DNA of 64,000 bases from Slackia piriformis YIT 12062 (lineage in GTDB: Bacteria; Actinomycetota; Coriobacteriia; Coriobacteriales; Eggerthellaceae), in NCBI RefSeq assembly GCF_000296445.1, contig NZ_JH815198.1:1179114-1243113 (forward strand), written 5' to 3'. Position 1 is the stretch's first letter. Each line of letters begins with the position of its first letter. The position numbers and the translations under genes are program-made. Positions 1 to 64,000 of the stretch are shown here, piece by piece. Below the pieces are notes generated by a model. It saw only the letters and a program-made list of their open reading frames with translations, was not told the DNA's origin and made no database searches.

Positions 1-729
1 GTACACGCAGAAGTATGCGAGGCATGCCCAGATAACGCCGGGGGTCTTGACGGCCTCCACGGCGTCGGCAACGCTGAAGCCCTTGGCGTCTTTGTTGATC
101 TCGCCCTTGAAGTCGGGCATGAAGATGTAGGACAGAATGCCGAGCAAAGCGATAATGACGCCCAGGAAGATCAAGACGGCCTGGATGCCGGCGGACGGAA
201 TCGGAATAGCAGCCACGATTGCGGCGTTGATCAAGCCGATGATCAGACCCACAGCGCCGTAGATGGAGTAGCTGATGCCGATCTTGGTGGGATATTCGTC
301 CTCTTCGCAGCACAGACGAATGACCTTGAAGCGGGTGCCCCACCAAATGAGGATGGAAGTGATGCCCATGCCGCCGAAGAGCACGTAGCACATCGTCACG
401 GACGGCAGGGTCGCATAGACGAAGGTCAGGATGGCGGTGCCGATGAAGCCCCACGTTGCAAGCGTACGCATGCGGAACTTGTCAGCGAGAACTCCGGAAG
501 GCAGGTAGAAGATAACGGCTGCGATGCCGTAGAACGACACCATGGCGCCGAGGTCGGCATTGGTGCAGCCGAGGCCCTGCATCAGAGGATCGTAGAAGAC
601 GTTCTTCAGATACATGGGCGTGTAGATAATAGAAGAACCCATAGAAATGAGGATGATCAAGAACCACTTATGGAAGCCCGTAAGGTCCTTGTACGTCACC
701 TCGCCCTTGCTCTTAGCAAGAAAAGACAT
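1..729 (-). CDS. MFS transporter, 3' part cut off by window edge
   Basis: The first 243 codons of a major facilitator superfamily transporter are visible. The C-terminal half lies before base 1. The start at 729 (MSFLAKSKGE) follows a GAAAGGGAAATCAC ribosome site. After a short cytoplasmic N-terminus come hydrophobic segments at roughly residues 20-40, 55-75, 85-105, 110-130, 145-175 and 190-210. The segment 'GVLADKFRMRT' near residue 80 is the typical MFS loop 2-3 motif. The substrate cannot be read from the sequence. It is divergent from a membrane-anchored LuxR regulator, and the fix/acyl-CoA dehydrogenase cluster follows. A role in uptake or exchange of the organic acid reduced by that cluster is an inference. 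Confidence 0.85.
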   Translation of the reverse strand, partial: MSFLAKSKGEVTYKDLTGFHKWFLIILISMGSSIIYTPMYLKNVFYDPLMQGLGCTNADLGAMVSFYGIAAVIFYLPSGVLADKFRMRTLATWGFIGTAILTFVYATLPSVTMCYVLFGGMGITSILIWWGTRFKVIRLCCEEDEYPTKIGISYSIYGAVGLIIGLINAAIVAAIPIPSAGIQAVLIFLGVIIALLGILSYIFMPDFKGEINKDAKGFSVADAVEAVKTPGVIWACLAYFCVY

Positions 730-1296
730 GTGATTTCCCTTTCTCATGTATCCCGCAAGGCCTCAGCGAAACCTTGCAGAAATCCCCAACATCCCTTCCC
801 TGCTTATATAGTCCTCGGCTCCCCTCGCCGACCTCAGTACCCTGCCGGCGCGTTTTCGGTCTGTCTCGAACTCAAACCGAAAGCGCGAGGTCTATATAAG
901 GACTCGCGGGATGTGATCGCGTGTGCGCGATCTAGTCGGATTCGGCCCCTTCGCCGACGTTGATCTGCCTCCTCTCAAGGGATGGACGCTCCCTTGCGGC
1001 CATTCGGAGGGTTTCACTCAGTTCTCCACAAACCGCAAGACCAGATGTGGATATCTTGTGCTCAACGCCATAGAGCCGCATCGCTCAATCGCTATGAATA
1101 TCGCTTTACTCGATCGCGTGTGAGTAGTTTTGCTCGAGGTACTCAATTTCAAGGGATGCCTGTCATCAGGGAAATCTGGGATGATTCACCAAGGGGTTTA
1201 TTGGCTTTACGATAGAGAATGGCAATGAGAGGGCCTCGTCTCTACAATCGAACCCTATGTATTCGAGCCTTTTATCGCACGATATGGGGAGGGAAC
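730..1296. other. divergent intergenic region with nested inverted repeats
   Basis: This 567-base stretch between the divergent MFS and LuxR genes has no convincing gene. It holds an outer 15-bp inverted repeat (803-817 with 886-900, 14 of 15 matching), each arm containing TATATAAG-type sequence. It also holds an inner 12-bp inverted repeat (849-860 with 876-887, 11 of 12 matching). The outer arms place near-identical TATATA -10-like boxes facing in opposite directions. I saw no good -35 box at either, which would fit activator-dependent divergent promoters. That reading is an inference. The LuxR start is about 400 bases beyond the right arm, so a closer promoter could also exist. Confidence 0.6.
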
Positions 1297-2748
1297 ATGC
1301 GTTCTGAAGACTCTGACGCCAAAGCACTTCTATCACCAGAAAATCGCGAACGTTTCGGCATTCGTTACTTAGGACTAAGCCTCATTCTGGCGTGGTATTA
1401 CTGCCTTTGGTTCTCTCCGAGTATGTTCTCTACGCTGCCCATTACCGACGACGCCGTCACGTTCTCCTGGCTTTCGACACTCGCTTTAACCGGGTTCGCA
1501 TTCCTCACGACGCCTTTCGTCTTTACCAAGGTTCATATCTACAAGCAGCCCGTCATCATGTGGGTCGCTTCAGCGGCCACCTGTATAGCCACGATGGCTT
1601 TCGGCGCACTCGGGACGATTCTCAACAACCTCGTCTTCGGCTTCATCATATTTCCCGTCATCTTCGCGGCCGGCAACGCCATCATGTGGGTTGCCTGGGG
1701 CGAGCTTCATGCCATTCGCAAATCGAACTTCTCGCTCCACAAGTTCTCGCTTTCTTTCGGCATCACCATGTTCATCGCCATGAGCGTCACTACCCTGCTG
1801 CCCCATATCGCATCCAACATATTCGTCGCTCTTCTTCCTTTGCTAAGCGCAATGCTCTACCGGAAGAGCAACGAGAAATTTCAGGATAAAGAGCTGCCGA
1901 CGCTCTTGCCGAAAGCGACCCGCGCCAAAACGAGCAGAGCGACGTTTTTCATCTCCATCGCCATCTCGATTACCTGCGTAGCGTGCTACTACAACATCGC
2001 AATCATCCCTATCGACCAGCTGCTCCCCGACGGCATGTCTTATGTGGCGGGAATCATCGGGTCAGCCGTAGTGTGCCTCCTTCTTTCGCTTGTCCAAAAG
2101 CTCACCAAGAAAGAAATCGCCACCTACCGCCTGCTTCCTTGGGTCGTCGTGGCCTGTTGCGCAGCTTTGGGCCTCTACGCAAACGGAGACCCTGCGCTCT
2201 ACAACGTGTCGTTCATCATCACCATAACGCTTGCGGGCATTTTCGAGCTGTTCCTCGTCTCCTACTTCGGCGCCCTCTCTAACAAGGGACACCTTGCGCC
2301 GGTCATGGCGTTCGCTGTCTCCGGCGCCGTTGTGCGCCTGGGATTCTTCTTCGGAGACGGATGGGCCATCGTATACGAGCACAATCCATTCCTGGCCGAG
2401 CATTTCTCAACCAGCACGTCCATCTTCTTCCTCTGTCTGCTTGCGATGGTTCTCGTTCCGCTGCTTCGCCAGGAAAGCGCCATCATACAACTGACCAAGG
2501 CGCCTGCGGCTTCGTCGGAAATCGAAGAAGTCTGCAACGCCGCAATCGAAGAATTCTCGCTTTCGAAGCGCGAAGGCGAAATCCTCAAATACATCGCACG
2601 CGGATATACCATCGACAACATTTCGAAAAAGCTCGTCATTTCGCCCTACACCACGCAGACGCATGTCCGACACATCTATTCGAAAATGAACGTGCACAAG
2701 CGAAGCGAGCTGCTCGATTACATCAATATGCACCGCAATGACGCGTAA
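1297..2748 (+). CDS. LuxR-family regulator with 12-TM membrane domain
   Basis: This 483-residue protein has a long polytopic membrane region (roughly residues 20-395, about 12 hydrophobic segments) followed by a C-terminal LuxR-type helix-turn-helix (about 420-478). The HTH includes LSKREGEILKYIARGYT and a VRHIYSKMNVHKRSEL recognition region. It is probably a membrane-bound one-component regulator that senses a small molecule or the transported substrate. Such MFS-like LuxR proteins are numerous in Eggerthellaceae. The start at 1297 is preferred because GGGGAGGGAAC precedes it; an in-frame ATG at 1219 has no such site. The transporter upstream is divergent and is a likely target. Rho-independent terminator sequence follows at 2822. 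Confidence 0.85.
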   Translation: MRSEDSDAKALLSPENRERFGIRYLGLSLILAWYYCLWFSPSMFSTLPITDDAVTFSWLSTLALTGFAFLTTPFVFTKVHIYKQPVIMWVASAATCIATMAFGALGTILNNLVFGFIIFPVIFAAGNAIMWVAWGELHAIRKSNFSLHKFSLSFGITMFIAMSVTTLLPHIASNIFVALLPLLSAMLYRKSNEKFQDKELPTLLPKATRAKTSRATFFISIAISITCVACYYNIAIIPIDQLLPDGMSYVAGIIGSAVVCLLLSLVQKLTKKEIATYRLLPWVVVACCAALGLYANGDPALYNVSFIITITLAGIFELFLVSYFGALSNKGHLAPVMAFAVSGAVVRLGFFFGDGWAIVYEHNPFLAEHFSTSTSIFFLCLLAMVLVPLLRQESAIIQLTKAPAASSEIEEVCNAAIEEFSLSKREGEILKYIARGYTIDNISKKLVISPYTTQTHVRHIYSKMNVHKRSELLDYINMHRNDA

Positions 2749-2821
2749 GGTGGCGCAACCGGCAGGAACCAACAAGCCCGCCGTGCACGAGCGACGATTC
2801 CGCAACCGCAAAACGCAATAG

Positions 2822-2850
2822 AAGGCCGGCTCTCACTCCGGCCTTTTTTC
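2822..2850 (+). terminator. rho-independent terminator after LuxR gene
   Basis: A perfect 8-bp stem AAGGCCGG/CCGGCCTT (2822-2829 with 2838-2845) is followed by a run of six T. It lies about 75 bases after the LuxR stop codon. Confidence 0.8.
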
Positions 2851-3470
2851 ATGCCTTCGATGCAAAAGCACGACCCACGTGCGCGCCTCCTGCGCAGCAC
2901 ACGCCCTCGAGAGCTCGACACTCCCCTCCCCTTTGAAATACATGCACGAAAACGAAGCCGCGCTATCGCATTTTGTACGATACGTACCAAAAAAGCGCGC
3001 GGCAGCGCTTCGCATGGGCAAATCAGAAGCATTTTAATACCCAAATCGATTCATTTTAGGTATTATCTCGGGTTCTTACGGGCATTCAACGATTCCCGTT
3101 GATACGTTTCGTACAAAATGCGAGTGCCGAAGAGCAAAATCGTGCACGGAAGGATCCTTCACGGCCGCATAACGGCTCATAGCCCGCAGAGACGCCGCAC
3201 ATCATGATGCGTCGAGGCATCCATGGTCGCGCTAGCGCTTTGGCGCACAAACGCCACGAGGCAAGCCGCGAGCATGGGAACAGAACGCATCCGCATCGCC
3301 CTTTAACGCATGAACGGCGCTTCCGAAGCGAGACTGCGAAGCGCAATATGGCCACGTCGGTACTTTGAAGCGTGAAGCATGCTTCTGAAACGAAGCTGCG
3401 AAACGCAATGGCCGCGTTGGTGCCTTGACGCATGAGTGCCGCTTGCCCACGCCCATGTGTGCCCGCAGAG
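2851..3470. other. geneless stretch with palindromic sites and degenerate tandem repeat
   Basis: No ORF here looks like a protein gene. Two 21-base arms (2966-2986 and 3103-3123) form an inverted repeat with one mismatch across about 158 bases, and each arm has its own short palindrome of the type TACG-N3-CGTA. Between them is an AATACC/GGTATT inverted pair around 3036-3065. Further on, from about 3301, sits a degenerate tandem repeat with a period of about 61 bases. The stretch could be a decayed gene, a lost promoter region with regulator sites, or a small non-autonomous element; the sequence does not decide. Confidence 0.55.
3301..3450. repeat. degenerate ~61-bp tandem repeat, about 2.4 copies
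   Basis: Unit 1 starts at 3301, unit 2 at 3363, and a partial third at about 3423. Shared blocks are CTTT(A/G)A.GC.TGA at the unit start, CTTC.GAA.CGA in the middle, and CTGCGAA.CGCAAT followed by TGGCC.CGT.GGT at the end. The units differ at many positions, so this is an old duplication. It lies between the fixX terminator and the palindromic sites. Confidence 0.6.
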
Positions 3471-3473
3471 ACA

Positions 3474-3505
3474 AAGAAAGCCCGTCGGCATTTGCCGGCG
3501 GGCTT
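3474..3505 (-). terminator. terminator of the acd-fixABCX operon
   Basis: A GC-rich hairpin (GCCCG.CGGCA paired with TGCCG.CGGGC, about 3480-3503) lies 30 bases after the fixX stop. On the minus strand it is followed by TTTCTTTG. Confidence 0.75.
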
Positions 3506-3534
3506 CGTACAGGATGCGCTAAAACGCAAGCGTC

Positions 3535-3831
3535 TTAGCCGAAACGGTATTCCACGCCCATGGTAGGCTGCGGATTTTCCCATTTCTTGATAATGGTATC
3601 GCCGCAAGCAACACGGCAGGTGCCGCACTCGAGGCAGCCGGCATAGTCAAAGGACTTGTTGCCATCCTCGTCGCGCTTGTACAGCGCTGCAGGACACACG
3701 CGAATAAGCTTGTCGAACTCGGCGTCGGACGGATCGTCGACGAGCTCGATGTGTGCATTGGACTCGTCGACTTCGTACTTGTTCAGGGACAGGTACTCGT
3801 CAACGTTCACCGTGAATTTGATATCACTCAT
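3535..3831 (-). CDS. fixX: FixX-like ferredoxin
   Basis: This 98-residue ferredoxin-like protein is of the FixX family, which passes electrons with the FixC flavoprotein and the FixAB electron-transfer flavoprotein. Cysteines are at 46 (VCP) and at 66, 69, 72 and 76 in GCLECGTCRVACG, the pattern of an iron-sulfur site. It is the last gene of the cluster. Its start overlaps the fixC stop by four bases (ATGA), so the two are translationally coupled. In anaerobes FixABCX complexes are known to bifurcate electrons from NADH to ferredoxin and a second acceptor. Whether this copy bifurcates or simply feeds the neighbouring acyl-CoA dehydrogenase-like enzyme cannot be told from sequence. Confidence 0.9.
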   Translation of the reverse strand: MSDIKFTVNVDEYLSLNKYEVDESNAHIELVDDPSDAEFDKLIRVCPAALYKRDEDGNKSFDYAGCLECGTCRVACGDTIIKKWENPQPTMGVEYRFG

Positions 3832-5120
3832 AGTGCCTTCATCGCTCCTCGAACGTCTTTGAACAGGTTCATCATGCCCATGCCCTTGACGATAGGCATC
3901 ATGGACTTCTTCATGGGGGCAACCGGGGTGCCATCGACGACGAACATGGTGTTCATCATGTCACGAACCATCTCGGGATAGCCGCAGAACATGCGATCGA
4001 AGTGCTCCATGAAGTTCGGCACGTTCTTGAACTGGCGAAGGTCCTTCATGACGAAGGAATTCTCCAGCGCGTCAACGTAGCACTGCAGGCCAGCCTTGGA
4101 GGTGTCGCCCGCATCGAGCGCCTTTGCAGCAGACTGACCAGCCATCTGACCAGCAGCAACAGCATAGTCCATACCACGAACGGTATAGCCGAGGTTCACG
4201 CACATGGTGGCGTTGTCGCCAGCGATCAAAACGCCGTCGGCAATCAGGTCAGGCATCGTGGTGATACCGCCCTCGGGAACCATGTGGCCAGAATGCTCGA
4301 CCAGCTTGGCGCCCTTGAGGACAGGAGCGACCTCAGGACGATTCTTCAAATCCTCGAGCATCTGGTACACAGGCACGGAAGCCTTGGTAGCAGTCGCCTC
4401 GATGCCGGCGACGATGCCGAGAGAGATGGAGTCTTTGTTGGTGTAGATGATGCCGCCGCCGAAGGTGCCATGCGTGCAGTCGCCCGCGAACAGCCATGCA
4501 GCGCCCTCGCCAGGATTGCACTGGAAGCGCTTCTCGATTTCTTCCGCAGGAAGCTCGTAAACCTGCTTGATGCCAACGGCCATCTGGGCAGCAGAGGGAC
4601 GAGCGGCGCCGACGGCCTGCTCGGCAAGCAGGGAGTTCGCACCGTCGCACAAAACGACGACGTCGGCAGTAATCTCGTCTTCGCCGGCGAAGATGCCGAT
4701 GACCTTGCCGGATTCGTCTTTGACGAGCTTCTCGACGGCGATGCCGTAGATGTACTCGGCACCGGCGTTTTCAGCCTGCTCGGCCAGCCACTGATCGAAG
4801 GGGCCGCGCAGAACCGTGTAAGACTCCTGACCGTCCTTCAGAAGATCGTCAGAGGCGAAGTCGATGGTGAAGTTCGAGTCGGGAGACATGAGGGAAATGC
4901 GCTCGTGAGAAACCTTGCGCTCGAAGGGAATCTCGTCGTAGTTGTCGGGGAACACCGCGCGCAGGCAATGACCGTAGATTCGTCCACCGGTCATGTTCTT
5001 TGCGCCGGCATAATTGCCGCGCTCGACAACCAGGACGCTCTTGCCCGCTTTAGCGATCTCGTAGGCGGCAACCGATCCGGCGCATCCGGATCCGACGACG
5101 ATAGCGTCGAAGTCTGCCAT
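3828..5120 (-). CDS. fixC: FixC-type FAD-dependent electron transfer oxidoreductase
   Basis: This 430-residue flavoprotein of the ETF-quinone oxidoreductase/FixC family starts with an FAD-binding Rossmann motif (VVGSGCAG, residues 8-15) and an acidic strand end (VVERG). A second conserved FAD segment, 'GVLIAGDNATMCVNLGYTVRGMDYAV', sits near residue 300. The ATG at 5120 is preferred over one nine bases upstream because GATGAGG precedes it at good spacing. It belongs to the acd-fixA-fixB-fixC-fixX cluster and overlaps fixX. Its likely job is to take electrons from FixAB and pass them through FixX to a quinone or an enzyme partner. The physiological acceptor is unknown. Confidence 0.92.
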   Translation of the reverse strand: MADFDAIVVGSGCAGSVAAYEIAKAGKSVLVVERGNYAGAKNMTGGRIYGHCLRAVFPDNYDEIPFERKVSHERISLMSPDSNFTIDFASDDLLKDGQESYTVLRGPFDQWLAEQAENAGAEYIYGIAVEKLVKDESGKVIGIFAGEDEITADVVVLCDGANSLLAEQAVGAARPSAAQMAVGIKQVYELPAEEIEKRFQCNPGEGAAWLFAGDCTHGTFGGGIIYTNKDSISLGIVAGIEATATKASVPVYQMLEDLKNRPEVAPVLKGAKLVEHSGHMVPEGGITTMPDLIADGVLIAGDNATMCVNLGYTVRGMDYAVAAGQMAGQSAAKALDAGDTSKAGLQCYVDALENSFVMKDLRQFKNVPNFMEHFDRMFCGYPEMVRDMMNTMFVVDGTPVAPMKKSMMPIVKGMGMMNLFKDVRGAMKAL

Positions 5121-5205
5121 TGGCCTCATCCTTTCTTTGGGAGCTTGTAAGAAGCCGGCGCGGTAAACCCGCGCCGGCCGTATCGCTTAAAGGTCTATGC
5201 TCTGT

Positions 5206-6096
5206 TTAGAGAGCGGCAACCAGAGCGGGCAGGACGGTCTTGACGTCGCCCACCAGACCGAAGTCGCACTGCTTGAAGACAGGAGCGTTCTTGTCTTTGT
5301 TGATCGCGAACAGGGTGGTTGCGCGGTTGCAGCCGACCATGTGCTGCATCTGGCCGGAGATACCAGCAGCCACATACACCTTGGGAGCAAGCATCAGGCC
5401 GGAAACGCCGATGTAGGTCTCCTTCGGCATCCAGTCAACGCCCTCAGCGAGCGGACGGGAGCAACCGAGGCCGGCACCGAGTTTGTCGCAGAGGTCGCGA
5501 GCAACCTGGAGGTCTTCCTCAGCGGCGAAGCCACGGCCAGCAGCGACGACAACGTCAGCCTTGGTCAGGTCAACGCTGCTCTTCTCGATCGGCTTGGAAG
5601 AAACGAGCTTGACAGCCTTGGCGGGAGCAACCCAAGCGAGCTCCTCGACTGCGTTGTCGCCAGAAGCCTGAGCATCAGCGAAAACGCCAGCGCCAACGGT
5701 GAAGAATGCAACCTCGCCGGCAGCCTTCTGCTTCTTGATGCCAACGCCGCCGAAGTACATGTTGTCGGCAACGCCGTCAACGATAGCTATTGCGTCGGTG
5801 ACGACAGCAGCGCCTGCATGAGCCGCGAGCTTGCCAGCGATAACCTTCACATGCTTGGTCGGCTCGGCGAGCACAACGCCCGGGGTCTCTGCGTCGAATG
5901 CAGCGATCACGGTGTCGGCAGCATCGTCGAAGACAGCGCCTTCGGGGAGAGCGACATGCAGAACCTTGTCAGCGCAAGCTGCGGGGACTTCCATGTCGGC
6001 AACAGCAACGAGAACGACCTCGTCGGCCATGGTGCGAGCGCCAGCGCAGAGCTCTGCAGCAGCGTCGGTGCGTTCAGCGAGAACGAATGCTTTCAT
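5206..6096 (-). CDS. fixB: electron transfer flavoprotein alpha subunit (FixB)
   Basis: This 296-residue EtfA/FixB subunit has the N-terminal half of the ETF fold (MKAFVLAERTD) and the conserved C-terminal FAD domain, with PKETYIGVSGLMLAPKVYVA, SGQMQHMVG and a final 'FGLVGDVKTVLPALVAAL'. The start at 6096 matches the family N-terminus; longer upstream reading has no homologous look. It lies 19 bases downstream of fixA and forms a heterodimer with it. FixAB should accept electrons from a dehydrogenase or NADH and give them to FixC. Confidence 0.93.
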   Translation of the reverse strand: MKAFVLAERTDAAAELCAGARTMADEVVLVAVADMEVPAACADKVLHVALPEGAVFDDAADTVIAAFDAETPGVVLAEPTKHVKVIAGKLAAHAGAAVVTDAIAIVDGVADNMYFGGVGIKKQKAAGEVAFFTVGAGVFADAQASGDNAVEELAWVAPAKAVKLVSSKPIEKSSVDLTKADVVVAAGRGFAAEEDLQVARDLCDKLGAGLGCSRPLAEGVDWMPKETYIGVSGLMLAPKVYVAAGISGQMQHMVGCNRATTLFAINKDKNAPVFKQCDFGLVGDVKTVLPALVAAL

Positions 6097-6115
6097 CTTG
6101 GAATCCACCCTTCCC

Positions 6116-6874
6116 TTACAGCGCGGCCTTGATGGCAGCGGCGAACTTCTCGATAGCGCCATCCTCGGAGGCGTCAATGATCTCGAGCTTGCGATCAGCC
6201 TGCTCGGGAGCCTTGCAGTCAACAACCTCGAGGGCTGCAGCGTAAGCACCGTCGGCGGCGGAAACGTTCATCGGCTTCTTGCCTGCAGCAAGAATGTCCT
6301 TCATGCCCGGAATGCGGGGCAAAGCAACGTCGGGAACGACAGAGATGACGGCGGGCAGAGGAACCTCGACGGTCTCGACAACGTCTTCGAGAACACGCTC
6401 GACGGTTGCAACGCCGGCACCGAGCTCGATCTTGGCAGCGCCGTTGACAACGGGCAGACCAAGCTTGGCAGCGAGCTGAACGTCAACCTGCTGCGCATAG
6501 TTGTCAGCGGAGCCGTCGCCGCAGAGGATGAGGTCGTACTCGCCGACCTTGCCGAGCAGATCGGCCAAAGCGGCAGCGGTGGCATGAGCGTCCATATCGG
6601 CGCATGCGTCATCGGCGGTCATGAAGAGCTCGTCAACGCCACGGGCGAGAACGTTCTTCTTGAGCTTGGAGTCGTCGATCTTCGCGTCGCCCACGGTCAC
6701 GCCCACGACAGAGGCGCCCTCGTTAGCAGCAGCGAGCTGAGCAGCTGCCTCCATGGCATTGAGATCGTAAGTAGAAACGATCTTGTGAGCCTTGGAGAAG
6801 TCGAGGCTGCCGTCGCCGGACACCTGGATGTCCTGGTCGTCGGAAACGACCTTGAAGGAAACAACGATTTTCAT
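6116..6874 (-). CDS. fixA: electron transfer flavoprotein beta subunit (FixA)
   Basis: This 252-residue EtfB/FixA subunit starts MKIVVSFKVVSDDQDIQ. It has the family segments 'SKAHKIVSTYDLNAMEAA', the nucleotide-binding loop 'LILCGDGSADNYAQQVDVQLA' and 'PLPAVISVVPDVALPRIPGMKDILAA'. AAAGGTACAGG precedes the ATG at 6874; a longer reading to 6961 looks spurious. It pairs with FixB. The 230 bases upstream, between fixA and the acyl-CoA dehydrogenase gene, contain two palindromes, so fixA may have its own promoter besides read-through. Confidence 0.93.
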   Translation of the reverse strand: MKIVVSFKVVSDDQDIQVSGDGSLDFSKAHKIVSTYDLNAMEAAAQLAAANEGASVVGVTVGDAKIDDSKLKKNVLARGVDELFMTADDACADMDAHATAAALADLLGKVGEYDLILCGDGSADNYAQQVDVQLAAKLGLPVVNGAAKIELGAGVATVERVLEDVVETVEVPLPAVISVVPDVALPRIPGMKDILAAGKKPMNVSAADGAYAAALEVVDCKAPEQADRKLEIIDASEDGAIEKFAAAIKAAL

Positions 6875-6998
6875 CCTGTACCTTTCCTTTCTCGTTGCAA
6901 AATCACATCTATGATTTTGATTTAGCAGATTCCACGCCAACATTCGCAATCGAGCTTTCATCCGAAAACCGTCGCGATGCCGGTTTGAAACTGAGCAA

Positions 6999-7069
6999 TT
7001 GCATTATGCGATGCAAAACAGCGGGGTTCATCGCGCAAACACTATGAAATGACATATACTCAATTTCAT
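6999..7069. promoter_or_regulatory. two palindromes upstream of fixA
   Basis: In the 231-base gap between fixA and the acyl-CoA dehydrogenase gene there are two symmetric sites: TTGCAT-N6-ATGCAA at 6999-7016 and ATGAAAT-N12-ATTTCAT at 7044-7069. Both have the size of dimeric regulator operators. The divergent-side TetR regulator or the LuxR regulator are candidates to bind them; this is inference. Confidence 0.4.
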
Positions 7070-7105
7070 GTGATATCTACCGACAAACCCCTGACCTGGC
7101 TTTAT

Positions 7106-8260
7106 TTAGTCAGCATACTTCTTCGAAACCTGACGTCCTGCAATGTATGCCATGACCTCATGGGTGCCGCCGCCGAACATATTGCCGCGCAAGTCAGCCC
7201 AAATACGGCCGATGCGAACCTCCTGGGTGTAGCCAAGACCGCCGTAGATGGACAGAGCCTGGTCTGCAACCTTGAAGCACTCGGAGCAGCCGTAGCGCTT
7301 GAGCAGTGCGGAGTCGAGCTGAACGGACTCGCCGTTGTCGAGCTTCCACAGGGTCTTGTAGAGCATGTTGCGCGTATTCTGAACAGCAACCTCCATGTCG
7401 CACAGCTTCTCCTGAATCATCTGCAGCTTGGAGATGGGCTTGCCGAAGGCGATACGCTGGTTGGCATACTTCGCAGCATCCTCAAGAGCGGCCTGAGCAA
7501 GACCGACCTGCTCGGCTACAATGAAGGCACGCTCGACCTCGAAGTTCTTCATGAGCATCATGAAGCCTTCGCCCGGCTCGCCCATGCGGTCCTCTTCGGT
7601 GACGACGACATCATCAAGATAAACCTCGCAGAAAGGAATGCACTGCTGACCGATCTTGTGCAGCGGAGCGGTGCTCACGCCCGGGGTGTCCATCTTGATG
7701 TACCAGAGGCTCATCTTGCCGTTTTCGCGAGATGCATCCTCGTCCTTGGCGACAACGATGGTGTACGGAAGAACAGCGCCCATGGTGACCCAGGTCTTCT
7801 GACCGTTGAGGCGATAGGTGCCGTCTGCCTGCTTCTTGGCAACGCAGGTCATGGAGCGGTTGTCAGAGCCAGCGCCCGGCTCGGAGATGGACAGAGAGGC
7901 GATAGGCCAGCCGGTCTCCATGTAGTGGTCAACAGCATCCTGCTTCTGTTGCTCGGTGCCGAACTCCATGATGTCGAACATAGAAAGAGAGTTCTGATAG
8001 AGGATGTGCATGCAACCGCTGCAGCGATACAGCTCTTCGATCATGAGGCCGAGGGTAACCTTGTCGGCAGGAATTCCACCATATTCCTCGGGGATGCCCA
8101 TGAGGCCGAAGCCGGCATCGCGATACGCCTCGGCGATTTCCTGGGGCATGCTGTGGGTCTCGTACATCTCCTTGACGACGTCCTCGGTGAAATAGCGATC
8201 GCAGAATTCACGCACGCTTTCAAGCAAGAGCTCTTGTTCGTCGGTAAGAGCGAAATCCAT
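7106..8260 (-). CDS. acyl-CoA dehydrogenase-family flavoprotein (CaiA-like)
   Basis: This 384-residue protein has the full acyl-CoA dehydrogenase fold: N-terminal helical domain (1-120), a beta domain with SLSISEPGAGSDNRSM (122-137), and a C-terminal helical domain ending 'GGLGYTQEVRIGRIWADL'. These enzymes interconvert acyl-CoA and enoyl-CoA using FAD and an ETF. The usual C-terminal catalytic EGT is GGT here (364-366). Glu243 in EVERAF lines up with the alternative base of isovaleryl-CoA dehydrogenase-type enzymes. Next to fixABCX, in an anaerobe, the likely direction is reduction of an enoyl-CoA, as for carnitine-pathway CaiA. The substrate is unknown. No CoA transferase or ligase is visible nearby. 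Confidence 0.88.
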   Translation of the reverse strand: MDFALTDEQELLLESVREFCDRYFTEDVVKEMYETHSMPQEIAEAYRDAGFGLMGIPEEYGGIPADKVTLGLMIEELYRCSGCMHILYQNSLSMFDIMEFGTEQQKQDAVDHYMETGWPIASLSISEPGAGSDNRSMTCVAKKQADGTYRLNGQKTWVTMGAVLPYTIVVAKDEDASRENGKMSLWYIKMDTPGVSTAPLHKIGQQCIPFCEVYLDDVVVTEEDRMGEPGEGFMMLMKNFEVERAFIVAEQVGLAQAALEDAAKYANQRIAFGKPISKLQMIQEKLCDMEVAVQNTRNMLYKTLWKLDNGESVQLDSALLKRYGCSECFKVADQALSIYGGLGYTQEVRIGRIWADLRGNMFGGGTHEVMAYIAGRQVSKKYAD

Positions 8261-8606
8261 TACGTCCTCCTTAACGATGGGTATGCTGCCGAGGCTTTCG
8301 CCTCGCTTCGATAGGGCAACAATACGCCAGAATTGGAGAGTGATGGATGGTCAGTTTTTAGATTGTGAGCAAATAGTATCAACAGAAGGCTATGTATAAC
8401 CATCTCCGTTGGTTTTCGCTCCCATATATAGATCTTACGCCGAGAAAAACGGATATTTTCTTATTTAACCTGGGATTATATTTAATTTTCATTATACTTT
8501 CAGGTAGTTTCGAATAGCTTCCCATATTCCATTCCCTTGTATTTTTGTGGTAGGATTTTACCCAGTTAATCTATTTCGTCCATCTGTTTTCCGTCAGGAG
8601 GTTAGC
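8261..8606. other. AT-rich divergent promoter region
   Basis: This 346-base gap between the divergent acyl-CoA dehydrogenase and TetR genes is markedly AT-rich compared with its surroundings, especially 8380-8560. That is typical of a promoter region or of acquired DNA. I found no gene and no clear long palindrome. It should hold the promoters for both genes and probably the TetR operator. Confidence 0.5.
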
Positions 8607-9260
8607 ATGGGTTCAATCGACACCATGAAATTGATGGGAGACGCCTTCGTAAGCCTCGCCGAGCGTTTTCCTCTTGAGAAAATATCGGTTTCTGACATCG
8701 TTGCCGCATCGGGCAAAAACAGGAAAACTTTTTATTATCACTTCAACGACAAGAGCCATCTCATTCGCTGGATTTTCCGCAACGACCTTGCAAGCCTACT
8801 CCAGGAGCGCTTTGAGGGAGCATCCCTTGTCTACGAGGAGAGCGGCGAGTATGCCATGCCGGATTTACCGTACTACACGCTTAAAAAAACCGGCATCCGC
8901 TCTCTCGACGGATCGGGATTCTTCTGCGCTCTTGCGGACACGTTCCAGAACCGTCGCGCCTATTACGCCAAAGCCCTTCGCTCGAACGACCCCGACGGCT
9001 TGCGCGCCTACCTGCTCGAACTGTACACTCCCGCCCTCGAAAAGGACATTCGGTTCATCCTGAGCAACCGAACCCTCAGCGAATCCAGCATCCGGTTTCT
9101 CGCCGAATTCTATGCAGGCGCAATAGTCACCTATATGGCCAACCGCCTTTGCGACCCCGCCGAACACGACATTCTCTCCGACATAGACCCCTTCGGCAAT
9201 ATCGTCCACGATTCGATAGAACACATGATCAAAGAGCAGCAATTCCGCCGCGTTCTCTAA
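8607..9260 (+). CDS. TetR-family transcriptional regulator
   Basis: This 217-residue regulator has an N-terminal TetR helix-turn-helix: 'FPLEKISVSDIVAASGKNRKTFYYHFNDKSHLIRWIF' at about residues 20-56. The rest is an all-helical ligand or dimerisation domain. The start at 8607 has AGGAGG seven bases upstream; an ATG at 8547 does not. It is divergent from the acd-fix operon and most likely controls it, sensing a CoA ester or related metabolite. The ligand cannot be read from sequence. Confidence 0.88.
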   Translation: MGSIDTMKLMGDAFVSLAERFPLEKISVSDIVAASGKNRKTFYYHFNDKSHLIRWIFRNDLASLLQERFEGASLVYEESGEYAMPDLPYYTLKKTGIRSLDGSGFFCALADTFQNRRAYYAKALRSNDPDGLRAYLLELYTPALEKDIRFILSNRTLSESSIRFLAEFYAGAIVTYMANRLCDPAEHDILSDIDPFGNIVHDSIEHMIKEQQFRRVL

Positions 9261-9357
9261 GCGATCGCTATTCAGCGGAATTACTTGTCGTCCCGCCGAA
9301 TAGCCCCGCTGCCATCGCACGCTTTATGCACTACGCTTCGTTTCGACACCCATTCCG

Positions 9358-9384
9358 CCCTCCCATAGCTCAGCGGATAAAGCG
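9358..9384 (+). pseudogene. tRNA-like 5' fragment
   Basis: CCATAGCTCAGCGGATAAAG resembles the acceptor/D-arm start of a tRNA (compare TTAGCTCAGGGGATAGAG in the tRNA-Arg gene of this window). The anticodon arm, T arm and 3' half are missing, and one D-stem pair is broken (GCTC against AAGC). It may be the remnant of a tRNA or of an integration site. Chance similarity is possible. Confidence 0.35.
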
Positions 9385-9395
9385 AAGCGGCTCAT

Positions 9396-9432
9396 GAAAA
9401 AGCGACGCCCCGCAAGGGAGCGCCGCTTTCTT
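9396..9432. terminator. bidirectional terminator between tetR and hydA
   Basis: An AAAGCG.CGC.CCC / GGG.GCG.CGCTTT hairpin around the loop GCAA lies between convergent genes. T-rich sequence follows on both strands (TTTCTTCTTC on plus, CTTTTTC on minus). Confidence 0.7.
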
Positions 9433-9576
9433 CTTCTTTATGAAAGCGTCATTCGTGCGATAACGACTCCGCGCCTTGCAGTGCGCTGGTACGCCCCGTC
9501 CTCGAACGCACAAGGGACGCGCTTACGCACCTGAGCGCGCACTAGTCGCCGATCGTCCGGGCGACATGCCTCGCGC

Positions 9577-10857
9577 TTAATGCACCGAGCACGAAAGGCA
9601 CGGGTCGTATGCACGCACGAGCTTTTCCACCTCGAGGCGAATCGTGCCCTCATCGGTCCCCTGGTTCGCAAGCAGCTCAGCGACCTGGAAGACATTATGC
9701 TCGGTGTCGCTGAGATTGTGCACCGTAGGAGTGATGATGTTCGCATGCACCACCCGACCCGCTTCGTCGAATTCCACATCGTGCACCAGCGTTCCACGAG
9801 GTGCCTCGGTCATGCCGACGCCGCGACCGGGCCTGGGCTCAAAGTCCACCGGTTCGCTCGACCCCTCCCCTTCTGCAAGCTCGCGCAGCATTGCCTCGCA
9901 ACGCACGCATACGTCCACAAGCTCCACAGCCTGGGCGACGTTGTTGGAATACGGATTGAGCGACGGCGGACGAAGACCCGCTTTGGCCGCGGCAAGGCGC
10001 GCTTCGCGCGTCAGTTCGTTCCAGCTCACGTTGATACGGGCAAGAGCACTTGCCGCAAATGTCTCCTGCGTGTCCCGACGACGCGAGAAGTACGCCGCCG
10101 AGTGAGCGACCTGGTATTCCTCTATATAGTCGCGATACTGCGCGCAATCGAATTCGAAGCCGTCTTTGGCAAAGCACGGCCGACCGGAGACAACGGCGTA
10201 ATGGCCCTCTTCGCGCAATGCGAGGAAATCGCCCTTGGTGGCGATATCGGGCACGGGAAATGCCGCGAACACGTCCACGACTTTCTCCGCAAAGGGCCGC
10301 ATATCGCGCAGCTTATCAGCCAGCTCGATGTATTCCTCCGGCGAAACCTCATGCGTGAACCCGCCGACAACCGCCGTAATGGGATGAATGGAACGCCCTC
10401 CCACCTTCGTGCACAGCTCGTTGCCGAGAGCTTTGATGGCAAGCCCGCCATTAAAAAGCTCCGGCTCTGTCACGGCCAACGGAAACAGGCTTTCCTCTCC
10501 CGCAAAGTCAGGCGCGGCGAAGACGAACAGATGCGATGCGTGGTTCTGCAGGTAGCTGCCGTACACCAGAAGCTCGCGCAGCATGCGCGTACGATCGCTG
10601 ACCTCCACGCCGAATGCGTCCTCTATGGCCAGAAGGTCGGTCACCACATGGCTCGACGAGCAGATGCCGCAGATACGCGATGCGATATAGCTGATTTTGT
10701 CGTAGGGTCGGCCTACGACCATCGATTCGAACAAGCGCGCAGGTTCGACGATGTTCATCTGAACGTCGCGCACTTTTCCGTCTTCTATGGAGACATGCAC
10801 GTTTCCGTGGCCTTCGACACGGGCGATATGATGCATGGAAAGCGTCGTTCGTGCCAT
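9577..10857 (-). CDS. hydA: [NiFe] hydrogenase large subunit (HydA, group 3b type)
   Basis: This 426-residue large subunit carries the NiFe active site. Both ligand motifs are present: RICGICSSSH (61-70, Cys63 and Cys66) and DPCLSCSVH (418-426, Cys420 and Cys423). It is the last gene of a hydB-hydG-hydD-hydA operon typical of NAD(P)-linked group 3b hydrogenases (sulfhydrogenase type), which reversibly couple H2 to NAD(P)H in the cytoplasm. It starts one base inside the hydD stop codon (TAATG). The protein ends exactly at the final His of the DPCxxCxxH motif. Most large subunits carry a short extension that an endopeptidase removes after this His, and here there is none. Confidence 0.93.
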   Translation of the reverse strand: MARTTLSMHHIARVEGHGNVHVSIEDGKVRDVQMNIVEPARLFESMVVGRPYDKISYIASRICGICSSSHVVTDLLAIEDAFGVEVSDRTRMLRELLVYGSYLQNHASHLFVFAAPDFAGEESLFPLAVTEPELFNGGLAIKALGNELCTKVGGRSIHPITAVVGGFTHEVSPEEYIELADKLRDMRPFAEKVVDVFAAFPVPDIATKGDFLALREEGHYAVVSGRPCFAKDGFEFDCAQYRDYIEEYQVAHSAAYFSRRRDTQETFAASALARINVSWNELTREARLAAAKAGLRPPSLNPYSNNVAQAVELVDVCVRCEAMLRELAEGEGSSEPVDFEPRPGRGVGMTEAPRGTLVHDVEFDEAGRVVHANIITPTVHNLSDTEHNVFQVAELLANQGTDEGTIRLEVEKLVRAYDPCLSCSVH

Positions 10858-11639
10858 TATTCCCCCTTTTCAAGCATCGGGTTGATCTGGTTGAACAGCT
10901 CGAGCGAAGCGTTGAAGTCCTCGACGCTCATGCCCTTCGAAGCAACCATGGCGCGGGCGGAATCGAGATTGGCGAACGGAGACAGCCCGCGGCAACCGTT
11001 GCATTCGCGGCCGAGGTTGACGCATTTCGCGCCGCACCCCGCAAGCGTCACAAGACCAAGGCACTGCTTGCCCATCTTCCAGAAGCAACCCGACTCGTTG
11101 CGTTTGCAGCTGCCGCACATCGTGTCCGCATACGGCAAGACGTTGCTTCCGTACAGCGCGCGCTCGAGCACGGCGATAAAATCCGCCGTATCGATAGGGC
11201 AGGAACGAACCTCGAAATCAACCTCGACAACCGAGGATACGCTGCGCGGGGCCAAAGTTTCACCGCACGCATCGGGCAATGTTTCGCCATAAACATCGAC
11301 AAGGCGTTCGTGAAGTCCCTTCGACGCCATGCCGGGAATGCCGCCCGTCACCGCGCACGCACCGATGGCGATGACCGTACGGGCACGCTCCCTCCATCGT
11401 TCGACGCAACGGCGGCTTTCCTCGGTCGTCACCGCCCCCTCTATGACGACGACGTCCACATCGCCTTCAGGCTCGGGCGCACTCGAAGCCAACTGCCAGT
11501 ACTGAAGGTCTATCTGGCCGAGCACATCGAGCAGGTGCGCTTCGTCATTGGTAATCTGCAGCTGGCAGCCGAAGCAGCTTGCCAGGCCGACGACAACCAC
11601 ACGAGCAGGCGCATTTTCATGAAACTGTGAGCATGTCAT
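10857..11639 (-). CDS. hydD: hydrogenase small subunit (HydD)
   Basis: This 260-residue small subunit is of the F420/NAD(P)-type hydrogenase family. It has the N-terminal LASCFGCQ motif (Cys22, Cys25), a conserved GACAVTGGIPG segment, and a C-terminal cysteine-rich part (CGSCKRNESGC, CLGLVTLAGCGAKC, CNGCRG) for three iron-sulfur clusters. It passes electrons from the NiFe site in HydA to HydG/HydB. The ATG at 11639 follows the hydG stop by one base with an AGGGG site; a longer reading to 11696 would overlap hydG. Confidence 0.92.
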   Translation of the reverse strand: MTCSQFHENAPARVVVVGLASCFGCQLQITNDEAHLLDVLGQIDLQYWQLASSAPEPEGDVDVVVIEGAVTTEESRRCVERWRERARTVIAIGACAVTGGIPGMASKGLHERLVDVYGETLPDACGETLAPRSVSSVVEVDFEVRSCPIDTADFIAVLERALYGSNVLPYADTMCGSCKRNESGCFWKMGKQCLGLVTLAGCGAKCVNLGRECNGCRGLSPFANLDSARAMVASKGMSVEDFNASLELFNQINPMLEKGE

Positions 11640-11640
11640 T

Positions 11641-12555
11641 CTACATCGACCCCTGAATATTTTTGGCTTCCCAATAGTTGAACACGGGACCGTCAATGCA
11701 GACGTACTGATGCCCTACTTGGCAATGACCGCATTTGCCCATGCCGCATTTCATATGACGCTCAAAGCTCATATAGATGCGATCGTACGGGATGCCTTTC
11801 TTGCGCATTTCCTCGACGACAAAGCGATACATGACCGGGGGTCCGCACAGTACGCCGAAGGTATTTTCAGCATCGACCTCGATAGATTCGAAGGGCTTGG
11901 TCACCAGGCCCACTTCCCCGTCCCAGCCTTCTTCGTAGTTGTCGACCGTAAGGTGCAGATCGAAGTCGCGACGATGCTTCCACATCTCGAATTGGTTGCG
12001 GAACATCACTTCGCGAGGATTCTTCGATCCGTAAATGATCGTGACCTTTCCGAAAGCGTGGCGCTCGTCATGAATGTAGTTGATAAGCGACTTCAACGGC
12101 GCGATGCCCAGGCCGCCCGCAACAAGAAGGATGTCGTGCCCCTTCATCTCCTCGAACGGAAAGCCGCGGCCGAAAGGCCCGCGAATCCCCACCACGTCAC
12201 CGCACTGCATGGCGTGCAACACCTCGGTGAAGCGGCCCGCGCGGCGGACGCAAAGCTCGATGAAACCCTGCTTCGAAGGGGCTGAGGAAATCGAGATCGG
12301 AGCCTCTCCCACCCCGAAGATGGACAGCTCGACAAATTGGCCGGGGTCTTGATGAAACGCCGAACGAATACGCTCGTCGATCAGGCGAAACTCGAAAAGC
12401 TTCTCCGTGGCGGTGAGGTCGGTGATGGATGTGATGCGTGCCGGCCAGGGTCTATAGGGGTTTTCCGCCATAAGCTCTTCGCCGGTTTTGACATGATGAG
12501 CGAAATCCAGGGGTTGCACCTGGACAGACGTTGTGAGGGCATGGCTATTCGGCAT
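11641..12555 (-). CDS. hydG: hydrogenase FAD/NAD(P)-binding subunit (HydG)
   Basis: This 304-residue diaphorase subunit is of the ferredoxin-NADP reductase/dihydroorotate dehydrogenase electron-transfer family. It shows an FAD site (GQFVELSIFGVGEAPISISS near residue 70), an NAD(P) site (DILLVAGGLGIAPLKS) and a C-terminal [2Fe-2S] motif (MKCGMGKCGHCQVGHQYVC). It links H2 oxidation to NAD(P)+. The start at 12555 is chosen for its AAGGAGG site and overlaps the end of hydB by 11 bases. Confidence 0.92.
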   Translation of the reverse strand: MPNSHALTTSVQVQPLDFAHHVKTGEELMAENPYRPWPARITSITDLTATEKLFEFRLIDERIRSAFHQDPGQFVELSIFGVGEAPISISSAPSKQGFIELCVRRAGRFTEVLHAMQCGDVVGIRGPFGRGFPFEEMKGHDILLVAGGLGIAPLKSLINYIHDERHAFGKVTIIYGSKNPREVMFRNQFEMWKHRRDFDLHLTVDNYEEGWDGEVGLVTKPFESIEVDAENTFGVLCGPPVMYRFVVEEMRKKGIPYDRIYMSFERHMKCGMGKCGHCQVGHQYVCIDGPVFNYWEAKNIQGSM

Positions 12556-13609
12556 CGTTGGCCTCCTTGCTGAGAACGGCCGACGAACGCGTTTTTTCGT
12601 CGAAGAATTTGAAGACTTCAATGGGATTGATGTTCACCTTGCAGGCATTCACACAGCGGCCGCAGCCGACACACAGCATAGATCCGTGCTTGACCTTGAA
12701 TCCGTTAAGCTTGTGATACATGCGATGACGAACGCGCCCTCGCTCGTCGGCACGGAAATTATGGCCGCCGGCAACGCGAGCGAAATGGGGGCTGTTGCAG
12801 CTGTCCCACACGCGCACACGCTCTCCCGTTTTCGCGTCGGGAGAAAGGATGTCTTTGATATCAAAGCACATGCACGTGGGACACACGGCGGCGCAGGCTG
12901 TGCAATTCAGGCAACGCGAGCCGAATTCCGCCCAGAAGGGGTCGGAATGATAGGTATCCATGAGCATGGCGATATCCTGCACATTGGGAATGCTGCCATC
13001 GAAAGCGGCGGTGCGCCTGTGCGTGGCGGCCGCAAAGAGAGCGCGGTCTTCGTCCGTTGCCTCGCGCAGATGCGTGCTTTCTTCGAGAATCTCAGCGGCA
13101 GCGACAGACGAGATGGAAACCCAGTAGCGATCGCCGAGATCTTGCAGGAAAAGGTCGTAGCCTCGGGGGGCCTCGTCGGCGTCTACTCGGTGGCAGAAAC
13201 AGTTTTGCGTAGGCATGCAGCCAACGCCGACGATCAATGTCGCTTCGCGGCGGGCGCGATAATACGGATCGCCGTAGCGGCTGTCGAGAAAGACTGCGTC
13301 AAGGCGTTCGATGGCGTTCAAATCGCACGGATGCACGCCGAAGAGCACGCGCGGCTTGATGTCTATCTCAAAATCGACCACGTCATTTGACGCTACGTCG
13401 AATTTAAACAGTGTTTCCTCGGACGGAAGGAAATACTTCTTGGGAGATGCGATGGTGGTCGGATAATCCAGCACGACATCGCTCGGGTCATCGATCACAT
13501 CGAAAATGTAGCCCGGGCCATGTTTGACCGGGGCTACAAGTTCGTATGAATCCATAAATGCGCGGATTAACGACGGTAAATCATCGGCATCGATAATGCG
13601 ATAGAGCAC
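12545..13609 (-). CDS. hydB: hydrogenase 4Fe-4S electron-transfer subunit (HydB)
   Basis: This 354-residue subunit is the first gene of the hydBGDA operon. It has two [4Fe-4S] ferredoxin motifs near the C-terminus (CLNCTACAAVCPTC and LCVGCGRCVNACKVN), and further cysteines near residue 130 (VGVGCMPTQNCFC). It corresponds to the beta subunit of sulfhydrogenases and joins HydD to HydG. The start is GTG at 13609 with GAGGAG upstream. No maturation (hyp) genes or endopeptidase gene are in this window. Confidence 0.9.
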   Translation of the reverse strand: MLYRIIDADDLPSLIRAFMDSYELVAPVKHGPGYIFDVIDDPSDVVLDYPTTIASPKKYFLPSEETLFKFDVASNDVVDFEIDIKPRVLFGVHPCDLNAIERLDAVFLDSRYGDPYYRARREATLIVGVGCMPTQNCFCHRVDADEAPRGYDLFLQDLGDRYWVSISSVAAAEILEESTHLREATDEDRALFAAATHRRTAAFDGSIPNVQDIAMLMDTYHSDPFWAEFGSRCLNCTACAAVCPTCMCFDIKDILSPDAKTGERVRVWDSCNSPHFARVAGGHNFRADERGRVRHRMYHKLNGFKVKHGSMLCVGCGRCVNACKVNINPIEVFKFFDEKTRSSAVLSKEANDAE

Positions 13610-13667
13610 ACGCTCCTCCTCTTACGCAGGGATACGCTCGATGGCCCGATGCGTCGCTGAAGAAAAA

Positions 13668-14075
13668 CTACGCGCCGAAGAACACGCCGATTTCGCGCTC
13701 GGCGGATTCAGGAGAATCGGAGCCATGGATGACATTTTCGTCCATAATGAGACCGAAATCGCCACGAATCGTGCCAGGGGCTGCTTCTGCGGGGTTGGTG
13801 GCACCCATGAGCGTGCGCATTTTCTTGACAGCGCCTTCGCCGGAAACGACCATCTTGACCACGGGACCGCTGGTGATGTACTCGATCAGGCCGTTATAGA
13901 AGGGCTTGCCCTCATGCTCGGCATAGTTAGCCGCAGCCTGCTCGGGGGTGACCATGCCGAGCTCCATGCGCTCGATGGTCAGGCCGGAGCGCTCGATGCG
14001 AGCGATGATCTCGCCCATATGACGATTGCGAACGGCGTCGGGCTTGAGCATGGAATAAGTCTTCTCGATTGCCAT
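13668..14075 (-). CDS. ndk: nucleoside diphosphate kinase
   Basis: This 135-residue enzyme transfers the gamma phosphate among nucleoside triphosphates through a phospho-histidine. The catalytic His117 lies in the NVIHGSDS signature. It has normal family length and starts MAIEKTYSMLKPDAV after AGAAAGGAAAAACA. It lies between the hyd operon and the TPR gene on the same strand, about 60 bases from the hydB start. Confidence 0.96.
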   Translation of the reverse strand: MAIEKTYSMLKPDAVRNRHMGEIIARIERSGLTIERMELGMVTPEQAAANYAEHEGKPFYNGLIEYITSGPVVKMVVSGEGAVKKMRTLMGATNPAEAAPGTIRGDFGLIMDENVIHGSDSPESAEREIGVFFGA

Positions 14076-14162
14076 TGTTTTTCCTTTCTTGTTATTCGCC
14101 TTGCGACGATGTAAACACGTCTTGAAGCCGAGCGAGCCCGTGACGGACTCGCTGTGTATACG

Positions 14163-15527
14163 CTATTGGTTCGACGGGAACGACATCTCGATGCCTGAAA
14201 CCTTCCAGCCAATCAGGTCGCGGACCATATCGATGCGATAGTCGACATCGCCGCCCTCCTCCGTCTTCGCAGAGACATACACGGTGGAGTTCGACATGCT
14301 CTTGTCAACACCGTCGATCGTGATGTTGCCATCCTGGACGACACCGCGCATTGCGGCATCGATGTTGTCCTGCCCAACCGATTCGACGAAGTACTGAGAA
14401 GCATTCTGCGTGTCGGAGAACAGGCTGCGAGCGACGGATTCCTGCGTGGGATAGCCCCAGCCCTGGGTGTAGAGAAATACGCATCCGGCGGCCGCAATCA
14501 GCAGCAGCGTGAAAATGAACACGAGAATCTTCAAACCGACGTTGCGGCGCTTGCGATCTTGGCGCGCAAGACCCTTCGAGTAGCGCTCGAGCTCTTCGTC
14601 GCTTGCGTTGAAGAAGCGCTCATCGCCCGAAGCATAGCTGTCCGGCGCATCATAGCCGTAAGCATCGGCGGGATAATACTGCGGATCGGCAGCATAGGAA
14701 TCGTAGCCGTAATACTCGTCCTGAGGAAGAGGAGCGCCATCGGCCGCAACGTCCAGACCGGACATATCGTTTTCAGGCTCCGGCACGACGATGGGCTGCA
14801 TCGCGGCGGTGCCGGTGGCAACAGCCTGGGCAGCACGGCCGTAATCGACGCTTGCGGAATCGCTGAGGAAGTACGTCTTATCGGCAAGGGCGGCCTCGAA
14901 GGCGTTCATGGCCTGCTGCATCTGGTTGCAGGCGACGTAGGCCTGGCCGAGATTCGCGTACATTTTATTGCGCGTGGCCGGGTCCATGTCGAACTGCAGG
15001 GCGCTCTCGTAGGACTGCACCGCATCGGCGGGGCGGTCGAGCGCCATGAAGCACACGCCGAGATTCAGCAGGGCCTTCGTAGGATCGGGGTTGTTGGTGT
15101 CAAGAGCCGCCTCGCGAAACGCCACGCCGGCCTCAGCGTTTTTGCCAAGCTTGAGCAATGCGTTGCCCAGGCCCAAGTACGCCTTATACGGAGCATCGTA
15201 TTTCGCATCGGACACGGCGATTTCAAAATGAGAGACGGCATTTTCGTAGTCGTGCAAAAACGCATACGCCTTGGCAAGGTTGCAGTTGACCGCGCCGCAC
15301 GCATCGTAGGCGGTATCGGCGGTAGCCTGCGTATAGGCATGAATAGCCTCGCCGAAATCCTTCATCTGCAAAAAACAGTTGCCGATCTGATGGTAGATAT
15401 AGCCCAACTCGCCAGGACCCTTCTGAATGGAGGGGTCGGTGAGGCACTGGTTGAACAGAGCCAGCGCAGTCTGAAAATCGCGGGCTTTGTACGCCTCGCG
15501 TGCTTGGGCGATATATTCGTTATCCAT
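14163..15527 (-). CDS. TPR-repeat protein with one C-terminal membrane segment
   Basis: The protein has 454 residues. The first 225 or so are tetratricopeptide repeats (for example YIAQAREAYKARDFQTALAL, 'GYIYHQIGNCFLQMKDFGEAIHAYTQA', and 'ALLNLGVCFMALDRPADAVQSYESAL'). A Tyr/Asp-rich linker follows (about 265-310), then a single membrane helix ILVFIFTLLLIAAAGCVFLY (about 340-360) and an outside domain of about 95 residues. TPR domains hold protein complexes together. The inside repeats and outside domain suggest a membrane scaffold, but no partner is identifiable. The start MDNEYIAQ at 15527 has GGAAGAACCT upstream. Confidence 0.75.
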   Translation of the reverse strand: MDNEYIAQAREAYKARDFQTALALFNQCLTDPSIQKGPGELGYIYHQIGNCFLQMKDFGEAIHAYTQATADTAYDACGAVNCNLAKAYAFLHDYENAVSHFEIAVSDAKYDAPYKAYLGLGNALLKLGKNAEAGVAFREAALDTNNPDPTKALLNLGVCFMALDRPADAVQSYESALQFDMDPATRNKMYANLGQAYVACNQMQQAMNAFEAALADKTYFLSDSASVDYGRAAQAVATGTAAMQPIVVPEPENDMSGLDVAADGAPLPQDEYYGYDSYAADPQYYPADAYGYDAPDSYASGDERFFNASDEELERYSKGLARQDRKRRNVGLKILVFIFTLLLIAAAGCVFLYTQGWGYPTQESVARSLFSDTQNASQYFVESVGQDNIDAAMRGVVQDGNITIDGVDKSMSNSTVYVSAKTEEGGDVDYRIDMVRDLIGWKVSGIEMSFPSNQ

Positions 15528-15574
15528 AGGTTCTTCCTTCAATGCCGAGGCGACGTTTCGCATGCCCGCGACGT

Positions 15575-16105
15575 TTAGTCGGCGTTCTCGATTTCGATGG
15601 TTTCGATGACGTCGCCAACACGAAGTTCGGAGATGACGTCTTTGCCCTCGATGGTCTGGCCAAACACGGTATAGCCGGAATCGAGGTTATGCTGCGGGCC
15701 GAGGCACAAGTAAAACTGAGAGCCCGCAGAGTCGGGATTCATAGAACGCGCCATGGCGAGCGCACCGTCTTCGTGAGAATTGTTGGGGTTGGTGGTGTAT
15801 TCCTGCTTGATGGTATAGCCGGGACCGCCCGTGCCCAGTCCGGCAAACGGGTTGCCGGCAGCGGCAACAACCTGATCGGAATCGAGGTCGCGCGTGTTGG
15901 GGCAGCCGCCCTGAATCACGAAGTTGGGAACATAGCGATGGAACTTCAGGTTGTCATAGAAGCCCTTGCGAGCAAGCTCGACGAAGTTGCCCACATGAAT
16001 GGGCGCATCATTGCCTGCAAGCTGCACGCGGATTGCACCCTTAGAAGTCTTGATGACGGCAATCTCGCTGCCGTTAGGCTGATACTCGGGGGTATACATA
16101 GCCAT
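15575..16105 (-). CDS. cyclophilin-type peptidyl-prolyl isomerase
   Basis: This 176-residue cytoplasmic cyclophilin catalyses cis-trans isomerisation of Xaa-Pro bonds. Family segments are KFHRYVPNFVIQGGCP, the 'SAGSQFYLCLGPQHNLDSGYTVFGQTIEG' catalytic and substrate loop, and a final 'GDVIETIEIE'. There is no signal peptide. Three in-frame ATGs (16111, 16105, 16099) are close together; 16105 has the best spacing to AAGGAG. Confidence 0.92.
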   Translation of the reverse strand: MAMYTPEYQPNGSEIAVIKTSKGAIRVQLAGNDAPIHVGNFVELARKGFYDNLKFHRYVPNFVIQGGCPNTRDLDSDQVVAAAGNPFAGLGTGGPGYTIKQEYTTNPNNSHEDGALAMARSMNPDSAGSQFYLCLGPQHNLDSGYTVFGQTIEGKDVISELRVGDVIETIEIENAD

Positions 16106-16203
16106 GCTCATGCGCTCCTTCTCTTGCCCGTTCGCTTCTCTTGCCCGTTCGTTCAAATGCCGACACGCACCTTACCCTGCCGCGCAGAGGCTCGGCCGGC
16201 TGC

Positions 16204-16279
16204 TGGTGCCCCCTACAGGATTCGAACCTGCGGCTTTCTGCTCCGGAGGCAGACGCTCTATCCCCTGAGCTAAGGGGGC
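16204..16279 (-). tRNA. tRNA-Arg(CCG)
   Basis: A full cloverleaf reads on the minus strand: acceptor GCCCCCT/AGGGGGC, D arm GCTCAGGGGATAGAGC, anticodon stem-loop TCTGC-CTCCGGA-GCAGA with anticodon CCG, T arm with GGTTCGAATCC, discriminator A, and an encoded CCA. Confidence 0.95.
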
Positions 16280-16334
16280 ACATTAGCGTTCGAAATTATA
16301 CGCTAAAATGTACGAATGCGAGAAAAGAGGTCAC

Positions 16335-17660
16335 ATGCGTGAAGAAATAACCATAGAACGCCTTTCTTACGGCGATGCCGCTATAGGAAAAGCAGCGGAC
16401 GGCAAAACCGTTTTCGCCTTCGGAGGATGCCCGGGCGATACAGCAATTGTAGAAATAACCGCAGATAAAGGCACATATTACGAAGGAACGGTCGTGGACG
16501 TGACCGAGGCTTCGCCCCATCGCGTAACGCCCCCGTGCCCTTACGCCGATATATGCGGCGGATGTGGTTGGCAGCACATTTCCTACGATTGCCAACTCAT
16601 AGAAAAGCGTGAAAACGTCATTTCCCAACTAATCCGCACCGCCGGTATCGACGAAGAGAAGGCGCGAAGCCTCGTTCGCGACACCGTGCCGTCCAAGCGA
16701 ACCATGGGATATCGCAACAAGCTCGAATTCGGCTGCGGCCGCGATGCGCGGGACGGATTCGTCGTAGGACCATACAAGAAGCACACCAACGAGATTCTCC
16801 CCATCGACAGCTGCCCTTTGGCCCATAAAGGAATCGAAAAAGCTCCCAAGGCAATCCGAGGGGCGCTTCGCTTCCTCAGCGGGTCGAACGATTTGGGAAT
16901 CTACCGCATCGGCATTCGTCGATCGATTCGCACCAACGACCTCGAGGTGGCCCTGTGGACGAATACGGGATCGTTCCCACGCACTGCGGTGGCAAAGACG
17001 CTTTCGCAAGCCGTCAAGGCAACCAGCATCGTGCGCGTCATGACAAGCGACAAGGGCAAGGCGCGCAAGCTGAAAGGCGTCGAGGTGCTCGGCGGCAAGG
17101 GATATTGGACCGAACGCGTCTGCGACACGGAATTCAAGGTGAGCGCCCCATCGTTTTTCCAAGTCAACACTGCCCAGGCGGAAAAACTCGTCGCACTCGC
17201 CCTCGAGGGGCTCGAGCTTGAAGACGACGCCGTAGTGGCCGACCTGTATTGCGGCATTGGCACGTTCACGCTTCCTCTTGCCGCCGCATGCGACACGGTG
17301 TTCGCTGTGGAAAGCTACGGCAGCAGCGTCCGCGACCTTCGCCGCATAGCCGAAGAGCAAGGCTTCGACAACATCGAGGTCATCGGAGGAGACGCGGCGC
17401 GAGAGCTGCCGGAGCTCGGGGAGCTCGACGCGCTTCTGGTAGACCCCCCAAGGGCTGGGCTTGCTGCGGAGATCATCGGCAGCATAGCCGACGCCGGTCC
17501 GCGCCGCCTTGCCTACGTGAGCTGCAATCCTGCCACCTGGGCGCGCGACGTCGCGCGCTTGGCGGGCGTCGGATACGAGCTTGCATGCGTGACGCCCGTG
17601 GATATGTTCCCGCAGACATACCATGCAGAAATCGTATCCATCTTCCAGCGAGAGGCTTAG
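16335..17660 (+). CDS. rlmD: 23S rRNA (uracil-C5)-methyltransferase, RlmD/RumA family
   Basis: This 441-residue SAM-dependent methyltransferase has an N-terminal TRAM domain (about 1-60). An iron-sulfur cysteine motif (Cys68, Cys74, Cys77 in CPYADICGGCGW) has a fourth Cys near 160. A Rossmann methyltransferase domain contains ADLYCGIGTFTLPLA, the DPPRAG motif and the catalytic YVSCNPATWARD. It makes 5-methyluridine in 23S rRNA, or in tRNA for some relatives; the exact target is inferred from the family. The start is ATG 16335, with AAAAGAGG four bases before it. Confidence 0.88.
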   Translation: MREEITIERLSYGDAAIGKAADGKTVFAFGGCPGDTAIVEITADKGTYYEGTVVDVTEASPHRVTPPCPYADICGGCGWQHISYDCQLIEKRENVISQLIRTAGIDEEKARSLVRDTVPSKRTMGYRNKLEFGCGRDARDGFVVGPYKKHTNEILPIDSCPLAHKGIEKAPKAIRGALRFLSGSNDLGIYRIGIRRSIRTNDLEVALWTNTGSFPRTAVAKTLSQAVKATSIVRVMTSDKGKARKLKGVEVLGGKGYWTERVCDTEFKVSAPSFFQVNTAQAEKLVALALEGLELEDDAVVADLYCGIGTFTLPLAAACDTVFAVESYGSSVRDLRRIAEEQGFDNIEVIGGDAARELPELGELDALLVDPPRAGLAAEIIGSIADAGPRRLAYVSCNPATWARDVARLAGVGYELACVTPVDMFPQTYHAEIVSIFQREA

Positions 17661-17702
17661 GATCGCCAAGAAGGGCATAAGGCGTATACTAATGAATGGA
17701 CA

Positions 17703-17808
17703 AAGGATGCGATCGCCGGATTTCGCGCTGCGGATGCAAGGCACAAACCGCAGGCAATTTCGTCCCGTCGCATCCTTCCAACGAAAACCGTCCTTCTTCA
17801 GGACCGTT
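17703..17808 (+). promoter_or_regulatory. structured leader of the usp gene
   Basis: A perfect 10-bp inverted repeat (AAGGATGCGA at 17703-17712 with TCGCATCCTT at 17768-17777) is followed by a small hairpin (AACCGTCCT / AGGACCGTT, 17786-17808, one mismatch) ending two bases before the AGGAGGG ribosome site. It could control translation initiation or RNA stability. This is inference from structure only. Confidence 0.45.
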
Positions 17809-17821
17809 AAAGGAGGGCATC

Positions 17822-18256
17822 ATGGCTCTTAGCAAAATCCTCGTCGCCTACGACGGATCGCAAGCAGGCGCCTCAGCGCTCGACCTCGCCGCAGACATCG
17901 CCGGGACGAATCCCAACGTGAAGGTAGACGTCGTCAACGTCGTCGCCATCCCGATGCTTACTGACGAGCAGCTTATCAGCTTCGCCTCCGTGCTCGAGCT
18001 TATGGAGCGCGACGCGAAAGAGCTCCTCGGAAAAGCCGTCGACCACCTCGACGAAATCGGCCTTGAAAACGAGGTCGAGACATTCATGCTCAACGGCACC
18101 GACCCCGCGATCGAAATTTCCAAACTCGCCGACCAGGATTCTTACGACATGGTCGTCATCGGAAGCCGCGGGCTCGGCGGAATCAAAGGCTACCTCGGCA
18201 GCGTGGGGCATAAGCTGCTGAGCATCTGCAGCAAGCCCGTGCTCGTTGCGAAATAA
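17822..18256 (+). CDS. universal stress protein (UspA family)
   Basis: This 144-residue single-domain Usp starts SKILVAYDGSQAGASALDLA. It ends with the ATP-binding signature GSRGLGGIKGYLGSVGHKLL followed by CSKPVLVAK, so it probably binds ATP. Such proteins are induced under energy or redox stress. AAAGGAGGGCATC precedes the ATG. It is a single-gene unit with its own leader and terminator. Confidence 0.92.
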   Translation: MALSKILVAYDGSQAGASALDLAADIAGTNPNVKVDVVNVVAIPMLTDEQLISFASVLELMERDAKELLGKAVDHLDEIGLENEVETFMLNGTDPAIEISKLADQDSYDMVVIGSRGLGGIKGYLGSVGHKLLSICSKPVLVAK

Positions 18257-18353
18257 CGCTTCGCCGACCAACGAATTGAGCTCGTAACCCGTCAGCTCCC
18301 AGCCCTCGATGCTCGGACGGTCACGCAACGCCGCTTCGGCGCACCGCAAACTA

Positions 18354-18390
18354 CGGCCCGCACGGCTTTCAACCGTGCGGGCCGTTTCTC
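18354..18390 (+). terminator. terminator after usp
   Basis: A perfect 12-bp stem CGGCCCGCACGG/CCGTGCGGGCCG (18354-18365 with 18373-18384) is followed by TTTCT. It lies between the convergent usp and peptidase genes. Confidence 0.8.
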
Positions 18391-18419
18391 GTAGAGGTCT
18401 GAAAACGACGCCTTCGCAC

Positions 18420-19457
18420 TTAGCGCAGATCGCATGCCGCAGAAAGCCCGTATGCGCCCTTCGCATGGAGCACCGCGTTTTCTATGGCTTGCTGCATGGC
18501 CTCCGTCGCCACGATGGCAACCGCATCCGTCGAGCTTTCCACCTCGCCCGATGCGAAGGTGAATATGGTGTCTCCATCATTGGAGGTATGAACAGGCTTG
18601 ATGGCGCGAGCATAAGCGTCATGCGTCGTCGAAGAGACCTTCGTCGCCTGAGCCTTCGTCAATTTGGCGTTCGTGAGGACGACGCCGATCGTGGTGTTCT
18701 GCGTGACACCAGCCCCTTCGACGGGAACTTTTTCGGCCTCCGCACCTAAAGCATCGGCTTGCCCATCGCAAGAACCCGCTGCGAAAAACACCTCGAGCGG
18801 ATCGAGAATGCGCCCGTCGGCCTGGCAGCCCGCCAGCCATGAGCCTGCGCGATCGCACACGTTACCAAGCGCATTCACCGCCACGAGCGCAGCGACGACG
18901 ACGTCGCCTTGGCGAAAGCAGCTGCAGCCGAACCCCGACTTCATAGCCTGCTCGGGCCGGCCCATCTTCCCCACGGTCGCGCCGCATCCTGCGCCCACGT
19001 TTCCCTGCTCGAGAGAAGACCCGAAGCCGACAGTGCCATCTTTGGCGGCGGCAAATGATTCGAGGGCCGAACGGGCGGCCTTCGCCCCCATTGCCTTGTC
19101 GGGATGGGCGTTCTTCCCCACCAAAACGTCGAACAGGCACGCGCCTGTCACGATAGGGATGCAGGCGTCTGCGAGCCTGAACCCGATACCCTTCTCCGAA
19201 AGCACGTCCATGACGCCGCATGAGGCCTCTAGGCCAAACGCACTGCCTCCGGAAAGCACGACGGCATGCACGGATTCGACCATGTTTTCAGGCTTGAGCA
19301 GGTCTGTCTCGCGCGTGACCGGCCCGCCGCCGCGAACATCCACGCCGCAGATGGCGCCATGCGGAGCGACAACAACCGTGCAGCCCGTTCCGGCGACTTC
19401 GTCATGGGCGTGCCCCACGCCGAACGAAGCGAGGGCTTCAAGAGAAATGGACTCCAT
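18420..19457 (-). CDS. P1 family peptidase (DmpA/ArgJ-like fold)
   Basis: This 345-residue protein is of the S58/P1 aminopeptidase family, self-cleaving N-terminal nucleophile hydrolases that act on amino-terminal residues or beta-peptides. It has 'GCTVVVAPHGAICGVDVRGGGPVTRETDLL', 'AVVLSGGSAFGLEASCGVMD', 'GNVGAGCGATVG' and the C-terminal 'ARAIKPVHTSNDGDTIFTFASG'. The start at 19457 gives good spacing to AGGGAG. It is the last gene of a padR-DUF1700-small membrane protein-peptidase group, 38 bases after the previous stop. The substrate is unknown. Confidence 0.88.
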   Translation of the reverse strand: MESISLEALASFGVGHAHDEVAGTGCTVVVAPHGAICGVDVRGGGPVTRETDLLKPENMVESVHAVVLSGGSAFGLEASCGVMDVLSEKGIGFRLADACIPIVTGACLFDVLVGKNAHPDKAMGAKAARSALESFAAAKDGTVGFGSSLEQGNVGAGCGATVGKMGRPEQAMKSGFGCSCFRQGDVVVAALVAVNALGNVCDRAGSWLAGCQADGRILDPLEVFFAAGSCDGQADALGAEAEKVPVEGAGVTQNTTIGVVLTNAKLTKAQATKVSSTTHDAYARAIKPVHTSNDGDTIFTFASGEVESSTDAVAIVATEAMQQAIENAVLHAKGAYGLSAACDLR

Positions 19458-19495
19458 CACGATCAACTCCCTTTTTCACGGCTTATTCCAGGGTT

Positions 19496-19744
19496 CTAAG
19501 ATACCTCTTCGTCGGAAGAAACGCCGTACTCGACGCTGCCCATCTCGGCAAGCGTCGAAATGAACGGCAGGTTTTCGGGGTTCTCGACAATCGTGCCGCC
19601 GAAACTCACCGTGCCACGGTCGACCTTGGCGGAAAATACACGCGGATCGAATCCCGAGAGAGCGAATCCCGCCAAGGAGAGCACGATTCCCAGCCCCGCC
19701 AAAACGCATGCAACGCGCCGCGAGGTCTTCCAGATTTCTTTCAT
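19496..19744 (-). CDS. small membrane-anchored protein of unknown function
   Basis: An 82-residue protein with a basic N-terminus (MKEIWKTSRR), one hydrophobic helix (VACVLAGLGIVLSLAGFALS, residues 11-30) and a short outside tail ending SSDEEVS. GGGAGCTCAT precedes the ATG at 19744. It lies 22 bases after the DUF1700 gene and before the peptidase. The arrangement padR-DUF1700-membrane protein is common, and the third member is often a DUF4097-type protein. This one may be a shortened relative. Function not recognised. Confidence 0.65.
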   Translation of the reverse strand: MKEIWKTSRRVACVLAGLGIVLSLAGFALSGFDPRVFSAKVDRGTVSFGGTIVENPENLPFISTLAEMGSVEYGVSSDEEVS

Positions 19745-19766
19745 ATGAGCTCCCATCTTTCGGTAT

Positions 19767-20381
19767 TTACGCCGCAACAGCGCACGTATTATCGGCTTCG
19801 TAATGTTTGAACGGAGAGACAGCCTTTCGTATCCATTTCTGAGAAAGCACTGCCAAAGCGCGGCTCGCCGAAAACGCCGCGTTGAATACGAGCAGGCCGA
19901 CGCCTCCGAGCACGCACCCCAAGCCGACCTGAGCGAGAGCGAAGGCAAACGTTCCCGTCATCACGCCGCACCATGCCAGATACAAACCGAACGGTAGCGC
20001 GAACATGCATACCGCTGCCACAAGCCAGATGCACGCCGCCGCAAGCCAGGTGCACAGATACACCGACGCCACCGCGAGCAGGAACGCGAACGCGAGCGGA
20101 ATCCACAAGGGAGACCCCGCGATGGCAAGAACCCAAAGCAGCGCAGGACTTTTGCGCCTTGTTTTCGCCACCGCTCGCGGCACAACGGGAAGCTCCCCTA
20201 GAATGCTTTCCGCCGCCAATTCGACCGGCCCCATGGCGCAAACGGCCTCTTCCTCGGACATTCCCTCCTCAATGCGGTCGTCAATCGCCTCCCGGTAGAA
20301 AGAGAGAATTTCGGAGCGCTTCTCGCGGGAAAGGCAATCGAGCGCCTTCGCCAAAGCATCGAGGTAGTCTTTCTTATTCAC
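19767..20381 (-). CDS. DUF1700 (HAAS) membrane protein
   Basis: This 204-residue protein has the N-terminal HAAS/DUF1700 domain (NKKDYLDALAKALDCLSREK, then 'EILSFYREAIDDRIEEGMSEEEAVCAMG'), which is usually found beside PadR regulators. Four hydrophobic segments follow between about residues 80 and 180. The GTG start at 20381 has AAGGAG six bases upstream and gives the family N-terminus. An ATG at 20402 overlaps the padR stop (ATGA) but lacks a ribosome site. The domain is thought to work with the adjacent PadR regulator; the mechanism is unknown. Confidence 0.85.
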   Translation of the reverse strand: MNKKDYLDALAKALDCLSREKRSEILSFYREAIDDRIEEGMSEEEAVCAMGPVELAAESILGELPVVPRAVAKTRRKSPALLWVLAIAGSPLWIPLAFAFLLAVASVYLCTWLAAACIWLVAAVCMFALPFGLYLAWCGVMTGTFAFALAQVGLGCVLGGVGLLVFNAAFSASRALAVLSQKWIRKAVSPFKHYEADNTCAVAA

Positions 20382-20398
20382 GAGCTTCTCCTTCTCTC

Positions 20399-20797
20399 TC
20401 ATCGGCTATCGTTTGCTTGCCACAGTCCCGTTCGTCGCATGCTGTACGCTCGCTGTACGCTCGCTGTACGCTGTGAATGCTCGTCACCTGCCGCATCCTC
20501 TATATAGCGATATATCTGCATGACCTCTTGCTTCTCCCGAAGGAACGATTCAAGGAAACCTCTCCCCTTCTCCGTGGTTCGATAGTATTTACGCAGGCGT
20601 CCGTTATGCTCTACCGCCCGAACGGAGATGAATCCGCCTGTTTCGAGGCGCTTTAACAAGGGGTACAGCGTCGATTCGGTCAGACCGAGAATGTCGGGGA
20701 CGTCCTTGACGATCTGGTATCCGTACGACTCCTTGCGACACAACGTAGACAAGACGCACGCTTCCAGAAAGCCTCGCTTCATTTGCGCATCCACCAT
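20399..20797 (-). CDS. PadR-family transcriptional regulator
   Basis: This 132-residue winged-helix regulator has the PadR core 'GFLEACVLSTLCRKESYGYQIVKDVPDILGLTESTLYPLLKRLETGGFIS' at about residues 8-60, then RLRKYYRTTEKGRGFLESF. It probably represses its own operon with the DUF1700 gene. AAGGAGG lies three bases before ATG 20797 and six before GTG 20794; either may be used. The 3' end contains three tandem 11-bp copies (20441-20473) inside the reading frame, so gain or loss of one copy would shift the frame of the last residues. Confidence 0.88.
   Translation of the reverse strand: MVDAQMKRGFLEACVLSTLCRKESYGYQIVKDVPDILGLTESTLYPLLKRLETGGFISVRAVEHNGRLRKYYRTTEKGRGFLESFLREKQEVMQIYRYIEDAAGDEHSQRTASVQRAYSMRRTGLWQANDSR
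20441..20473. repeat. 11-bp tandem repeat, three copies, in padR coding end
   Basis: GCTGTACGCTC is repeated three times head to tail (the third copy ends in G). Eleven is not a multiple of three, so copy-number change would alter the C-terminus of the PadR protein and its overlap with the next gene. Confidence 0.85.
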
Positions 20798-20937
20798 ATA
20801 CCTCCTTTCGTCATATACTATGTGTTGCATACTATATGACGCATAGCATTACTGTGCAAGAGAAAAAGGAAAATTCCTCCGGCAAAATATTCTTGCACCA
20901 TGCGCAAAGTTGTAGTATCGTATGCAAATGCACTTAC

Positions 20938-21011
20938 GCGGGTGTAGTTCAATGGTAGAACCTGAGCCTTCCAAGCTCATGACGCGGGTTCGATTCCCGT
21001 CACCCGCTCCA
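20938..21011 (+). tRNA. tRNA-Gly(TCC)
   Basis: Acceptor GCGGGTG/CACCCGC, D arm GTTCAATGGTAGAAC, anticodon stem-loop TGAGC-CTTCCAA-GCTCA with anticodon TCC, T loop GGTTCGATTCC, and encoded CCA. Confidence 0.96.
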
Positions 21012-21022
21012 GAGAACAAGCC

Positions 21023-21049
21023 GAGCCAGGTGTACCTGGCTCGTTTCTT
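21023..21049 (+). terminator. hairpin between tRNA-Gly and tRNA-Pro
   Basis: GAGCCAGG and CCTGGCTC pair around TGTA, followed by GTTTCTT. It may terminate the tRNA-Gly transcript or be a processing hairpin. Confidence 0.6.
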
Positions 21050-21052
21050 ATT

Positions 21053-21129
21053 CGGGACGTGGCGCAGTTTGGTAGCGCGCCTGCTTTGGGAGCAGGATGT
21101 CGCAGGTTCGAATCCTGTCGTCCCGACCA
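21053..21129 (+). tRNA. tRNA-Pro(TGG)
   Basis: Acceptor CGGGACG/CGTCCCG, anticodon stem-loop CCTGC-TTTGGGA-GCAGG with anticodon TGG, T arm with GGTTCGAATCC, and encoded CCA. Confidence 0.96.
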
Positions 21130-21140
21130 TCGTTTTCTTT

Positions 21141-21166
21141 AAGCCGGCTTCATGTCGGCTTTTTTC
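21141..21166 (+). terminator. terminator after tRNA-Pro
   Basis: AAGCCG and CGGCTT pair around a short loop and are followed by six T. A second, larger hairpin follows at 21289-21345. Confidence 0.75.
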
Positions 21167-21288
21167 ATGCTCTAGCAATACGGCTGGTGCCTACGTGCTC
21201 AAAACTTGTCGGTCTCTCTGCTCTTTACAGCGTATAGACATACATTCTCCCAGGTAATTATGATTCGAAGCGAAAACGGATAATACAG

Positions 21289-21345
21289 AAGGCCTCTAGC
21301 TGCTCTCTTTCCTTGCGAGAGAAGCAAGACAGAAGGCCTTCTTTT
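21289..21345. terminator. long AAGGCCT hairpin upstream of the rdgB end
   Basis: AAGGCCT (21289) pairs with AGGCCTT (21335), with an inner CTCTC/GAGAG stem, followed on plus by CTTTTC. It probably ends transcription of the convergent tRNA and murI-rph-rdgB units. The flanking ACAGAAGGCCT occurs twice. Confidence 0.5.
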
Positions 21346-21404
21346 CTTGCGCAAGCAGTGTTCTTCGCTGCATGCACTCAGAACTTTACATCGTATATCA
21401 ATAT

Positions 21405-21995
21405 CTAGGAAAGTTTCTCCTTCAAGGCGCGCAGCGCGTTGCCCCTGTGGCTAATGGCGTTTTTCTCCTCCTGCGTCACCTCGGCGAGGCTTTTGTCTCC
21501 TTTGAATTCATCGGGAAGAAACAGAGGGTCATACCCGAAGCCGCCCTCACCTGACAAGCCGTGAGCGATACGTCCTTCAATCGTGCCCGAAGCTGCCATC
21601 TCAGTTCCGTCTTCGTCGACGAACACAAGCGAGCAGACAAAACGGGCGGTGCGCTCGTCATCCGCTATGCCCTCGAGCTCGCGAAGAACCTTTTCGTTGT
21701 TTGCATCGTCGTTGCCGTGCTCCCCCGCATAGCGTGCCGAAAGCACGCCAGGCGCACCATCGAGAGCGTCTACCACCAAGCCGGAATCATCGGCCAAGGC
21801 GGCAAGGCCCGTATGCTCATGCGCAGCAAGCGCCTTTATGCGCGCGTTACCTTCGAATGTGTCCGCGTTCTCTTCCGGCTCGGGATACGGCTCGCGTTCT
21901 GCGAGCGTCAGAAACTCCCAACCGTCGAAATTAAGCGCAGAACGAATCTCCTCGACCTTATGGGCGTTGTTGGTGGCGATCACCACTTTCTTCAT
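21405..21995 (-). CDS. rdgB: RdgB/HAM1 non-canonical purine NTP pyrophosphatase
   Basis: This 196-residue house-cleaning enzyme hydrolyses dITP, XTP and similar nucleotides to monophosphates. It has the N-terminal VIATNNAHKVEEI, the catalytic ALADDSGLVVDALDGAPGV, SARYAGEHG, and C-terminal GFGYDPLFLPDEF and ISHRGNALRAL. It is the last gene of murI-rph-rdgB, an order common in many bacteria. GAGAGGAGTTGTC precedes the ATG. Confidence 0.96.
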   Translation of the reverse strand: MKKVVIATNNAHKVEEIRSALNFDGWEFLTLAEREPYPEPEENADTFEGNARIKALAAHEHTGLAALADDSGLVVDALDGAPGVLSARYAGEHGNDDANNEKVLRELEGIADDERTARFVCSLVFVDEDGTEMAASGTIEGRIAHGLSGEGGFGYDPLFLPDEFKGDKSLAEVTQEEKNAISHRGNALRALKEKLS

Positions 21996-22058
21996 GACAA
22001 CTCCTCTCGTCCTTACAGAAAAGGCCTGCAGCGAACACCGCAGGCCGCATGTTGCAAT

Positions 22059-22784
22059 CTATTCTTTACCGATAACCTCGCGTTGGAGGCGCAGCAGCTC
22101 GCCTATGCCCTCCTCGGCCATATCGAGCATTTCGTTCAAACGCGTGCGCGAGAAGCTCACCTGCTCGCCCGTCCCCTGGACTTCAACGAATTCGCCCTTG
22201 GCGTTCATGACCACGTTCATGTCGATTTCGGCCTGGGAGTCCTCGCGATAGTCGAGATCGAGCAGCAAACGACCTCCCACCAAGCCCACGCTTACCGCCG
22301 CAACCTGCCCGTAGAGGGGGTTCGTCTTGACCTTGCCGGACGTGCGCCACATCTCGAAGGCGTCATAAGCCGCAACCCATGCGCCCGTGATGGCCGCGGT
22401 ACGCGTACCGCCATCAGCCTGCAGCACGTCGCAGTCGATTGTCATGGTGACCTCGCCGCCCATGTTCGCCATATCGCAGACATTGCGCAGCGAACGGCCT
22501 ATCAGACGTTCAATTTCCTGGCTGCGGCCTTTGCGACCCTTCGTCTCGCGCGGGGTTCTCTTCGCCGTAGATGCGGGAAGCATAGCGTATTCGGCCGTCA
22601 GCCAACCCATGCCGCTTCCCTTGCGCCATCCGCCCACGCGCTCTTCAATGGTGGCGGAGCACAGCACATGCGTGTCTCCGAATTTTACCAAGCAGCTTCC
22701 GGCCGCATTCTTCATGACATTGCGTTCAAGCGAAACCTCGCGCAGAGCACGATCTTTTCGATTGTCGGTTCGAGTGCCGAACAT
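22059..22784 (-). CDS. rph: RNase PH
   Basis: This 241-residue phosphorolytic 3'-5' exoribonuclease trims tRNA 3' ends. Family segments are SCLVKFGDTHVLCSATIEE, GWLTAEYAMLPAST, 'RKGRSQEIERLIGRSLR', 'TMTIDCDVLQADGGTRTAAITGA' and LDLDYREDSQAEIDMNVVM. AATAGGAGGAATT precedes ATG 22784. It starts 8 bases after murI, so the two are probably co-transcribed. Confidence 0.96.
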   Translation of the reverse strand: MFGTRTDNRKDRALREVSLERNVMKNAAGSCLVKFGDTHVLCSATIEERVGGWRKGSGMGWLTAEYAMLPASTAKRTPRETKGRKGRSQEIERLIGRSLRNVCDMANMGGEVTMTIDCDVLQADGGTRTAAITGAWVAAYDAFEMWRTSGKVKTNPLYGQVAAVSVGLVGGRLLLDLDYREDSQAEIDMNVVMNAKGEFVEVQGTGEQVSFSRTRLNEMLDMAEEGIGELLRLQREVIGKE

Positions 22785-22792
22785 AATTCCTC

Positions 22793-23722
22793 CTATTGCG
22801 TATTCGACGCGTCTTGCAGCCCCGATTCGCACGACATGCTGCCGTACTTTTCAAGACACGAAAGATCGATATGGGTGGGTCTGCATATTTCTTGATTGAA
22901 CACGCGAGACCCGAAAGATTGAAACTCCTCCACCTCGTCGGAGGACGTGAAGAACTCGCGCGTTGCAACGTTGTCGGGCGATGCGAGCTGACCGCGCAAC
23001 GTTAGCGTTTCGCGCACGTCTTTCGCCATCTCTTCGGCAGACGACACCAGCAAGACACTATGACCCACCACGCCGCCGATCAGCGCCTTGAGCATGGGAT
23101 AATGCGTACAACCAAGCACGAGCGTATCGATGTCACAGCGACGAAGCGGCTCGAGATAATCCTGCGCAATCTCTTGGAATGCAGGGCGGATGTAGACCTT
23201 CGAGGCTCGGCTCGTCAAATCTTCGATCGGGCCTTTGCTCATGCGGATACCCTGTTCGACGATGTCTACGAACTTTGGCGTTGCCGTGGAAAACACCGTG
23301 ATGCCGGCGTCGATATGGCGGATGGCGCGCGGATAGCATTCGCTTTCCACGGTCCCCTTCGTCGCGATAACGCCAACACGACGGTTCTTCGTAGCACGCG
23401 CCGCCGCGCGAGCGCCCGGCTCAACCGCGCCGATCACGGGCACCGCGAAATTCTTCTGCGCATGCTCAAGACCGGCGGCCGTCGCCGTGTTGCAGGCAAT
23501 GACGAGCAGCTTGACGCCTCGGTCAAGCAGCCAGTGGCAGATTTGCTGAACGAAACCGTCGACCTCTTCCTGCGAGCGCGGGCCGTACGGGCATCGTGCC
23601 GTATCGCCGAAATAGACAATCGATTCATTCGGCAGCTCCTCGGCTATCTCTCGAGCCACCGTAAGCCCGCCGAAGCCGGAATCAAAGATGCCGATGGGAG
23701 CGTTGTCGTGCGAATAAGCCAT
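22793..23722 (-). CDS. murI: glutamate racemase
   Basis: This 309-residue enzyme makes D-glutamate for peptidoglycan. It has IGIFDSGFGGLTVAREI, YFGDTARCPYG, the first catalytic Cys in VIACNTATA, and the second in LGCTHYPML. It is somewhat longer than average, with about 35 extra C-terminal residues. GGGGAGAAAAACG precedes ATG 23722. Confidence 0.95.
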   Translation of the reverse strand: MAYSHDNAPIGIFDSGFGGLTVAREIAEELPNESIVYFGDTARCPYGPRSQEEVDGFVQQICHWLLDRGVKLLVIACNTATAAGLEHAQKNFAVPVIGAVEPGARAAARATKNRRVGVIATKGTVESECYPRAIRHIDAGITVFSTATPKFVDIVEQGIRMSKGPIEDLTSRASKVYIRPAFQEIAQDYLEPLRRCDIDTLVLGCTHYPMLKALIGGVVGHSVLLVSSAEEMAKDVRETLTLRGQLASPDNVATREFFTSSDEVEEFQSFGSRVFNQEICRPTHIDLSCLEKYGSMSCESGLQDASNTQ

Positions 23723-23861
23723 CGTTTTTCTCCCCATCAAACAAACAAGCGCCACATATCGACAGAGGCGCTTCGTTGATTTTTGCGTAAAAGAAAGCAT
23801 ACCCCATTCCCATGTTTCTGGGAAAGAAACCGAGAGAAATACGCGATAAACGGCATAATGC

Positions 23862-23934
23862 TTGACAGTACACTCGGAATACCTAGAATAAAGAATTCGG
23901 CATTATCCTATGCCGTGAAGCTTGATAATCAAGC
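23862..23934 (+). promoter_or_regulatory. probable ssrA promoter and palindromic leader
   Basis: TTGACA (23862-23867) and TAGAAT (23884-23889) are 16 bases apart, a good vegetative promoter. Downstream lie a CGGCAT/ATGCCG hairpin (23898-23915) and a perfect 15-base palindrome GCTTGAT-A-ATCAAGC (23920-23934). The mature tmRNA begins at 23993, so the primary transcript would carry a leader of about 95 bases that must be removed. Confidence 0.6.
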
Positions 23935-23992
23935 CAGGTGGAGCAGTCACCACTTCGATGAGCCGGTCTCGCACATGGCGCATCGCGTATTC

Positions 23993-24360
23993 GGGGGCGA
24001 CTGGTTTCGACATGGTACGTTTGAACTGAGGAGCAGGTCGTGGTCTCCTCGCCACGTTAAACAGGGGTACCGTCAAGTTAATTGGCAAAGCTAAAACTCA
24101 GAGCGCTCCGGCGCTCGCCATGGCTGCTTAATTTACGCAGCCCGTCAACCTCGGGTTATCCCCGGCTCGAGCGCGACGTCATGTTAGGGGATTGCGTCAA
24201 AGCACGTAGCCTGTATGGCTTTGGCTAAGATCGAACGGGCTAGAACCGACAACGCGTGTCCGTAGGCTGCGTCGGTTTGAATCTCGACCACGGAATAAGC
24301 TTGTAGAGCCTGAGGGATGATGTAGTATGGACCGGAGTTCGATTCTCCGCGCCTCCACCA
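23993..24360 (+). ncRNA. ssrA: transfer-messenger RNA
   Basis: The 368-base tmRNA rescues stalled ribosomes and tags their products for proteolysis. The tRNA-like ends are clear: 5' GGGGGCGACTGGTTTCGACA, acceptor GGGGGCG paired with CGCCTCC, T arm GGAGTTCGATTCTCC, and encoded CCA. The tag frame ends at TAA 24129-24131 and reads GKAKTQSAPALAMAA if GGC at 24084 is the resume codon; the resume codon is my inference. Partner genes smpB and rnr lie within 4.2 kb on the other strand. Confidence 0.96.
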
Positions 24361-24369
24361 AAAGCACAC

Positions 24370-24413
24370 AGCGCCCGACAGCGATGAAATCGCAGGTCAG
24401 GGCGCTTTTTTAT
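24370..24413 (+). terminator. terminator of ssrA
   Basis: A GCGCCC/GGGCGC stem with an inner CGAT/ATCG stem is followed by six T. Confidence 0.85.
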
Positions 24414-24434
24414 TGTCTGGTTTCATCGGAGCGA

Positions 24435-24485
24435 AAAAGAGGCGATCTATGCACTTTGAACATAGCTCGCCTCTTTTGTTTTTAC
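24435..24485. terminator. second hairpin after ssrA
   Basis: AAAAGAGGCGA (24435-24445) pairs with TCGCCTCTTTT (24467-24477), with an inner CTATG/CATAG stem, then TGTTTTT. It is a strong bidirectional-looking terminator with no gene between it and the ssrA terminator. Confidence 0.75.
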
Positions 24486-24883
24486 AAAGCGAATTCGAAG
24501 AAAACAATACCTAGGCGCGAATCGGTGGTCAAAAACAACGAGTTAGGGGAAGATTCTGCGTGAGAATGCAGGTCTGCGGTCAAAAGCGATGCATTGGGAG
24601 AAGTTTCGAGGTACCAAACGCTTTTTTTCGAGTCGATTCCCAACTTTCCTGCACGTCTTCATCCCTTCAGAAAGGATGAACGGCACAAATAGACCTGCCA
24701 GCGGTATCGTTCATTCCCCCAATACGACGAAATTGACCACAGTCGCAAGGATTAAGCTCCGTTCTTCCCCCAAAGCAGGCATTTCGACCAACGCTCGAAC
24801 GGAGGACAGACGCGACGTATGGTCTTGCTTAGGCGGCGACACCGAAGCCGTGTCGCGTATCGTCAGAGCGGCAACCAGGACGA
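24486..24883. other. geneless stretch carrying a four-copy 26-bp repeat
   Basis: This roughly 400-base stretch has no gene. It holds four 26-base copies of a degenerate repeat (see the separate entry). It also holds a GCGACAC/GTGTCGC hairpin (24836-24856) downstream of the Cys-rich protein gene, without a T run on the minus strand. Confidence 0.65.
24527..24789. repeat. 26-bp degenerate repeat, two direct and two inverted copies
   Basis: Copies lie at 24527-24552 (+), 24578-24603 (+), 24713-24738 (-) and 24764-24789 (-). All begin GGTC(A/G)A and end in a variant of TTGGGGGAAG. The middle 10 bases vary. The pairs are spaced 51 bases start to start in both orientations, so the whole forms a large inverted arrangement. 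No terminal repeats or ORF are present. The pattern is that of a dispersed intergenic repeat family, but I see only this cluster in the window. Confidence 0.75.
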
Positions 24884-25546
24884 CTACTTCAAATAGCGAT
24901 TGATGTCGAGCCCGCCCATGATGTCATCCATGGCTTCTTTGAGCTCCTTCGCCGCAAGAGCGCCTTCGCGAGCAAGCTCGACACTTCCTTTCGCCATGCT
25001 TTTCATCTCGCCTTGCGTCATGCCCATGACGACCACCTTGTCGTCGGGATCGCCCTCCTCTTCGGCGGGACACCAGTCGTAATGTGCGCACGTTTCGCAT
25101 TCGCCGTCGCATCCGGCTTCGTAATACGCCTCCGCCGCGTCCTTGGCAGCCTTCTCCTCTTCGGTAAGCTCCTCCTCAGGCTCTTCCTCCTGGTCGGCAG
25201 GCTCCTCGGGCTCTTCCTCAGTCTGCTCTTCTACGACTTCTTCCTCGTCTTCGAAGTCGTCAGGACACCAGTCGTAGTACGGGCACGTTTCGCACTCGCC
25301 CTCGCACTGCTCGTCGTAGTATTTCTGCCATTCCGCCTGCATGGCGGCATCGTCTTTAGGCTCAAACTTCTCCTTCAGGCGTTGGTATTCCTCATACTCC
25401 CGACGTTCACGGGCTTTTGCCACCCCGCCCTTACGACGGCCTTTCTTGGAACCGCCTTCGTTTTCAAGGTCACCGAACACCGCTTCTTTCGCGACGTTTT
25501 TCGCAACACGGCCCGCGGTACGCGTAGCCTTCCTGAACAAGCCCAT
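24884..25546 (-). CDS. acidic protein with two identical four-cysteine motifs, function unknown
   Basis: This 220-residue soluble protein was not recognised. The N-terminus is basic and helical (1-60). A cysteine motif, C-x3-C-x2-C-x5-C-P (Cys81, 85, 88, 94 in CEGECETCPYYDWCP), is followed by a very acidic Glu/Pro linker (97-135). A second copy with the same spacing (Cys146, 150, 153, 159 in CDGECETCAHYDWCP) and a helical C-terminus follow. The motifs look fit to bind zinc or an iron-sulfur cluster. It starts 13 bases after the smpB stop with AGGAGGTAATTCTTC upstream, so it is the last gene of rnr-smpB. A link to ribosome rescue or RNA decay is inferred from position only. Confidence 0.75.
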   Translation of the reverse strand: MGLFRKATRTAGRVAKNVAKEAVFGDLENEGGSKKGRRKGGVAKARERREYEEYQRLKEKFEPKDDAAMQAEWQKYYDEQCEGECETCPYYDWCPDDFEDEEEVVEEQTEEEPEEPADQEEEPEEELTEEEKAAKDAAEAYYEAGCDGECETCAHYDWCPAEEEGDPDDKVVVMGMTQGEMKSMAKGSVELAREGALAAKELKEAMDDIMGGLDINRYLK

Positions 25547-25559
25547 GAAGAATTACCTC

Positions 25560-26024
25560 CTATCGCAAACGAGCCTTAAGCGCCCGCTCGATCTCACGCT
25601 TCGAATCACGCTCCGCCATAGAAGCGCGCTTGTCGTAGAGTTTCTTGCCCCGTGCAACAGCGAGCTCGATTTTCACAAGCCCGTTTTGCGCGAAATAGAT
25701 GTTCAAAGGAACCAGGGCCATGCCCCTTTCGCGCGTTTTCTCCTCGAGATAGCGAATCTGATTGCGATGCAACAGCAGCTTGCGCTTGCGATCGGGGTCC
25801 GGATTGGCGATGTTGCCATGCGAATACGGAGCAATGTGCAGATTGTGCAGCCAGACCTCGCCGTGACGGATAAGCGCGAAGCAATCGGTCAGCTGGCAAT
25901 TATTCTCGCGAAGCGAGCAGACCTCCGTGCCGGACAACACGACACCGACCTCGAACGTTTCGAGGATATCGTACTCGTGAAACGCCTTGCGGTTCTTCGC
26001 TATCTGCTTTTTCTCTCGTGCCAC
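25560..26024 (-). CDS. smpB: SsrA-binding protein SmpB
   Basis: This 154-residue protein is the tmRNA partner that fits the tRNA-like domain into the stalled ribosome. It has KNRKAFHEYDILETFEVGVV, LSGTEVCSLRENNCQL, 'IAPYSHGNIANPDPDRKRKLLLHRNQI' and the basic C-terminal tail (KKLYDKRASMAERDSKRE). The GTG at 26024 gives the family N-terminus (VAREKKQIAKNR); an ATG at 26081 would add 19 unusual residues. It lies 84 bases after rnr and 1.2 kb from ssrA on the opposite strand. Confidence 0.95.
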   Translation of the reverse strand: MAREKKQIAKNRKAFHEYDILETFEVGVVLSGTEVCSLRENNCQLTDCFALIRHGEVWLHNLHIAPYSHGNIANPDPDRKRKLLLHRNQIRYLEEKTRERGMALVPLNIYFAQNGLVKIELAVARGKKLYDKRASMAERDSKREIERALKARLR

Positions 26025-26108
26025 GTTGTCGAACTGCCTTTCGTTATCGTGCAAACGCCGTGCTTGCATAGACCGATGCACGGCGCACCATTATACAGGT
26101 TCGCCCGC

Positions 26109-28160
26109 TTAGCGACGAACGCCCCTGCGCTTGCTCTCCAGCAGGATGAAATCGGCCCTGCGCTCGTAAGGAGAAACCGCCGCGATGCGAATGCGCACCC
26201 GCATGCCCAGCCGATAGACCGAGCCGCTGTCGGAACCCGTTAGGGTGCGACGCGCGGCGTTGAGGACGTAGTATTCGTCCCTGTCCCGCAACGACACGAA
26301 GCCTTCGGAAGTGTCGTTCAGGCGAACGAAGAACCCCGAGCTCATGACGCCAGAAATCAAACCCTGAGCCTCTTCGCCTATGCGCGTCTCCAAAAGCTCG
26401 TAGAGCTTGAGCTCTTGCGATTCTCGCGCGGCCACCTCCGCCGTTCGCTCCGCGACCGAAGCATGGTCGGCAATCGCCGCCATGGCGCTTTCGACAGCCG
26501 AGGTTTCTTGGGTCCTCCCGAAAAGCGCGACTTTCACCATGCGATGGACCATGAGGTCGGGATAGCGCCTGATAGGGCTTGTAAAGTGCGCGTACGCGTT
26601 ACTCGCTAGACCAAAATGAGGAGCGCAGCAGTCCTGGTATGCGGCGCGCTTCATGGTGCGAATCATAAGCATAGAGACGAGGTATTCCTCCCTGCGTCCT
26701 TTCGCGTAGGACAGAACTCGCTGGATGGCACGCGGATTGCCAGACGCAAGCGCCGAAAGCGAGACGTGCTTTTCGTAGCCGAACTCCTGGAGAACTGGTT
26801 TGAGCTCGGCCATGTCCGCCGGCGCAGGCTGCTCGTGCGTTCGGTATATGCACGCCACGCCCTGATCGCGCAAAAGGCGCGCCACGGCCTCGTTCGCGGC
26901 AATCATGGCTTCTTCGACGAGCGATGTCGCATCGTTTTTCACGCGCAGATCAACCCCGAGCGGATGGCCGCCCTCATCGAGCGCAACCTTCGCCTCGACG
27001 CTTTCGAAATCGATGCCGCCGCGCTTCACGCGATTCTCGTGCAAAGCCTCGGCGGCCTCGTGGAGCAACACGATGTCGGAGGCGACATCCGAAGCAAGAG
27101 AGCCCCTCAAGCATTCAAGCGCATCGGCGGCGCCTTCAAGATCGCCCCGAAGGTACGCGGAAAGCGCAGACTGCGCCTGACCGTAGGTCAAACGAGCCGC
27201 AGAGCGGATTACCGAGGGATATGCCTTCATGTGAGACACGTTTCCCAACGGATCGACGACCATATCGACCGTCATGGCGCGACGCAGACGGCCAGGGCGA
27301 AGCGAGCAGACATCGTTCGAAAGCTGCTCGGGAAGCATGGGGATGACGCGGTCGACGAGGTATACACTTGTCGCGCGGCGGCGCGCCTCAATATCAAGGG
27401 GTGAGCCCCAGGGCACATAATGCGAGACGTCGGCTATATGAACCCCGAGAAGCAGCCTCCCGTCGCCGAAGGGCTCGATCGAGAGAGCGTCGTCGAAGTC
27501 CTTCGCATCGTCGGGGTCGATGGTAAAGATTCGACGCTTGCTCAGGTCGACATAGCGCGAATCCGAAAGCGCGTCTTCGGCGTCTTCGCGCACCTCCCCC
27601 GCCTGCTGCAAAGCCGCTAAGCCGAAATGGGTCTCCAGCTTATGGCGGGCGACAATCAGGGAAACGTCAATTCCTACATCGCCCTCGTGCCCCAAGACCT
27701 CCTCCACGACACCCTGGGCGGGTTCGCGCCTCGAAGGGTAGACGGTCATGCGAACGCGAACGATATCGCCATTGCGCACATGGGGGGCATCGCTTCTCAG
27801 CGTGAAGATGTCATGTTTGATGCGAGGGTCTTCAGGAACGACGACGCCAAAGGGCTCAGCCACTTCATAACGCCCCACAATGCACTCGTGCGCCCTTGAC
27901 AGGACGCGTACGACACGTGCGGCAGGACGGTTGTTCGAGGCGATCGCAGAACGCGACGAGCGTTGCGAAGCCCCTGGCAGACGCGTCACTTCGACCATAT
28001 CTCCGTCAAACGCGTCGGCGACTTTCGAAGCCGGAATGAAGAACTCTCCTTCGGCGGTCTGGACGAAGCCGAAACCGCCCCCGCAAAGCTCAAGAACCCC
28101 GCGGGGATGGGCGCGCGGGGTTCGTCTTGTATTGGATTTTCGCGATCGAGAACGCGCCAT
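26109..28160 (-). CDS. rnr: ribonuclease R
   Basis: This 683-residue processive 3'-5' exoribonuclease is of the RNB family. It has an N-terminal cold-shock type domain (GVLELCGGGFGFVQTAEGEFFIP), the RNB catalytic core with TIDPDDAKDFDDALSIEPF (metal-binding aspartates), LVEEAMIAANEAVARLL and YAHFTSPIRRYPDLMVHRM, and a C-terminal S1 domain. RNase R degrades structured RNA and the mRNA released by tmRNA. AAAAGGAGTTGC precedes ATG 28160. It sits between ctpA and smpB on the same strand. Confidence 0.95.
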   Translation of the reverse strand: MARSRSRKSNTRRTPRAHPRGVLELCGGGFGFVQTAEGEFFIPASKVADAFDGDMVEVTRLPGASQRSSRSAIASNNRPAARVVRVLSRAHECIVGRYEVAEPFGVVVPEDPRIKHDIFTLRSDAPHVRNGDIVRVRMTVYPSRREPAQGVVEEVLGHEGDVGIDVSLIVARHKLETHFGLAALQQAGEVREDAEDALSDSRYVDLSKRRIFTIDPDDAKDFDDALSIEPFGDGRLLLGVHIADVSHYVPWGSPLDIEARRRATSVYLVDRVIPMLPEQLSNDVCSLRPGRLRRAMTVDMVVDPLGNVSHMKAYPSVIRSAARLTYGQAQSALSAYLRGDLEGAADALECLRGSLASDVASDIVLLHEAAEALHENRVKRGGIDFESVEAKVALDEGGHPLGVDLRVKNDATSLVEEAMIAANEAVARLLRDQGVACIYRTHEQPAPADMAELKPVLQEFGYEKHVSLSALASGNPRAIQRVLSYAKGRREEYLVSMLMIRTMKRAAYQDCCAPHFGLASNAYAHFTSPIRRYPDLMVHRMVKVALFGRTQETSAVESAMAAIADHASVAERTAEVAARESQELKLYELLETRIGEEAQGLISGVMSSGFFVRLNDTSEGFVSLRDRDEYYVLNAARRTLTGSDSGSVYRLGMRVRIRIAAVSPYERRADFILLESKRRGVRR

Positions 28161-28190
28161 GCAACTCCTTTTCACGCCGGAAACGGCAGG

Positions 28191-29441
28191 CTAGACAAGC
28201 GAACCTGCCGTTTCGATGGCAAAGGTTTTCTGATTGTCGTCCGATGCGCCTTCACGCACCGTGACCGTGATATTGGGGGAAACGCCGACGTTGTCGATAA
28301 GATAGCCGTCGGGACTCTTGTAGCGAGCCGCCGTGTAGCGAAGGGCGCCCCCGAAAGAAAGGGGCTTAGTGACCTGGACCGAACCTTTCCCCATGGTTGT
28401 CGTGCCCGTAAGGACTGCGCGGTCGGTATCGCGCAAAGCCGCCGCAAGGACTTCCGCCGATCCCGCTGTGTTGCCGTTCACCAAAACGACCAAAGGAGCG
28501 TCCGTGGCAATATCGCCCGTGACCTGCTTGGTCGTCTTCGCTTCGAGCGTATCGATTTCCACGACAACGCCGCTTCGGATGAACAGCGATGCCACATCGA
28601 CAGCCTTGGTGAGATACCCGCCGGGGTTGTCACGAAGATCGAGCACAAAGGAGTGGGCGCCGCGGGAGGAAAGGTCGTCCAATGCGGAGCGGACAAGCGT
28701 ATCGGAATTCTGCGTCAACTGCTTGAGGGAAATGTAGCCCACGCCATCGACAAGCTGCGTCGTGACGTTGGGTTCTTGATAATCCGAGCAGATCAACGTC
28801 GTAGTGAATTCCTCGCCCTCGGAGCCATCGGACGTCGAAGGCCGCAACCAGGTGATAACAACCGACGAGCCCGCCTCGCGCTGAACGGCGTTGATGGTCT
28901 CCGTTGCCGTCCAATCCTGCGAGCGATCGCCATCGATCGCAACGACCACGTCGCCCTGGCGAACCCCGGCATCCGAGGCGGAGGAGTTCTCGAAGACATC
29001 AAGCGCGAACGCTTTTCCGTTCTGCTCCGAGAAGAACACGCCGACGCCGGGATATTCGTCCGTCGCGACATCGACGAAAGAGGTGTAGCGGGCGTCGTCG
29101 AAATAGCGGGCATAAGCGTCGTCGGTATTCTTTAAGAAAGAATCGAGCACTGCGCGGGTGGTTGCATCGGCATCGTAGGAATCAAGGCTGCCGGAAGAGA
29201 GCATCTTCTCGACCTCATCAAGGCGGGAAGCTACCGCCGAGACCTCGGGAGAGGCGCCCTGGGAAGCCGACGAGGGATCTTTCGCCGCCACGATACCCAG
29301 GCGCTCCATGAGCTCGGCGTTTCCGCGCAGCAAAAAACCGGCGGAAAAAAGAAGGCACGCGGCAATGCAGAGGACCAGCATTCGCAAAATCCTCGCATTG
29401 CGCGTACCCATCTCGATATGTTTGCGTTTTCCGTTGCGCAT
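28191..29441 (-). CDS. ctpA: S41 C-terminal processing peptidase (CtpA family)
   Basis: This 416-residue membrane-anchored serine protease faces the outside. It has an N-terminal membrane helix (20-38), a PDZ domain (about 128-200) and a protease domain with LRDNPGG (269-275), catalytic Ser328 in NGNTAGSAEVLAAAL and Lys352 in TMGKGSVQ. In many bacteria CtpA is encoded after ftsEX and acts on cell-wall hydrolases or other envelope proteins. It follows ftsX by 12 bases. An internal ATG at 29411 could also serve as start. Confidence 0.93.
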   Translation of the reverse strand: MRNGKRKHIEMGTRNARILRMLVLCIAACLLFSAGFLLRGNAELMERLGIVAAKDPSSASQGASPEVSAVASRLDEVEKMLSSGSLDSYDADATTRAVLDSFLKNTDDAYARYFDDARYTSFVDVATDEYPGVGVFFSEQNGKAFALDVFENSSASDAGVRQGDVVVAIDGDRSQDWTATETINAVQREAGSSVVITWLRPSTSDGSEGEEFTTTLICSDYQEPNVTTQLVDGVGYISLKQLTQNSDTLVRSALDDLSSRGAHSFVLDLRDNPGGYLTKAVDVASLFIRSGVVVEIDTLEAKTTKQVTGDIATDAPLVVLVNGNTAGSAEVLAAALRDTDRAVLTGTTTMGKGSVQVTKPLSFGGALRYTAARYKSPDGYLIDNVGVSPNITVTVREGASDDNQKTFAIETAGSLV

Positions 29442-29453
29442 GAAGCTTCGGCG

Positions 29454-30365
29454 CTACACCTTCAGGTAGCGGCGCATGGCGAAAAACGACCCGACGGCAG
29501 CGATGATCAGACCGAATACCAGCATGACCAGATAAATCTGAACATACGTGCTTGCAGACAGATTGATAGGCAGCCACATAAGGGCGTTTGCAACCTGGGG
29601 AAGCGCGAATCGATGGATAAGCTCGATGGAGCCGATAGCCAAGGCGGAGCCGATAACGGCATGCACCACGCCTTCCATAAGGAAGGGCCCGCGAATGAAG
29701 CCGTTCGAAGCGCCGACGAGGCGCATGATGGCAATCTCCTTGCGGCGGGCAAGGATGGCGAGGCGAATGGTGTTGTTGATGAAGACCAGCGCGATGAAGA
29801 TCAGCAAGGCGATCAGCGCTATGCCGATGTAGCGGATGTAGCTCGTCAGGCTGAAGAGACGGTCTACGCTGTCTTCGCCGTATTTGACGCTATCCGAAGG
29901 ATCTTCCGGGTTGTCGCAGATAGCGATGAAATCCTTATCCGCCGCCAAATCGGAGGCGATGGTCTCAACCTGCTGCGGATCCGAAAGCTCGATTTCAATT
30001 GAAGCGGGCAACGGATTGGTGCCGTCGAGCTGATCGACGATATCGGTAGAGCTCATCGAGTTCTGGAAGTTCTCGAGAGCCTGGTCCTTCGTGGTGAAGC
30101 TAACGTTCGCAACGCCGTTGACGCGCTCGAGGTCAGACACAACCGCATCGATAGCGGACTGTTCCGCGTCGTCTGCGACATAGGCCGTGATGGAGACCTT
30201 GTCTTCGACCGACGACACGGTGTTGTTGATGATAGCTCCGCCCATCAGGAAGATGCCGATGATCAAAAGCGAAAGAAAGATGGTGATGATGGAACCCAGC
30301 GATGTGCTCAGATTGCGCGTGAAGCCCGTGAGGGATTCCTTGAAGAAATATATGAGACTAGACAT
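29454..30365 (-). CDS. ftsX: FtsX cell-division ABC permease
   Basis: This 303-residue permease has one N-terminal membrane helix (about 20-45), an extracellular domain (46-165) and three further helices (about 170-195, 220-245, 270-292). It pairs with FtsE and turns ATP hydrolysis into activation of a peptidoglycan hydrolase outside the cell. Its start lies inside the ftsE end (8-base overlap), so the two are coupled. No hydrolase gene (such as ripC) is adjacent; ctpA takes that place. Confidence 0.95.
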
Positions 30366-31374
30366 CGAAACCGTACACTCCCCTGTCCTGGTCGCGGGTC
30401 AGCTGACCGCTGTCAAGCGCGATAACGCGACGACGCATGTTGTCGACCATTTCGCGGTCGTGCGTGGCGACGAGCACCGTGGTGCCCGTGCGATTGATTC
30501 GCTCGAGAAGATCCATGATGCCGCGAGAAGTCTGCGGGTCGAGATTGCCCGTGGGCTCGTCGCACACCAGCAGCGGCGGACGATTCACGATGGCTCGGGC
30601 GATAGAAACGCGCTGCTGTTCGCCGCCGGAAAGCTGGTCGGGGCGCTTATTGAGCTTGTCCTGCAAGCCAACGAGGCGCAAGACCTCGGGAACCTGCGTC
30701 TTGATGACGTGGCGGCTTTTCCCGATTACCTCGAGCGCGAATGCAACGTTTTCGAAAACGGTCTTGTTCGGCAAGAGCTTGAAGTCCTGGAAAACGCAGC
30801 CGATATTGCGGCGCAGATAGGGCACGCGCCAGTTACGCATCGTGCTCAAATCCTCGCCCGCGATGAAGATATGGCCGTCGGTGGGCTTGAGCTCGCGCGT
30901 GATCAGTTTGATAAACGTGGATTTGCCCGATCCGGAATGACCTACCAAAAAGACGAATTCTCCCGCATAGATCTGCAGGGAAATGTCATGCAGGGAGGGC
31001 TTGTTGGGCTGTGCGGGATACACTTTGGTCACATGGTCGAATGTGATAACAGGAGCCCCCATGGGCTGCTGCTGCACATCTTCCACGGAAAGCGTGGGCA
31101 GCGAAGTGGACAGGTCGGGCAAAACGCCCGTTCTACCAGGAGCCTTCGAATGGCTTCCGTTGTGCGCCGGCGCGGAGCCGGGCGTATTCACGGGAGGCAT
31201 GGCGCCCGTGGCCTGAGGGCGGGGGCGCATTGCGCGCTCCGCCGGCACGGCGGGCCTTGAGGTTGCTGCGGCATCTTGCCCAGCGGCCGCATGACGGCCT
31301 TGAGCAGGCGGAACCGCCGGAATGGCGCCCGTCGACTCTTGGGCACGACGCTGCGCGTCGTTCGTGTTCGTCAC
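30358..31374 (-). CDS. ftsE: FtsE ATP-binding protein with long N-terminal extension
   Basis: The protein has 338 residues against about 230 for usual FtsE. The ABC domain is from about residue 108, with Walker [10 protein letters not shown] (145-153), signature LSGGEQQR and Walker [10 protein letters not shown]. The first 105 residues are Pro/Ala-rich and presumably disordered, and repeat a short motif: TGAIPAV (15-21), TGAMPPV (56-62), TGVLPDL (82-88). The extension is in frame with a GTG start at 31374 (CGGAGCATTCT upstream), and no better start exists just before the ABC domain apart from Met105. The motifs may bind a partner or be phosphorylated; that is inference. Confidence 0.93.
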
Positions 31375-31426
31375 AGAATGCTCCGTTCATATCATGGTTA
31401 CTGGACTTAACTCACCCATTCTAGCA

Positions 31427-31455
31427 AGACCGCCGCGCACAAGGCGCGGCGGTCA
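31427..31455 (-). terminator. hairpin between tktB and ftsE
   Basis: GACCGCCGCG and CGCGGCGGTC pair around CACAAGG. On the minus strand TCTTGCTAG follows, so it is a weak terminator for the tkt operon, which stops about 90 bases upstream. A TAGAAT box just beyond could belong to the ftsE promoter. Confidence 0.5.
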
Positions 31456-31541
31456 CAGAATGTTCATCGCGCTCCGCAAAACCCTCCATACGGCCAGACC
31501 AGACGTCGAAAACAGCCGAGTTTAAAGGGAGATTCGCATTG

Positions 31542-32492
31542 CTACAGAACGTTTTTCCTGGATAGGGCCTCATCGACAGCGGAAGCGATGGCCGGAGCGT
31601 CAAGCTCGAACTCTCGCATGAGCTCCGCCATTTCTCCCGACGTGCCGAAGCAGTCGCGCATGCCGACACGCACGAGCGGCAGGGGAAGCTTCTCGGACAA
31701 AAGCTCAGCGACGGCACCGCCCAGCCCGCCGATGACCGAATGCTCTTCAGCGGTGACAACGCACCCCGTCTTCCGAGCGGATGCGAGGATGGTCTCCTCG
31801 TCGAGGGGCTTGATAGAAAACGCATCGATGACCTCGGCAGAAACGCCTTTTTCCGCAAGCGCTTCGGCAGCCTTGAGAGCTTCGTCGATCTCTACGCCGC
31901 ACGCGACGATGGTAACGTCGCTGCCCTCGCGCAAAACCTTCGCGCGACCGACTTCAAACACCGAGTTCTCATCGTACACGCAAGGCACCGAGGCACGGCC
32001 CATACGGATGTAGACGGGGCCAGGGGTTTCGGCAGCAAGCTTGATGGCCGCCTTCGCCGCCGCGAAATCAGCGGGAACGAGCACGCGCATGTTGGGCAGC
32101 ACGCGCATAAGGGCGATGTCTTCGACCATCTGATGGCTGCCACCGTCAGGGCCTACGGAAACGCCGGCGTGCGTCGGAGCGATTTTCACATCAAGGTTCG
32201 CGTAGCACACGGTATTGCGAATCTGGTCATAGACGCGCCCCGTGCCGAATACCGCAAACGAGCCGGTGAACGCAACCTTTCCCGTCAGGGAAAGACCGGC
32301 GGCAACGCCGACCATGTCCTGCTCTGCAATGCCGACATTGAAAAGACGCTCGGGATAAGCGTCTCCGAGCTTCTTCGTGGTGGTGGACCCGGAAAGGTCC
32401 GCCTCGACGGCGACTACGGGAACGCCTGCGTTCGCGAGCTCGATCAGGGTCTCGCCGTACGCAGCGCGCGTGGCCTTCTTCTCGTTAGCCAT
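31542..32492 (-). CDS. transketolase, C-terminal subunit
   Basis: This 316-residue half-transketolase has the pyrimidine-binding (ATRAAYGETLIELA, 'NVGIAEQDMVGVAAGLSLTGK') and C-terminal domains. Together with the N-terminal half encoded just upstream it forms the thiamin diphosphate enzyme that moves two-carbon units in the non-oxidative pentose phosphate pathway. The two reading frames overlap by eight bases. Split transketolases are common in anaerobes and archaea. Confidence 0.94.
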   Translation of the reverse strand: MANEKKATRAAYGETLIELANAGVPVVAVEADLSGSTTTKKLGDAYPERLFNVGIAEQDMVGVAAGLSLTGKVAFTGSFAVFGTGRVYDQIRNTVCYANLDVKIAPTHAGVSVGPDGGSHQMVEDIALMRVLPNMRVLVPADFAAAKAAIKLAAETPGPVYIRMGRASVPCVYDENSVFEVGRAKVLREGSDVTIVACGVEIDEALKAAEALAEKGVSAEVIDAFSIKPLDEETILASARKTGCVVTAEEHSVIGGLGGAVAELLSEKLPLPLVRVGMRDCFGTSGEMAELMREFELDAPAIASAVDEALSRKNVL

Positions 32493-33321
32493 GCAGGGCC
32501 TCCTTATCGGTCAGTTCGGCAACGGCCTGCTCGGCCTGCTCGGCATTGGGAGCTTTCCCGTGCCATCCTGCCTGGTCTTCCATGAACGAAACGCCTTTGC
32601 CCTTCGTGGTCTCGGCGATGACGATCTTCGGCTTTCCCGACTTCGCGCCCTTCGCGGACTCCAACGTCGCAAGGACTGCCTCCATATCGTTGCCGTCGCA
32701 CACGAAAACCTGCCAGCCAAAAGCCTCGAATTTGGCAGAGAAGCTGTCGGGGCAGCACACGTCTTCGATACGGCCGTCGATCTGGAGGTGGTTATGATCG
32801 AGAATCGCGACCAGGTTGTCCAGGTTGCGGTGGGATGCGAACATAGCGGCCTCCCAGACCTGGCCCTCCTGGCATTCGCCGTCTCCCATCAGCGTGAAGA
32901 CGGTTGCCTCGCTGCCGTCGAGCTTCAGGCCGCACGCCATGCCGGCGGCAATGGAGAGGCCCTGGCCCAAAGATCCCGTCGACGCCTCGACGCCGGGAAG
33001 CTTGCGGCAGTCGGGATGTCCCTGAAGACGGCTGTGCAGCTTGCGAAGAGTCTTCAGCTCCTCTTTGGGGAAATAGCCGGACTCGGCAAGCGTTGCGTAA
33101 AGCACGGGAGCCGCATGTCCCTTCGAAAGAAGGAAACGGTCGCGGTCCTCCTTCCTGGGATCGTTCGCGTCATGGTCGAGCACGCCACCGAAATACAGCG
33201 CGCACAAAATCTCGACAGACGAGAGCGACCCTCCCGGATGCCCGCTTCCCGCTTCGGCCACCATTTCGACGATATCCACGCGAATATCGTTGGCCTTGCC
33301 TTTCAAATCTTCCAGGTTCAC
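32485..33321 (-). CDS. transketolase, N-terminal subunit
   Basis: The 278-residue thiamin diphosphate-binding half has GHPGGSLSSVEILCALYFGG, 'KGHAAPVLYATLAESGYFP', GSLGQGLSIAAGMA and the GDGECQEGQVWEAAMFAS cofactor motif. GTG 33321 after AAGGAAAACGAC fits best; a TTG at 33348 is also in frame. It lies 36 bases after prfB, so secA-prfB-tkt may be one transcription unit. Confidence 0.93.
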   Translation of the reverse strand: MNLEDLKGKANDIRVDIVEMVAEAGSGHPGGSLSSVEILCALYFGGVLDHDANDPRKEDRDRFLLSKGHAAPVLYATLAESGYFPKEELKTLRKLHSRLQGHPDCRKLPGVEASTGSLGQGLSIAAGMACGLKLDGSEATVFTLMGDGECQEGQVWEAAMFASHRNLDNLVAILDHNHLQIDGRIEDVCCPDSFSAKFEAFGWQVFVCDGNDMEAVLATLESAKGAKSGKPKIVIAETTKGKGVSFMEDQAGWHGKAPNAEQAEQAVAELTDKEALHG

Positions 33322-33357
33322 GTCGTTTTCCTTCCGAATCAGCGACAATCGATACCT

Positions 33358-34452
33358 TTATTGCGAGACACGCCAACGATGGTATCCGATGACGAACTGT
33401 TCTATATCGCCATCGAGAACCGCGTCGACGTTACCCGTTTCAATATTACTACGAAGGTCCTTCACCATTTGGTATGGGTATAGGACGTAATTTCGAATCT
33501 GACTTCCGAAGCTGTTCTCCATCCGCTCGCCGCGCAAGGCGGACAGCTCTTCCTCGCGTTTGCGCCTCTCGAGCTCGTAGAGCTTCGCGCGCAAAACCTT
33601 GAACGCAGCCTCTTTGTTTTGCAGCTGGCTCTTCTCGTTCTGGCACGTCACCACGATACCCGTCGGCGCATGGGTCAAACGCACAGCGGAGTCCGTCGTG
33701 TTGACGCACTGGCCGCCTGGACCGCTCGAACGATAGACGTCGACGCGCACGTCCGCAGGATTGAGATCAACCTCGATGTCATCGCTGGTGACAGGCAGCA
33801 CCTCGACGCTTGCAAACGTCGTCTGGCGGCGTTTTTTGTCGTCCGTCGGCGAGATACGCACCAAACGGTGGACGCCGTGCTCGCTTCTCAGCATGCCGTA
33901 GGCGTTATGGCCTTCGACCTGGATGACTGCGCGGTCAAGGCCGATGCCTTCACCGGCGACCACGTCGAGAGACTTGACCTTCCAGCCTTTCTGCTCGGCA
34001 TAGCGGACGTACATGCGATACAGCATCTCCGTCCAATCCTGGGCCTCGAGGCCGCCCTGACCGGGATTGATGGAAAGGATCGCATCGCTTTCGTCCATTT
34101 CCCCGGAAAACCAGGATTCGATTTCGAATCGCTCCAGCATGGCGGAAAGCCGCTCGAGCGCCGCATCCTTTTCTTCGGCGAATGCGGGGTCTTCTCCGGC
34201 AAGCTCGGCGGCAGCCCGAGCATCCTCAAGCGTGGCAACCGCCTCTTCGTAGCTTTCGACGGCGTTGCGCAGGGTACTGGCCTGACGGGAGACCTCTTGC
34301 GCGCGAGACGTGTCATTCCAGAAGTCGGGAGAAGCGATCTGCTCGTTGAGTTCTTCGAGGCGCCGGGCCTTCTCGTCTATATGAAGCCATATGCGCGCAT
34401 CTGCCACGCGCTTCGACGCCGCTTCGATTTCTTTGGATTCTCTCTCTGCCAT
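33358..34452 (-). CDS. prfB: peptide chain release factor 2
   Basis: The 364-residue RF2 ends translation at UGA and UAA. It has the catalytic GGQ (246-248 in SSGPGGQCVN). It is read in a single frame from ATG 34452, without the programmed frameshift found in many RF2 genes. The codon-reading tripeptide, SPF in most RF2 proteins, reads SPT here (201-203 in VRISPTDDKKRRQTTF). Overall length and the N-terminal helical domain favour RF2 over RF1. It starts two bases after the secA stop. Confidence 0.92.
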   Translation of the reverse strand: MAERESKEIEAASKRVADARIWLHIDEKARRLEELNEQIASPDFWNDTSRAQEVSRQASTLRNAVESYEEAVATLEDARAAAELAGEDPAFAEEKDAALERLSAMLERFEIESWFSGEMDESDAILSINPGQGGLEAQDWTEMLYRMYVRYAEQKGWKVKSLDVVAGEGIGLDRAVIQVEGHNAYGMLRSEHGVHRLVRISPTDDKKRRQTTFASVEVLPVTSDDIEVDLNPADVRVDVYRSSGPGGQCVNTTDSAVRLTHAPTGIVVTCQNEKSQLQNKEAAFKVLRAKLYELERRKREEELSALRGERMENSFGSQIRNYVLYPYQMVKDLRSNIETGNVDAVLDGDIEQFVIGYHRWRVSQ

Positions 34453-34454
34453 TG

Positions 34455-37220
34455 CTACCTATCACGTCCATGACATTTCTTGAATTTCAACCCGCTTCCG
34501 CACGGACACGGATCGTTGCGACCGACGTTGGCGTAAGGATCGTGCTCCTCTTTGCGATACGTTTGAGGCTTTGCCGGCGCCGGCTTGGGCTGCTGCGAGG
34601 CGCCCTGACGAGCAGGGGCCCTCATCGTGGATTCGAGCGCTGCTTCGGGAGAGGAGTAGCTCATCTTCCGGTTCTCCAAAGGAGACCGCTCGTCTTCCAC
34701 CGGAGCTGCTACCTGCAGACGAAGCAGCGTGCGCAGGAAATCCTCGTACATAGAGGCCGTCAGCGATGCGAAGGCCGCATGCGCCTCCTCCTTGTATTCG
34801 ACCAAAGGATCGCGCTGTCCGAAGGCGCGCAGCCCGATACCCGTCTTGAGGTAATCCATCTCCTGCAAATGATTCATCCAGCGAACGTCGATGATGCGCA
34901 GCATGACCTGGGCCTCGAGCTTGCGCATGTTCTCGTCGCCGACGGCTTCTTTCTTCTCGTCGTAGACGCCTTCGAGATACTCGATCAGGGCGTCCGCAAC
35001 GACGCTCGAATCGTCGTCATGGTCAATCGCCGAAACGCTGAAATCGGCACGTCCCGTCATCTCGGCGGCCCAGCGCTCGACCGCTTTCGCGTCCCAATCG
35101 TCGCTCGGGGATTTCGCAGGACAATTCTCGTCGACGATTGCATACGCAGCGTCCGAGACAATATCGCCGATACGGCTGGAAAGGTCCTTGCCGTCCAGAA
35201 TGGCGTTGCGTTCGTTGTAGATGGCGTTACGCTGCAGGTTCATGACGTCATCGTATTCGAGGACGTTTTTACGGGCTGCGAAATGCATGGATTCGACCTG
35301 GCGCTGAGCGCTCTCGATCGCCTTCGAGACCATGCCCGCCTGAATGGGCACATCGTCTTCGGCACCGGTCTTTTCCATCATGCGGGCGATGGAATCCATG
35401 CGGTTCCCTCCGAAAAGACGCATGAGGTCGTCTTCCAGAGAGAGATAGAACTGCGTAAGACCAGGGTCGCCCTGACGGCCGGCGCGGCCGCGAAGCTGAT
35501 TGTCGATACGGCGGGATTCATGACGCTCGGTACCGATGACGGCGAGACCCCCTGCAGCAAGGACTTCCTTCTGTTCCTGCGCGCATACGCGCTTCGCCTC
35601 GTCGAGGGCCGCCTGACGCTGCTCGGCAGAAGGAGCGGGAAGGGCGTCGGGAGACGGTTCCTCCTCGGGAGCGCGATTCGGGTCGAAGCCCTTCTCGTAA
35701 AGAACGTCTTCCATCAAGACCTCGGGGTTGCCGCCGAGCAGGATGTCGGTGCCGCGGCCTGCCATGTTCGTCGCAATCGTCACCGCGCCGACGCGACCGG
35801 CCTGGGCGACGATATGCGCCTCTCGCTCGTGGTTTTTCGCATTCAGGGTTTCATGGGGTATGCCGCGTTTATCAAGCAGGCGAGAAAGACGTTCGGAGCT
35901 CTCGATGGAGACCGTGCCGACAAGGCACGGCTGACCAGCCTTGTGGCGCTCTGCCACATCGTCGGCGACGGCGCGGAATTTAGCGTCGATCGTGCGGTAG
36001 ATCAGGTCGTTCTCGTCGATACGGGCCTGCGGCTTGTTGGAGGGAATGGCCACGACGGGAAGCTTGTATATCTGACGGAATTCGGCATCTTCGGTCATAG
36101 CCGTGCCCGTCATGCCGGAAAGTTTTTCGTACAGTCGGAAATAGTTCTGCAGCGTAATGGTCGCAAGCGTCTGATTCTCCTCGCGGATGCGCACGTTGTG
36201 CTTTGCCTCGAGTGCCTGATGAAGACCCTCGGAGTAACGACGGCCCTCCATGATGCGACCCGTGAACTCGTCGACGATTTTCACTTCGCCATCGACGATA
36301 ACGTAGTCTTTGTCGAGGTGGAACAAGAAATGTGCGCGAAGAGCCTGCTGCAAGTGATTCGCCAGCTGGCCCGAAGGGTCGGCGTAGATATCCTCGATTC
36401 CCAAGCGGGACTCGATCTTCGCCAGACCGCTTTCGGTGGCCATGATGGTACGCTTCGCCTCGTCCATCTCGAAGTCTTCGTCGCGCACGAGGCCAAACAT
36501 GGCCTGGGCGAACTTCTTGTACATATCGGCCGCTTTCACGCCGGCGCCAGAGATGATCAGCGGCGTGCGCGCTTCATCGATGAGGATGGAGTCAACCTCG
36601 TCGACAATGGCGAAATAATGACCGCGCTGCACGCGCTGATCAGCACGCGTGACCATATTGTCACGCAGGTAGTCGAAGCCGAACTCGGCATTCGTACCGT
36701 ACGTCACATCGGCTTTATAGGCGGGGATGCGCTCGGAAGGGCGCATCCCGTTTTGGACCAGGCCGACCTCCATGCCCAAGAAGCGATAGATGGCCCCCAT
36801 CCACTGGCTGTCGCGGCGGGCAAGGTAGTCGTTGACTGTGACGATATGGACGCTCTTGCCCGTCAAGGCGTTGAGGTAGCCGGCGAGCGTCGAGACGAGC
36901 GTTTTGCCCTCGCCCGTTTTCATCTCGGCGATCTGGCCGTCGTTGAGCGCCATGGCACCGATGAGCTGAACGTCGAAATGACGCAGGCCGAGCGTTCTCA
37001 CGCTGGCCTCTCGAACCGTGGCGAACGCCTCGGGAAGAATGGAGTCGAGGCTTTCGCCATCGGCCACACGCTGTTTGTACGCCGCCGTCAAAGCACGCAA
37101 CTGCTCGTCGGTCTTGCCCTGCATTTCGGGCTCGAGCGCATTGATTTTCTCGACAAGAGCCTGATAGCCCTTCATCTGCTTGCCCTCGCCAAAGGTGAGA
37201 AGCTTCGATAGGAATCCCAT
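34455..37220 (-). CDS. secA: preprotein translocase ATPase SecA
   Basis: This 921-residue motor drives protein export through SecYEG. It shows the Walker A MKTGEGKTLVSTL, Walker B-type FAIVDEVDSILIDEARTPLI, TNMAGRGTDILLGGNPE, QLRGRAGRQGDPG and the C-terminal zinc/SecB-binding motif NDPCPCGSGLKFKKCHG. It is full length. AGAGGTGTC precedes the ATG. An antisense reading frame of 919 codons lies over this gene on the plus strand and is an artefact of codon bias. Confidence 0.98.
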   Translation of the reverse strand: MGFLSKLLTFGEGKQMKGYQALVEKINALEPEMQGKTDEQLRALTAAYKQRVADGESLDSILPEAFATVREASVRTLGLRHFDVQLIGAMALNDGQIAEMKTGEGKTLVSTLAGYLNALTGKSVHIVTVNDYLARRDSQWMGAIYRFLGMEVGLVQNGMRPSERIPAYKADVTYGTNAEFGFDYLRDNMVTRADQRVQRGHYFAIVDEVDSILIDEARTPLIISGAGVKAADMYKKFAQAMFGLVRDEDFEMDEAKRTIMATESGLAKIESRLGIEDIYADPSGQLANHLQQALRAHFLFHLDKDYVIVDGEVKIVDEFTGRIMEGRRYSEGLHQALEAKHNVRIREENQTLATITLQNYFRLYEKLSGMTGTAMTEDAEFRQIYKLPVVAIPSNKPQARIDENDLIYRTIDAKFRAVADDVAERHKAGQPCLVGTVSIESSERLSRLLDKRGIPHETLNAKNHEREAHIVAQAGRVGAVTIATNMAGRGTDILLGGNPEVLMEDVLYEKGFDPNRAPEEEPSPDALPAPSAEQRQAALDEAKRVCAQEQKEVLAAGGLAVIGTERHESRRIDNQLRGRAGRQGDPGLTQFYLSLEDDLMRLFGGNRMDSIARMMEKTGAEDDVPIQAGMVSKAIESAQRQVESMHFAARKNVLEYDDVMNLQRNAIYNERNAILDGKDLSSRIGDIVSDAAYAIVDENCPAKSPSDDWDAKAVERWAAEMTGRADFSVSAIDHDDDSSVVADALIEYLEGVYDEKKEAVGDENMRKLEAQVMLRIIDVRWMNHLQEMDYLKTGIGLRAFGQRDPLVEYKEEAHAAFASLTASMYEDFLRTLLRLQVAAPVEDERSPLENRKMSYSSPEAALESTMRAPARQGASQQPKPAPAKPQTYRKEEHDPYANVGRNDPCPCGSGLKFKKCHGRDR

Positions 37221-37333
37221 GACACCTCTTCGTCCCGCCGAACGCCTAGGCGAACGACGCTTTGCCGCATAGTGATACTGATTCGAATTAACCTGCGCTA
37301 CTTTACCATAGATACGCTGCGCTTCATCCTCTC

Positions 37334-39832
37334 CTAGGCCGAGACCAAAGAACCCCCATTCGCCTCATCGAGCAGGCGGCGATGAAGCCTCACGATACGC
37401 TCGGAGGGATCCATCCCCAGATCTTCTTTCATGAATCGCTTGCATTCGAAAAACGTGTCCATGGCAAGACTTCGCTGGCCCGTTGACATCTGGGCCCGCA
37501 TAAGGGCGCAGAACGCATCTTCTCTTTTCTCGAAGCGCTCGAGCGCCGCCTGGGCGAACCACAGCGCGGCCCTCGGCTCGTCCGCGTCGCACAGTCTGTC
37601 CGCCGCGGTGACGTAGACGTCGGCGAGCCGGGTTCTGAAGCGCTCCCGCAGCCGGGCGATGTAGGCGTTCGAAGCCTCGGAGGGCAACAGCCCGCACGCG
37701 AAGTCTTCCTCAAGGCGCGCGAACGCCTCCATCCACACCCCGGCCTCCGGCTCTTCGAAGGTAAGCATGCGGCAGATCGACTCGAACTCCTCCACATCGC
37801 TTTTCACGTAATGGGCATCCACCATGTAGCTTTTCTGGTGCTTCGCCAAGTACGGGCAGGCCCCTCGCTCGTCCATGAGAGCGCGACGCAGAAGGGACCA
37901 GAGCGAATAGAAGCTGTTGACGGACTTATCGCTCGATGTGTCGGGCCAAAGCACGTCGAGCAGCTCGCTTCGAGGAACTTCTTTGCCCCGGTGCAAAACC
38001 AAAATGGCGAGCAGCGTCGTGGCCTTATGCTTCTGAAAGGCTTTTTCGTCGACGACCTCCCCTCCCACGCGAACCTCCATACCGCCGAAAAGGCGCACGT
38101 GCATAAGGGGAACCTGGGTGCTTGCGGTCCTGAAAGAAACGACGTTGGAAGGAAGCTCGGAAAGCGCACGCTTCGCCTTCGCCTCCTCGCGCTGCGCGGC
38201 AAGGCTCGAGAGTATGCGCTCGGCCTTTCGCCGGCGCGAAAGGCTTGCATCTCCCACGGCCTCGAAACCTACGGCTTCGCGAAGCAGCGCCTCGTACACC
38301 GTTGGTTCGTCTTCCTTCTCGCACAAACGAATCGCACGGATAACAAGGGCGTTTGCGCGACGATGCGGCGCATCGGGACCGTACTTCCGCTCAGAGCGAG
38401 ACTCAAGCTCTCTTGAAAGCCTCGCCGCACGAACCACCTCGAGCAGCACGGACGACTCCCGCAGAAATTCGTCGCCGCAGCCTTCGAGTGCACCTATCGC
38501 CCCCTCGAGGTCTTCTCCCTCAAGAAGCCGGGCTCGAGCCGCGCAATACAGGGCCGAATCCTCCTCGACAGCCCCGGCGCATACGCCCCTTTCGAGCGTC
38601 GAACGCGCCTTGCGGCGTCGCTCGCCTTCCGCGCATTCCTCCGCGAGAAGGGCCGCCTCGATTCGCTGATGTGCAGAAGCATCGGAGCCGGCAAGCACAC
38701 GTGCTGCGAAACACGCGGCCTTCGTGTCGTCTCGAAGAAGATGCAACCGCTGCGCCGCCGCAAGGGCCATGCCGCTCGACAAAGAAGCGCCTTCGAGACC
38801 GGACGACTCGAACAGCTCCTGGATGCAGGCGGGATATCCGGCGCGAACGAAATCGTCCTGCACGACCTCTATCCACAAAGCCCTCTTCTTTCTCGGGCAG
38901 AGGGCCGCCACAAGGTCGCACGACCTCTGCCACATCCCACGACGCACCAACAGGTCGGCCAGCCGGCCGACGAGCGCGTCTCTGCTCGAAGCGGTGGCGC
39001 CCTCCACGATCCGCCCGATCAAGGTGTGACACGCTTTGGTTATCTTGCCTATCGGGGCGCTGTGCGCCTTGAATCGCTCCTCGATGAGGTCGATTCCCAG
39101 ATGGGGATAGCATTCCTCGAGAAGACGGAGCGTGTCTTTTTTCACCCCTTTCACAACAAAGGACACATCCTCTATGGAACCTTCGCCCAAAACGAGCATG
39201 ACGAATTCGACGAGAACCAGCTCGGCGGGCGCTCCCGCCGTCTTCATCCCTTGGAGCAAGGCGTCAACGTCAGAATCGGTTCCCCACACAAACGATGCGA
39301 CCCTGTCGCACTCCCCGAATCCGGAATTGCCCGCAGAATCGATTTCGTCGGCATCGACCAGCAGGTCTTTCGAAGCAATGCATACTCGGTCCTTTTGCAA
39401 ATCGCTCAAGGAATCGGCGACCGGAGTCACCGTGACGAGAACTTCCCATCCGTCGGAAAGCAGCGTGTCTATGTCATGCGAAAATGCCTCTGCCCTCCCA
39501 TCGCCAAGAAAAGGCACGTCCTCGAAAACCGCAAGAGAACCCCTGCCTCCGAGAAGCGAAAGCGTCGACGCGACGACGCCGTCGTCAAGGTCTCGCAAAA
39601 AACACGGGCTTTGGCAGTTGATCCAGAACGTATTCGCGAAATTCGAGACCACGTTTGCGTACTCGAACGCCAGCATGGTCTTCCCATAACCCTGCGGAGC
39701 GACGAGAAAGCGAGCCACATCGCGCTCGACCATCATCTTCTGCACTAATTTCGGACGAGAGCGATACTTTTTCGTACGCAAATTCTTCGGAGGACGTCCG
39801 TTGCATGCCGAGTTCGCAAGAAAGCTTTTCAT
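37334..39832 (-). CDS. large ATPase-BTAD transcriptional regulator
   Basis: This 832-residue protein has an N-terminal MalT/STAND-like ATPase (Walker A APQGYGKT, 45-52), a long helical middle and a C-terminal OmpR-like winged helix ('RLFGGMEVRVGGEVVDEKAFQKHKATTLLAILVLHRGKEV', from about 575). It ends in a bacterial transcriptional activation (BTAD) domain with helical repeats (about 690-832). This is the domain order of MalT-like and SARP regulators combined: ATPase first, DNA-binding near the C-terminus. It should be an ATP-dependent activator. No metabolic cluster is next to it, so the target is unknown. ATG 39832 has GGAAGGAGCGCACCC upstream; longer readings do not. Confidence 0.8.
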   Translation of the reverse strand: MKSFLANSACNGRPPKNLRTKKYRSRPKLVQKMMVERDVARFLVAPQGYGKTMLAFEYANVVSNFANTFWINCQSPCFLRDLDDGVVASTLSLLGGRGSLAVFEDVPFLGDGRAEAFSHDIDTLLSDGWEVLVTVTPVADSLSDLQKDRVCIASKDLLVDADEIDSAGNSGFGECDRVASFVWGTDSDVDALLQGMKTAGAPAELVLVEFVMLVLGEGSIEDVSFVVKGVKKDTLRLLEECYPHLGIDLIEERFKAHSAPIGKITKACHTLIGRIVEGATASSRDALVGRLADLLVRRGMWQRSCDLVAALCPRKKRALWIEVVQDDFVRAGYPACIQELFESSGLEGASLSSGMALAAAQRLHLLRDDTKAACFAARVLAGSDASAHQRIEAALLAEECAEGERRRKARSTLERGVCAGAVEEDSALYCAARARLLEGEDLEGAIGALEGCGDEFLRESSVLLEVVRAARLSRELESRSERKYGPDAPHRRANALVIRAIRLCEKEDEPTVYEALLREAVGFEAVGDASLSRRRKAERILSSLAAQREEAKAKRALSELPSNVVSFRTASTQVPLMHVRLFGGMEVRVGGEVVDEKAFQKHKATTLLAILVLHRGKEVPRSELLDVLWPDTSSDKSVNSFYSLWSLLRRALMDERGACPYLAKHQKSYMVDAHYVKSDVEEFESICRMLTFEEPEAGVWMEAFARLEEDFACGLLPSEASNAYIARLRERFRTRLADVYVTAADRLCDADEPRAALWFAQAALERFEKREDAFCALMRAQMSTGQRSLAMDTFFECKRFMKEDLGMDPSERIVRLHRRLLDEANGGSLVSA

Positions 39833-40155
39833 GGGTGCGCTCCTTCCAACCACGCTTAGTTCCACGCCTCGACGCTCTCGCGGACAGCAACGACCGGTCG
39901 GTCTCGCAAGGGAGTGCTCTTTGCCGAAAACAACAGGCCGCACCGCAGAAGGAGCTTTCATCGAACCTTCGAGAGACCAGCACCCTCCCCATGCGTCGGG
40001 CATATGCATTGTAGTGGTGCGACGAAAGACGGCCTTCTCATCACAAGGGCCGTATCAGGAGGAGCGGACGAACAAGCACGGCAGCGGTCTTCCTTTTCTC
40101 ATCCGTCGGCGATTCTCTGCTGTTTTTCACCGCATTTTCCACTACCATTTCGGCC
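39833..40155. other. divergent region between BTAD regulator and cca
   Basis: These 323 bases hold no gene. TACAAT on the minus strand (40008-40013) could be a -10 box for the regulator, without a convincing -35. Nothing else stands out. Confidence 0.4.
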
Positions 40156-41559
40156 ATGAATCTTTCCCCCGACATACCGATCGATGCACGGGCGCTCTAC
40201 GTCCTGAACAAGCTTGAAGAAGCCGGCCATAGCGCCTGGCTCGTCGGAGGGTGCGTTCGCGACGCGTTCATGGGAATCAAGGCCAACGATTACGACATAG
40301 CCACTTCTGCGCCTTGGCAAGAAACGAGCTCTCTCTTCAAGAAGGCCGGCCACAACGTCGTGGAGACGGGAGCGAAGCACGGAACGGTGACCGTCCTGGT
40401 TGAATCCGTTCCCTTCGAGGTAACAACCTACCGCGTCGACGGAGTATACAGCGACGCGCGGCATCCCGACACCGTAGTGTTCGCCGACACCATAGAAGAC
40501 GACCTCTCTCGGCGTGATTTCCGCATCAACGCCATGGCCTTCCATCCTTCCCGCGGCCTTCTCGACCCCTTCGGAGGACTTGACGACATCCGAAAACGCC
40601 GCCTTTGCGCAGTCGGCAACCCCTTCGACCGCCTTGCCGAAGACCCTCTTCGTATCATGAGGGGTCTTCGCTTCGCCGCAAAGCTGGGATTTTCCATCGA
40701 GCATCGAACGAAAAACGCAATCCGCGAAAATGCTCCGCTTTTGAAGTCTTTGTCGAAAGAGCGGGTTTTCGCCGAGCTGTGCTCGCTTCTGTGCGCGCCC
40801 CGCGCTTCCGCCATCCTTCTGGAATACTACGATGTCCTCGACGTCGTAGTCGAGGGAACGAGAGCCATGGCAACGCAACCTTTGAATTTCCGGGAAAGCA
40901 CCTGCAGCATCCTCGAGCACACGGCGCACGTTTTGGACCGCACGCCTGCCGAGCCCGCCTTGCGTCTTGCCGTCCTGCTTCGCGACAGGGCAAAGACGCC
41001 CGCCTCGTTTCGCTCGAACGACCCGAAAAACCACGCGAAAGAAAGCGCCCTGCGCGCCAAGTCGCTCCTGGAAGAACTGAAAGCCCCGCGCCGCCTTCGC
41101 GAAAAAGTCTGCCGAATCGTAATTCGTCACAATGAATACGTCCCTCCCTCGCCCAGCGGCGTCTCGACGCTTGCTATCCTCGAAGGCGGCGACGCAGCGT
41201 TCGTGCGCGACCTGCTCACGCTGCAGCATTCGGAGCTTTCGGCCCTGGAATTCTGCAGGCCTCAGGCCGAAGAAGCGGCGTTGCGACTCGAAATCCTCGA
41301 CGAGCTTCTTCGCACGGAAGCTCCCCTTTCGCGCACCGATCTGACCATACGCGGCTCCGACGTCGCAAACGCACTCGGAGTGTCGGGGAAAGCCGTCGGC
41401 CTCATTCTCGATGCAGTGCTCGACGCCGCAATCGAGGGCCTGCCAAACGAACGCGACACGCTTCTTTCGAGCCTTCCCCAGGCGCAAAATGCCGCGTGCG
41501 AGCATCTTTTTGAAAAAAAGTTTAAAAAGATGCTTGACGCAACCATGTATGACCTGTAG
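40156..41559 (+). CDS. cca: CCA-adding tRNA nucleotidyltransferase
   Basis: This 467-residue enzyme adds or repairs the CCA end of tRNAs. It has the polymerase beta-type head WLVGGCVRDAFMGIKANDYDIATSA, RRDFRINAMAFHP, and the nucleotide and tRNA segments DPLRIMRGLRFAAKLGF and KSLSKERVFAEL. A C-terminal HD-like part includes ILEHTAHVLDRTP. No good ribosome site is visible before ATG 40156. It is followed at once by tRNA-Gln. The tRNA genes here already encode CCA, so repair is the likely role. Confidence 0.9.
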   Translation: MNLSPDIPIDARALYVLNKLEEAGHSAWLVGGCVRDAFMGIKANDYDIATSAPWQETSSLFKKAGHNVVETGAKHGTVTVLVESVPFEVTTYRVDGVYSDARHPDTVVFADTIEDDLSRRDFRINAMAFHPSRGLLDPFGGLDDIRKRRLCAVGNPFDRLAEDPLRIMRGLRFAAKLGFSIEHRTKNAIRENAPLLKSLSKERVFAELCSLLCAPRASAILLEYYDVLDVVVEGTRAMATQPLNFRESTCSILEHTAHVLDRTPAEPALRLAVLLRDRAKTPASFRSNDPKNHAKESALRAKSLLEELKAPRRLREKVCRIVIRHNEYVPPSPSGVSTLAILEGGDAAFVRDLLTLQHSELSALEFCRPQAEEAALRLEILDELLRTEAPLSRTDLTIRGSDVANALGVSGKAVGLILDAVLDAAIEGLPNERDTLLSSLPQAQNAACEHLFEKKFKKMLDATMYDL

Positions 41560-41594
41560 TATTTCAATCCGCGCTTGAGTTGCGGCTAACGCAC

Positions 41595-41668
41595 TGGGGT
41601 GTCGTCTAATGGCAGGACAGCGGTTTCTGGTGCCGTATGTGAGGGTTCGACTCCTTCCACCCCAGCCA
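41595..41668 (+). tRNA. tRNA-Gln(CTG)
   Basis: Acceptor TGGGGTG/CACCCCA, anticodon loop TTCTGGT with anticodon CTG, T loop GGTTCGACTCC, and encoded CCA. It lies 35 bases after cca. Confidence 0.95.
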
Positions 41669-41693
41669 TTTTTTTTCGAGCGCATGATTGTAT

Positions 41694-41770
41694 GGCCTGG
41701 TCGTCTAGCGGTTTAGGACATCGCCCTCTCAAGGCGAAGATCGGGGGTTCGAATCCCCTCCAGGCTACCA
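41694..41770 (+). tRNA. tRNA-Glu(CTC)
   Basis: Acceptor GGCCTGG/CCAGGCT (first pair G-U), anticodon stem-loop TCGCC-CTCTCAA-GGCGA with anticodon CTC, T arm GGGGGTTCGAATCCCCT, and encoded CCA. Confidence 0.95.
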
Positions 41771-41782
41771 TCGCATACTTCT

Positions 41783-41828
41783 GCGAACCCTCCGATACTG
41801 TTTGTCAGTTCGGAGGGTTCGCCTTTTT
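41783..41828 (+). terminator. terminator after tRNA-Glu
   Basis: A perfect 13-bp stem GCGAACCCTCCGA/TCGGAGGGTTCGC with an inner ACTG/CAGT pair is followed by CTTTTTAT. Confidence 0.9.
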
Positions 41829-42205
41829 ATCGAGGAATCTCAGCAGAACCTTTCGTTGTCTGTTTTGGCTTGCAGAGTTTTTCTTCCCCTCCGAATCTCT
41901 CCTTCTTTTAAGCATGGCGCTCTTCGTGTTGCCCGCAGCCAAACCTGCATCGGAGGGCTCTCTGGCAGGAAAGATATCCTCCGAAGCCTCCTTATCGTGC
42001 TTCTTTCCGCCGAAAGCCTTACCGTTTTACCACCGAAATCTTCTCCGTTTCTTCCCGTTTTCTTCCAAGAACCTTTTCGCAAACCACGCGCATTTTGGAC
42101 GAAATCCACCCGAAACGACTCCTTAAAGCATTGGTGATTGAAAACGAATCCTCACTATCCCCTTTTCCAAGCCTTGCAAGAAATCGATCCGTGAAGAAAT
42201 CTCTT
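41829..42205. other. pyrimidine-rich geneless stretch
   Basis: This stretch between the tRNA-Glu and thi-operon terminators has no supported gene. From about 41830 to 42110 the plus strand is rich in C and T (purine-rich on minus), with many TTC/CTTC runs. An inverted CGGAGG/CCTCCG pair lies near 41953-41984. ORFs on both strands here lack protein-like composition. Confidence 0.5.
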
Positions 42206-42206
42206 C

Positions 42207-42244
42207 AAAATATGGCCTTTCCGCCATTCGGCGAAAGGCCATAT
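42207..42244 (-). terminator. terminator of the thi operon
   Basis: ATATGGCCTTTC (42210-42221) pairs with GAAAGGCCATAT (42233-42244), with an inner GCC/GGC pair. On the minus strand TTTTG follows. It lies about 110 bases after the thiD stop. Confidence 0.75.
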
Positions 42245-42355
42245 CCATGAAACGAACGGCTTCAATCTTGCCCATATCCTTACCTCACCAAGAGGTTTTT
42301 CACAAAATCGCGCTTACGCTTCAAGCCCATGCAGGCGAGAAAAACGAATCGCCGC

Positions 42356-43174
42356 CTATGCCTCAAGCGAGCCAAAGGCCTCGCGATGCGCCCACATGTG
42401 ATCGAGCGGCCCGTTTCCCTTCCCCATGGCGAAACCGGCGCGAAGAGCCCCTGAAACGTAGCGTTTCGCCTGAAGCACCGCTTCGAAAACTTCTTTTCCC
42501 GATGCGAGCCCGCACGCTATTGCGCTCGACAGCGTGCAGCCGGTTCCATGCGTATTCTCCGTTTCGACGCGCTTGCCTTTCAGCCAGCGGCAAGACCCCC
42601 CGAGATACAGCAGGTCGTCTGCGTCGATTGCACCATGCCCGCCTTTCACGAGAACCGCGCCAGGCGTCATGCCGAACAGTATCCGCGCTGCCGATTCCAT
42701 ATCTTGAGGCGTTTCGATTGCCATGCCGCATAGCACTTCCGCCTCTGGAATATTGGGCGTAATGAGCGTCGCAAGCGGGAACAGCTCGCGTACCAAAGCG
42801 TCTATGGCCTCTTGAGAGATAAGACGGGAACCGCTTGTCGAAACCATAACGGGATCGAACACCACGTTAGGCGCCGCATGCTCGGAGAGCCCCCGCGCAA
42901 CGGCCGAGACAATATCGGTCGACGAAACCATGCCCACCTTGACTGCCTGAGGGCGAATATCGCCGAAAACCGCGTCCATCTGGGCGCACACGAAATCCGG
43001 AACTACGTCGAAAACCCCGTATACCCCCAGCGTATTCTGGGCGGTTAATGCCGTGATGACGCTTTGGGCGTAGAGCCCCATCGACTCTACGGTCTTGATA
43101 TCGGCCTGGATTCCCGCTCCGCCAGAACTGTCGGACCCCGCCACGGTAAGCACCGATGGAATACTGTACGACAT
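42356..43174 (-). CDS. thiD: hydroxymethylpyrimidine (phosphate) kinase
   Basis: This 272-residue ribokinase-family enzyme phosphorylates HMP and HMP-phosphate for thiamin synthesis. It has PSVLTVAGSDSSGGAGIQAD, NVVFDPVMVSTSGSRLI and the C-terminal anion hole motif ENTHGTGCTLSSAIACGLA. GAAGGAGTTCGTTC precedes the ATG. It is the last gene of the riboswitch-controlled thiM-thiE-thiD unit. Confidence 0.95.
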   Translation of the reverse strand: MSYSIPSVLTVAGSDSSGGAGIQADIKTVESMGLYAQSVITALTAQNTLGVYGVFDVVPDFVCAQMDAVFGDIRPQAVKVGMVSSTDIVSAVARGLSEHAAPNVVFDPVMVSTSGSRLISQEAIDALVRELFPLATLITPNIPEAEVLCGMAIETPQDMESAARILFGMTPGAVLVKGGHGAIDADDLLYLGGSCRWLKGKRVETENTHGTGCTLSSAIACGLASGKEVFEAVLQAKRYVSGALRAGFAMGKGNGPLDHMWAHREAFGSLEA

Positions 43175-43191
43175 GAACGAACTCCTTCAAC

Positions 43192-43226
43192 GCGTAAGGT
43201 GCGGCTCCGTACGCCGCACCTTACGC
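43192..43226 (-). other. intercistronic hairpin between thiE and thiD
   Basis: A perfect 14-bp stem, GCGTAAGGTGCGGC with GCCGCACCTTACGC, has a 7-base loop. No U run follows on the minus strand; the thiD ribosome site begins seven bases later. It is more likely an mRNA processing or stability element, or a weak attenuator, than a terminator. Confidence 0.7.
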
Positions 43227-43249
43227 TCTCTGCAATACGAATCATATTC

Positions 43250-43903
43250 CTAGATAACGCGATCGATGGCGCTTTTTAAGCCCCGAGCCGCCTGTCTGAT
43301 ATCGGACGCAGCGAACAGGGCCGACACGACGGCCGCACCCGCAACCCCTGTTCCCTCAAGGGCCGCTACGGTCTTTTCGTTCAGGCCCCCGATGGCCACG
43401 ACGGGTATATCGACCGAGCGACATATATCCGAAAGCGTAGCAAGGCAAACGTCGGCGGCTTCAGGCTTCGTAGCCGTCTTGAACAGCGCCCCCACACCGA
43501 GATAGTCGGCGCCAGCCTCCGACGCCGCAAGGGCCTGATCGACCGTCTGCACGGACACGCCGACTATTTTTTCGGGACCGAGAACCCGGCGGGCCTCTTC
43601 GCAGGCGGCATCGCTTTGTCCCACATGCACGCCATCGGCCTGCGCCACAAGCGCCGCCTCGAGATCGTCGTTGATGACAAAGGGAACGTCACCCGGAATC
43701 ACACGACGCAGACGACCGCATTGCTCGACGAGATCGCTCGTCGAGGCGCGCTTGTCCCTCAGTTGGACGAACGTCGCGCCGCCCTCCGCGGCTTCGAGAA
43801 CGCACTCGTCAAGCGTGCGACCACCCAGCCACGAAGCGTCGGTGACGGCGTATAGGCGAAGCGCTTCGGGATGACAGCGCAGGTATTCGCGAGGAGATTG
43901 CAT
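43250..43903 (-). CDS. thiE: thiamine-phosphate synthase
   Basis: This 217-residue TIM-barrel enzyme joins HMP-PP and thiazole phosphate to thiamin phosphate. It has LYAVTDASWLGGRTLDECV, GATFVQLRDKRAST, FVINDDLEAALVAQADGVHVGQ, GVGALFKTATKPEA and PVVAIGGLNEKTV. It starts directly after the thiM stop (TAGATG). Confidence 0.95.
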   Translation of the reverse strand: MQSPREYLRCHPEALRLYAVTDASWLGGRTLDECVLEAAEGGATFVQLRDKRASTSDLVEQCGRLRRVIPGDVPFVINDDLEAALVAQADGVHVGQSDAACEEARRVLGPEKIVGVSVQTVDQALAASEAGADYLGVGALFKTATKPEAADVCLATLSDICRSVDIPVVAIGGLNEKTVAALEGTGVAGAAVVSALFAASDIRQAARGLKSAIDRVI

Positions 43904-44761
43904 CTACGCCACCTCGAAAGCTGCGGCATCGCGAGCGAGCGCCGCACCATCGAGCAGGGAAAGCTCGTCCATGAGGTAGGTGGCGAAACTGCCCGTTCCG
44001 CCCTGCATGCGCTCGAGCTTCGCGGCAGCGCGCTGTCCTGCAACGCCCATATGAACGACAGCCGCCAAGGCCGCACCTGCTGCATCCTCCTCACGACGAG
44101 CGATATATGCGCCGGAAAGCGCCGAAAGCATACATCCCGAGCCAGTGATTCGGCCTTGAAGAGGAGAACCGTTGCGAACGGCGAACGCACGGTTCGCATC
44201 CGCCACGATATCGATAGGCCCGGTGATGGCGACGACGCACCCGGCACGCTCGGCAAATTCGCGCGCAAACTGAGCGGCGGTCTCGATATTGGATTCGCCG
44301 ACAATATCCTCAGGATTGACATCGACCCCCTTCGTGGCGCTCGCCGCACCCGCAAGGGCTTTCACCTCGCTCATGTTGCCGCGCACCAAAGCAATCGGAA
44401 GGGTCTCGAGAAGCGACCCCGCAACCTCGGTACGAAGCCTGGAAGCCCCCGCTCCTACCGGGTCGAGAACGATTGGGTGACCAAGATCGGCAGCTTTCGC
44501 TCCCGCCACCTTCATAGACTCGATGCTTCGTTGGTTCAGGGTTCCGATGTTGATGACGAGCGCATCGCAGATGGACGTGATGTCTTCGACGTCGGCAGGC
44601 TCATCGCTCATGATGGGGCTTCCACCTACAGCGAGCACCGCATTAGCGCAGCTTTCCACCGTGACATAGTTCGTGATGCAGTGGACAAGCGGAGCGGTTG
44701 CGCGCACCGAATCGCACGAGGCGGATATGACGTCGTTGATTTCAGACAGAGGCATTGCCAT
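43904..44761 (-). CDS. thiM: hydroxyethylthiazole kinase
   Basis: This 285-residue enzyme phosphorylates salvaged hydroxyethylthiazole. It has PLVHCITNYVTVESCANAVL, NIGTLNQRSIESM, 'VLDPVGAGASRLRTE' and SPLQGRITGSGCMLSALSGA. It is the first gene after the TPP riboswitch; GAAGGGAGAGAAATC precedes ATG 44761. With thiE and thiD it forms a salvage route. thiC, thiG and thiS are not in this window. Confidence 0.95.
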   Translation of the reverse strand: MAMPLSEINDVISASCDSVRATAPLVHCITNYVTVESCANAVLAVGGSPIMSDEPADVEDITSICDALVINIGTLNQRSIESMKVAGAKAADLGHPIVLDPVGAGASRLRTEVAGSLLETLPIALVRGNMSEVKALAGAASATKGVDVNPEDIVGESNIETAAQFAREFAERAGCVVAITGPIDIVADANRAFAVRNGSPLQGRITGSGCMLSALSGAYIARREEDAAGAALAAVVHMGVAGQRAAAKLERMQGGTGSFATYLMDELSLLDGAALARDAAAFEVA

Positions 44762-44767
44762 GATTTC

Positions 44768-44852
44768 TCTCCCTTCGCTGGCATTACCCAAACAGGTTCA
44801 TCGGGTCGGAGCAAATCAGCCCCCTCTCAGCCTGCTTTAGCAAGCTCCCCGC
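44768..44852 (-). promoter_or_regulatory. TPP riboswitch
   Basis: The minus strand reads a classic thi box: GCTGAGAGGGGGCTGA..., then CCGACCCGATGAACCTG and TTTGGGTAATGCCAGCGAAG, ending just before the thiM ribosome site. It binds thiamin diphosphate. The ribosome site GGGAG is close to the aptamer 3' strand, so control of translation is likely (inference). Confidence 0.93.
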
Positions 44853-44860
44853 ATACGCCG

Positions 44861-44866
44861 ATTATA
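44861..44866 (-). promoter_or_regulatory. -10 box of the thiMED operon
   Basis: A perfect TATAAT on the minus strand sits about 10 bases upstream of the first aptamer base, at the right distance for transcription start. A matching -35 is not obvious. Confidence 0.55.
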
Positions 44867-44884
44867 GCCTCAGGCCCATTCCCA

Positions 44885-45604
44885 TCACGAGAAAAGATTG
44901 CATCCGGTGCGTTCTCGACACGCAATCGGCGCATTACGCTCGCATAACATACGCAACGAAGAGAGCGGCATGCTCGGAAGAATGACCATAAGCTCGCCCG
45001 AGCCGACACGTATACGCGCCGGCTTCCCGACGAATTCGTTGGAAAGACCCAATGTCACGTCGTTGCTCAAGTCGATGTCTTCCACCTCGTACTTCAGCCC
45101 CGATTCCGTCACGCCCCGTGCGCAATCACCCATGGAAAAGACCGACAGCACCCCCCGCTCGAATGCAGGTAGCTCCAAGACGTTGAAGCCTCGCGAAGAA
45201 AGAGGAACCATGACGCTTCCCTCCCCCACCGCGACAGCTTGCATCGCCCGTTTCGACGCTCCCACGAGCGCTTGGCATGTTGCGAGAGTGTGATCGATCC
45301 TCCCGCCGAGCGCACCATACACCGCCACGCGACGGTATCCTTTCAAGCGGGCCCAGTCGAGCGCCAGCGCCGTATCGCTGTCGTCCTTCATGGTGGGATG
45401 GCGCTCCACAGCAACGCCATCGGGCACATATCCCAAAGAGTCGAAATCCCCCAATGCGTAATCCGGCTCGATGCCAACCCGCTCCAACGAGGCGTAGCCT
45501 CCATCGACCGCCACCGTACACCCGAACGTTTCGCGCGAGAAATGGGCGGCATCAAAAGAAGCCGCCCCGACCAAAGCGCATTCGAATTCGATTTCTCGAT
45601 CCAT
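44885..45604 (-). CDS. thiN: thiamine pyrophosphokinase
   Basis: This 239-residue thiamin diphosphokinase converts thiamin plus ATP to TPP. It has VAVDGGYASLERVGIEPDY, ALGDFDSLGYVPDG, KDDSDTALALDWA and YGALGGRIDHTLATCQAL. GAAAGGTCGAAAT precedes ATG 45604. It lies just upstream of the thi riboswitch on the same strand, but the riboswitch follows it, so thiN itself is probably not riboswitch-controlled. Confidence 0.93.
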   Translation of the reverse strand: MDREIEFECALVGAASFDAAHFSRETFGCTVAVDGGYASLERVGIEPDYALGDFDSLGYVPDGVAVERHPTMKDDSDTALALDWARLKGYRRVAVYGALGGRIDHTLATCQALVGASKRAMQAVAVGEGSVMVPLSSRGFNVLELPAFERGVLSVFSMGDCARGVTESGLKYEVEDIDLSNDVTLGLSNEFVGKPARIRVGSGELMVILPSMPLSSLRMLCERNAPIACRERTGCNLFS

Positions 45605-45631
45605 ATTTCGACCTTTCTTCGCGAACGATGC

Positions 45632-45637
45632 TACAAT
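45632..45637 (+). promoter_or_regulatory. -10 box of rnpB
   Basis: TACAAT lies 12 bases before the first rnpB base. The -35 region is not clear. Confidence 0.5.
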
Positions 45638-45648
45638 AGCACGGCTAT

Positions 45649-45995
45649 GCGGGCCGGACGGTCGCGTGGGATATGCTCCCATGAGGAAAGTCCGGGCTTC
45701 TAGAGGCAGGATGCCGGCTAACGGCCGGGCGGGGAAACCCGACGGAAAGTGCTGCAGAAAAGAAAACTCCCACTGGCGCGAATCGCGTTAAGGGAAAAGC
45801 TGAGAAGGTGCGGTAAGAGCGCACCAGCACGCTGGCAACAGCGTGGCTTGGTAAACCCCATCCGAAGCAAGGGCGAATAGGCATGCAACACGGCGCGCCT
45901 CTCCGTGCATGCGGGTAGCCTGCTCGAGACGTGCGGTAACACACGCCCAAGATAAATGGCCGTCTTCGAAGACAGAACCCGGCTTACAGGCCCGC
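45649..45995 (+). ncRNA. rnpB: RNase P RNA (class A)
   Basis: This 347-base catalytic RNA processes tRNA 5' ends. The closing P1 helix is exact (GCGGGCC with GGCCCGC). Universal core blocks are present: GAGGAAAGTCCGGGCTTC near the 5' end, AACGGCCGGGCGGGGAAACC, GGTAAACCCCATC, and AGACAGAACCCGGCTTAC at the 3' end. Confidence 0.97.
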
Positions 45996-46002
45996 TACGG
46001 CA

Positions 46003-46040
46003 AAAGAAAAGCTCCCTCGACGGGAGCTTTTCTTTTTTCA
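46003..46040. terminator. bidirectional terminator, rnpB / divIVA
   Basis: AAAAGCTCCC and GGGAGCTTTT pair around TCGAC. CTTTTTT follows on plus and TTTTCTTTTG on minus, serving both rnpB and the convergent division operon. Confidence 0.88.
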
Positions 46041-46060
46041 GCAAAATGGCAAATTGAAAT

Positions 46061-46903
46061 TTAGTCGATATCGCCCAAATCGAATGCATCGGAAGCGTCG
46101 CCGTAGCCGCTCAGGTCTTTTTCGACCACGGAAGGCTTCGGGGTTGCAGGAATGGTAACGGGCGTCGCAGGCGCAGCTGCCGCAGGAGCGGTGTAGCTCG
46201 GGGCGACAGCACCGGTCACGCCTGCGGGAGCGGGCTTGTGAACAGGGGCCTGGGTGGGACTTGCGAAGCGAGCATGCGCGCGTTTCTTTCCATCCTTTTT
46301 GGCAAGTTCGTCTTCGACATCGTCGAGCTTGGCATTGGCATCTTCGATGAATGCCTTGAGGGATTCGGCATACATCTCGCAGGTCTGCTTATGAGACTGA
46401 TCGAGTTCTTCGATCGCTTCTTCGATCTTTTCCTTCTCGGCGTTGGCACGGTCGATGATGCCGGCGGCGTCTGCCTCAGCGTCGGACTTGATACGCTTCG
46501 CCTCGCTGTTCGCCGCATCGATGACCTCTTTGGCGGAACGCTGAGCGGTAACCAGCGCGTTCGCAATAGCGGACGCGTCGTTTTCCTGCTCGGCGAGCTT
46601 GCGCTCGAGCTCCGCGATGCGCTCGTCTTTCTCATCCGCCGAAAGCGCCTGGGCGGGCTCCGCGTCGCGATTCTCCTCCGGCTGCGCCATAGGAGGCTCT
46701 GCGAAGGCGGCATCCATGTCCATCGGCTCTTCCTCATAGGAAGCCTGCGCATGAAGCTGCGCGGTCAGCTCTTCGATTTCGGCATTCAGCCCGTCGATCT
46801 CTGCGGCGACATGCTCGAGGAACACATCGACCTCATCGACATCGTAGCCTTTGCGATCGACCGTGAAGCTCTGATTGTGAATTTCTTCGGAAGTGATGGC
46901 CAT
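46061..46903 (-). CDS. DivIVA-domain protein
   Basis: This 280-residue protein has the N-terminal DivIVA membrane/curvature domain (EIHNQSFTVDRKGYDVDEVDVFLEHVAAEI, 5-35), then a long coiled coil (about 35-215) and an Ala/Pro-rich tail ending YGDASDAFDLGDID. DivIVA proteins mark poles and septa and organise envelope growth in Actinobacteria. The central part 'VTAQRSAKEVIDAANSEAKRI' is typical. It is last in the sepF-yggT-divIVA group. AAGGAGCTGTT precedes the ATG. Confidence 0.9.
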   Translation of the reverse strand: MAITSEEIHNQSFTVDRKGYDVDEVDVFLEHVAAEIDGLNAEIEELTAQLHAQASYEEEPMDMDAAFAEPPMAQPEENRDAEPAQALSADEKDERIAELERKLAEQENDASAIANALVTAQRSAKEVIDAANSEAKRIKSDAEADAAGIIDRANAEKEKIEEAIEELDQSHKQTCEMYAESLKAFIEDANAKLDDVEDELAKKDGKKRAHARFASPTQAPVHKPAPAGVTGAVAPSYTAPAAAAPATPVTIPATPKPSVVEKDLSGYGDASDAFDLGDID

Positions 46904-46936
46904 AACAGCTCCTTAACGCTTATTCAATGCCGATTC

Positions 46937-47191
46937 TTAAAGAATCATGACGATCAGACGTACAGCGAATTGTAATACAAGCAGGGCGAAAATCGGCGAT
47001 ATGTCGACCATCCCCCCAATTGGCGGAATGAATTTCCTGAACAGATTCAGAAAAGGATCGCAGACCCTGCCGAGAACGGTATCGATATCGGCGACGATGC
47101 CGCTCTTCTGGGGAATCCAGGACATGAGCACGTACACGAAGAGAATCATCGTGTACACGTCGGCCAGCGAGACGATGAAATACTCGAGCAT
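46937..47191 (-). CDS. YggT family membrane protein
   Basis: This 84-residue protein has two membrane helices (about 3-25 and 60-82) and the family motif 'VLMSWIPQKSGIVADIDTVLGRVCDPFLNLFRKFIPPIGGMVDISPI'. YggT genes commonly sit between sepF and divIVA. The molecular role is unknown. Its ATG follows the sepF stop directly (TAGATG). Confidence 0.92.
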   Translation of the reverse strand: MLEYFIVSLADVYTMILFVYVLMSWIPQKSGIVADIDTVLGRVCDPFLNLFRKFIPPIGGMVDISPIFALLVLQFAVRLIVMIL

Positions 47192-47983
47192 CTACATCAG
47201 CCCCTGGTCGCGAAGGCGCGACGTTTCTCCCTCAGTCAGACCGGCGCCGCGAGTGATCGCGAACACGTGGCCGGACACGCACTCGACGCGCGCATCAAGC
47301 GCACATGCGACGCCGAAGCTGAAATCAAGGATGCGCTTGCCCAGCTCTTCGGGAGTCGTGCGCAAAGAAAGCACCGCGACGTCCCCCGATTTGAGGATTT
47401 TCGCAATACGCTCGGCGTCCGCATAGCTTTCAGGTTTGATAACCGTCAGAATGCGCGTGGCGCGGGCAACGACGCGAGGTTCAGAAGCGACCGCCGGCAT
47501 GGAAGGCACAGAGGAAAGCTCATGCGCGGCGAAAGCACCCGTCTGGGCCGCGGAACCCTCGGCGGAAGCAGCAGGCGCATTCCTGCGAATAGCGCCCGTA
47601 TCGGAAGGCGCAGGCGTCGGGTCGAACAGGCCGTTTAAACCGGGAGAACGCTGCTCGTCGGCCTTGGGGGCGGCGAAGTCGCGATGTTCCTGGGGCGCTT
47701 CTTCCGCATGCTCGTTCGGAGTGTACTGCGTATGGGCGCGCACATCGTCAGCCGTGACGAGTTTGGGCATCTGAGGAGCGAAAGACGCCGTTTTCGCAGC
47801 GCTCTGGCTGGTTTCTTTGGCGTAATCAGCCGAGTCGTCGAAGGCGTATTCTCCGAAATCTTCCGTTTCGAAATCATCGTAGGAATTATCGCGCACGGAA
47901 GAAGACCCATGACGGGGTCGCGGGGCATCCTTGAATCCCAGGCGATCTTTCAAATCGTCGAATTTTGGAATCTTCAAATCCAT
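47192..47983 (-). CDS. sepF: SepF cell division protein
   Basis: The 263-residue SepF anchors FtsZ filaments to the membrane. It has an N-terminal amphipathic helix (MDLKIPKFDDLKDRLGF), a long disordered linker (20-170) and the C-terminal SepF domain with VIKPESYADAERIAKILKSG and LDFSFGVACALDARVECV. The linker carries TGAIRR (129) and TGAFAA (148), resembling the TG-x-x-P motifs in the FtsE extension. In the absence of ftsA here, SepF is probably the main FtsZ anchor. Confidence 0.94.
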   Translation of the reverse strand: MDLKIPKFDDLKDRLGFKDAPRPRHGSSSVRDNSYDDFETEDFGEYAFDDSADYAKETSQSAAKTASFAPQMPKLVTADDVRAHTQYTPNEHAEEAPQEHRDFAAPKADEQRSPGLNGLFDPTPAPSDTGAIRRNAPAASAEGSAAQTGAFAAHELSSVPSMPAVASEPRVVARATRILTVIKPESYADAERIAKILKSGDVAVLSLRTTPEELGKRILDFSFGVACALDARVECVSGHVFAITRGAGLTEGETSRLRDQGLM

Positions 47984-48014
47984 CTGTGTTCCACCTTATC
48001 CGTCAAAGCGGGCA

Positions 48015-48716
48015 CTATCCCGCATAGTCGTCGCTAAAGATTGCACGTCCGACACGAACCATGGTAGCCCCTTCGGGAATGGCTTCGAGATAATCGTCGC
48101 TCATCCCCATTGAAAGTTCATGGAGAACCATGTCCGCCATGCCGCTTGCGGCAAGTTTCGAATTCATCGTATCACGCAGGATAGCCAAATCGGCGAACGT
48201 GGCGCGGGCGCTTTGCAAATCTCCCCGAAGAGCCATGATCATAAGCCCCTTGACGCGCACATGCTTCAATCCGTGACAGAACGCGAGCATCTCGAATAGC
48301 GCGTCGGGTTCAAGCCCCTGCTTGTTCTCCTCCCCGTCGTTGACCTCGATCAGAACGTCTTGCACGATGCCGGCCTTCGCGGCCAGTGAATCGATCTTCT
48401 CGGCATGCTTTCGCTCGTACAGCGAATGAATCAGGCATGCACGGCCCACGATGGACGGCAGTTGGCGAGATTGGATGTTGCCGATAAAATGCCAACGCTC
48501 CTGAGGAAACGCCTCGAACTTTCGAAGGAGCTCCGCGGGCCGGTTTTCGCCGAAATCGTGCACGCCGACCGCAATGGCTTCCTCTACCGCATCGAGATCC
48601 ACCGTCTTGGAAACGGCGATGATACGAACGCCTTCGCGGTCGCGGCCGCACGCATCGCACGCTTGGGCAACCTTGTTTTCAACGAGCTCATATCGCTGTC
48701 GCAGCGTCATACGCAA
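48015..48716 (-). CDS. YggS-type pyridoxal phosphate homeostasis protein
   Basis: This 233-residue PLP-binding alanine-racemase-fold protein has IIAVSKTVDLDAVEEAIAVG (PLP lysine), GENRPAELLRKFEAF, WHFIGNIQSRQL and LSMGMSDDYLEAIPEGATMVRVG. It buffers PLP rather than catalysing a known reaction. A TTG start at 48716 with AGAAGGG fits; ATG 48710 is also possible. It is coupled to pgeF (stop TGA directly before). Confidence 0.93.
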   Translation of the reverse strand: MRMTLRQRYELVENKVAQACDACGRDREGVRIIAVSKTVDLDAVEEAIAVGVHDFGENRPAELLRKFEAFPQERWHFIGNIQSRQLPSIVGRACLIHSLYERKHAEKIDSLAAKAGIVQDVLIEVNDGEENKQGLEPDALFEMLAFCHGLKHVRVKGLMIMALRGDLQSARATFADLAILRDTMNSKLAASGMADMVLHELSMGMSDDYLEAIPEGATMVRVGRAIFSDDYAG

Positions 48717-49580
48717 TCACAGCCCTTCTTTTCCGTTGCCGCATCGAACAGCAAACGCGGCATGCCTGCCACACCGTCCTCCGCTCGCCCGATACGAAAA
48801 ATAGCGTTTTCCGCCGTCGCATACGGTGCATACCCCAGCATCTGCGATTCGGCGCTCGTCTACGCCGAGCGAGGTCAATCCGCAGCGTAACGCCGCCGAA
48901 AGCGAAACGTGGCGATCGTCGGTCAGGACGCTCGACCCGAATTCGTTCGCAAAACGGCAAGCGAGGTCTTCGCCCACCTCGAAATGGCACGCATGGATAT
49001 GCGGGCCGATATAGACGTTGAGACAAGACGGCTCGACGTCGTCCCTCTCGCAGACGCGCTTCGCGGCGGATTCGGCGATACGCGCCATCACGCCTCGCCA
49101 GCCTGCATGCACGACGGCGAAGGTGCGACGCGGAGAAACCACGATGACCGGCACGCAATCGGCGAAGCAGAGCATGGCCCCCACTTCGTCGCAAGACACG
49201 ATCACTCCATCGGCTCCATCCTGCGCGCGCAGGGCAACGTCGGCACAATCGGCGCGGTTCTCGCATGCGGCCATCACATCTCCGTGAACCTGTTTCGGAA
49301 CGATAACCGCATCTTCCCGCATACCGAAAGCACGGAAGAGCTTTTGCCTGTTCAACCTCACGCATTTGGGATCGTCTTGAACATGATCGCCCAGATTGAG
49401 CGAATCGTAAGGAGGTTCGCTTTCGCCTCCTGTGCGCTGGGTAAAGCCGACGCGCACGCCGAAAGCCGCGTTCAGCTCGTCGTCGGTAAGAACGACGCAT
49501 GAAGAAAAGCGACCCTCGGCAAGCCGAGGATACGGCAAATCGAGGGTCGCTGAATCATGCGTTTTCACGCATTCGGTCAT
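48717..49580 (-). CDS. pgeF: PgeF/YfiH laccase-domain protein
   Basis: This 287-residue protein is of the DUF152 family, known as purine nucleoside hydrolase/phosphorylase (LACC1-like) and as a peptidoglycan editing factor. It has GFTQRTGGESEPPYDSLNLG, PKQVHGDV, 'ADCVPVIVVSPRRTFAVVHAGWRG' and IGPHIHACHFEVG with the zinc-binding His and Cys. It is placed directly after ftsZ, as in many Gram-positive bacteria. Confidence 0.92.
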   Translation of the reverse strand: MTECVKTHDSATLDLPYPRLAEGRFSSCVVLTDDELNAAFGVRVGFTQRTGGESEPPYDSLNLGDHVQDDPKCVRLNRQKLFRAFGMREDAVIVPKQVHGDVMAACENRADCADVALRAQDGADGVIVSCDEVGAMLCFADCVPVIVVSPRRTFAVVHAGWRGVMARIAESAAKRVCERDDVEPSCLNVYIGPHIHACHFEVGEDLACRFANEFGSSVLTDDRHVSLSAALRCGLTSLGVDERRIADAGVCTVCDGGKRYFSYRASGGRCGRHAAFAVRCGNGKEGL

Positions 49581-49597
49581 AAGCGATGCCTATCGGC

Positions 49598-50734
49598 TTA
49601 GCGACGACGAAGGAAATCGGGGATGTACTCTTCGTCCGCGATGCGCGTGGAGGCGGCATTTGCCGACGTGGCAACCGGAGACGTGGGATGGCTCTGGTTG
49701 GACGTGTACGTATCACGCGCCGGCGCCGTGGAGGCGAAAAGATCGTTTCGAGCGTTGTCGAAGTCCATGACGGCCTGCGTGGTGCGAGAGAAGCCCGTGG
49801 CAATAATGGTGATGCGCACCTGGTCGCCCAGTCCCTCGTCGATAATCTGGCCGTAGATGATGTTGGCGTCTTCGTCGACAACGGCTTCCATGGCGCGAGC
49901 CGCTGCATCGACCTCGGCGAGCGTAAGGTCGGGACCGCCCGCGATGGAGAACAGAACGCGGCTTGCGCCCTGGATGGATGCCTCAAGCAGGTTGGAGTTG
50001 ATAGCCTGGGTCGCAGCATCGAGCGCACGGTTCTCGCCGGTGCCGTAGCCGATGCCCATCATTGCCGTGCCCGCATCCTTCATGACGGTGCGGATGTCGG
50101 CAAAGTCGAGGTTAATGAGACCAGGAATGGTGATCAGGTCGGTAACGCCCTGAATGCCCTGACGCAGCGTATCGTCGGCGATGCGGAACGCATCGAGCAT
50201 GGAGGTCTTCTTGTCGATGACTTCGAGGAGTCGGTCGTTGGGGATGACGATGAGCGTATCCACCTTCTGGGAGAGCAGATCGCAGCCCTGCTCTGCCTGA
50301 TTGCGACGCAGACGACCTTCGAAACCGAACGGCTTGGTGACGACGCCGACCGTAAGAGCGCCGATTTCCTCGCGTGCAATTTCCGCGACAACGGGAGCAG
50401 CACCCGTGCCCGTGCCACCGCCTTCGCCAGCGGTCACGAAGACCATATCGGCCTCGGCCAGTGCCTCGCGAATCTCAGCGCGAGACTCTTCTGCCGCCTG
50501 GCAGCCGATCTCGGGATTTGCACCGGCGCCGAGGCCGCGCGTCAATTCCTCGCCGATATGAATGGTCTTATCGGCGGAGGAAAGCAGAAGAGCCTGCTTG
50601 TCGGTGTTCACGGCAATGAACTCCACGCCCTTCAGTCCGGCCTCGACCATGCGATTGACGGCGTTCGTTCCGCCGCCGCCGACACCTACGACCTTGATGA
50701 CGGCCAGGTGCTCAGAACCAATAGTTTTAGGCAT
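49598..50734 (-). CDS. ftsZ: cell division protein FtsZ
   Basis: The 378-residue tubulin-like GTPase forms the Z ring. It has [15 protein letters not shown] (16-30), the tubulin signature [12 protein letters not shown] (103-114), and the conserved C-terminal peptide [11 protein letters not shown] that binds SepF. ATG 50734 (MPKTIGSEH) has GGAGG five bases upstream; ATG 50779 is an unlikely longer start. Confidence 0.98.
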
Positions 50735-50830
50735 CATATCCTCCATGCGTGCTACATTTCCAGCTGCGTTTGTCTGCATCGCTTCTTATTCAAACGGTAT
50801 ATCAAGCCATTTTGAAAGCATGACAGGTCT

Positions 50831-50858
50831 ACTTTACACGAACTCGCTTACATTGCAA
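50831..50858 (-). promoter_or_regulatory. probable ftsZ promoter
   Basis: On the minus strand TTGCAA (50853-50858) and TAAAGT (50831-50836) are 16 bases apart, in the 216-base gap between ftsQ and ftsZ. A separate ftsZ promoter would fit known dcw regulation. Confidence 0.45.
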
Positions 50859-50950
50859 GAACCCGAAGGAGCGCAAGAAAGCACCTTCGCCGAAGTCCCA
50901 CAATATCACGGCCGCAGAAGACTCGCTGCCGAAGCGGCGAGCGGCAAAGG

Positions 50951-51943
50951 CTAAGCGGTGCGCCACGTGGGGCTTGCGACCACACGAACGTTGATATAGG
51001 AAACCGTACCGGGATTGTCCGCCATGATCTGCAGGCAGACCCGTTCCTTGTCGCGGATATCGTCGGCTGATCCAAACGCTATCTGCACGTTCGAGTCGAG
51101 CGTGATGGTGGTGTTTTCCGCCGATGTCGCGGAAACCGTTTTCACCTGGTCTTTCAGCTCGGTAGTCAGCCCCGTCACAATCTCAAGCGCGTTGATGATG
51201 CTCTCGTCGGAACATTGCAAGCCCACCTCGGGCTTAACGCCGTACGCCACGTCCTTAATACTCAAGACGTTCGCCTTGTCCTCATAGATCTTCGGGCTGA
51301 TCTTCGACGCCGCCTCGGTGCCCTCTTCGGGAATCATGCAAAGCCATATGCCATCTTCAGAGATGGCCCAAGTCTGCAAAGACTGGCCCTCGTCCACGCT
51401 CACCTCGACCGTGGCGCCTATTTTGCGCTCGGTCACGTTCAGGTTGAGGGTGTCAGGGAAAACGCGCTGCACGTCGACGTCGGCAACCCACGCATCGCGC
51501 ATGACGCCGCTTTTCACCGCCCCCGTATCGACGCGAAGAAGCGTCGTATCGCTCGGGACGTTCGCAAGCTGCGTCATCTCCTCCGACGTGAGGTGCTCGA
51601 CCCCCGATACGGTAAGCTGCTTGATGGAAAAAAGGCTCGACCAGTAAACGCCGAAGCATGTCGCGGCGAGAACGGCAACGAGGCAAAGCAACACGATGGC
51701 CTTCGTCATATGGGCCCGATACGTTCTATGGACGCGTTCGTCGCGCATCCCCTGCGCAAGAGAGCCAACCTTAACCGTGGATACGCGCGGCTGGGCGCTG
51801 CCGTATCCGCCCTGGGCGCCGAAACGCTGCGTCGGCCTGCCGTAAGAGCGCGAAGAGCGCGCGGACCCGCGCGGAATATCGACCTGCGGCCCTCTCTGCC
51901 TTGAGGAAACGCGGGGTGTGGGACGGTTGTTACGCGAAACCAA
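50951..51943 (-). CDS. ftsQ: FtsQ-like cell division protein with POTRA domain
   Basis: The protein has 330 residues. A basic, Arg-rich disordered cytoplasmic part (1-78) is followed by one membrane helix (KAIVLLCLVAVLAATCFGVYW, about 82-102) and an extracellular POTRA domain (FSIKQLTVSGVEHLTSEEMT onward). It links early and late division proteins. The TTG start at 51943 has GGAGGTGCG upstream and overlaps the end of murB by 14 bases. Confidence 0.9.
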   Translation of the reverse strand: MVSRNNRPTPRVSSRQRGPQVDIPRGSARSSRSYGRPTQRFGAQGGYGSAQPRVSTVKVGSLAQGMRDERVHRTYRAHMTKAIVLLCLVAVLAATCFGVYWSSLFSIKQLTVSGVEHLTSEEMTQLANVPSDTTLLRVDTGAVKSGVMRDAWVADVDVQRVFPDTLNLNVTERKIGATVEVSVDEGQSLQTWAISEDGIWLCMIPEEGTEAASKISPKIYEDKANVLSIKDVAYGVKPEVGLQCSDESIINALEIVTGLTTELKDQVKTVSATSAENTTITLDSNVQIAFGSADDIRDKERVCLQIMADNPGTVSYINVRVVASPTWRTA

Positions 51944-52838
51944 GGAAACGCACCTCCGGGACCAATTCTATGCCATAGCGCTGCCCCACCGCGTCCTGAA
52001 CGGCATGGATGAGGGCAAGCACCTCAACGGCGCGCGCCCCTCCCCTGTTGACGATGAAGTTCGCATGCAGCTCGGAAATCTGCGCGGCACCGCACGTTGC
52101 GCCCTTCAGCCCTACGTTCTCTATCAGGCGGCCCACCGACTCCCGTTCGGGATTACGAAAGACGCTTCCGCACGAAGGCATCGAAAGCGGCTGCGTTTTG
52201 CGACGGCGAGAAAGCGCGGTCTCCATTTTGACGCGAATCGCCTCCTTATCGCCCTCGTTCGTCGAAAGCTCGCATTCCAGCACAATTTCATCATACGGAA
52301 ACGACGTCTCACGATAGCCCCACGAGACGTCTGAGGCGTTGTAGCGCCTGAGGCCCTGCCCGGGACGAAGCGAGGTTATCGACAAGACCCGGCTTCCGAT
52401 GTATTCGTGGCTCGTGCCCGCATTCATGCGCAAGGCGCCGCCGACCGTTCCTGGCGTGCCGACCGCGAATTCGAATCCCGCGCGACCGCGCGAGAAGGCC
52501 TCGCGAACAACCCGCGACAGACGGCATCCGGCGCCGACGGAAAAGGTCTGCGTCTGTTCGTTGAAGACGCACGCGTTGAATTCCGCTCCGAGCACCACGA
52601 CGGCGCCCTCGAAGCCCTCGTCGCTCACCAAGAGGTTGCTTCCCTTGCCCACGGCAATCCACGGAATGCCGCAACAGCGCAGCAATTCCGTAACGTCCAC
52701 GAGAGAGCCGAGCGTATCCGCCTGGATGAAATAACGCGCAGGACCCCCGATGCGGTAGGTGGTATGGCGGCTCATTGGTTCGTTTTCGAGCACGATGCCT
52801 TTGAAGCGATCGCCCAGTTCATATTCGATAAAAGACAC
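51930..52838 (-). CDS. murB: UDP-N-acetylenolpyruvoylglucosamine reductase
   Basis: This 302-residue FAD enzyme makes UDP-MurNAc. It has TTYRIGGPARYFIQA, WIAVGKGSNLLVSDEGFEGAVV, FAVGTPGTVGGALRMNAG, and the catalytic Ser in PSCGSVFRNP. GTG 52838 has AGGAG nine bases upstream; ATG 52847 lies too close to it. Confidence 0.95.
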   Translation of the reverse strand: MSFIEYELGDRFKGIVLENEPMSRHTTYRIGGPARYFIQADTLGSLVDVTELLRCCGIPWIAVGKGSNLLVSDEGFEGAVVVLGAEFNACVFNEQTQTFSVGAGCRLSRVVREAFSRGRAGFEFAVGTPGTVGGALRMNAGTSHEYIGSRVLSITSLRPGQGLRRYNASDVSWGYRETSFPYDEIVLECELSTNEGDKEAIRVKMETALSRRRKTQPLSMPSCGSVFRNPERESVGRLIENVGLKGATCGAAQISELHANFIVNRGGARAVEVLALIHAVQDAVGQRYGIELVPEVRFLGFA

Positions 52839-52850
52839 GCCGCGCATCTC

Positions 52851-54236
52851 CTAGCGCTGCTCGAGCGCGCGCACGATCCGAGGGCCGAACGAAGTGATAT
52901 CGCCCGCCCCCATCGTAATGAGCAAATCGCCCGGACGAACCGCGTCGAGAACGGCTTCGACCGTTTCGTCTTTCGAAGGCACGTATGCGGCCTTTCCAGC
53001 ATCGCCCAAAGCGTTGACGCAATCGACGATAGTCTGCCCGCTTACGCCTTCGATGGGGTCTTCACCCGCCGAATAGACGTCCATGACCATCAAGGCGTCG
53101 GCGCGGTCGAACGCATGCGCAAACTCTTTCGCGAGCGTTTGCGTGCGAGTGTAGCGATGAGGCTGGAACAAGACCACGACACGGTCGAACGAAAGAGCCT
53201 TCGCGGCCTCGATCGTCGCGGCGACTTCCGTGGGATGATGAGCGTAGTCATCGACGACCGTGACGCCGGCGGCTTCTCCCACCAGGTCGAACCGACGGCG
53301 GACGCCGGAATAGCCCGCCAGTCCCTCGGCGGCGCGCGAAACGTCTTCCCCCAAGGCCCATATGACGCTCAGCACGCCGGCGGCATTAAGGGCGTTGTGG
53401 CGACCGGGGTTTTTCGCCAGGCGGCACTGAACGGAAAGTCCGTCGGAGAACGCCAACGTGAACAACGTCGCTATCCCCTCCGTGCGGTAATCAAGCACGC
53501 GCGTATCGCAGGAAGCGTCGAACCCGTATGTGACCACGCGCTTTCCCGTGCTACGGGCAAGATCGACGAGGGCGGAATCTTCGCCGCATGCGACGATTGC
53601 CCCCTGATCGGGAACGGAAGACATAAAGCGCGCGAACGTCTCGCGAATCTCCTCGATACCGCCCACATAATGGTCGAGATGGTCAGCCTCCACATTGGTC
53701 ACAAGAGCGACGTAAGGAGAAAGGTTCAGGAAAGAGCCGTCGCTTTCATCCGCTTCGACCACGTAGTACTCGCCCTCTCCCGACACCGCGTTCGTCTGAT
53801 ACGCATCGACGATGCCGCCCACCACGAACGTCGGAGAAAGGCCCAGGGCATCTGTGGCCGTGGCGAGCATGGAAGACGTCGTGGTCTTGCCGTGCGTGCC
53901 GGCGGCGGCGAGCGTCTTTTTGCCGCGGCCAAGCTCGGCGAGCATGCGGGCGCGCTGCCACACCTCTATGCCACGCTCGCGGGCGGCGGCAAGCTCGGGA
54001 TTCGTTTCGGGAATGGCCGTAGAGACAACAACGACGTCGCAGTCAGACGGAAGGTTGGCGGCATCATGGCCGACAAAGACGGGAATGCCCGCTTGGACGA
54101 GCTGCTCGGTATAGCGAGAAGACTTCATATCCGAACCGCTCACCCGCATGCCGGAATCGGAAGCGACGCGGGCGATGCCGCTCATGCCCACTCCGCCGAC
54201 GCCGATAAAATGAACGCATTTCGTTTCAGAGCTCAT
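52851..54236 (-). CDS. murC: UDP-N-acetylmuramate-L-alanine ligase
   Basis: This 461-residue ATP-dependent ligase adds L-Ala to UDP-MurNAc. It has VHFIGVGGVGMSGIARVA, TLAAAGTHGKTTTSSMLA (P-loop), 'NVEADHLDHYV' and VVDDYAHHPTEVAATIEAA. ATG 54236 follows GGGGGAGTCTTG. Confidence 0.97.
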   Translation of the reverse strand: MSSETKCVHFIGVGGVGMSGIARVASDSGMRVSGSDMKSSRYTEQLVQAGIPVFVGHDAANLPSDCDVVVVSTAIPETNPELAAARERGIEVWQRARMLAELGRGKKTLAAAGTHGKTTTSSMLATATDALGLSPTFVVGGIVDAYQTNAVSGEGEYYVVEADESDGSFLNLSPYVALVTNVEADHLDHYVGGIEEIRETFARFMSSVPDQGAIVACGEDSALVDLARSTGKRVVTYGFDASCDTRVLDYRTEGIATLFTLAFSDGLSVQCRLAKNPGRHNALNAAGVLSVIWALGEDVSRAAEGLAGYSGVRRRFDLVGEAAGVTVVDDYAHHPTEVAATIEAAKALSFDRVVVLFQPHRYTRTQTLAKEFAHAFDRADALMVMDVYSAGEDPIEGVSGQTIVDCVNALGDAGKAAYVPSKDETVEAVLDAVRPGDLLITMGAGDITSFGPRIVRALEQR

Positions 54237-54289
54237 CAAGACTCCCCCTTAAGTCTATCGGAAAAGATATCTATCGTGAAAACGTGCGA

Positions 54290-55387
54290 TTACGCACGCG
54301 CGCAACGGCATACTACTTCCGCCAGTTTAGCAGCGGCGTCCTGCGTTTCAAATCCGCCCGCAGCCTTGCGCATGGCGGCGCGCACCGATTCATCCTCGAT
54401 CAGCGCGAAGAGCTTTTCGGAGAATTCCTCGCTATCGAGCGCATCGTCGGGCAGCATAAAGGCAGCACCGCTTGCCACGTACGCCTTGGCGTTCGTGGTC
54501 TGATGGTCCTCGGTGGCGTAGGGAAACGGCACGAGCAGCGCAGGAAGGCCCAGGGCCGAGATTTCCGCCAAAGACGTGGCCCCCGCGCGAGAAATAGCGC
54601 AGTCCGCCGCCGCAAGTGTTTCGGGCATCCGGTCCTGATACGCCATAACGGTCCAGCGGCGAGATTCCTCCTCCGACAAAGCCAGGCATTCAACCACGGA
54701 ATCGTATTCCTTCGGACCCGTGATATGAACGATATAGAGGTCATCGACGGCGAGAAGCCGGCTTTTCAGGTTGCATACCGCCTGGTTGATATGGCGAGCG
54801 CCGAGGCTTCCGCCGAAAACAACGAGCATCGTCGCATCTTCCGGAACGCCCAGCATAAGACGACCCTCTGCACGCGTCGCAGAAGCGATGGATGCGCGCA
54901 CAGGGTTGCCGGTGACCACGAGCTTCGATGCGTCGGCGACGTCTTTTCCCGCCACTTCGTAGGTAAGGGCCACCGAAGCCGCCCGTTTGGCGAGAAACTT
55001 GTTCGCCATGCCCATGACGGAATTCTGTTCATGCACGACAACCGGCACGCCGAGAGATTCCGCCGCAAGGCCTACGGGAATGCACACATATCCCCCGAAT
55101 CCCACCACGACATCGGGCGAGATTTCCTTCATCCAGCGTTTCGCCTTGCGCGCGGACCCCAGTATCTTCAACGTGGAGGTCACAAGCGTCCAGGGAGCCT
55201 GGCGATCGAAACCCGCAGCTTCGAAGGGAACGAACGTTATGCCTGCCTGGGCCACAAGACGGGCCTCCACTCCCGTCGGCGTTCCCGCGAAGACAACCTC
55301 GTGACCCCGGTCGCGCAAGACGTCGGCCAGCGCAAGCGCCGGATTGATGTGGCCGGCGGTCCCTCCGCCGGAAAGAACGACCTTCAT
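54290..55387 (-). CDS. murG: UDP-GlcNAc:lipid I transferase
   Basis: This 365-residue GT-B glycosyltransferase converts lipid I to lipid II at the inner membrane face. It has the N-terminal LSGGGTAGHINPALALAD, VGFGGYVCIPVGLAA, VHEQNSVMGMANKFLAKRA, and C-terminal SRAGATSLAEISALGLPALLVPFPYA. The ATG overlaps the ftsW stop (ATGA). Confidence 0.97.
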   Translation of the reverse strand: MKVVLSGGGTAGHINPALALADVLRDRGHEVVFAGTPTGVEARLVAQAGITFVPFEAAGFDRQAPWTLVTSTLKILGSARKAKRWMKEISPDVVVGFGGYVCIPVGLAAESLGVPVVVHEQNSVMGMANKFLAKRAASVALTYEVAGKDVADASKLVVTGNPVRASIASATRAEGRLMLGVPEDATMLVVFGGSLGARHINQAVCNLKSRLLAVDDLYIVHITGPKEYDSVVECLALSEEESRRWTVMAYQDRMPETLAAADCAISRAGATSLAEISALGLPALLVPFPYATEDHQTTNAKAYVASGAAFMLPDDALDSEEFSEKLFALIEDESVRAAMRKAAGGFETQDAAAKLAEVVCRCARA

Positions 55388-56895
55388 CGTCTGCTCCTTT
55401 CAGAAACGCCCTCTCTGCCCTTTGTTCCATTGCGCGGCGTACGCTCGCGGCCCCTCTCCTCGCGAGCCCGCACGGCATCGCGCGACCGACGCTCGGAACG
55501 AGACGAGGGAGATACGCGCGCCGGATTCGCAGAACGTCCGCCCCGAGAGGGACGCGTCGGAACCGCCGCGCGAACGCGCTGCGCACGAGAACGAAGGCCG
55601 CCTCCGCGCGAATTCTTCTTATCGTCCTCGCTCGCGCCCCGCGCCCTCGGCCGCTGGTCATCGACCCTGATGACGTTCAGGTCGTTGCGTCGGCGCTCAT
55701 GAGGGGTCAGCGTATTCGAGCCGACCGAGACCGACATGATCAGGCCGACCATAAACAGCGACGCAAGAATCGAAGACCCGCCCGAAGAGATGAACGGAAG
55801 CGGCTTGCCCGTTGTGGGAAGAAGCCCCGTCGCGCAAGCCATGTTCAAAAACGCCTGGGCCACAAGCATAACCGTGAGGGATCCCGCCATCATGCAGCCG
55901 AAGTTGTCCGGAGCGTGATGGGCGATGCGCAATCCCGCGAAGAGCACCACCATGAACAGGGCTATCACGAAAAGCGCGCCGATAAGACCGAGTTCCTCTC
56001 CGATAATGGAAAAGATGAAGTCCGTCTCCGCTTCGGGCAGATACAAAAACTTCTCCCGCGAATTGCCCAGGCCGACACCGAAGATGCCGCCTTCGGCAAA
56101 GGCGTAAAACGACCTGATCATCTGATACCCAGTGCCGTAGCCCCCTTCGCCGTCGTCCCAAGGATTCAGCCATACGCTGATGCGGTCGGAGCGGTAGCCC
56201 GCCAGGCCGATAACGCCCACGACCCCGACTACGACAACCAAAGGAATAAGGCGCTTCATGGGAAACTCGCCAAGCCACATCGCCGTAAGAATGCCTACGA
56301 GAATGATAGCCGCCGAGCCCATGTCGGACTGAGTCTTGTACAAAAACGCAACCGGCAAGACGACGAGCACCACCGACGAGGCGATCGCCTGCTTCGTGTC
56401 CGTGAACTCGTTGCGGAAGTCGTAGAGCACCTTGGCTGCGGCCAATACGATGGCTATCTTGGCGAACTCCGTGGGCTGCAAGCTAAAGCCGCCAATAAGA
56501 ATCCATCGCTTCGCGCCGAGAATCTCGGTGCCGACGAAGGGAACCGCCAGCAGCAGCAAAGCGCACACGCCCCAAGTCAGCCGAAACCCCAAGCCGCCCT
56601 TCCACACATGGTAGGGAATGAACTTCGCGATGATGAATGCTCCGATTGCGCCTGCAACCGCGAAAAGAGCCTGTTTGCCCACGTAGGAGAAGATACTGTC
56701 GCCCTGGCTAATGGTTTCGACGGTAGAGGCGGAAAACACCATGACCAGGCCTACGAGCACAAGCAGAAACGAAGCGACCACCAAAAGCACGCGCGGCATC
56801 ATGATATCGGCCGGCACGCCGCGCGCATCGGCCTGACGGCGCATCCGATCGGGCTCGTCGTGCCGTTTTTCGCTATGTGTGTTCAACCGAGACAA
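55384..56895 (-). CDS. ftsW: FtsW-type lipid II polymerase with Arg-rich tail
   Basis: This 503-residue SEDS glycosyltransferase makes septal glycan strands with its cognate PBP. About ten membrane helices span residues 30-385, with WILIGGFSLQPTEFAKIAIV, 'GNSREKFLYLPEAETDFIFSIIGEELG' and ISSGGSSILASL. The last ~115 residues are a hydrophilic tail with about 30 arginines, unusual in length. The start is uncertain: TTG 56895 lies 14 bases after murD with AGGGG; ATG 56844 is the alternative. Confidence 0.93.
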   Translation of the reverse strand: MSRLNTHSEKRHDEPDRMRRQADARGVPADIMMPRVLLVVASFLLVLVGLVMVFSASTVETISQGDSIFSYVGKQALFAVAGAIGAFIIAKFIPYHVWKGGLGFRLTWGVCALLLLAVPFVGTEILGAKRWILIGGFSLQPTEFAKIAIVLAAAKVLYDFRNEFTDTKQAIASSVVLVVLPVAFLYKTQSDMGSAAIILVGILTAMWLGEFPMKRLIPLVVVVGVVGVIGLAGYRSDRISVWLNPWDDGEGGYGTGYQMIRSFYAFAEGGIFGVGLGNSREKFLYLPEAETDFIFSIIGEELGLIGALFVIALFMVVLFAGLRIAHHAPDNFGCMMAGSLTVMLVAQAFLNMACATGLLPTTGKPLPFISSGGSSILASLFMVGLIMSVSVGSNTLTPHERRRNDLNVIRVDDQRPRARGASEDDKKNSRGGGLRSRAQRVRAAVPTRPSRGGRSANPARVSPSSRSERRSRDAVRAREERGRERTPRNGTKGREGVSERSRR

Positions 56896-56909
56896 CGTCT
56901 GCTCGACCC

Positions 56910-58367
56910 CTATCGCGCGTGCTGAGCGCGAAAGTCGACGAGCTGCTTGAAAACGCGGCCGCGGTGTTCGAAGGAGTCGAATTCGTCAAACGACGCACAC
57001 GCAGGAGAAAGCACGACCGAATTGCCCGGCTGCGCGAGCGCAATCGCCCTGTCGAGCGCATCTTCCATATGGTCGGCAAGCTCGACGGGAATATCGAGAG
57101 GAGACAGCGCCTCGAAGAAACGCTGCCCCGCAGCGCCGAAACAAACTATCGCGCGGCAGACGGAAGCGGCCTCGACGAGCTCGTCGAGCTCGGTGCCTTT
57201 GTCATGGCCCCCAAGCAGGAAAATGGCGCTTCCCTTCGGGAAGGCCGACAAAGCCTTACAGGTGGCGTCGACGTTCGTGGCCTTGGAATCGTCGAAAAAC
57301 GAGACCCCTGCGATATCCCCGCAGGGTTCAAGACGATGCTCAAGTGGTTTGAACGAGCGCAAACCGCGACGGACGACCTCCGGTGCAACGCCCGCTGCAA
57401 GGGCCGCGCTCGCCGCAGCAAGAGCATTGCTCGCGTTGTGCTCGCCTTTGATATGCAGGCTCGAGGCGGCCACCAGGTCAACGGATTCGCCTTTGTAGTC
57501 CACATGCAACATGCCGTCGGAAAGCCATGCCGCGTTCTCGGACCCGCACGCGTCTATCATGCTGCAATCCAGACCGGCGCCGCAGCCTAGGGGTATGTAG
57601 GAAAAACCCCGTTCAGTTTTCTCTTTGAATTCTTTGACGCAGGCGCGCGTGACATCGCACACTGCATCGATAACCAAGGTGCCGTGCGTATCGTCCAGAT
57701 GGCGGTAGATGTTCTTCTTCGCCTCCGCGTATGCGTCAAACGTCATGTGCCAGTACAGGTGGTCGGGCGTGATGTTGAGCAGCACGGCGACCTGAGGAGC
57801 GAACAGATCCATCGAAGCGAGCTGGAACGAACTTACCTCGGCAACATAGACGTCGGCCGCGTCAGAAGCGACGGATTCGATGCAGGTCGTTCCGATATTA
57901 CCGACGGCAGCGACGCGCTTTCCCGCCGTTTCCAGAATGTGCGTGATCAGGGTAGTCGTGGTGGTCTTGCCGTTCGTCCCCGTGACGGCAATCCAAGAGG
58001 AATCAGCACGGCTTTCGCGCCATGCGAACTCGACCTCGCTGATGACGGATGCGCTCGCCTCCGCAGCATTCTCGTAAAAACGCGAGAACTGGGATATGCC
58101 GGGGCTTGCCACGCAAAGATCGTAGCGCTCATCGAACGTATAGCGATCGAAGTAGACCTTGACGCCCGCCTTCTCGCAGTCCTTGGCGAAGGCAAGAGCC
58201 GATTCATTGTGCTCGCCCGCAGCAATCGTCAGGCTCGAAACGCGGGTGCCGAGAAGATCGAGGCAGTATTGGGCAACGGCACGGCCGCTTTTTCCCAAAC
58301 CAAGAATCAATACGTCGCCAAGCGACGCGAACGCAGCCTTGCGGCCGTCGATATACACGTTGTCCAT
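56910..58367 (-). CDS. murD: UDP-MurNAc-L-Ala-D-Glu ligase
   Basis: This 485-residue ATP-dependent ligase adds D-Glu. It has an N-terminal LILGLGKSGRAVAQYCLD, WIAVTGTNGKTTTTTLITHI (P-loop), VLLNITPDHLYWHMTFDAY, and the C-terminal FFDDSKATNVDATCKAL and LLGGHDKGTELDELV. AAAGGAACGGCA precedes the ATG. Confidence 0.96.
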   Translation of the reverse strand: MDNVYIDGRKAAFASLGDVLILGLGKSGRAVAQYCLDLLGTRVSSLTIAAGEHNESALAFAKDCEKAGVKVYFDRYTFDERYDLCVASPGISQFSRFYENAAEASASVISEVEFAWRESRADSSWIAVTGTNGKTTTTTLITHILETAGKRVAAVGNIGTTCIESVASDAADVYVAEVSSFQLASMDLFAPQVAVLLNITPDHLYWHMTFDAYAEAKKNIYRHLDDTHGTLVIDAVCDVTRACVKEFKEKTERGFSYIPLGCGAGLDCSMIDACGSENAAWLSDGMLHVDYKGESVDLVAASSLHIKGEHNASNALAAASAALAAGVAPEVVRRGLRSFKPLEHRLEPCGDIAGVSFFDDSKATNVDATCKALSAFPKGSAIFLLGGHDKGTELDELVEAASVCRAIVCFGAAGQRFFEALSPLDIPVELADHMEDALDRAIALAQPGNSVVLSPACASFDEFDSFEHRGRVFKQLVDFRAQHAR

Positions 58368-58442
58368 TGCCGTTCCTTTCCAGAAAAGAGAATCATCGCA
58401 AGCGCCGTTGCCAGCGATGCGTCAAAGGCTGCCACCGGCGCC

Positions 58443-59510
58443 TTAGAGCCCCATGGCTCCCATGACCATAGGCTGAATGAACCACAGAACGAATCCCGTC
58501 GCAGCAAGGACGCCCGAGACAATCCAGAAGCGAATAACCACCTTCGTCTCGCTCCATCCTTTCTTCTCGAAATGATGGTGCAGCGGAGCCATCAGGAACA
58601 GACGCTTCTTGGTCTTTTTGTAATACAGCACCTGCATCATGACCGACAGAGCCTCGGCGACGAACAGGCCGCCGATGATAACCGAGTAGACTTCGGTCTT
58701 GGTGATCATGGCGATGCAGCCGAGCGCGGCGCCGAGCGCAAGCGAGCCCGTATCGCCCATGAATATATCGGCGGGATAGGCGTTGAACCAAAGGAACCCC
58801 ACGCATGCTCCGGCTATGGTGGCCCCGAAGACGGACATGGGAAGCATATCCATGCGGTATGCGATACCGGCCATGACCAGCATGACCACCATCACCGTGC
58901 CCGCAGCAAGACCGTCGAGGCCGTCAGTCAGATTGACCGCATTGCTCAACCCGCCGAGCAGAATCAAGCTGAACAGCACATACAACCACGGAATTTTAAA
59001 ACCGCCCTCGACGAAATCGCACGGAATAACCGTCGTCAGGACGCCGAGGTCGATTGCGGGAAGAAACGGAATCTGAACCGTGGGTTCGACCCCCATGAAA
59101 TTCACCACGACCAGCGTGAAGATTCCGAAAACCGAGAACTGCCCGATCAGCTTGCCTTTCGGCGTCAAGCCCAAAGAGCGTTCGTGGATGACCTTCGAAG
59201 CGTCATCGAAAAGACCAAGCGCTCCGATCAAGAGCACCGCCACAAGCGAGACGATAAATTGCGGAGACGGCGCCACCACCAGCAAAACCGTGATAACCAC
59301 CGCGATGATCATGATAACGCCGCCCATCGTGGGGGTTCCCTGCTTCACCAGGTGGCTCTGCGGTCCATCGGCGCGGACCTGCTGGCCGATATGGGTACGC
59401 GTCAAAAGCCTGATCCAAGCCGGCATCATCACCATGGTGATGGCTGCGGCAAGAATGAAGCCGAGAAACACCTGAAAAGTGGGGTAGGCCGAAAACAGAC
59501 TGCTAAGCAT
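58443..59510 (-). CDS. mraY: phospho-MurNAc-pentapeptide transferase
   Basis: This 355-residue integral membrane enzyme makes lipid I. It has about ten membrane helices, GTPTMGGVIMIIAVVITVLL, GLFDDASKVI (catalytic Asp region), NAVNLTDGLDGLAAGT, 'FNAYPADIFMGDTGSLALG' and APLHHHFEKKGWSETKVV. It starts within the murF stop (TAATG). Confidence 0.97.
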   Translation of the reverse strand: MLSSLFSAYPTFQVFLGFILAAAITMVMMPAWIRLLTRTHIGQQVRADGPQSHLVKQGTPTMGGVIMIIAVVITVLLVVAPSPQFIVSLVAVLLIGALGLFDDASKVIHERSLGLTPKGKLIGQFSVFGIFTLVVVNFMGVEPTVQIPFLPAIDLGVLTTVIPCDFVEGGFKIPWLYVLFSLILLGGLSNAVNLTDGLDGLAAGTVMVVMLVMAGIAYRMDMLPMSVFGATIAGACVGFLWFNAYPADIFMGDTGSLALGAALGCIAMITKTEVYSVIIGGLFVAEALSVMMQVLYYKKTKKRLFLMAPLHHHFEKKGWSETKVVIRFWIVSGVLAATGFVLWFIQPMVMGAMGL

Positions 59511-60967
59511 TATTCGAGAATCCCTTCAACAACGCGATCGAGATGCATATAGTGCGAGGCTTTCACCAAAACGACGTCGGCACGGCCAAGCGTCCCCTGG
59601 AGCTCGAGAATGGCGGCAGACGCATCCGGGACGCATGCAATGCGATCTTCGGGCAAGCCGGCATCGCGCGCGCCTTCGGCGATGGATCCGGACAGCTCTC
59701 CGACGCATACGAGCTTATCGACGTCGGCCTGCGCCGCGGCACGACCTGCCGCTTCGTGCCCTTCAAGGCTCGCAGAGCCGAGCTCGCCCATGTCGCCGAG
59801 AACGGCAATTTTCCGACCGGAGGTTTTGTAGGAGGCAAGCATCGAAAGCGACGCCACCATACTTGCAGGACTCGCGTTGTACGAGTCGTCGAACACGACG
59901 GCGCCCGAGGATGCGCGCTTGACTTCTTGGCGTCCCGCTTCGGGCTCGGCATCCGCCAACGCGCATGCGACGCTCTCGAGGGAAAGACCGCATGCAAGAC
60001 CTATCGCGGCGGCTCCGCATGCGTTCGAAACGTTGTGGATTCCACGCAGACCGAGAGCGCATGGCACCGATTGTTCGTCAGAGCAAGAATCGAAACCCCG
60101 TGCGCACAACGTGAAATGCGGGCGCCCTTCGTCATCGACCGATATGTCCTTCGCCCAAACGGCCCGAGCTCCAGCGGCGCCAGGGACGGCCCCGGTGCCG
60201 TCGAAAAGGATTGTTTCGACCCCCCGCTCGTCGAGTCGACCGAGTTCGCACACGAAATCAGCCATGTCGTCCGCATTGTTCACGAAGGCCTTGCCGCCTT
60301 CCGGCAACGCCTCGAACAGCTCCGCTTTTGCGCGGGCGATATTCTCGCGCGTGCCAAGACGCTCCAGATGGGAAACGCCGACGTTGTTGATCAGGCCCAT
60401 ATCGGGACGGGCGAACGAGCAGATATGGGCAATCTGGCCTAGATCGTCCATCCCCATCTCGACGATGAGCATCTCGCAATCGGAATCGGCGGAAAGCACG
60501 GTATACGGCGCGCCGAGTTCGTTGTTGAAGTTTCCTTTCGTTGCGCACGTTTTGAAGTGCGACGAGAGGATCTGGCGTGTCAGGCTTTTCGTGGTGGTTT
60601 TGCCCACCGACCCCGTGATCGCGACGACTGTGGCGGAAATCATGCTACGCCACGCCGAAGCGAGCGCGGTGATAGATTCGGCAACGTCGTCCACTACGAT
60701 GATGCCAGCGCCCGCCTTGCGGGCGACTTCGCGCGTACGCTCGTCAGGGACGCGTCCCGCAAGGGCGAGCATCGCCCCTCCTTCTATGGCGCAAGCTATG
60801 AAATCGTTGCCGTCAACCCGTTCTCCGGGCAGGGCTGCATACAGACAATCCGCGAAAACCTCGCGTGAATCCCATGTCAATCCAAGCAAATCGTGCGCGA
60901 CATCCGCCGGAGCGACGACGAGGTCTCCCCCTACGATATCTTGGATGCTCGTTGTGTTCAGTCTCAT
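59510..60967 (-). CDS. murF: UDP-MurNAc-tripeptide-D-Ala-D-Ala ligase
   Basis: This 485-residue ATP-dependent ligase adds D-Ala-D-Ala. It has DSREVFADCLYAALPGERVDG, VVAITGSVGKTTTKSLTRQI (P-loop), FNNELGAPYTVL, NVGVSHLERLGTRENIARAK and FDDSYNASPASMVASLSML. In many dcw clusters murE lies between the PBP gene and murF. Here it does not. Confidence 0.96.
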   Translation of the reverse strand: MRLNTTSIQDIVGGDLVVAPADVAHDLLGLTWDSREVFADCLYAALPGERVDGNDFIACAIEGGAMLALAGRVPDERTREVARKAGAGIIVVDDVAESITALASAWRSMISATVVAITGSVGKTTTKSLTRQILSSHFKTCATKGNFNNELGAPYTVLSADSDCEMLIVEMGMDDLGQIAHICSFARPDMGLINNVGVSHLERLGTRENIARAKAELFEALPEGGKAFVNNADDMADFVCELGRLDERGVETILFDGTGAVPGAAGARAVWAKDISVDDEGRPHFTLCARGFDSCSDEQSVPCALGLRGIHNVSNACGAAAIGLACGLSLESVACALADAEPEAGRQEVKRASSGAVVFDDSYNASPASMVASLSMLASYKTSGRKIAVLGDMGELGSASLEGHEAAGRAAAQADVDKLVCVGELSGSIAEGARDAGLPEDRIACVPDASAAILELQGTLGRADVVLVKASHYMHLDRVVEGILE

Positions 60968-61004
60968 CTCGATGCTTTCTTCCAGGCTACGCGCGACAAC
61001 GCAA

Positions 61005-62711
61005 TCAATCGCTCTGCACTACGCGGTAGCGGCTTATTGCCTCGGTCATTATATCCTTAAACACTTCGGTGGTATTTCGCTCGTACGGAACCTCGTTCAC
61101 ACCGACAAAACATACCAACGGGGTCGATGCGTCGGGCAGCACGCCGACGAAGCTGAGGTTGTAAGAGCTCTTCGCATACACGCCCGTGTCCTCATCGACA
61201 TATTCCGCCGTGCCCGTCTTGCCGGCGACGCGATACCCGTCTATCGCCGCGCCCGTACCCGTGCCTTCCTCGACGACGGTCTCCAGCATGCTGATCATGG
61301 GGTCGATCGCGGCGGTGTTCTCGACGATTTGCTCCGTGTCGTATTGCAGCGTCTCTCCGATCTGAGGCTTCGATATCAGGAAATGCGGGGTGCAGGCGAC
61401 GCCGTTGTTGACAAGGGCGCCGTAGAATCGCGCCATCTGCAACGGCGTCGTGGAAATGCCCTGTCCGAACGTAACGTTGTACTTCGTGATGAGCGGCCAT
61501 GTATCCACGTCGGGAGACAGGTAGCCCGCAGCTTCGCCGGGGTAGTCTATCCCCGTCTGCCCGTTCAGCCCGTACGATACGATCTTGTCATATAAGGGCC
61601 TGAACCCCAGGTAGTTCTCCACCAACAGCGACGTGCCTATGTTGGAGGAGTCCTGGATAACATAGCGAGCCGTCATGGTCATGTCGCCTCGTTCGTGCGC
61701 ATCCGTGATGACGTATTCATCGGCAGAAAGCTCCGCGGGAGCAAATATCGTCGTATCAGGAGTGACGACCCCCGCCTCGAGCATGGCCATCATGGAAGCC
61801 GTCTTGAACGTCGATCCCGGCTCGTAAGCCTGCGTCACAGTTTTGAGCGAATCCGACCCCACCTCCGAATCCGAAGGGTTGGAAGGGTCGAAATAAGGCG
61901 TCGAGGCGATGGCGAGCAACTCTCCGGTGGAGGCGTCCATGAGCACAGCTCGGCCGTCTTCGCCTTCTATAGTGCTCACGCCCTCGGCAAGCCTTTTTTC
62001 AAGATAGCTCTGCATGTCGATATCGATAGACACCACGATATCCTGCCCGTCGACCGCCGGCTCGTCGACTTCGGTGCCTCCCGGAATAGGAATGCCTCCC
62101 CCTCCTTGCTGAACGACAAGCTTCCCAGGGGTGCCCTTCAAGATATCGTCGTAATACAGCTCAAGGCCCGATACGCCCTCGTCATCAACGTTGACGAATC
62201 CAAGCACTTGCCCCGCTACTTTCCCGTAGGGATAGACGCGTTTCGTATCCTCTATATAGTAGATGCCCACGATGCCTTCGCTCTTCAGAGCCTCCGCTGC
62301 ATCCATATCAGCCTTACGCTTCAGATAGACGAACGTCGTGTCCTGCTTGAGCAGCTCGGCGTATTCGTCCGCATCCCCACCCAAGGCGCTCGCCACAGCC
62401 TCGGCAGCGGAAGAGACGTCCTCTATCTCTTTCGGGTTGGCGTATATCGTCATGGCGTCGACGCTTGTCGCGAGCACATTGCCGTTGCGATCGTAAATCG
62501 TGCCGCGATGGGGCGAGATGTTCACGCTGAGTGTGCGGGAGTCGGCCGCAGCCTGGCTGAACTCCGGACCTTTTATCACTTGAAGATACACAAGCCTTGC
62601 GAGCAGGCATAACACTATGAAAATGAAAATAAACAGCAAGATTGAAAGACGGCTCGAATTCGAGCCGTCATGAGAGGTGTGAGGTGTTTGGCGAAAGCTA
62701 CGCTCAGACAT
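61005..62711 (-). CDS. ftsI: division penicillin-binding protein (FtsI/PBP2 class B)
   Basis: This 568-residue class B transpeptidase has one N-terminal membrane helix (21-45), a pedestal domain (SPHRGTIYDRNGNVLATSVD) and a transpeptidase domain with the active-site STFK (Ser300), SSN (355-357) and KTGT. There are no PASTA domains. It crosslinks septal peptidoglycan together with FtsW. ATG 62711 has AAGGATAAACGT upstream. Confidence 0.95.
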   Translation of the reverse strand: MSERSFRQTPHTSHDGSNSSRLSILLFIFIFIVLCLLARLVYLQVIKGPEFSQAAADSRTLSVNISPHRGTIYDRNGNVLATSVDAMTIYANPKEIEDVSSAAEAVASALGGDADEYAELLKQDTTFVYLKRKADMDAAEALKSEGIVGIYYIEDTKRVYPYGKVAGQVLGFVNVDDEGVSGLELYYDDILKGTPGKLVVQQGGGGIPIPGGTEVDEPAVDGQDIVVSIDIDMQSYLEKRLAEGVSTIEGEDGRAVLMDASTGELLAIASTPYFDPSNPSDSEVGSDSLKTVTQAYEPGSTFKTASMMAMLEAGVVTPDTTIFAPAELSADEYVITDAHERGDMTMTARYVIQDSSNIGTSLLVENYLGFRPLYDKIVSYGLNGQTGIDYPGEAAGYLSPDVDTWPLITKYNVTFGQGISTTPLQMARFYGALVNNGVACTPHFLISKPQIGETLQYDTEQIVENTAAIDPMISMLETVVEEGTGTGAAIDGYRVAGKTGTAEYVDEDTGVYAKSSYNLSFVGVLPDASTPLVCFVGVNEVPYERNTTEVFKDIMTEAISRYRVVQSD

Positions 62712-62715
62712 ACGT

Positions 62716-63204
62716 TTATCCTTGATTCTCCAAAGCGGCAATGCTGCCGGACAAAGACAGATTGCCCGCCTCGTCGGTGGCTACGACGTCCGCCCCGAGC
62801 ACGACCGCGACCGTCTTCTCGGGAGGCGTGACTCCAAGGCTTGCCGCCTCCACGCGAATATGCGTCGAATTGGAAAGGCGGCTCTGCTGAACCTCGAGGT
62901 CGCTTCCGTAGGAACGGGCGTTCTCGATTTGGGTGCTAAGCCTGTTCGCTTCGATGGACGTCGTGATGCTCGCCGCAGAAAGGCCTACCCGAACGCAGCA
63001 GACCATCGCGATAACCAGGGCGACGACGACGACCGCCTTTGCCGCTCCGATGATCGAAGACGGCAGCGTGGCAACGTCGGAAGACGCGCCCCGCCGTCCC
63101 GGAATCACCTCGAATTCAGTCTGCAAGCCGCGAGAAAGAGAGGGCGCGGAGCTACCGTAGAGATAGTCCTGCCTCGTGGACCGGTCGGTTCGTGCCTGCC
63201 GCAT
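62716..63204 (-). CDS. ftsL: FtsL-like division protein
   Basis: This 162-residue bitopic protein has a basic cytoplasmic N-terminus, one membrane helix (AAKAVVVVALVIAMVCCVRVGL, about 55-75) and a short extracellular coiled coil ('IEANRLSTQIENARSYGSDLEVQQSRLSN'). The sequence is weakly conserved. The call rests on topology and on position between rsmH and the PBP gene. AAAGGGGGCCGGT precedes the ATG. Confidence 0.8.
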   Translation of the reverse strand: MRQARTDRSTRQDYLYGSSAPSLSRGLQTEFEVIPGRRGASSDVATLPSSIIGAAKAVVVVALVIAMVCCVRVGLSAASITTSIEANRLSTQIENARSYGSDLEVQQSRLSNSTHIRVEAASLGVTPPEKTVAVVLGADVVATDEAGNLSLSGSIAALENQG

Positions 63205-63249
63205 ACCGGCCCCCTTTCATCGTGTAAGCTGCGTTTGGTCGGCGGTGCT

Positions 63250-64000
63250 TTATCGTATTTTTTCCGCGACACGAAGTTTCGCGCTTCGCGCCCGCGGATT
63301 GTTTTCAATCTCTTCCGCGCTTGGAAGAATGGGCTTGCGCGTCCTCACCTTGAGAACGGGGTTCGCCCCGCATGCGCATACCGGCAATCCGGGGGGGCAG
63401 GTGCATGTTCGCGCATGCTTCGCGAAAACTTCCTTAACCACCCTGTCTTCGAGAGAATGGTAGCTGATCACGAGAATGCGGCCTCCAGGGTTAAGCCATC
63501 TAACCGCCGCTTCCAGCCCCTTTCTCAGAACCGAAAGCTCCGAGTTCACTTCGATGCGCAAGGCCTGAAACGTCCTCTTGGCCGGATGGCCTCCCGCGCG
63601 GCGTGCCGATGCGGGAATGGCGGCCTTGATGATTTCGACAAGCTGCGAACTCGTCTCGATCGGTGCGTGCTCGCGAGACTCGACGATAAACTGGGCGATG
63701 CGACTGGCCCATTTTTCGTCTGAGTAATCGCGGATGACCCGGGTGAGCTCTGATGCGTCTAAGGTGTTTATGAGCTCTGCTGCGGTTACGGTTTGTTTGC
63801 CCGGATCCATCCTCATGTCCAACGGGGAATCTTCCTTGAAGGAGAAGCCCCTCGACGGGAAATCAAGCTGGGGAGAAGAGACGCCTAGGTCGAAAAGGAA
63901 CGCATCGACCCCGGGGGTTTCGGCCTCGAGCAGCAATTCGTCGAGATTGCCGAAGTTGCCGCGTAGGAGCTCGATCTGAGGTGGTGTGTTTAATGCGAGA
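63250..64000 (-). CDS. rsmH: 16S rRNA m4C1402 methyltransferase, 5' part cut off
   Basis: The C-terminal part of RsmH (MraW) is visible. The start lies beyond base 64000. Readable family segments are [32 protein letters not shown], '[25 protein letters not shown]', [19 protein letters not shown] and the final [22 protein letters not shown]. It methylates the 16S rRNA decoding centre and opens the dcw cluster; mraZ would be expected upstream, outside the window. Confidence 0.96.

Follow-up and report, generated by a model that had tools for sequence, protein, structure and literature searches.

An acidic protein encoded beside smpB in nearly every Eggerthellaceae genome examined, a candidate helper of ribosome rescue

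A small acidic protein, here called X, is encoded beside smpB in nearly every member of the Eggerthellaceae that we examined, and we regard it as a candidate helper of ribosome rescue. X belongs to a protein family of the Eggerthellaceae whose C-terminal helix and acidity are constant and whose N-terminal modules are lineage-specific, and we rate it as a lineage-specific companion of smpB from a family missing in the libraries searched. Descriptions of trans-translation usually list a fixed set of proteins, SmpB and RNase R; if X acts there, ribosome rescue would have an extra regulator in common gut anaerobes (Adlercreutzia, Gordonibacter, Slackia), which raises the question why the SmpB of this family would need an acidic companion. 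The C-terminal helix also gives curators a definable family.

Gene layout and cysteine modules in Slackia

X was picked up in a stretch of 64,000 nucleotides of the Slackia piriformis YIT 12062 genome (hereafter the window), by a sequence-only reading whose range of interest, 24884-26024, takes in X plus most of smpB (Table 1). Among named smpB loci, the nearest to that of the window come from Slackia faecicanis and an uncultured Slackia. That reading described a 220-residue protein with two C-x3-C-x2-C-x5-C motifs of identical spacing separated by an acidic linker, starting 13 nt after smpB in a run ftsE-ftsX-ctpA-rnr-smpB, with ssrA just beyond. The open reading frame and residue positions agree with this description: the cysteines fall at residues 81, 85, 88 and 94 and at 146, 150, 153 and 159, linker residues 96-145 include 27 D/E and 2 K/R among 50, and the intergenic gap spans 25547-25559. 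The upstream genes are found on the same strand, ftsE as an ABC ATPase gene in the ftsE position, and ssrA does lie nearby, 523 nt past X, though on the opposite strand and convergent. A terminator scan between X and ssrA gave no excess over shuffles (9 versus a mean of 7.6). Elsewhere the window holds a TPP riboswitch at 44753-44861 (-), scoring 56.2 bits, just above the cut-off of 54.3, and an RNase P RNA at 45646-46001 (+).

Table 1. Features of the smpB–X region and parts of X, in window coordinates
Feature	Position	Strand	Basis or remark
X CDS (acidic smpB-linked protein, 220 aa, pI 4.3)	24884..25546	-	ORF, ATG start; homologue in 12/12 Slackia genomes
X residues 1-60, basic N-terminal stretch (18 K/R, 9 D/E)	25367..25546	-	composition; predicted helices 3-24, 37-61, low confidence
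Cysteine module 1, residues 81-94, C-x3-C-x2-C-x5-C	25265..25306	-	invariant in 12 aligned Slackia proteins
Acidic linker, residues 96-145	25112..25261	-	poorly conserved except predicted helix 129-147
Cysteine module 2, residues 146-159, spacing as module 1	25070..25111	-	invariant in 12 aligned Slackia proteins
C-terminal amphipathic-helix domain, residues 177-220	24887..25018	-	common to Eggerthellaceae
smpB	25560..26081	-	mechanical GTG start; SmpB domain residues 27-169; PF01668 E 4.5e-58; pI 9.8
rnr (RNase R), adjoins smpB upstream in Slackia	26109..28175	-	ORF + family match
ctpA-like S41 peptidase gene	28191-29441	-	upstream of rnr
ftsX	29454-30365	-	upstream of ctpA-like gene
ABC ATPase gene in ftsE position	30358-31374	-	upstream of ftsX
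prfB	33358-34452	-	farther upstream
ssrA (tmRNA)	23993..24360	+	convergent to X; tag GKAKTQSAPALAMAA

The duplication of the cysteine module is a real internal repeat, the best ungapped 30-residue self-match of X (positions 66 versus 131) having 15 identities where 200 shuffles gave at most 12. A single-sequence search found homologues in 12 of 61 relatives, namely all 12 Slackia genomes and none of the 49 others, and in all 12 the gene follows smpB on the same strand. All eight cysteines are invariant across the 12 aligned proteins, which contain only seven further cysteines in total (hypergeometric P 1.2e-6, given 43 invariant among 220 columns; the value is rough, as columns were treated as independent). 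Mean column identity is highest in module 2, at 0.89, against 0.81 in module 1, 0.77 in the C-terminal 44 residues and 0.55 in the linker. A module profile (A5, built from 24 of 25 distinct modules) was run against 296 genomes of the class and found 18 places, a pair in every one of the nine Slackia genomes and none in the other 287. A thirteenth X with both modules (locus L020) occurs in a g13 assembly, where one 17.6-kb contig (G136:C62, loci L020 and L089) carries two smpB genes, one followed by an X of the g13 type and the other by a Slackia-type X with both modules; the contig is either chimeric or the result of a transfer.

The earlier proposal of a metal-binding partner of the rescue machinery stands in part. 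Slackia does possess an invariant set of potential cysteine ligands, but homologues outside the genus lack both the module and its cysteines; a metal centre therefore cannot be the general function of X and would be at most a Slackia elaboration. One could still imagine, in Slackia only, that each four-cysteine module binds Zn or an Fe–S cluster and so serves as a metal or redox switch on SmpB or RNase R. The full invariance of the cysteines and the high conservation of module 2 are what such a switch would predict, yet the modules are missing elsewhere in the family, and Pfam, NCBIfam and PDB sequence searches with X matched no homologue of a known metal-binding type. We consider this switch very improbable.

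A constant C-terminal helix with changing N-terminal parts

With a whole-protein profile, only the C-terminal part of X matches in other genera, again beside smpB. The DNA behind smpB was then read irrespective of similarity to X. The smpB gene (PF01668) is present in 128 of 138 Eggerthellaceae genomes, from which 60 downstream stretches were taken, representing 43 genera outside Slackia. In 59 of them an acidic open reading frame on the same strand starts -4 to about 190 nt after smpB; starts were assigned mechanically here and frames were shown by acidity or length. The contig of the sixtieth (L085) ends 109 nt after smpB, and this locus is excluded from later counts. Frames were chosen by acidity in this comparison and in that of the C-termini, but not in the linkage counts of the next section (96/98 and 69/71).

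Nearly all of these acidic frames share a C-terminal motif, roughly ITREGVAEATxDMNAIYKDGxxVAxELKxAFDDI, within a conserved amphipathic-helix domain of about 40 residues, outside which X evolves fast. The N-terminal parts beyond Slackia are, by eye, one or two DEDDNEIGFxLLDEDGNEVEYYY modules, DEDGN repeats, coiled coil or plain acidic runs. Acidity is a common property, with a median pI of 4.05 and a maximum of 4.77 (71/71 below 4.8), set against a pI of 9.83 for the SmpB of the window. Since several non-Slackia proteins are acidic from residue 4 onward, we also considered that acidic runs of X might stall or eject ribosomes by intrinsic ribosome destabilization, X synthesis thereby reporting translation stress beside smpB; in E. 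coli, acidic residues among the first 30 amino acids cause such pausing, according to the available excerpts of PMC11282234. However, the N-terminus of X in Slackia is basic, its acidic run begins only near residue 96, and the conserved C-terminal helix would be left unexplained, which makes this reading far-fetched.

AlphaFold2 renders the window protein as separate helices (residues 3-24, 37-61, 66-81, 129-147 and 178-212) at low confidence (mean pLDDT 58, pTM 0.23; linker pLDDT about 43). For L115, a short canonical member, the model contains an acidic three-strand beta-meander at about residues 44-74, with 31 residues at pLDDT of 90 or more, and a helix at 101-141 with pLDDT of about 50-71. 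A Foldseek comparison of the L115 model with the PDB gave a best E of 0.57 among the 250 matches listed, none reaching 0.001. The C-terminal helix is amphipathic, its hydrophobic moment peaking at 102 degrees (p 0.0002 by permutation), and E201, K203, D207 and D208 are among the conserved positions, alongside hydrophobic ones. Conserved charged positions on an amphipathic helix would favour protein docking over a membrane anchor, and the helix reads as better suited to protein contact than to membrane binding. On the SmpB side, three positions are peculiar to the Eggerthellaceae (80 versus 58 sequences), and these are explained equally by shared ancestry.

The sequence-only reading recognised no family, and the searches bear it out: the window protein matches no Pfam family at the curated cut-off and no NCBIfam family at E 0.1, and across Pfam, NCBIfam, PHROGs and the PDB nothing lies above curated cut-offs or convinces by E-value. 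The weak matches were set aside. With the window protein these were Rv3651-like_C (E 0.14) and FeoB_associated (E 0.65) in Pfam, both below cut-off, and a sigma-factor model in NCBIfam (E 0.93); with the 12 Slackia proteins, NP1-WLL (E 0.002 in one), Rv3651-like_C (E 0.014 in three) and UPF0179 (E 0.042 in two). A member with DEDGNE repeats matched SSSPR-51 (E 1.7e-5; 25 bits, cut-off 27) and MucBP (E 5e-4), and coiled-coil-type members gave weak coiled-coil matches. The nitroalkane oxidase structure 3mkh (E 0.003 with profile A1) and designed coiled coils in the PDB (E 0.014 or worse with profile A2) were judged compositional.

Linkage to smpB and turnover of the neighbouring genes

The C-terminal domain profile (A2), to which 28 of 39 C-termini contributed, that of the window protein included, was run against 396 genomes of the class and matches 104. 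Eggerthellaceae make up 98 of these (out of 111 sampled) and the remaining 285 genomes supply 6, with one match per genome except in G088, where two fall within one open reading frame. (Profiles A3 and A4 comprise 20 and 15 proteins, with L105, L108, L110 and L124 omitted.) Among the 98 matches in the family, 96 lie directly downstream of smpB on its strand, 121-915 nt past the SmpB domain; in one exception (G124) smpB and X sit at contig ends, and in the other (G158) X is near smpB on the opposite strand. The 13 Eggerthellaceae genomes without a match comprise seven assemblies that lack smpB (G066, G070, G073, G077, G084, G114, G134), three in which the contig ends within about 320 nt of smpB (G067, G096, G144) and three with a diverged acidic frame behind smpB (G019, G072, G119). 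Outside the family, the one strong match is that in G388 (family f4). It sits on a contig of 3,165 bases (L201, G388:C106) whose smpB and X both resemble those of genus g64, so that contamination is likely; the five others, at E 4.7e-4 to 9.3e-4 in frames of 889-1095 residues, were taken as chance. In a phylum sample of 296 genomes, A2 matched 10 Eggerthellaceae and one marginal case.

The same picture emerges locus by locus. Among 80 named smpB loci, X is found in 21 of the 22 that belong to the Eggerthellaceae or are placed with them (20 of 21 on the smpB strand), the one without it (L105) ending 229 nt after smpB, and in none of the 58 others (Collinsella, Olsenella, Bacillota and others). 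Because some genomes are represented by both a named and an unnamed locus (L102, for example, is G006), a set of 89 loci was not independent; recounted with one locus per genome, X follows smpB in 69 of 71, each time on the same strand as smpB. The linkage is thus stronger than the sequence-only reading had guessed, and the spread it envisaged, across the Coriobacteriia, proves too wide: one probable contaminant aside, X is seen in Eggerthellaceae only. For the family at large, the g13 contig aside, we dismissed the idea of a mobile or horizontally spread gene, given one family and one position, and plasmids and phages gave no match to the window protein at E 0.01. In Adlercreutzia agrestimuris (L110:2390-4158), X and the intervening tmRNA gene are both reversed relative to smpB, as if an X–ssrA block had inverted, and X is likewise reversed in G158 (L202, G158:C4:4000-9500).

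The genes on either side change more freely. Directly upstream of smpB lies rnr in 10 of 12 Slackia loci but in none of 20 named non-Slackia Eggerthellaceae loci, 19 of which have X; the special tie to RNase R that had been suggested for X finds no support here, as the smpB–X pair persists where rnr is not the neighbour. By tblastn, an M42 peptidase gene (PF05343) precedes smpB in 15 of these 20 loci (L104-L123). X often sits between smpB and ssrA, where many other bacteria have nothing (L144 to L147, for example), and at 37 of the 69 X-bearing loci a tmRNA gene lies no more than 500 nt past X, a lower bound, many flanking stretches being short. The tmRNA tags at family loci, counted from unaligned ARAGORN predictions, end in MAA in 32 of 46 (ALAMAA, PAAMAA) and in ALAA in 12. 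A different protein, flavin-reductase-like by eye and sometimes with a rubredoxin-like tail, follows smpB in Collinsella, Olsenella and Atopobiaceae loci (L126, L130, L133, L136 and others).

Two readings turn on this arrangement. In the first, which is the main rival to a role beside SmpB and quite conceivable though short of probable, X is an operon passenger with a job unrelated to trans-translation, for example that of a cytoplasmic stress or envelope protein, in a gene order fixed early in the family. The retention of the M42 gene beside smpB shows that the surroundings are conserved in general, which weakens any argument from linkage; the rapid evolution of X apart from its C-terminal helix fits as well. 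Against this, the smpB–X pair survives a change of both neighbours, whether rnr or M42 lies upstream and whether ssrA is near or not, and X was found parted from smpB only by a contig break, inverted copies still lying nearby. In the second reading X is an adaptor or tether, much as SspB is for ClpXP: the C-terminal helix would grip SmpB or tmRNA, and the variable N-terminal modules would recruit RNase R, a protease or the membrane. Its constant helix with exchangeable modules and its long, acidic, probably flexible linkers are the architecture one would expect, yet a recruiting module should be the conserved part and here it changes between genera, and rnr is no constant neighbour of smpB. 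We consider the adaptor reading unlikely.

A possible acidic partner of SmpB and its known counterparts

Linkage in 96 of 98 and 69 of 71 loci makes a role beside SmpB a fair suggestion rather than a result, and we put the chance that X acts in trans-translation at about even. Our preferred reading, held tentatively, is that X is a dedicated acidic partner of the basic SmpB, docked via its C-terminal helix, that shields or tunes the RNA-binding surface of SmpB. We envision that X would be made beside SmpB from one shared message, that its helix would dock on SmpB or on the SmpB–tmRNA particle, and that its acidic part would cover or adjust the basic surface, giving way when tmRNA or the ribosome takes its place. 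The paired cysteine modules of Slackia would probably bind metal (Zn or an Fe–S cluster) and may stiffen the acidic arm or make it redox-sensitive. Linkage that outlasts both neighbours, the opposite charges of X and SmpB and the amphipathic helix all point this way. Polyanion binding by SmpB would also have a precedent, as the excerpted text of PMC12345225 counts SmpB and RNase R of E. coli among the proteins identified as binding polyphosphate.

Several points count against such a partner. Elsewhere among bacteria SmpB is used with no X; the genes around smpB generally keep their order in this family, so linkage proves little by itself; and the AlphaFold2 support for X is weak. Where X is inverted, in L110 and G158, it cannot share the smpB message. 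A more specific version, in which X is a single-copy acidic guard of SmpB whose invariant helix docks on SmpB or the tmRNP while the N-terminal arm is freely exchanged, with a metal-binding pair in Slackia, seems to us possible but rather doubtful. Searches of the open-licence literature returned no paper on the X gene, none on smpB in Eggerthella and none relevant on tmRNA in Slackia; were X such a guard, it would be a trans-translation component not described in the papers found.

Comparison with known systems sets X apart. The backup rescue factors ArfA and ArfB are basic, ribosome-binding proteins, ArfB with a GGQ release domain, and X, at pI 4.3 and with no release-factor domain in the Pfam scan, does not resemble them. 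Cysteine patches that hold [4Fe-4S] clusters, C-x2-C-x5-C in Cas4/AddB and CxxxCxxC in radical-SAM enzymes, share parts of the spacing C-x3-C-x2-C-x5-C, but X has no nuclease or radical-SAM domain and no Pfam match, and it places four cysteines within 14 residues, twice. RNase R is a common neighbour of smpB and a known physical partner of tmRNA–SmpB (PMC4131195, in the portions available). Like X it adjoins smpB in Slackia, on the upstream side, but it is an enzyme, and X is the constant neighbour where rnr is not. The same 2014 survey of smpB neighbours, in those portions, tallied Pfam families and tmRNA, and genes outside any Pfam family would therefore be expected to go uncounted there.

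The ratA–rnfH unit is a conserved neighbour of smpB in beta- and gammaproteobacteria, and in the available parts of PMC1779556 and PMC4131195 an influence on trans-translation was proposed for it from neighbourhood alone. The products differ: RnfH is a ubiquitin-like beta-grasp protein from a divergently transcribed unit, X lies on the smpB strand and consists of a helix with acidic modules, and Pfam scans at the limits used found neither an RnfH beta-grasp nor a RatA START domain in it. The predicted folds of X, helices in the window protein or a three-strand meander plus helix in L115, would likewise be unlike those of RnfH and RatA. As far as those sources go, RnfH/RatA is nevertheless the nearest parallel, for there too the gene of a small protein has been kept beside smpB across a lineage.
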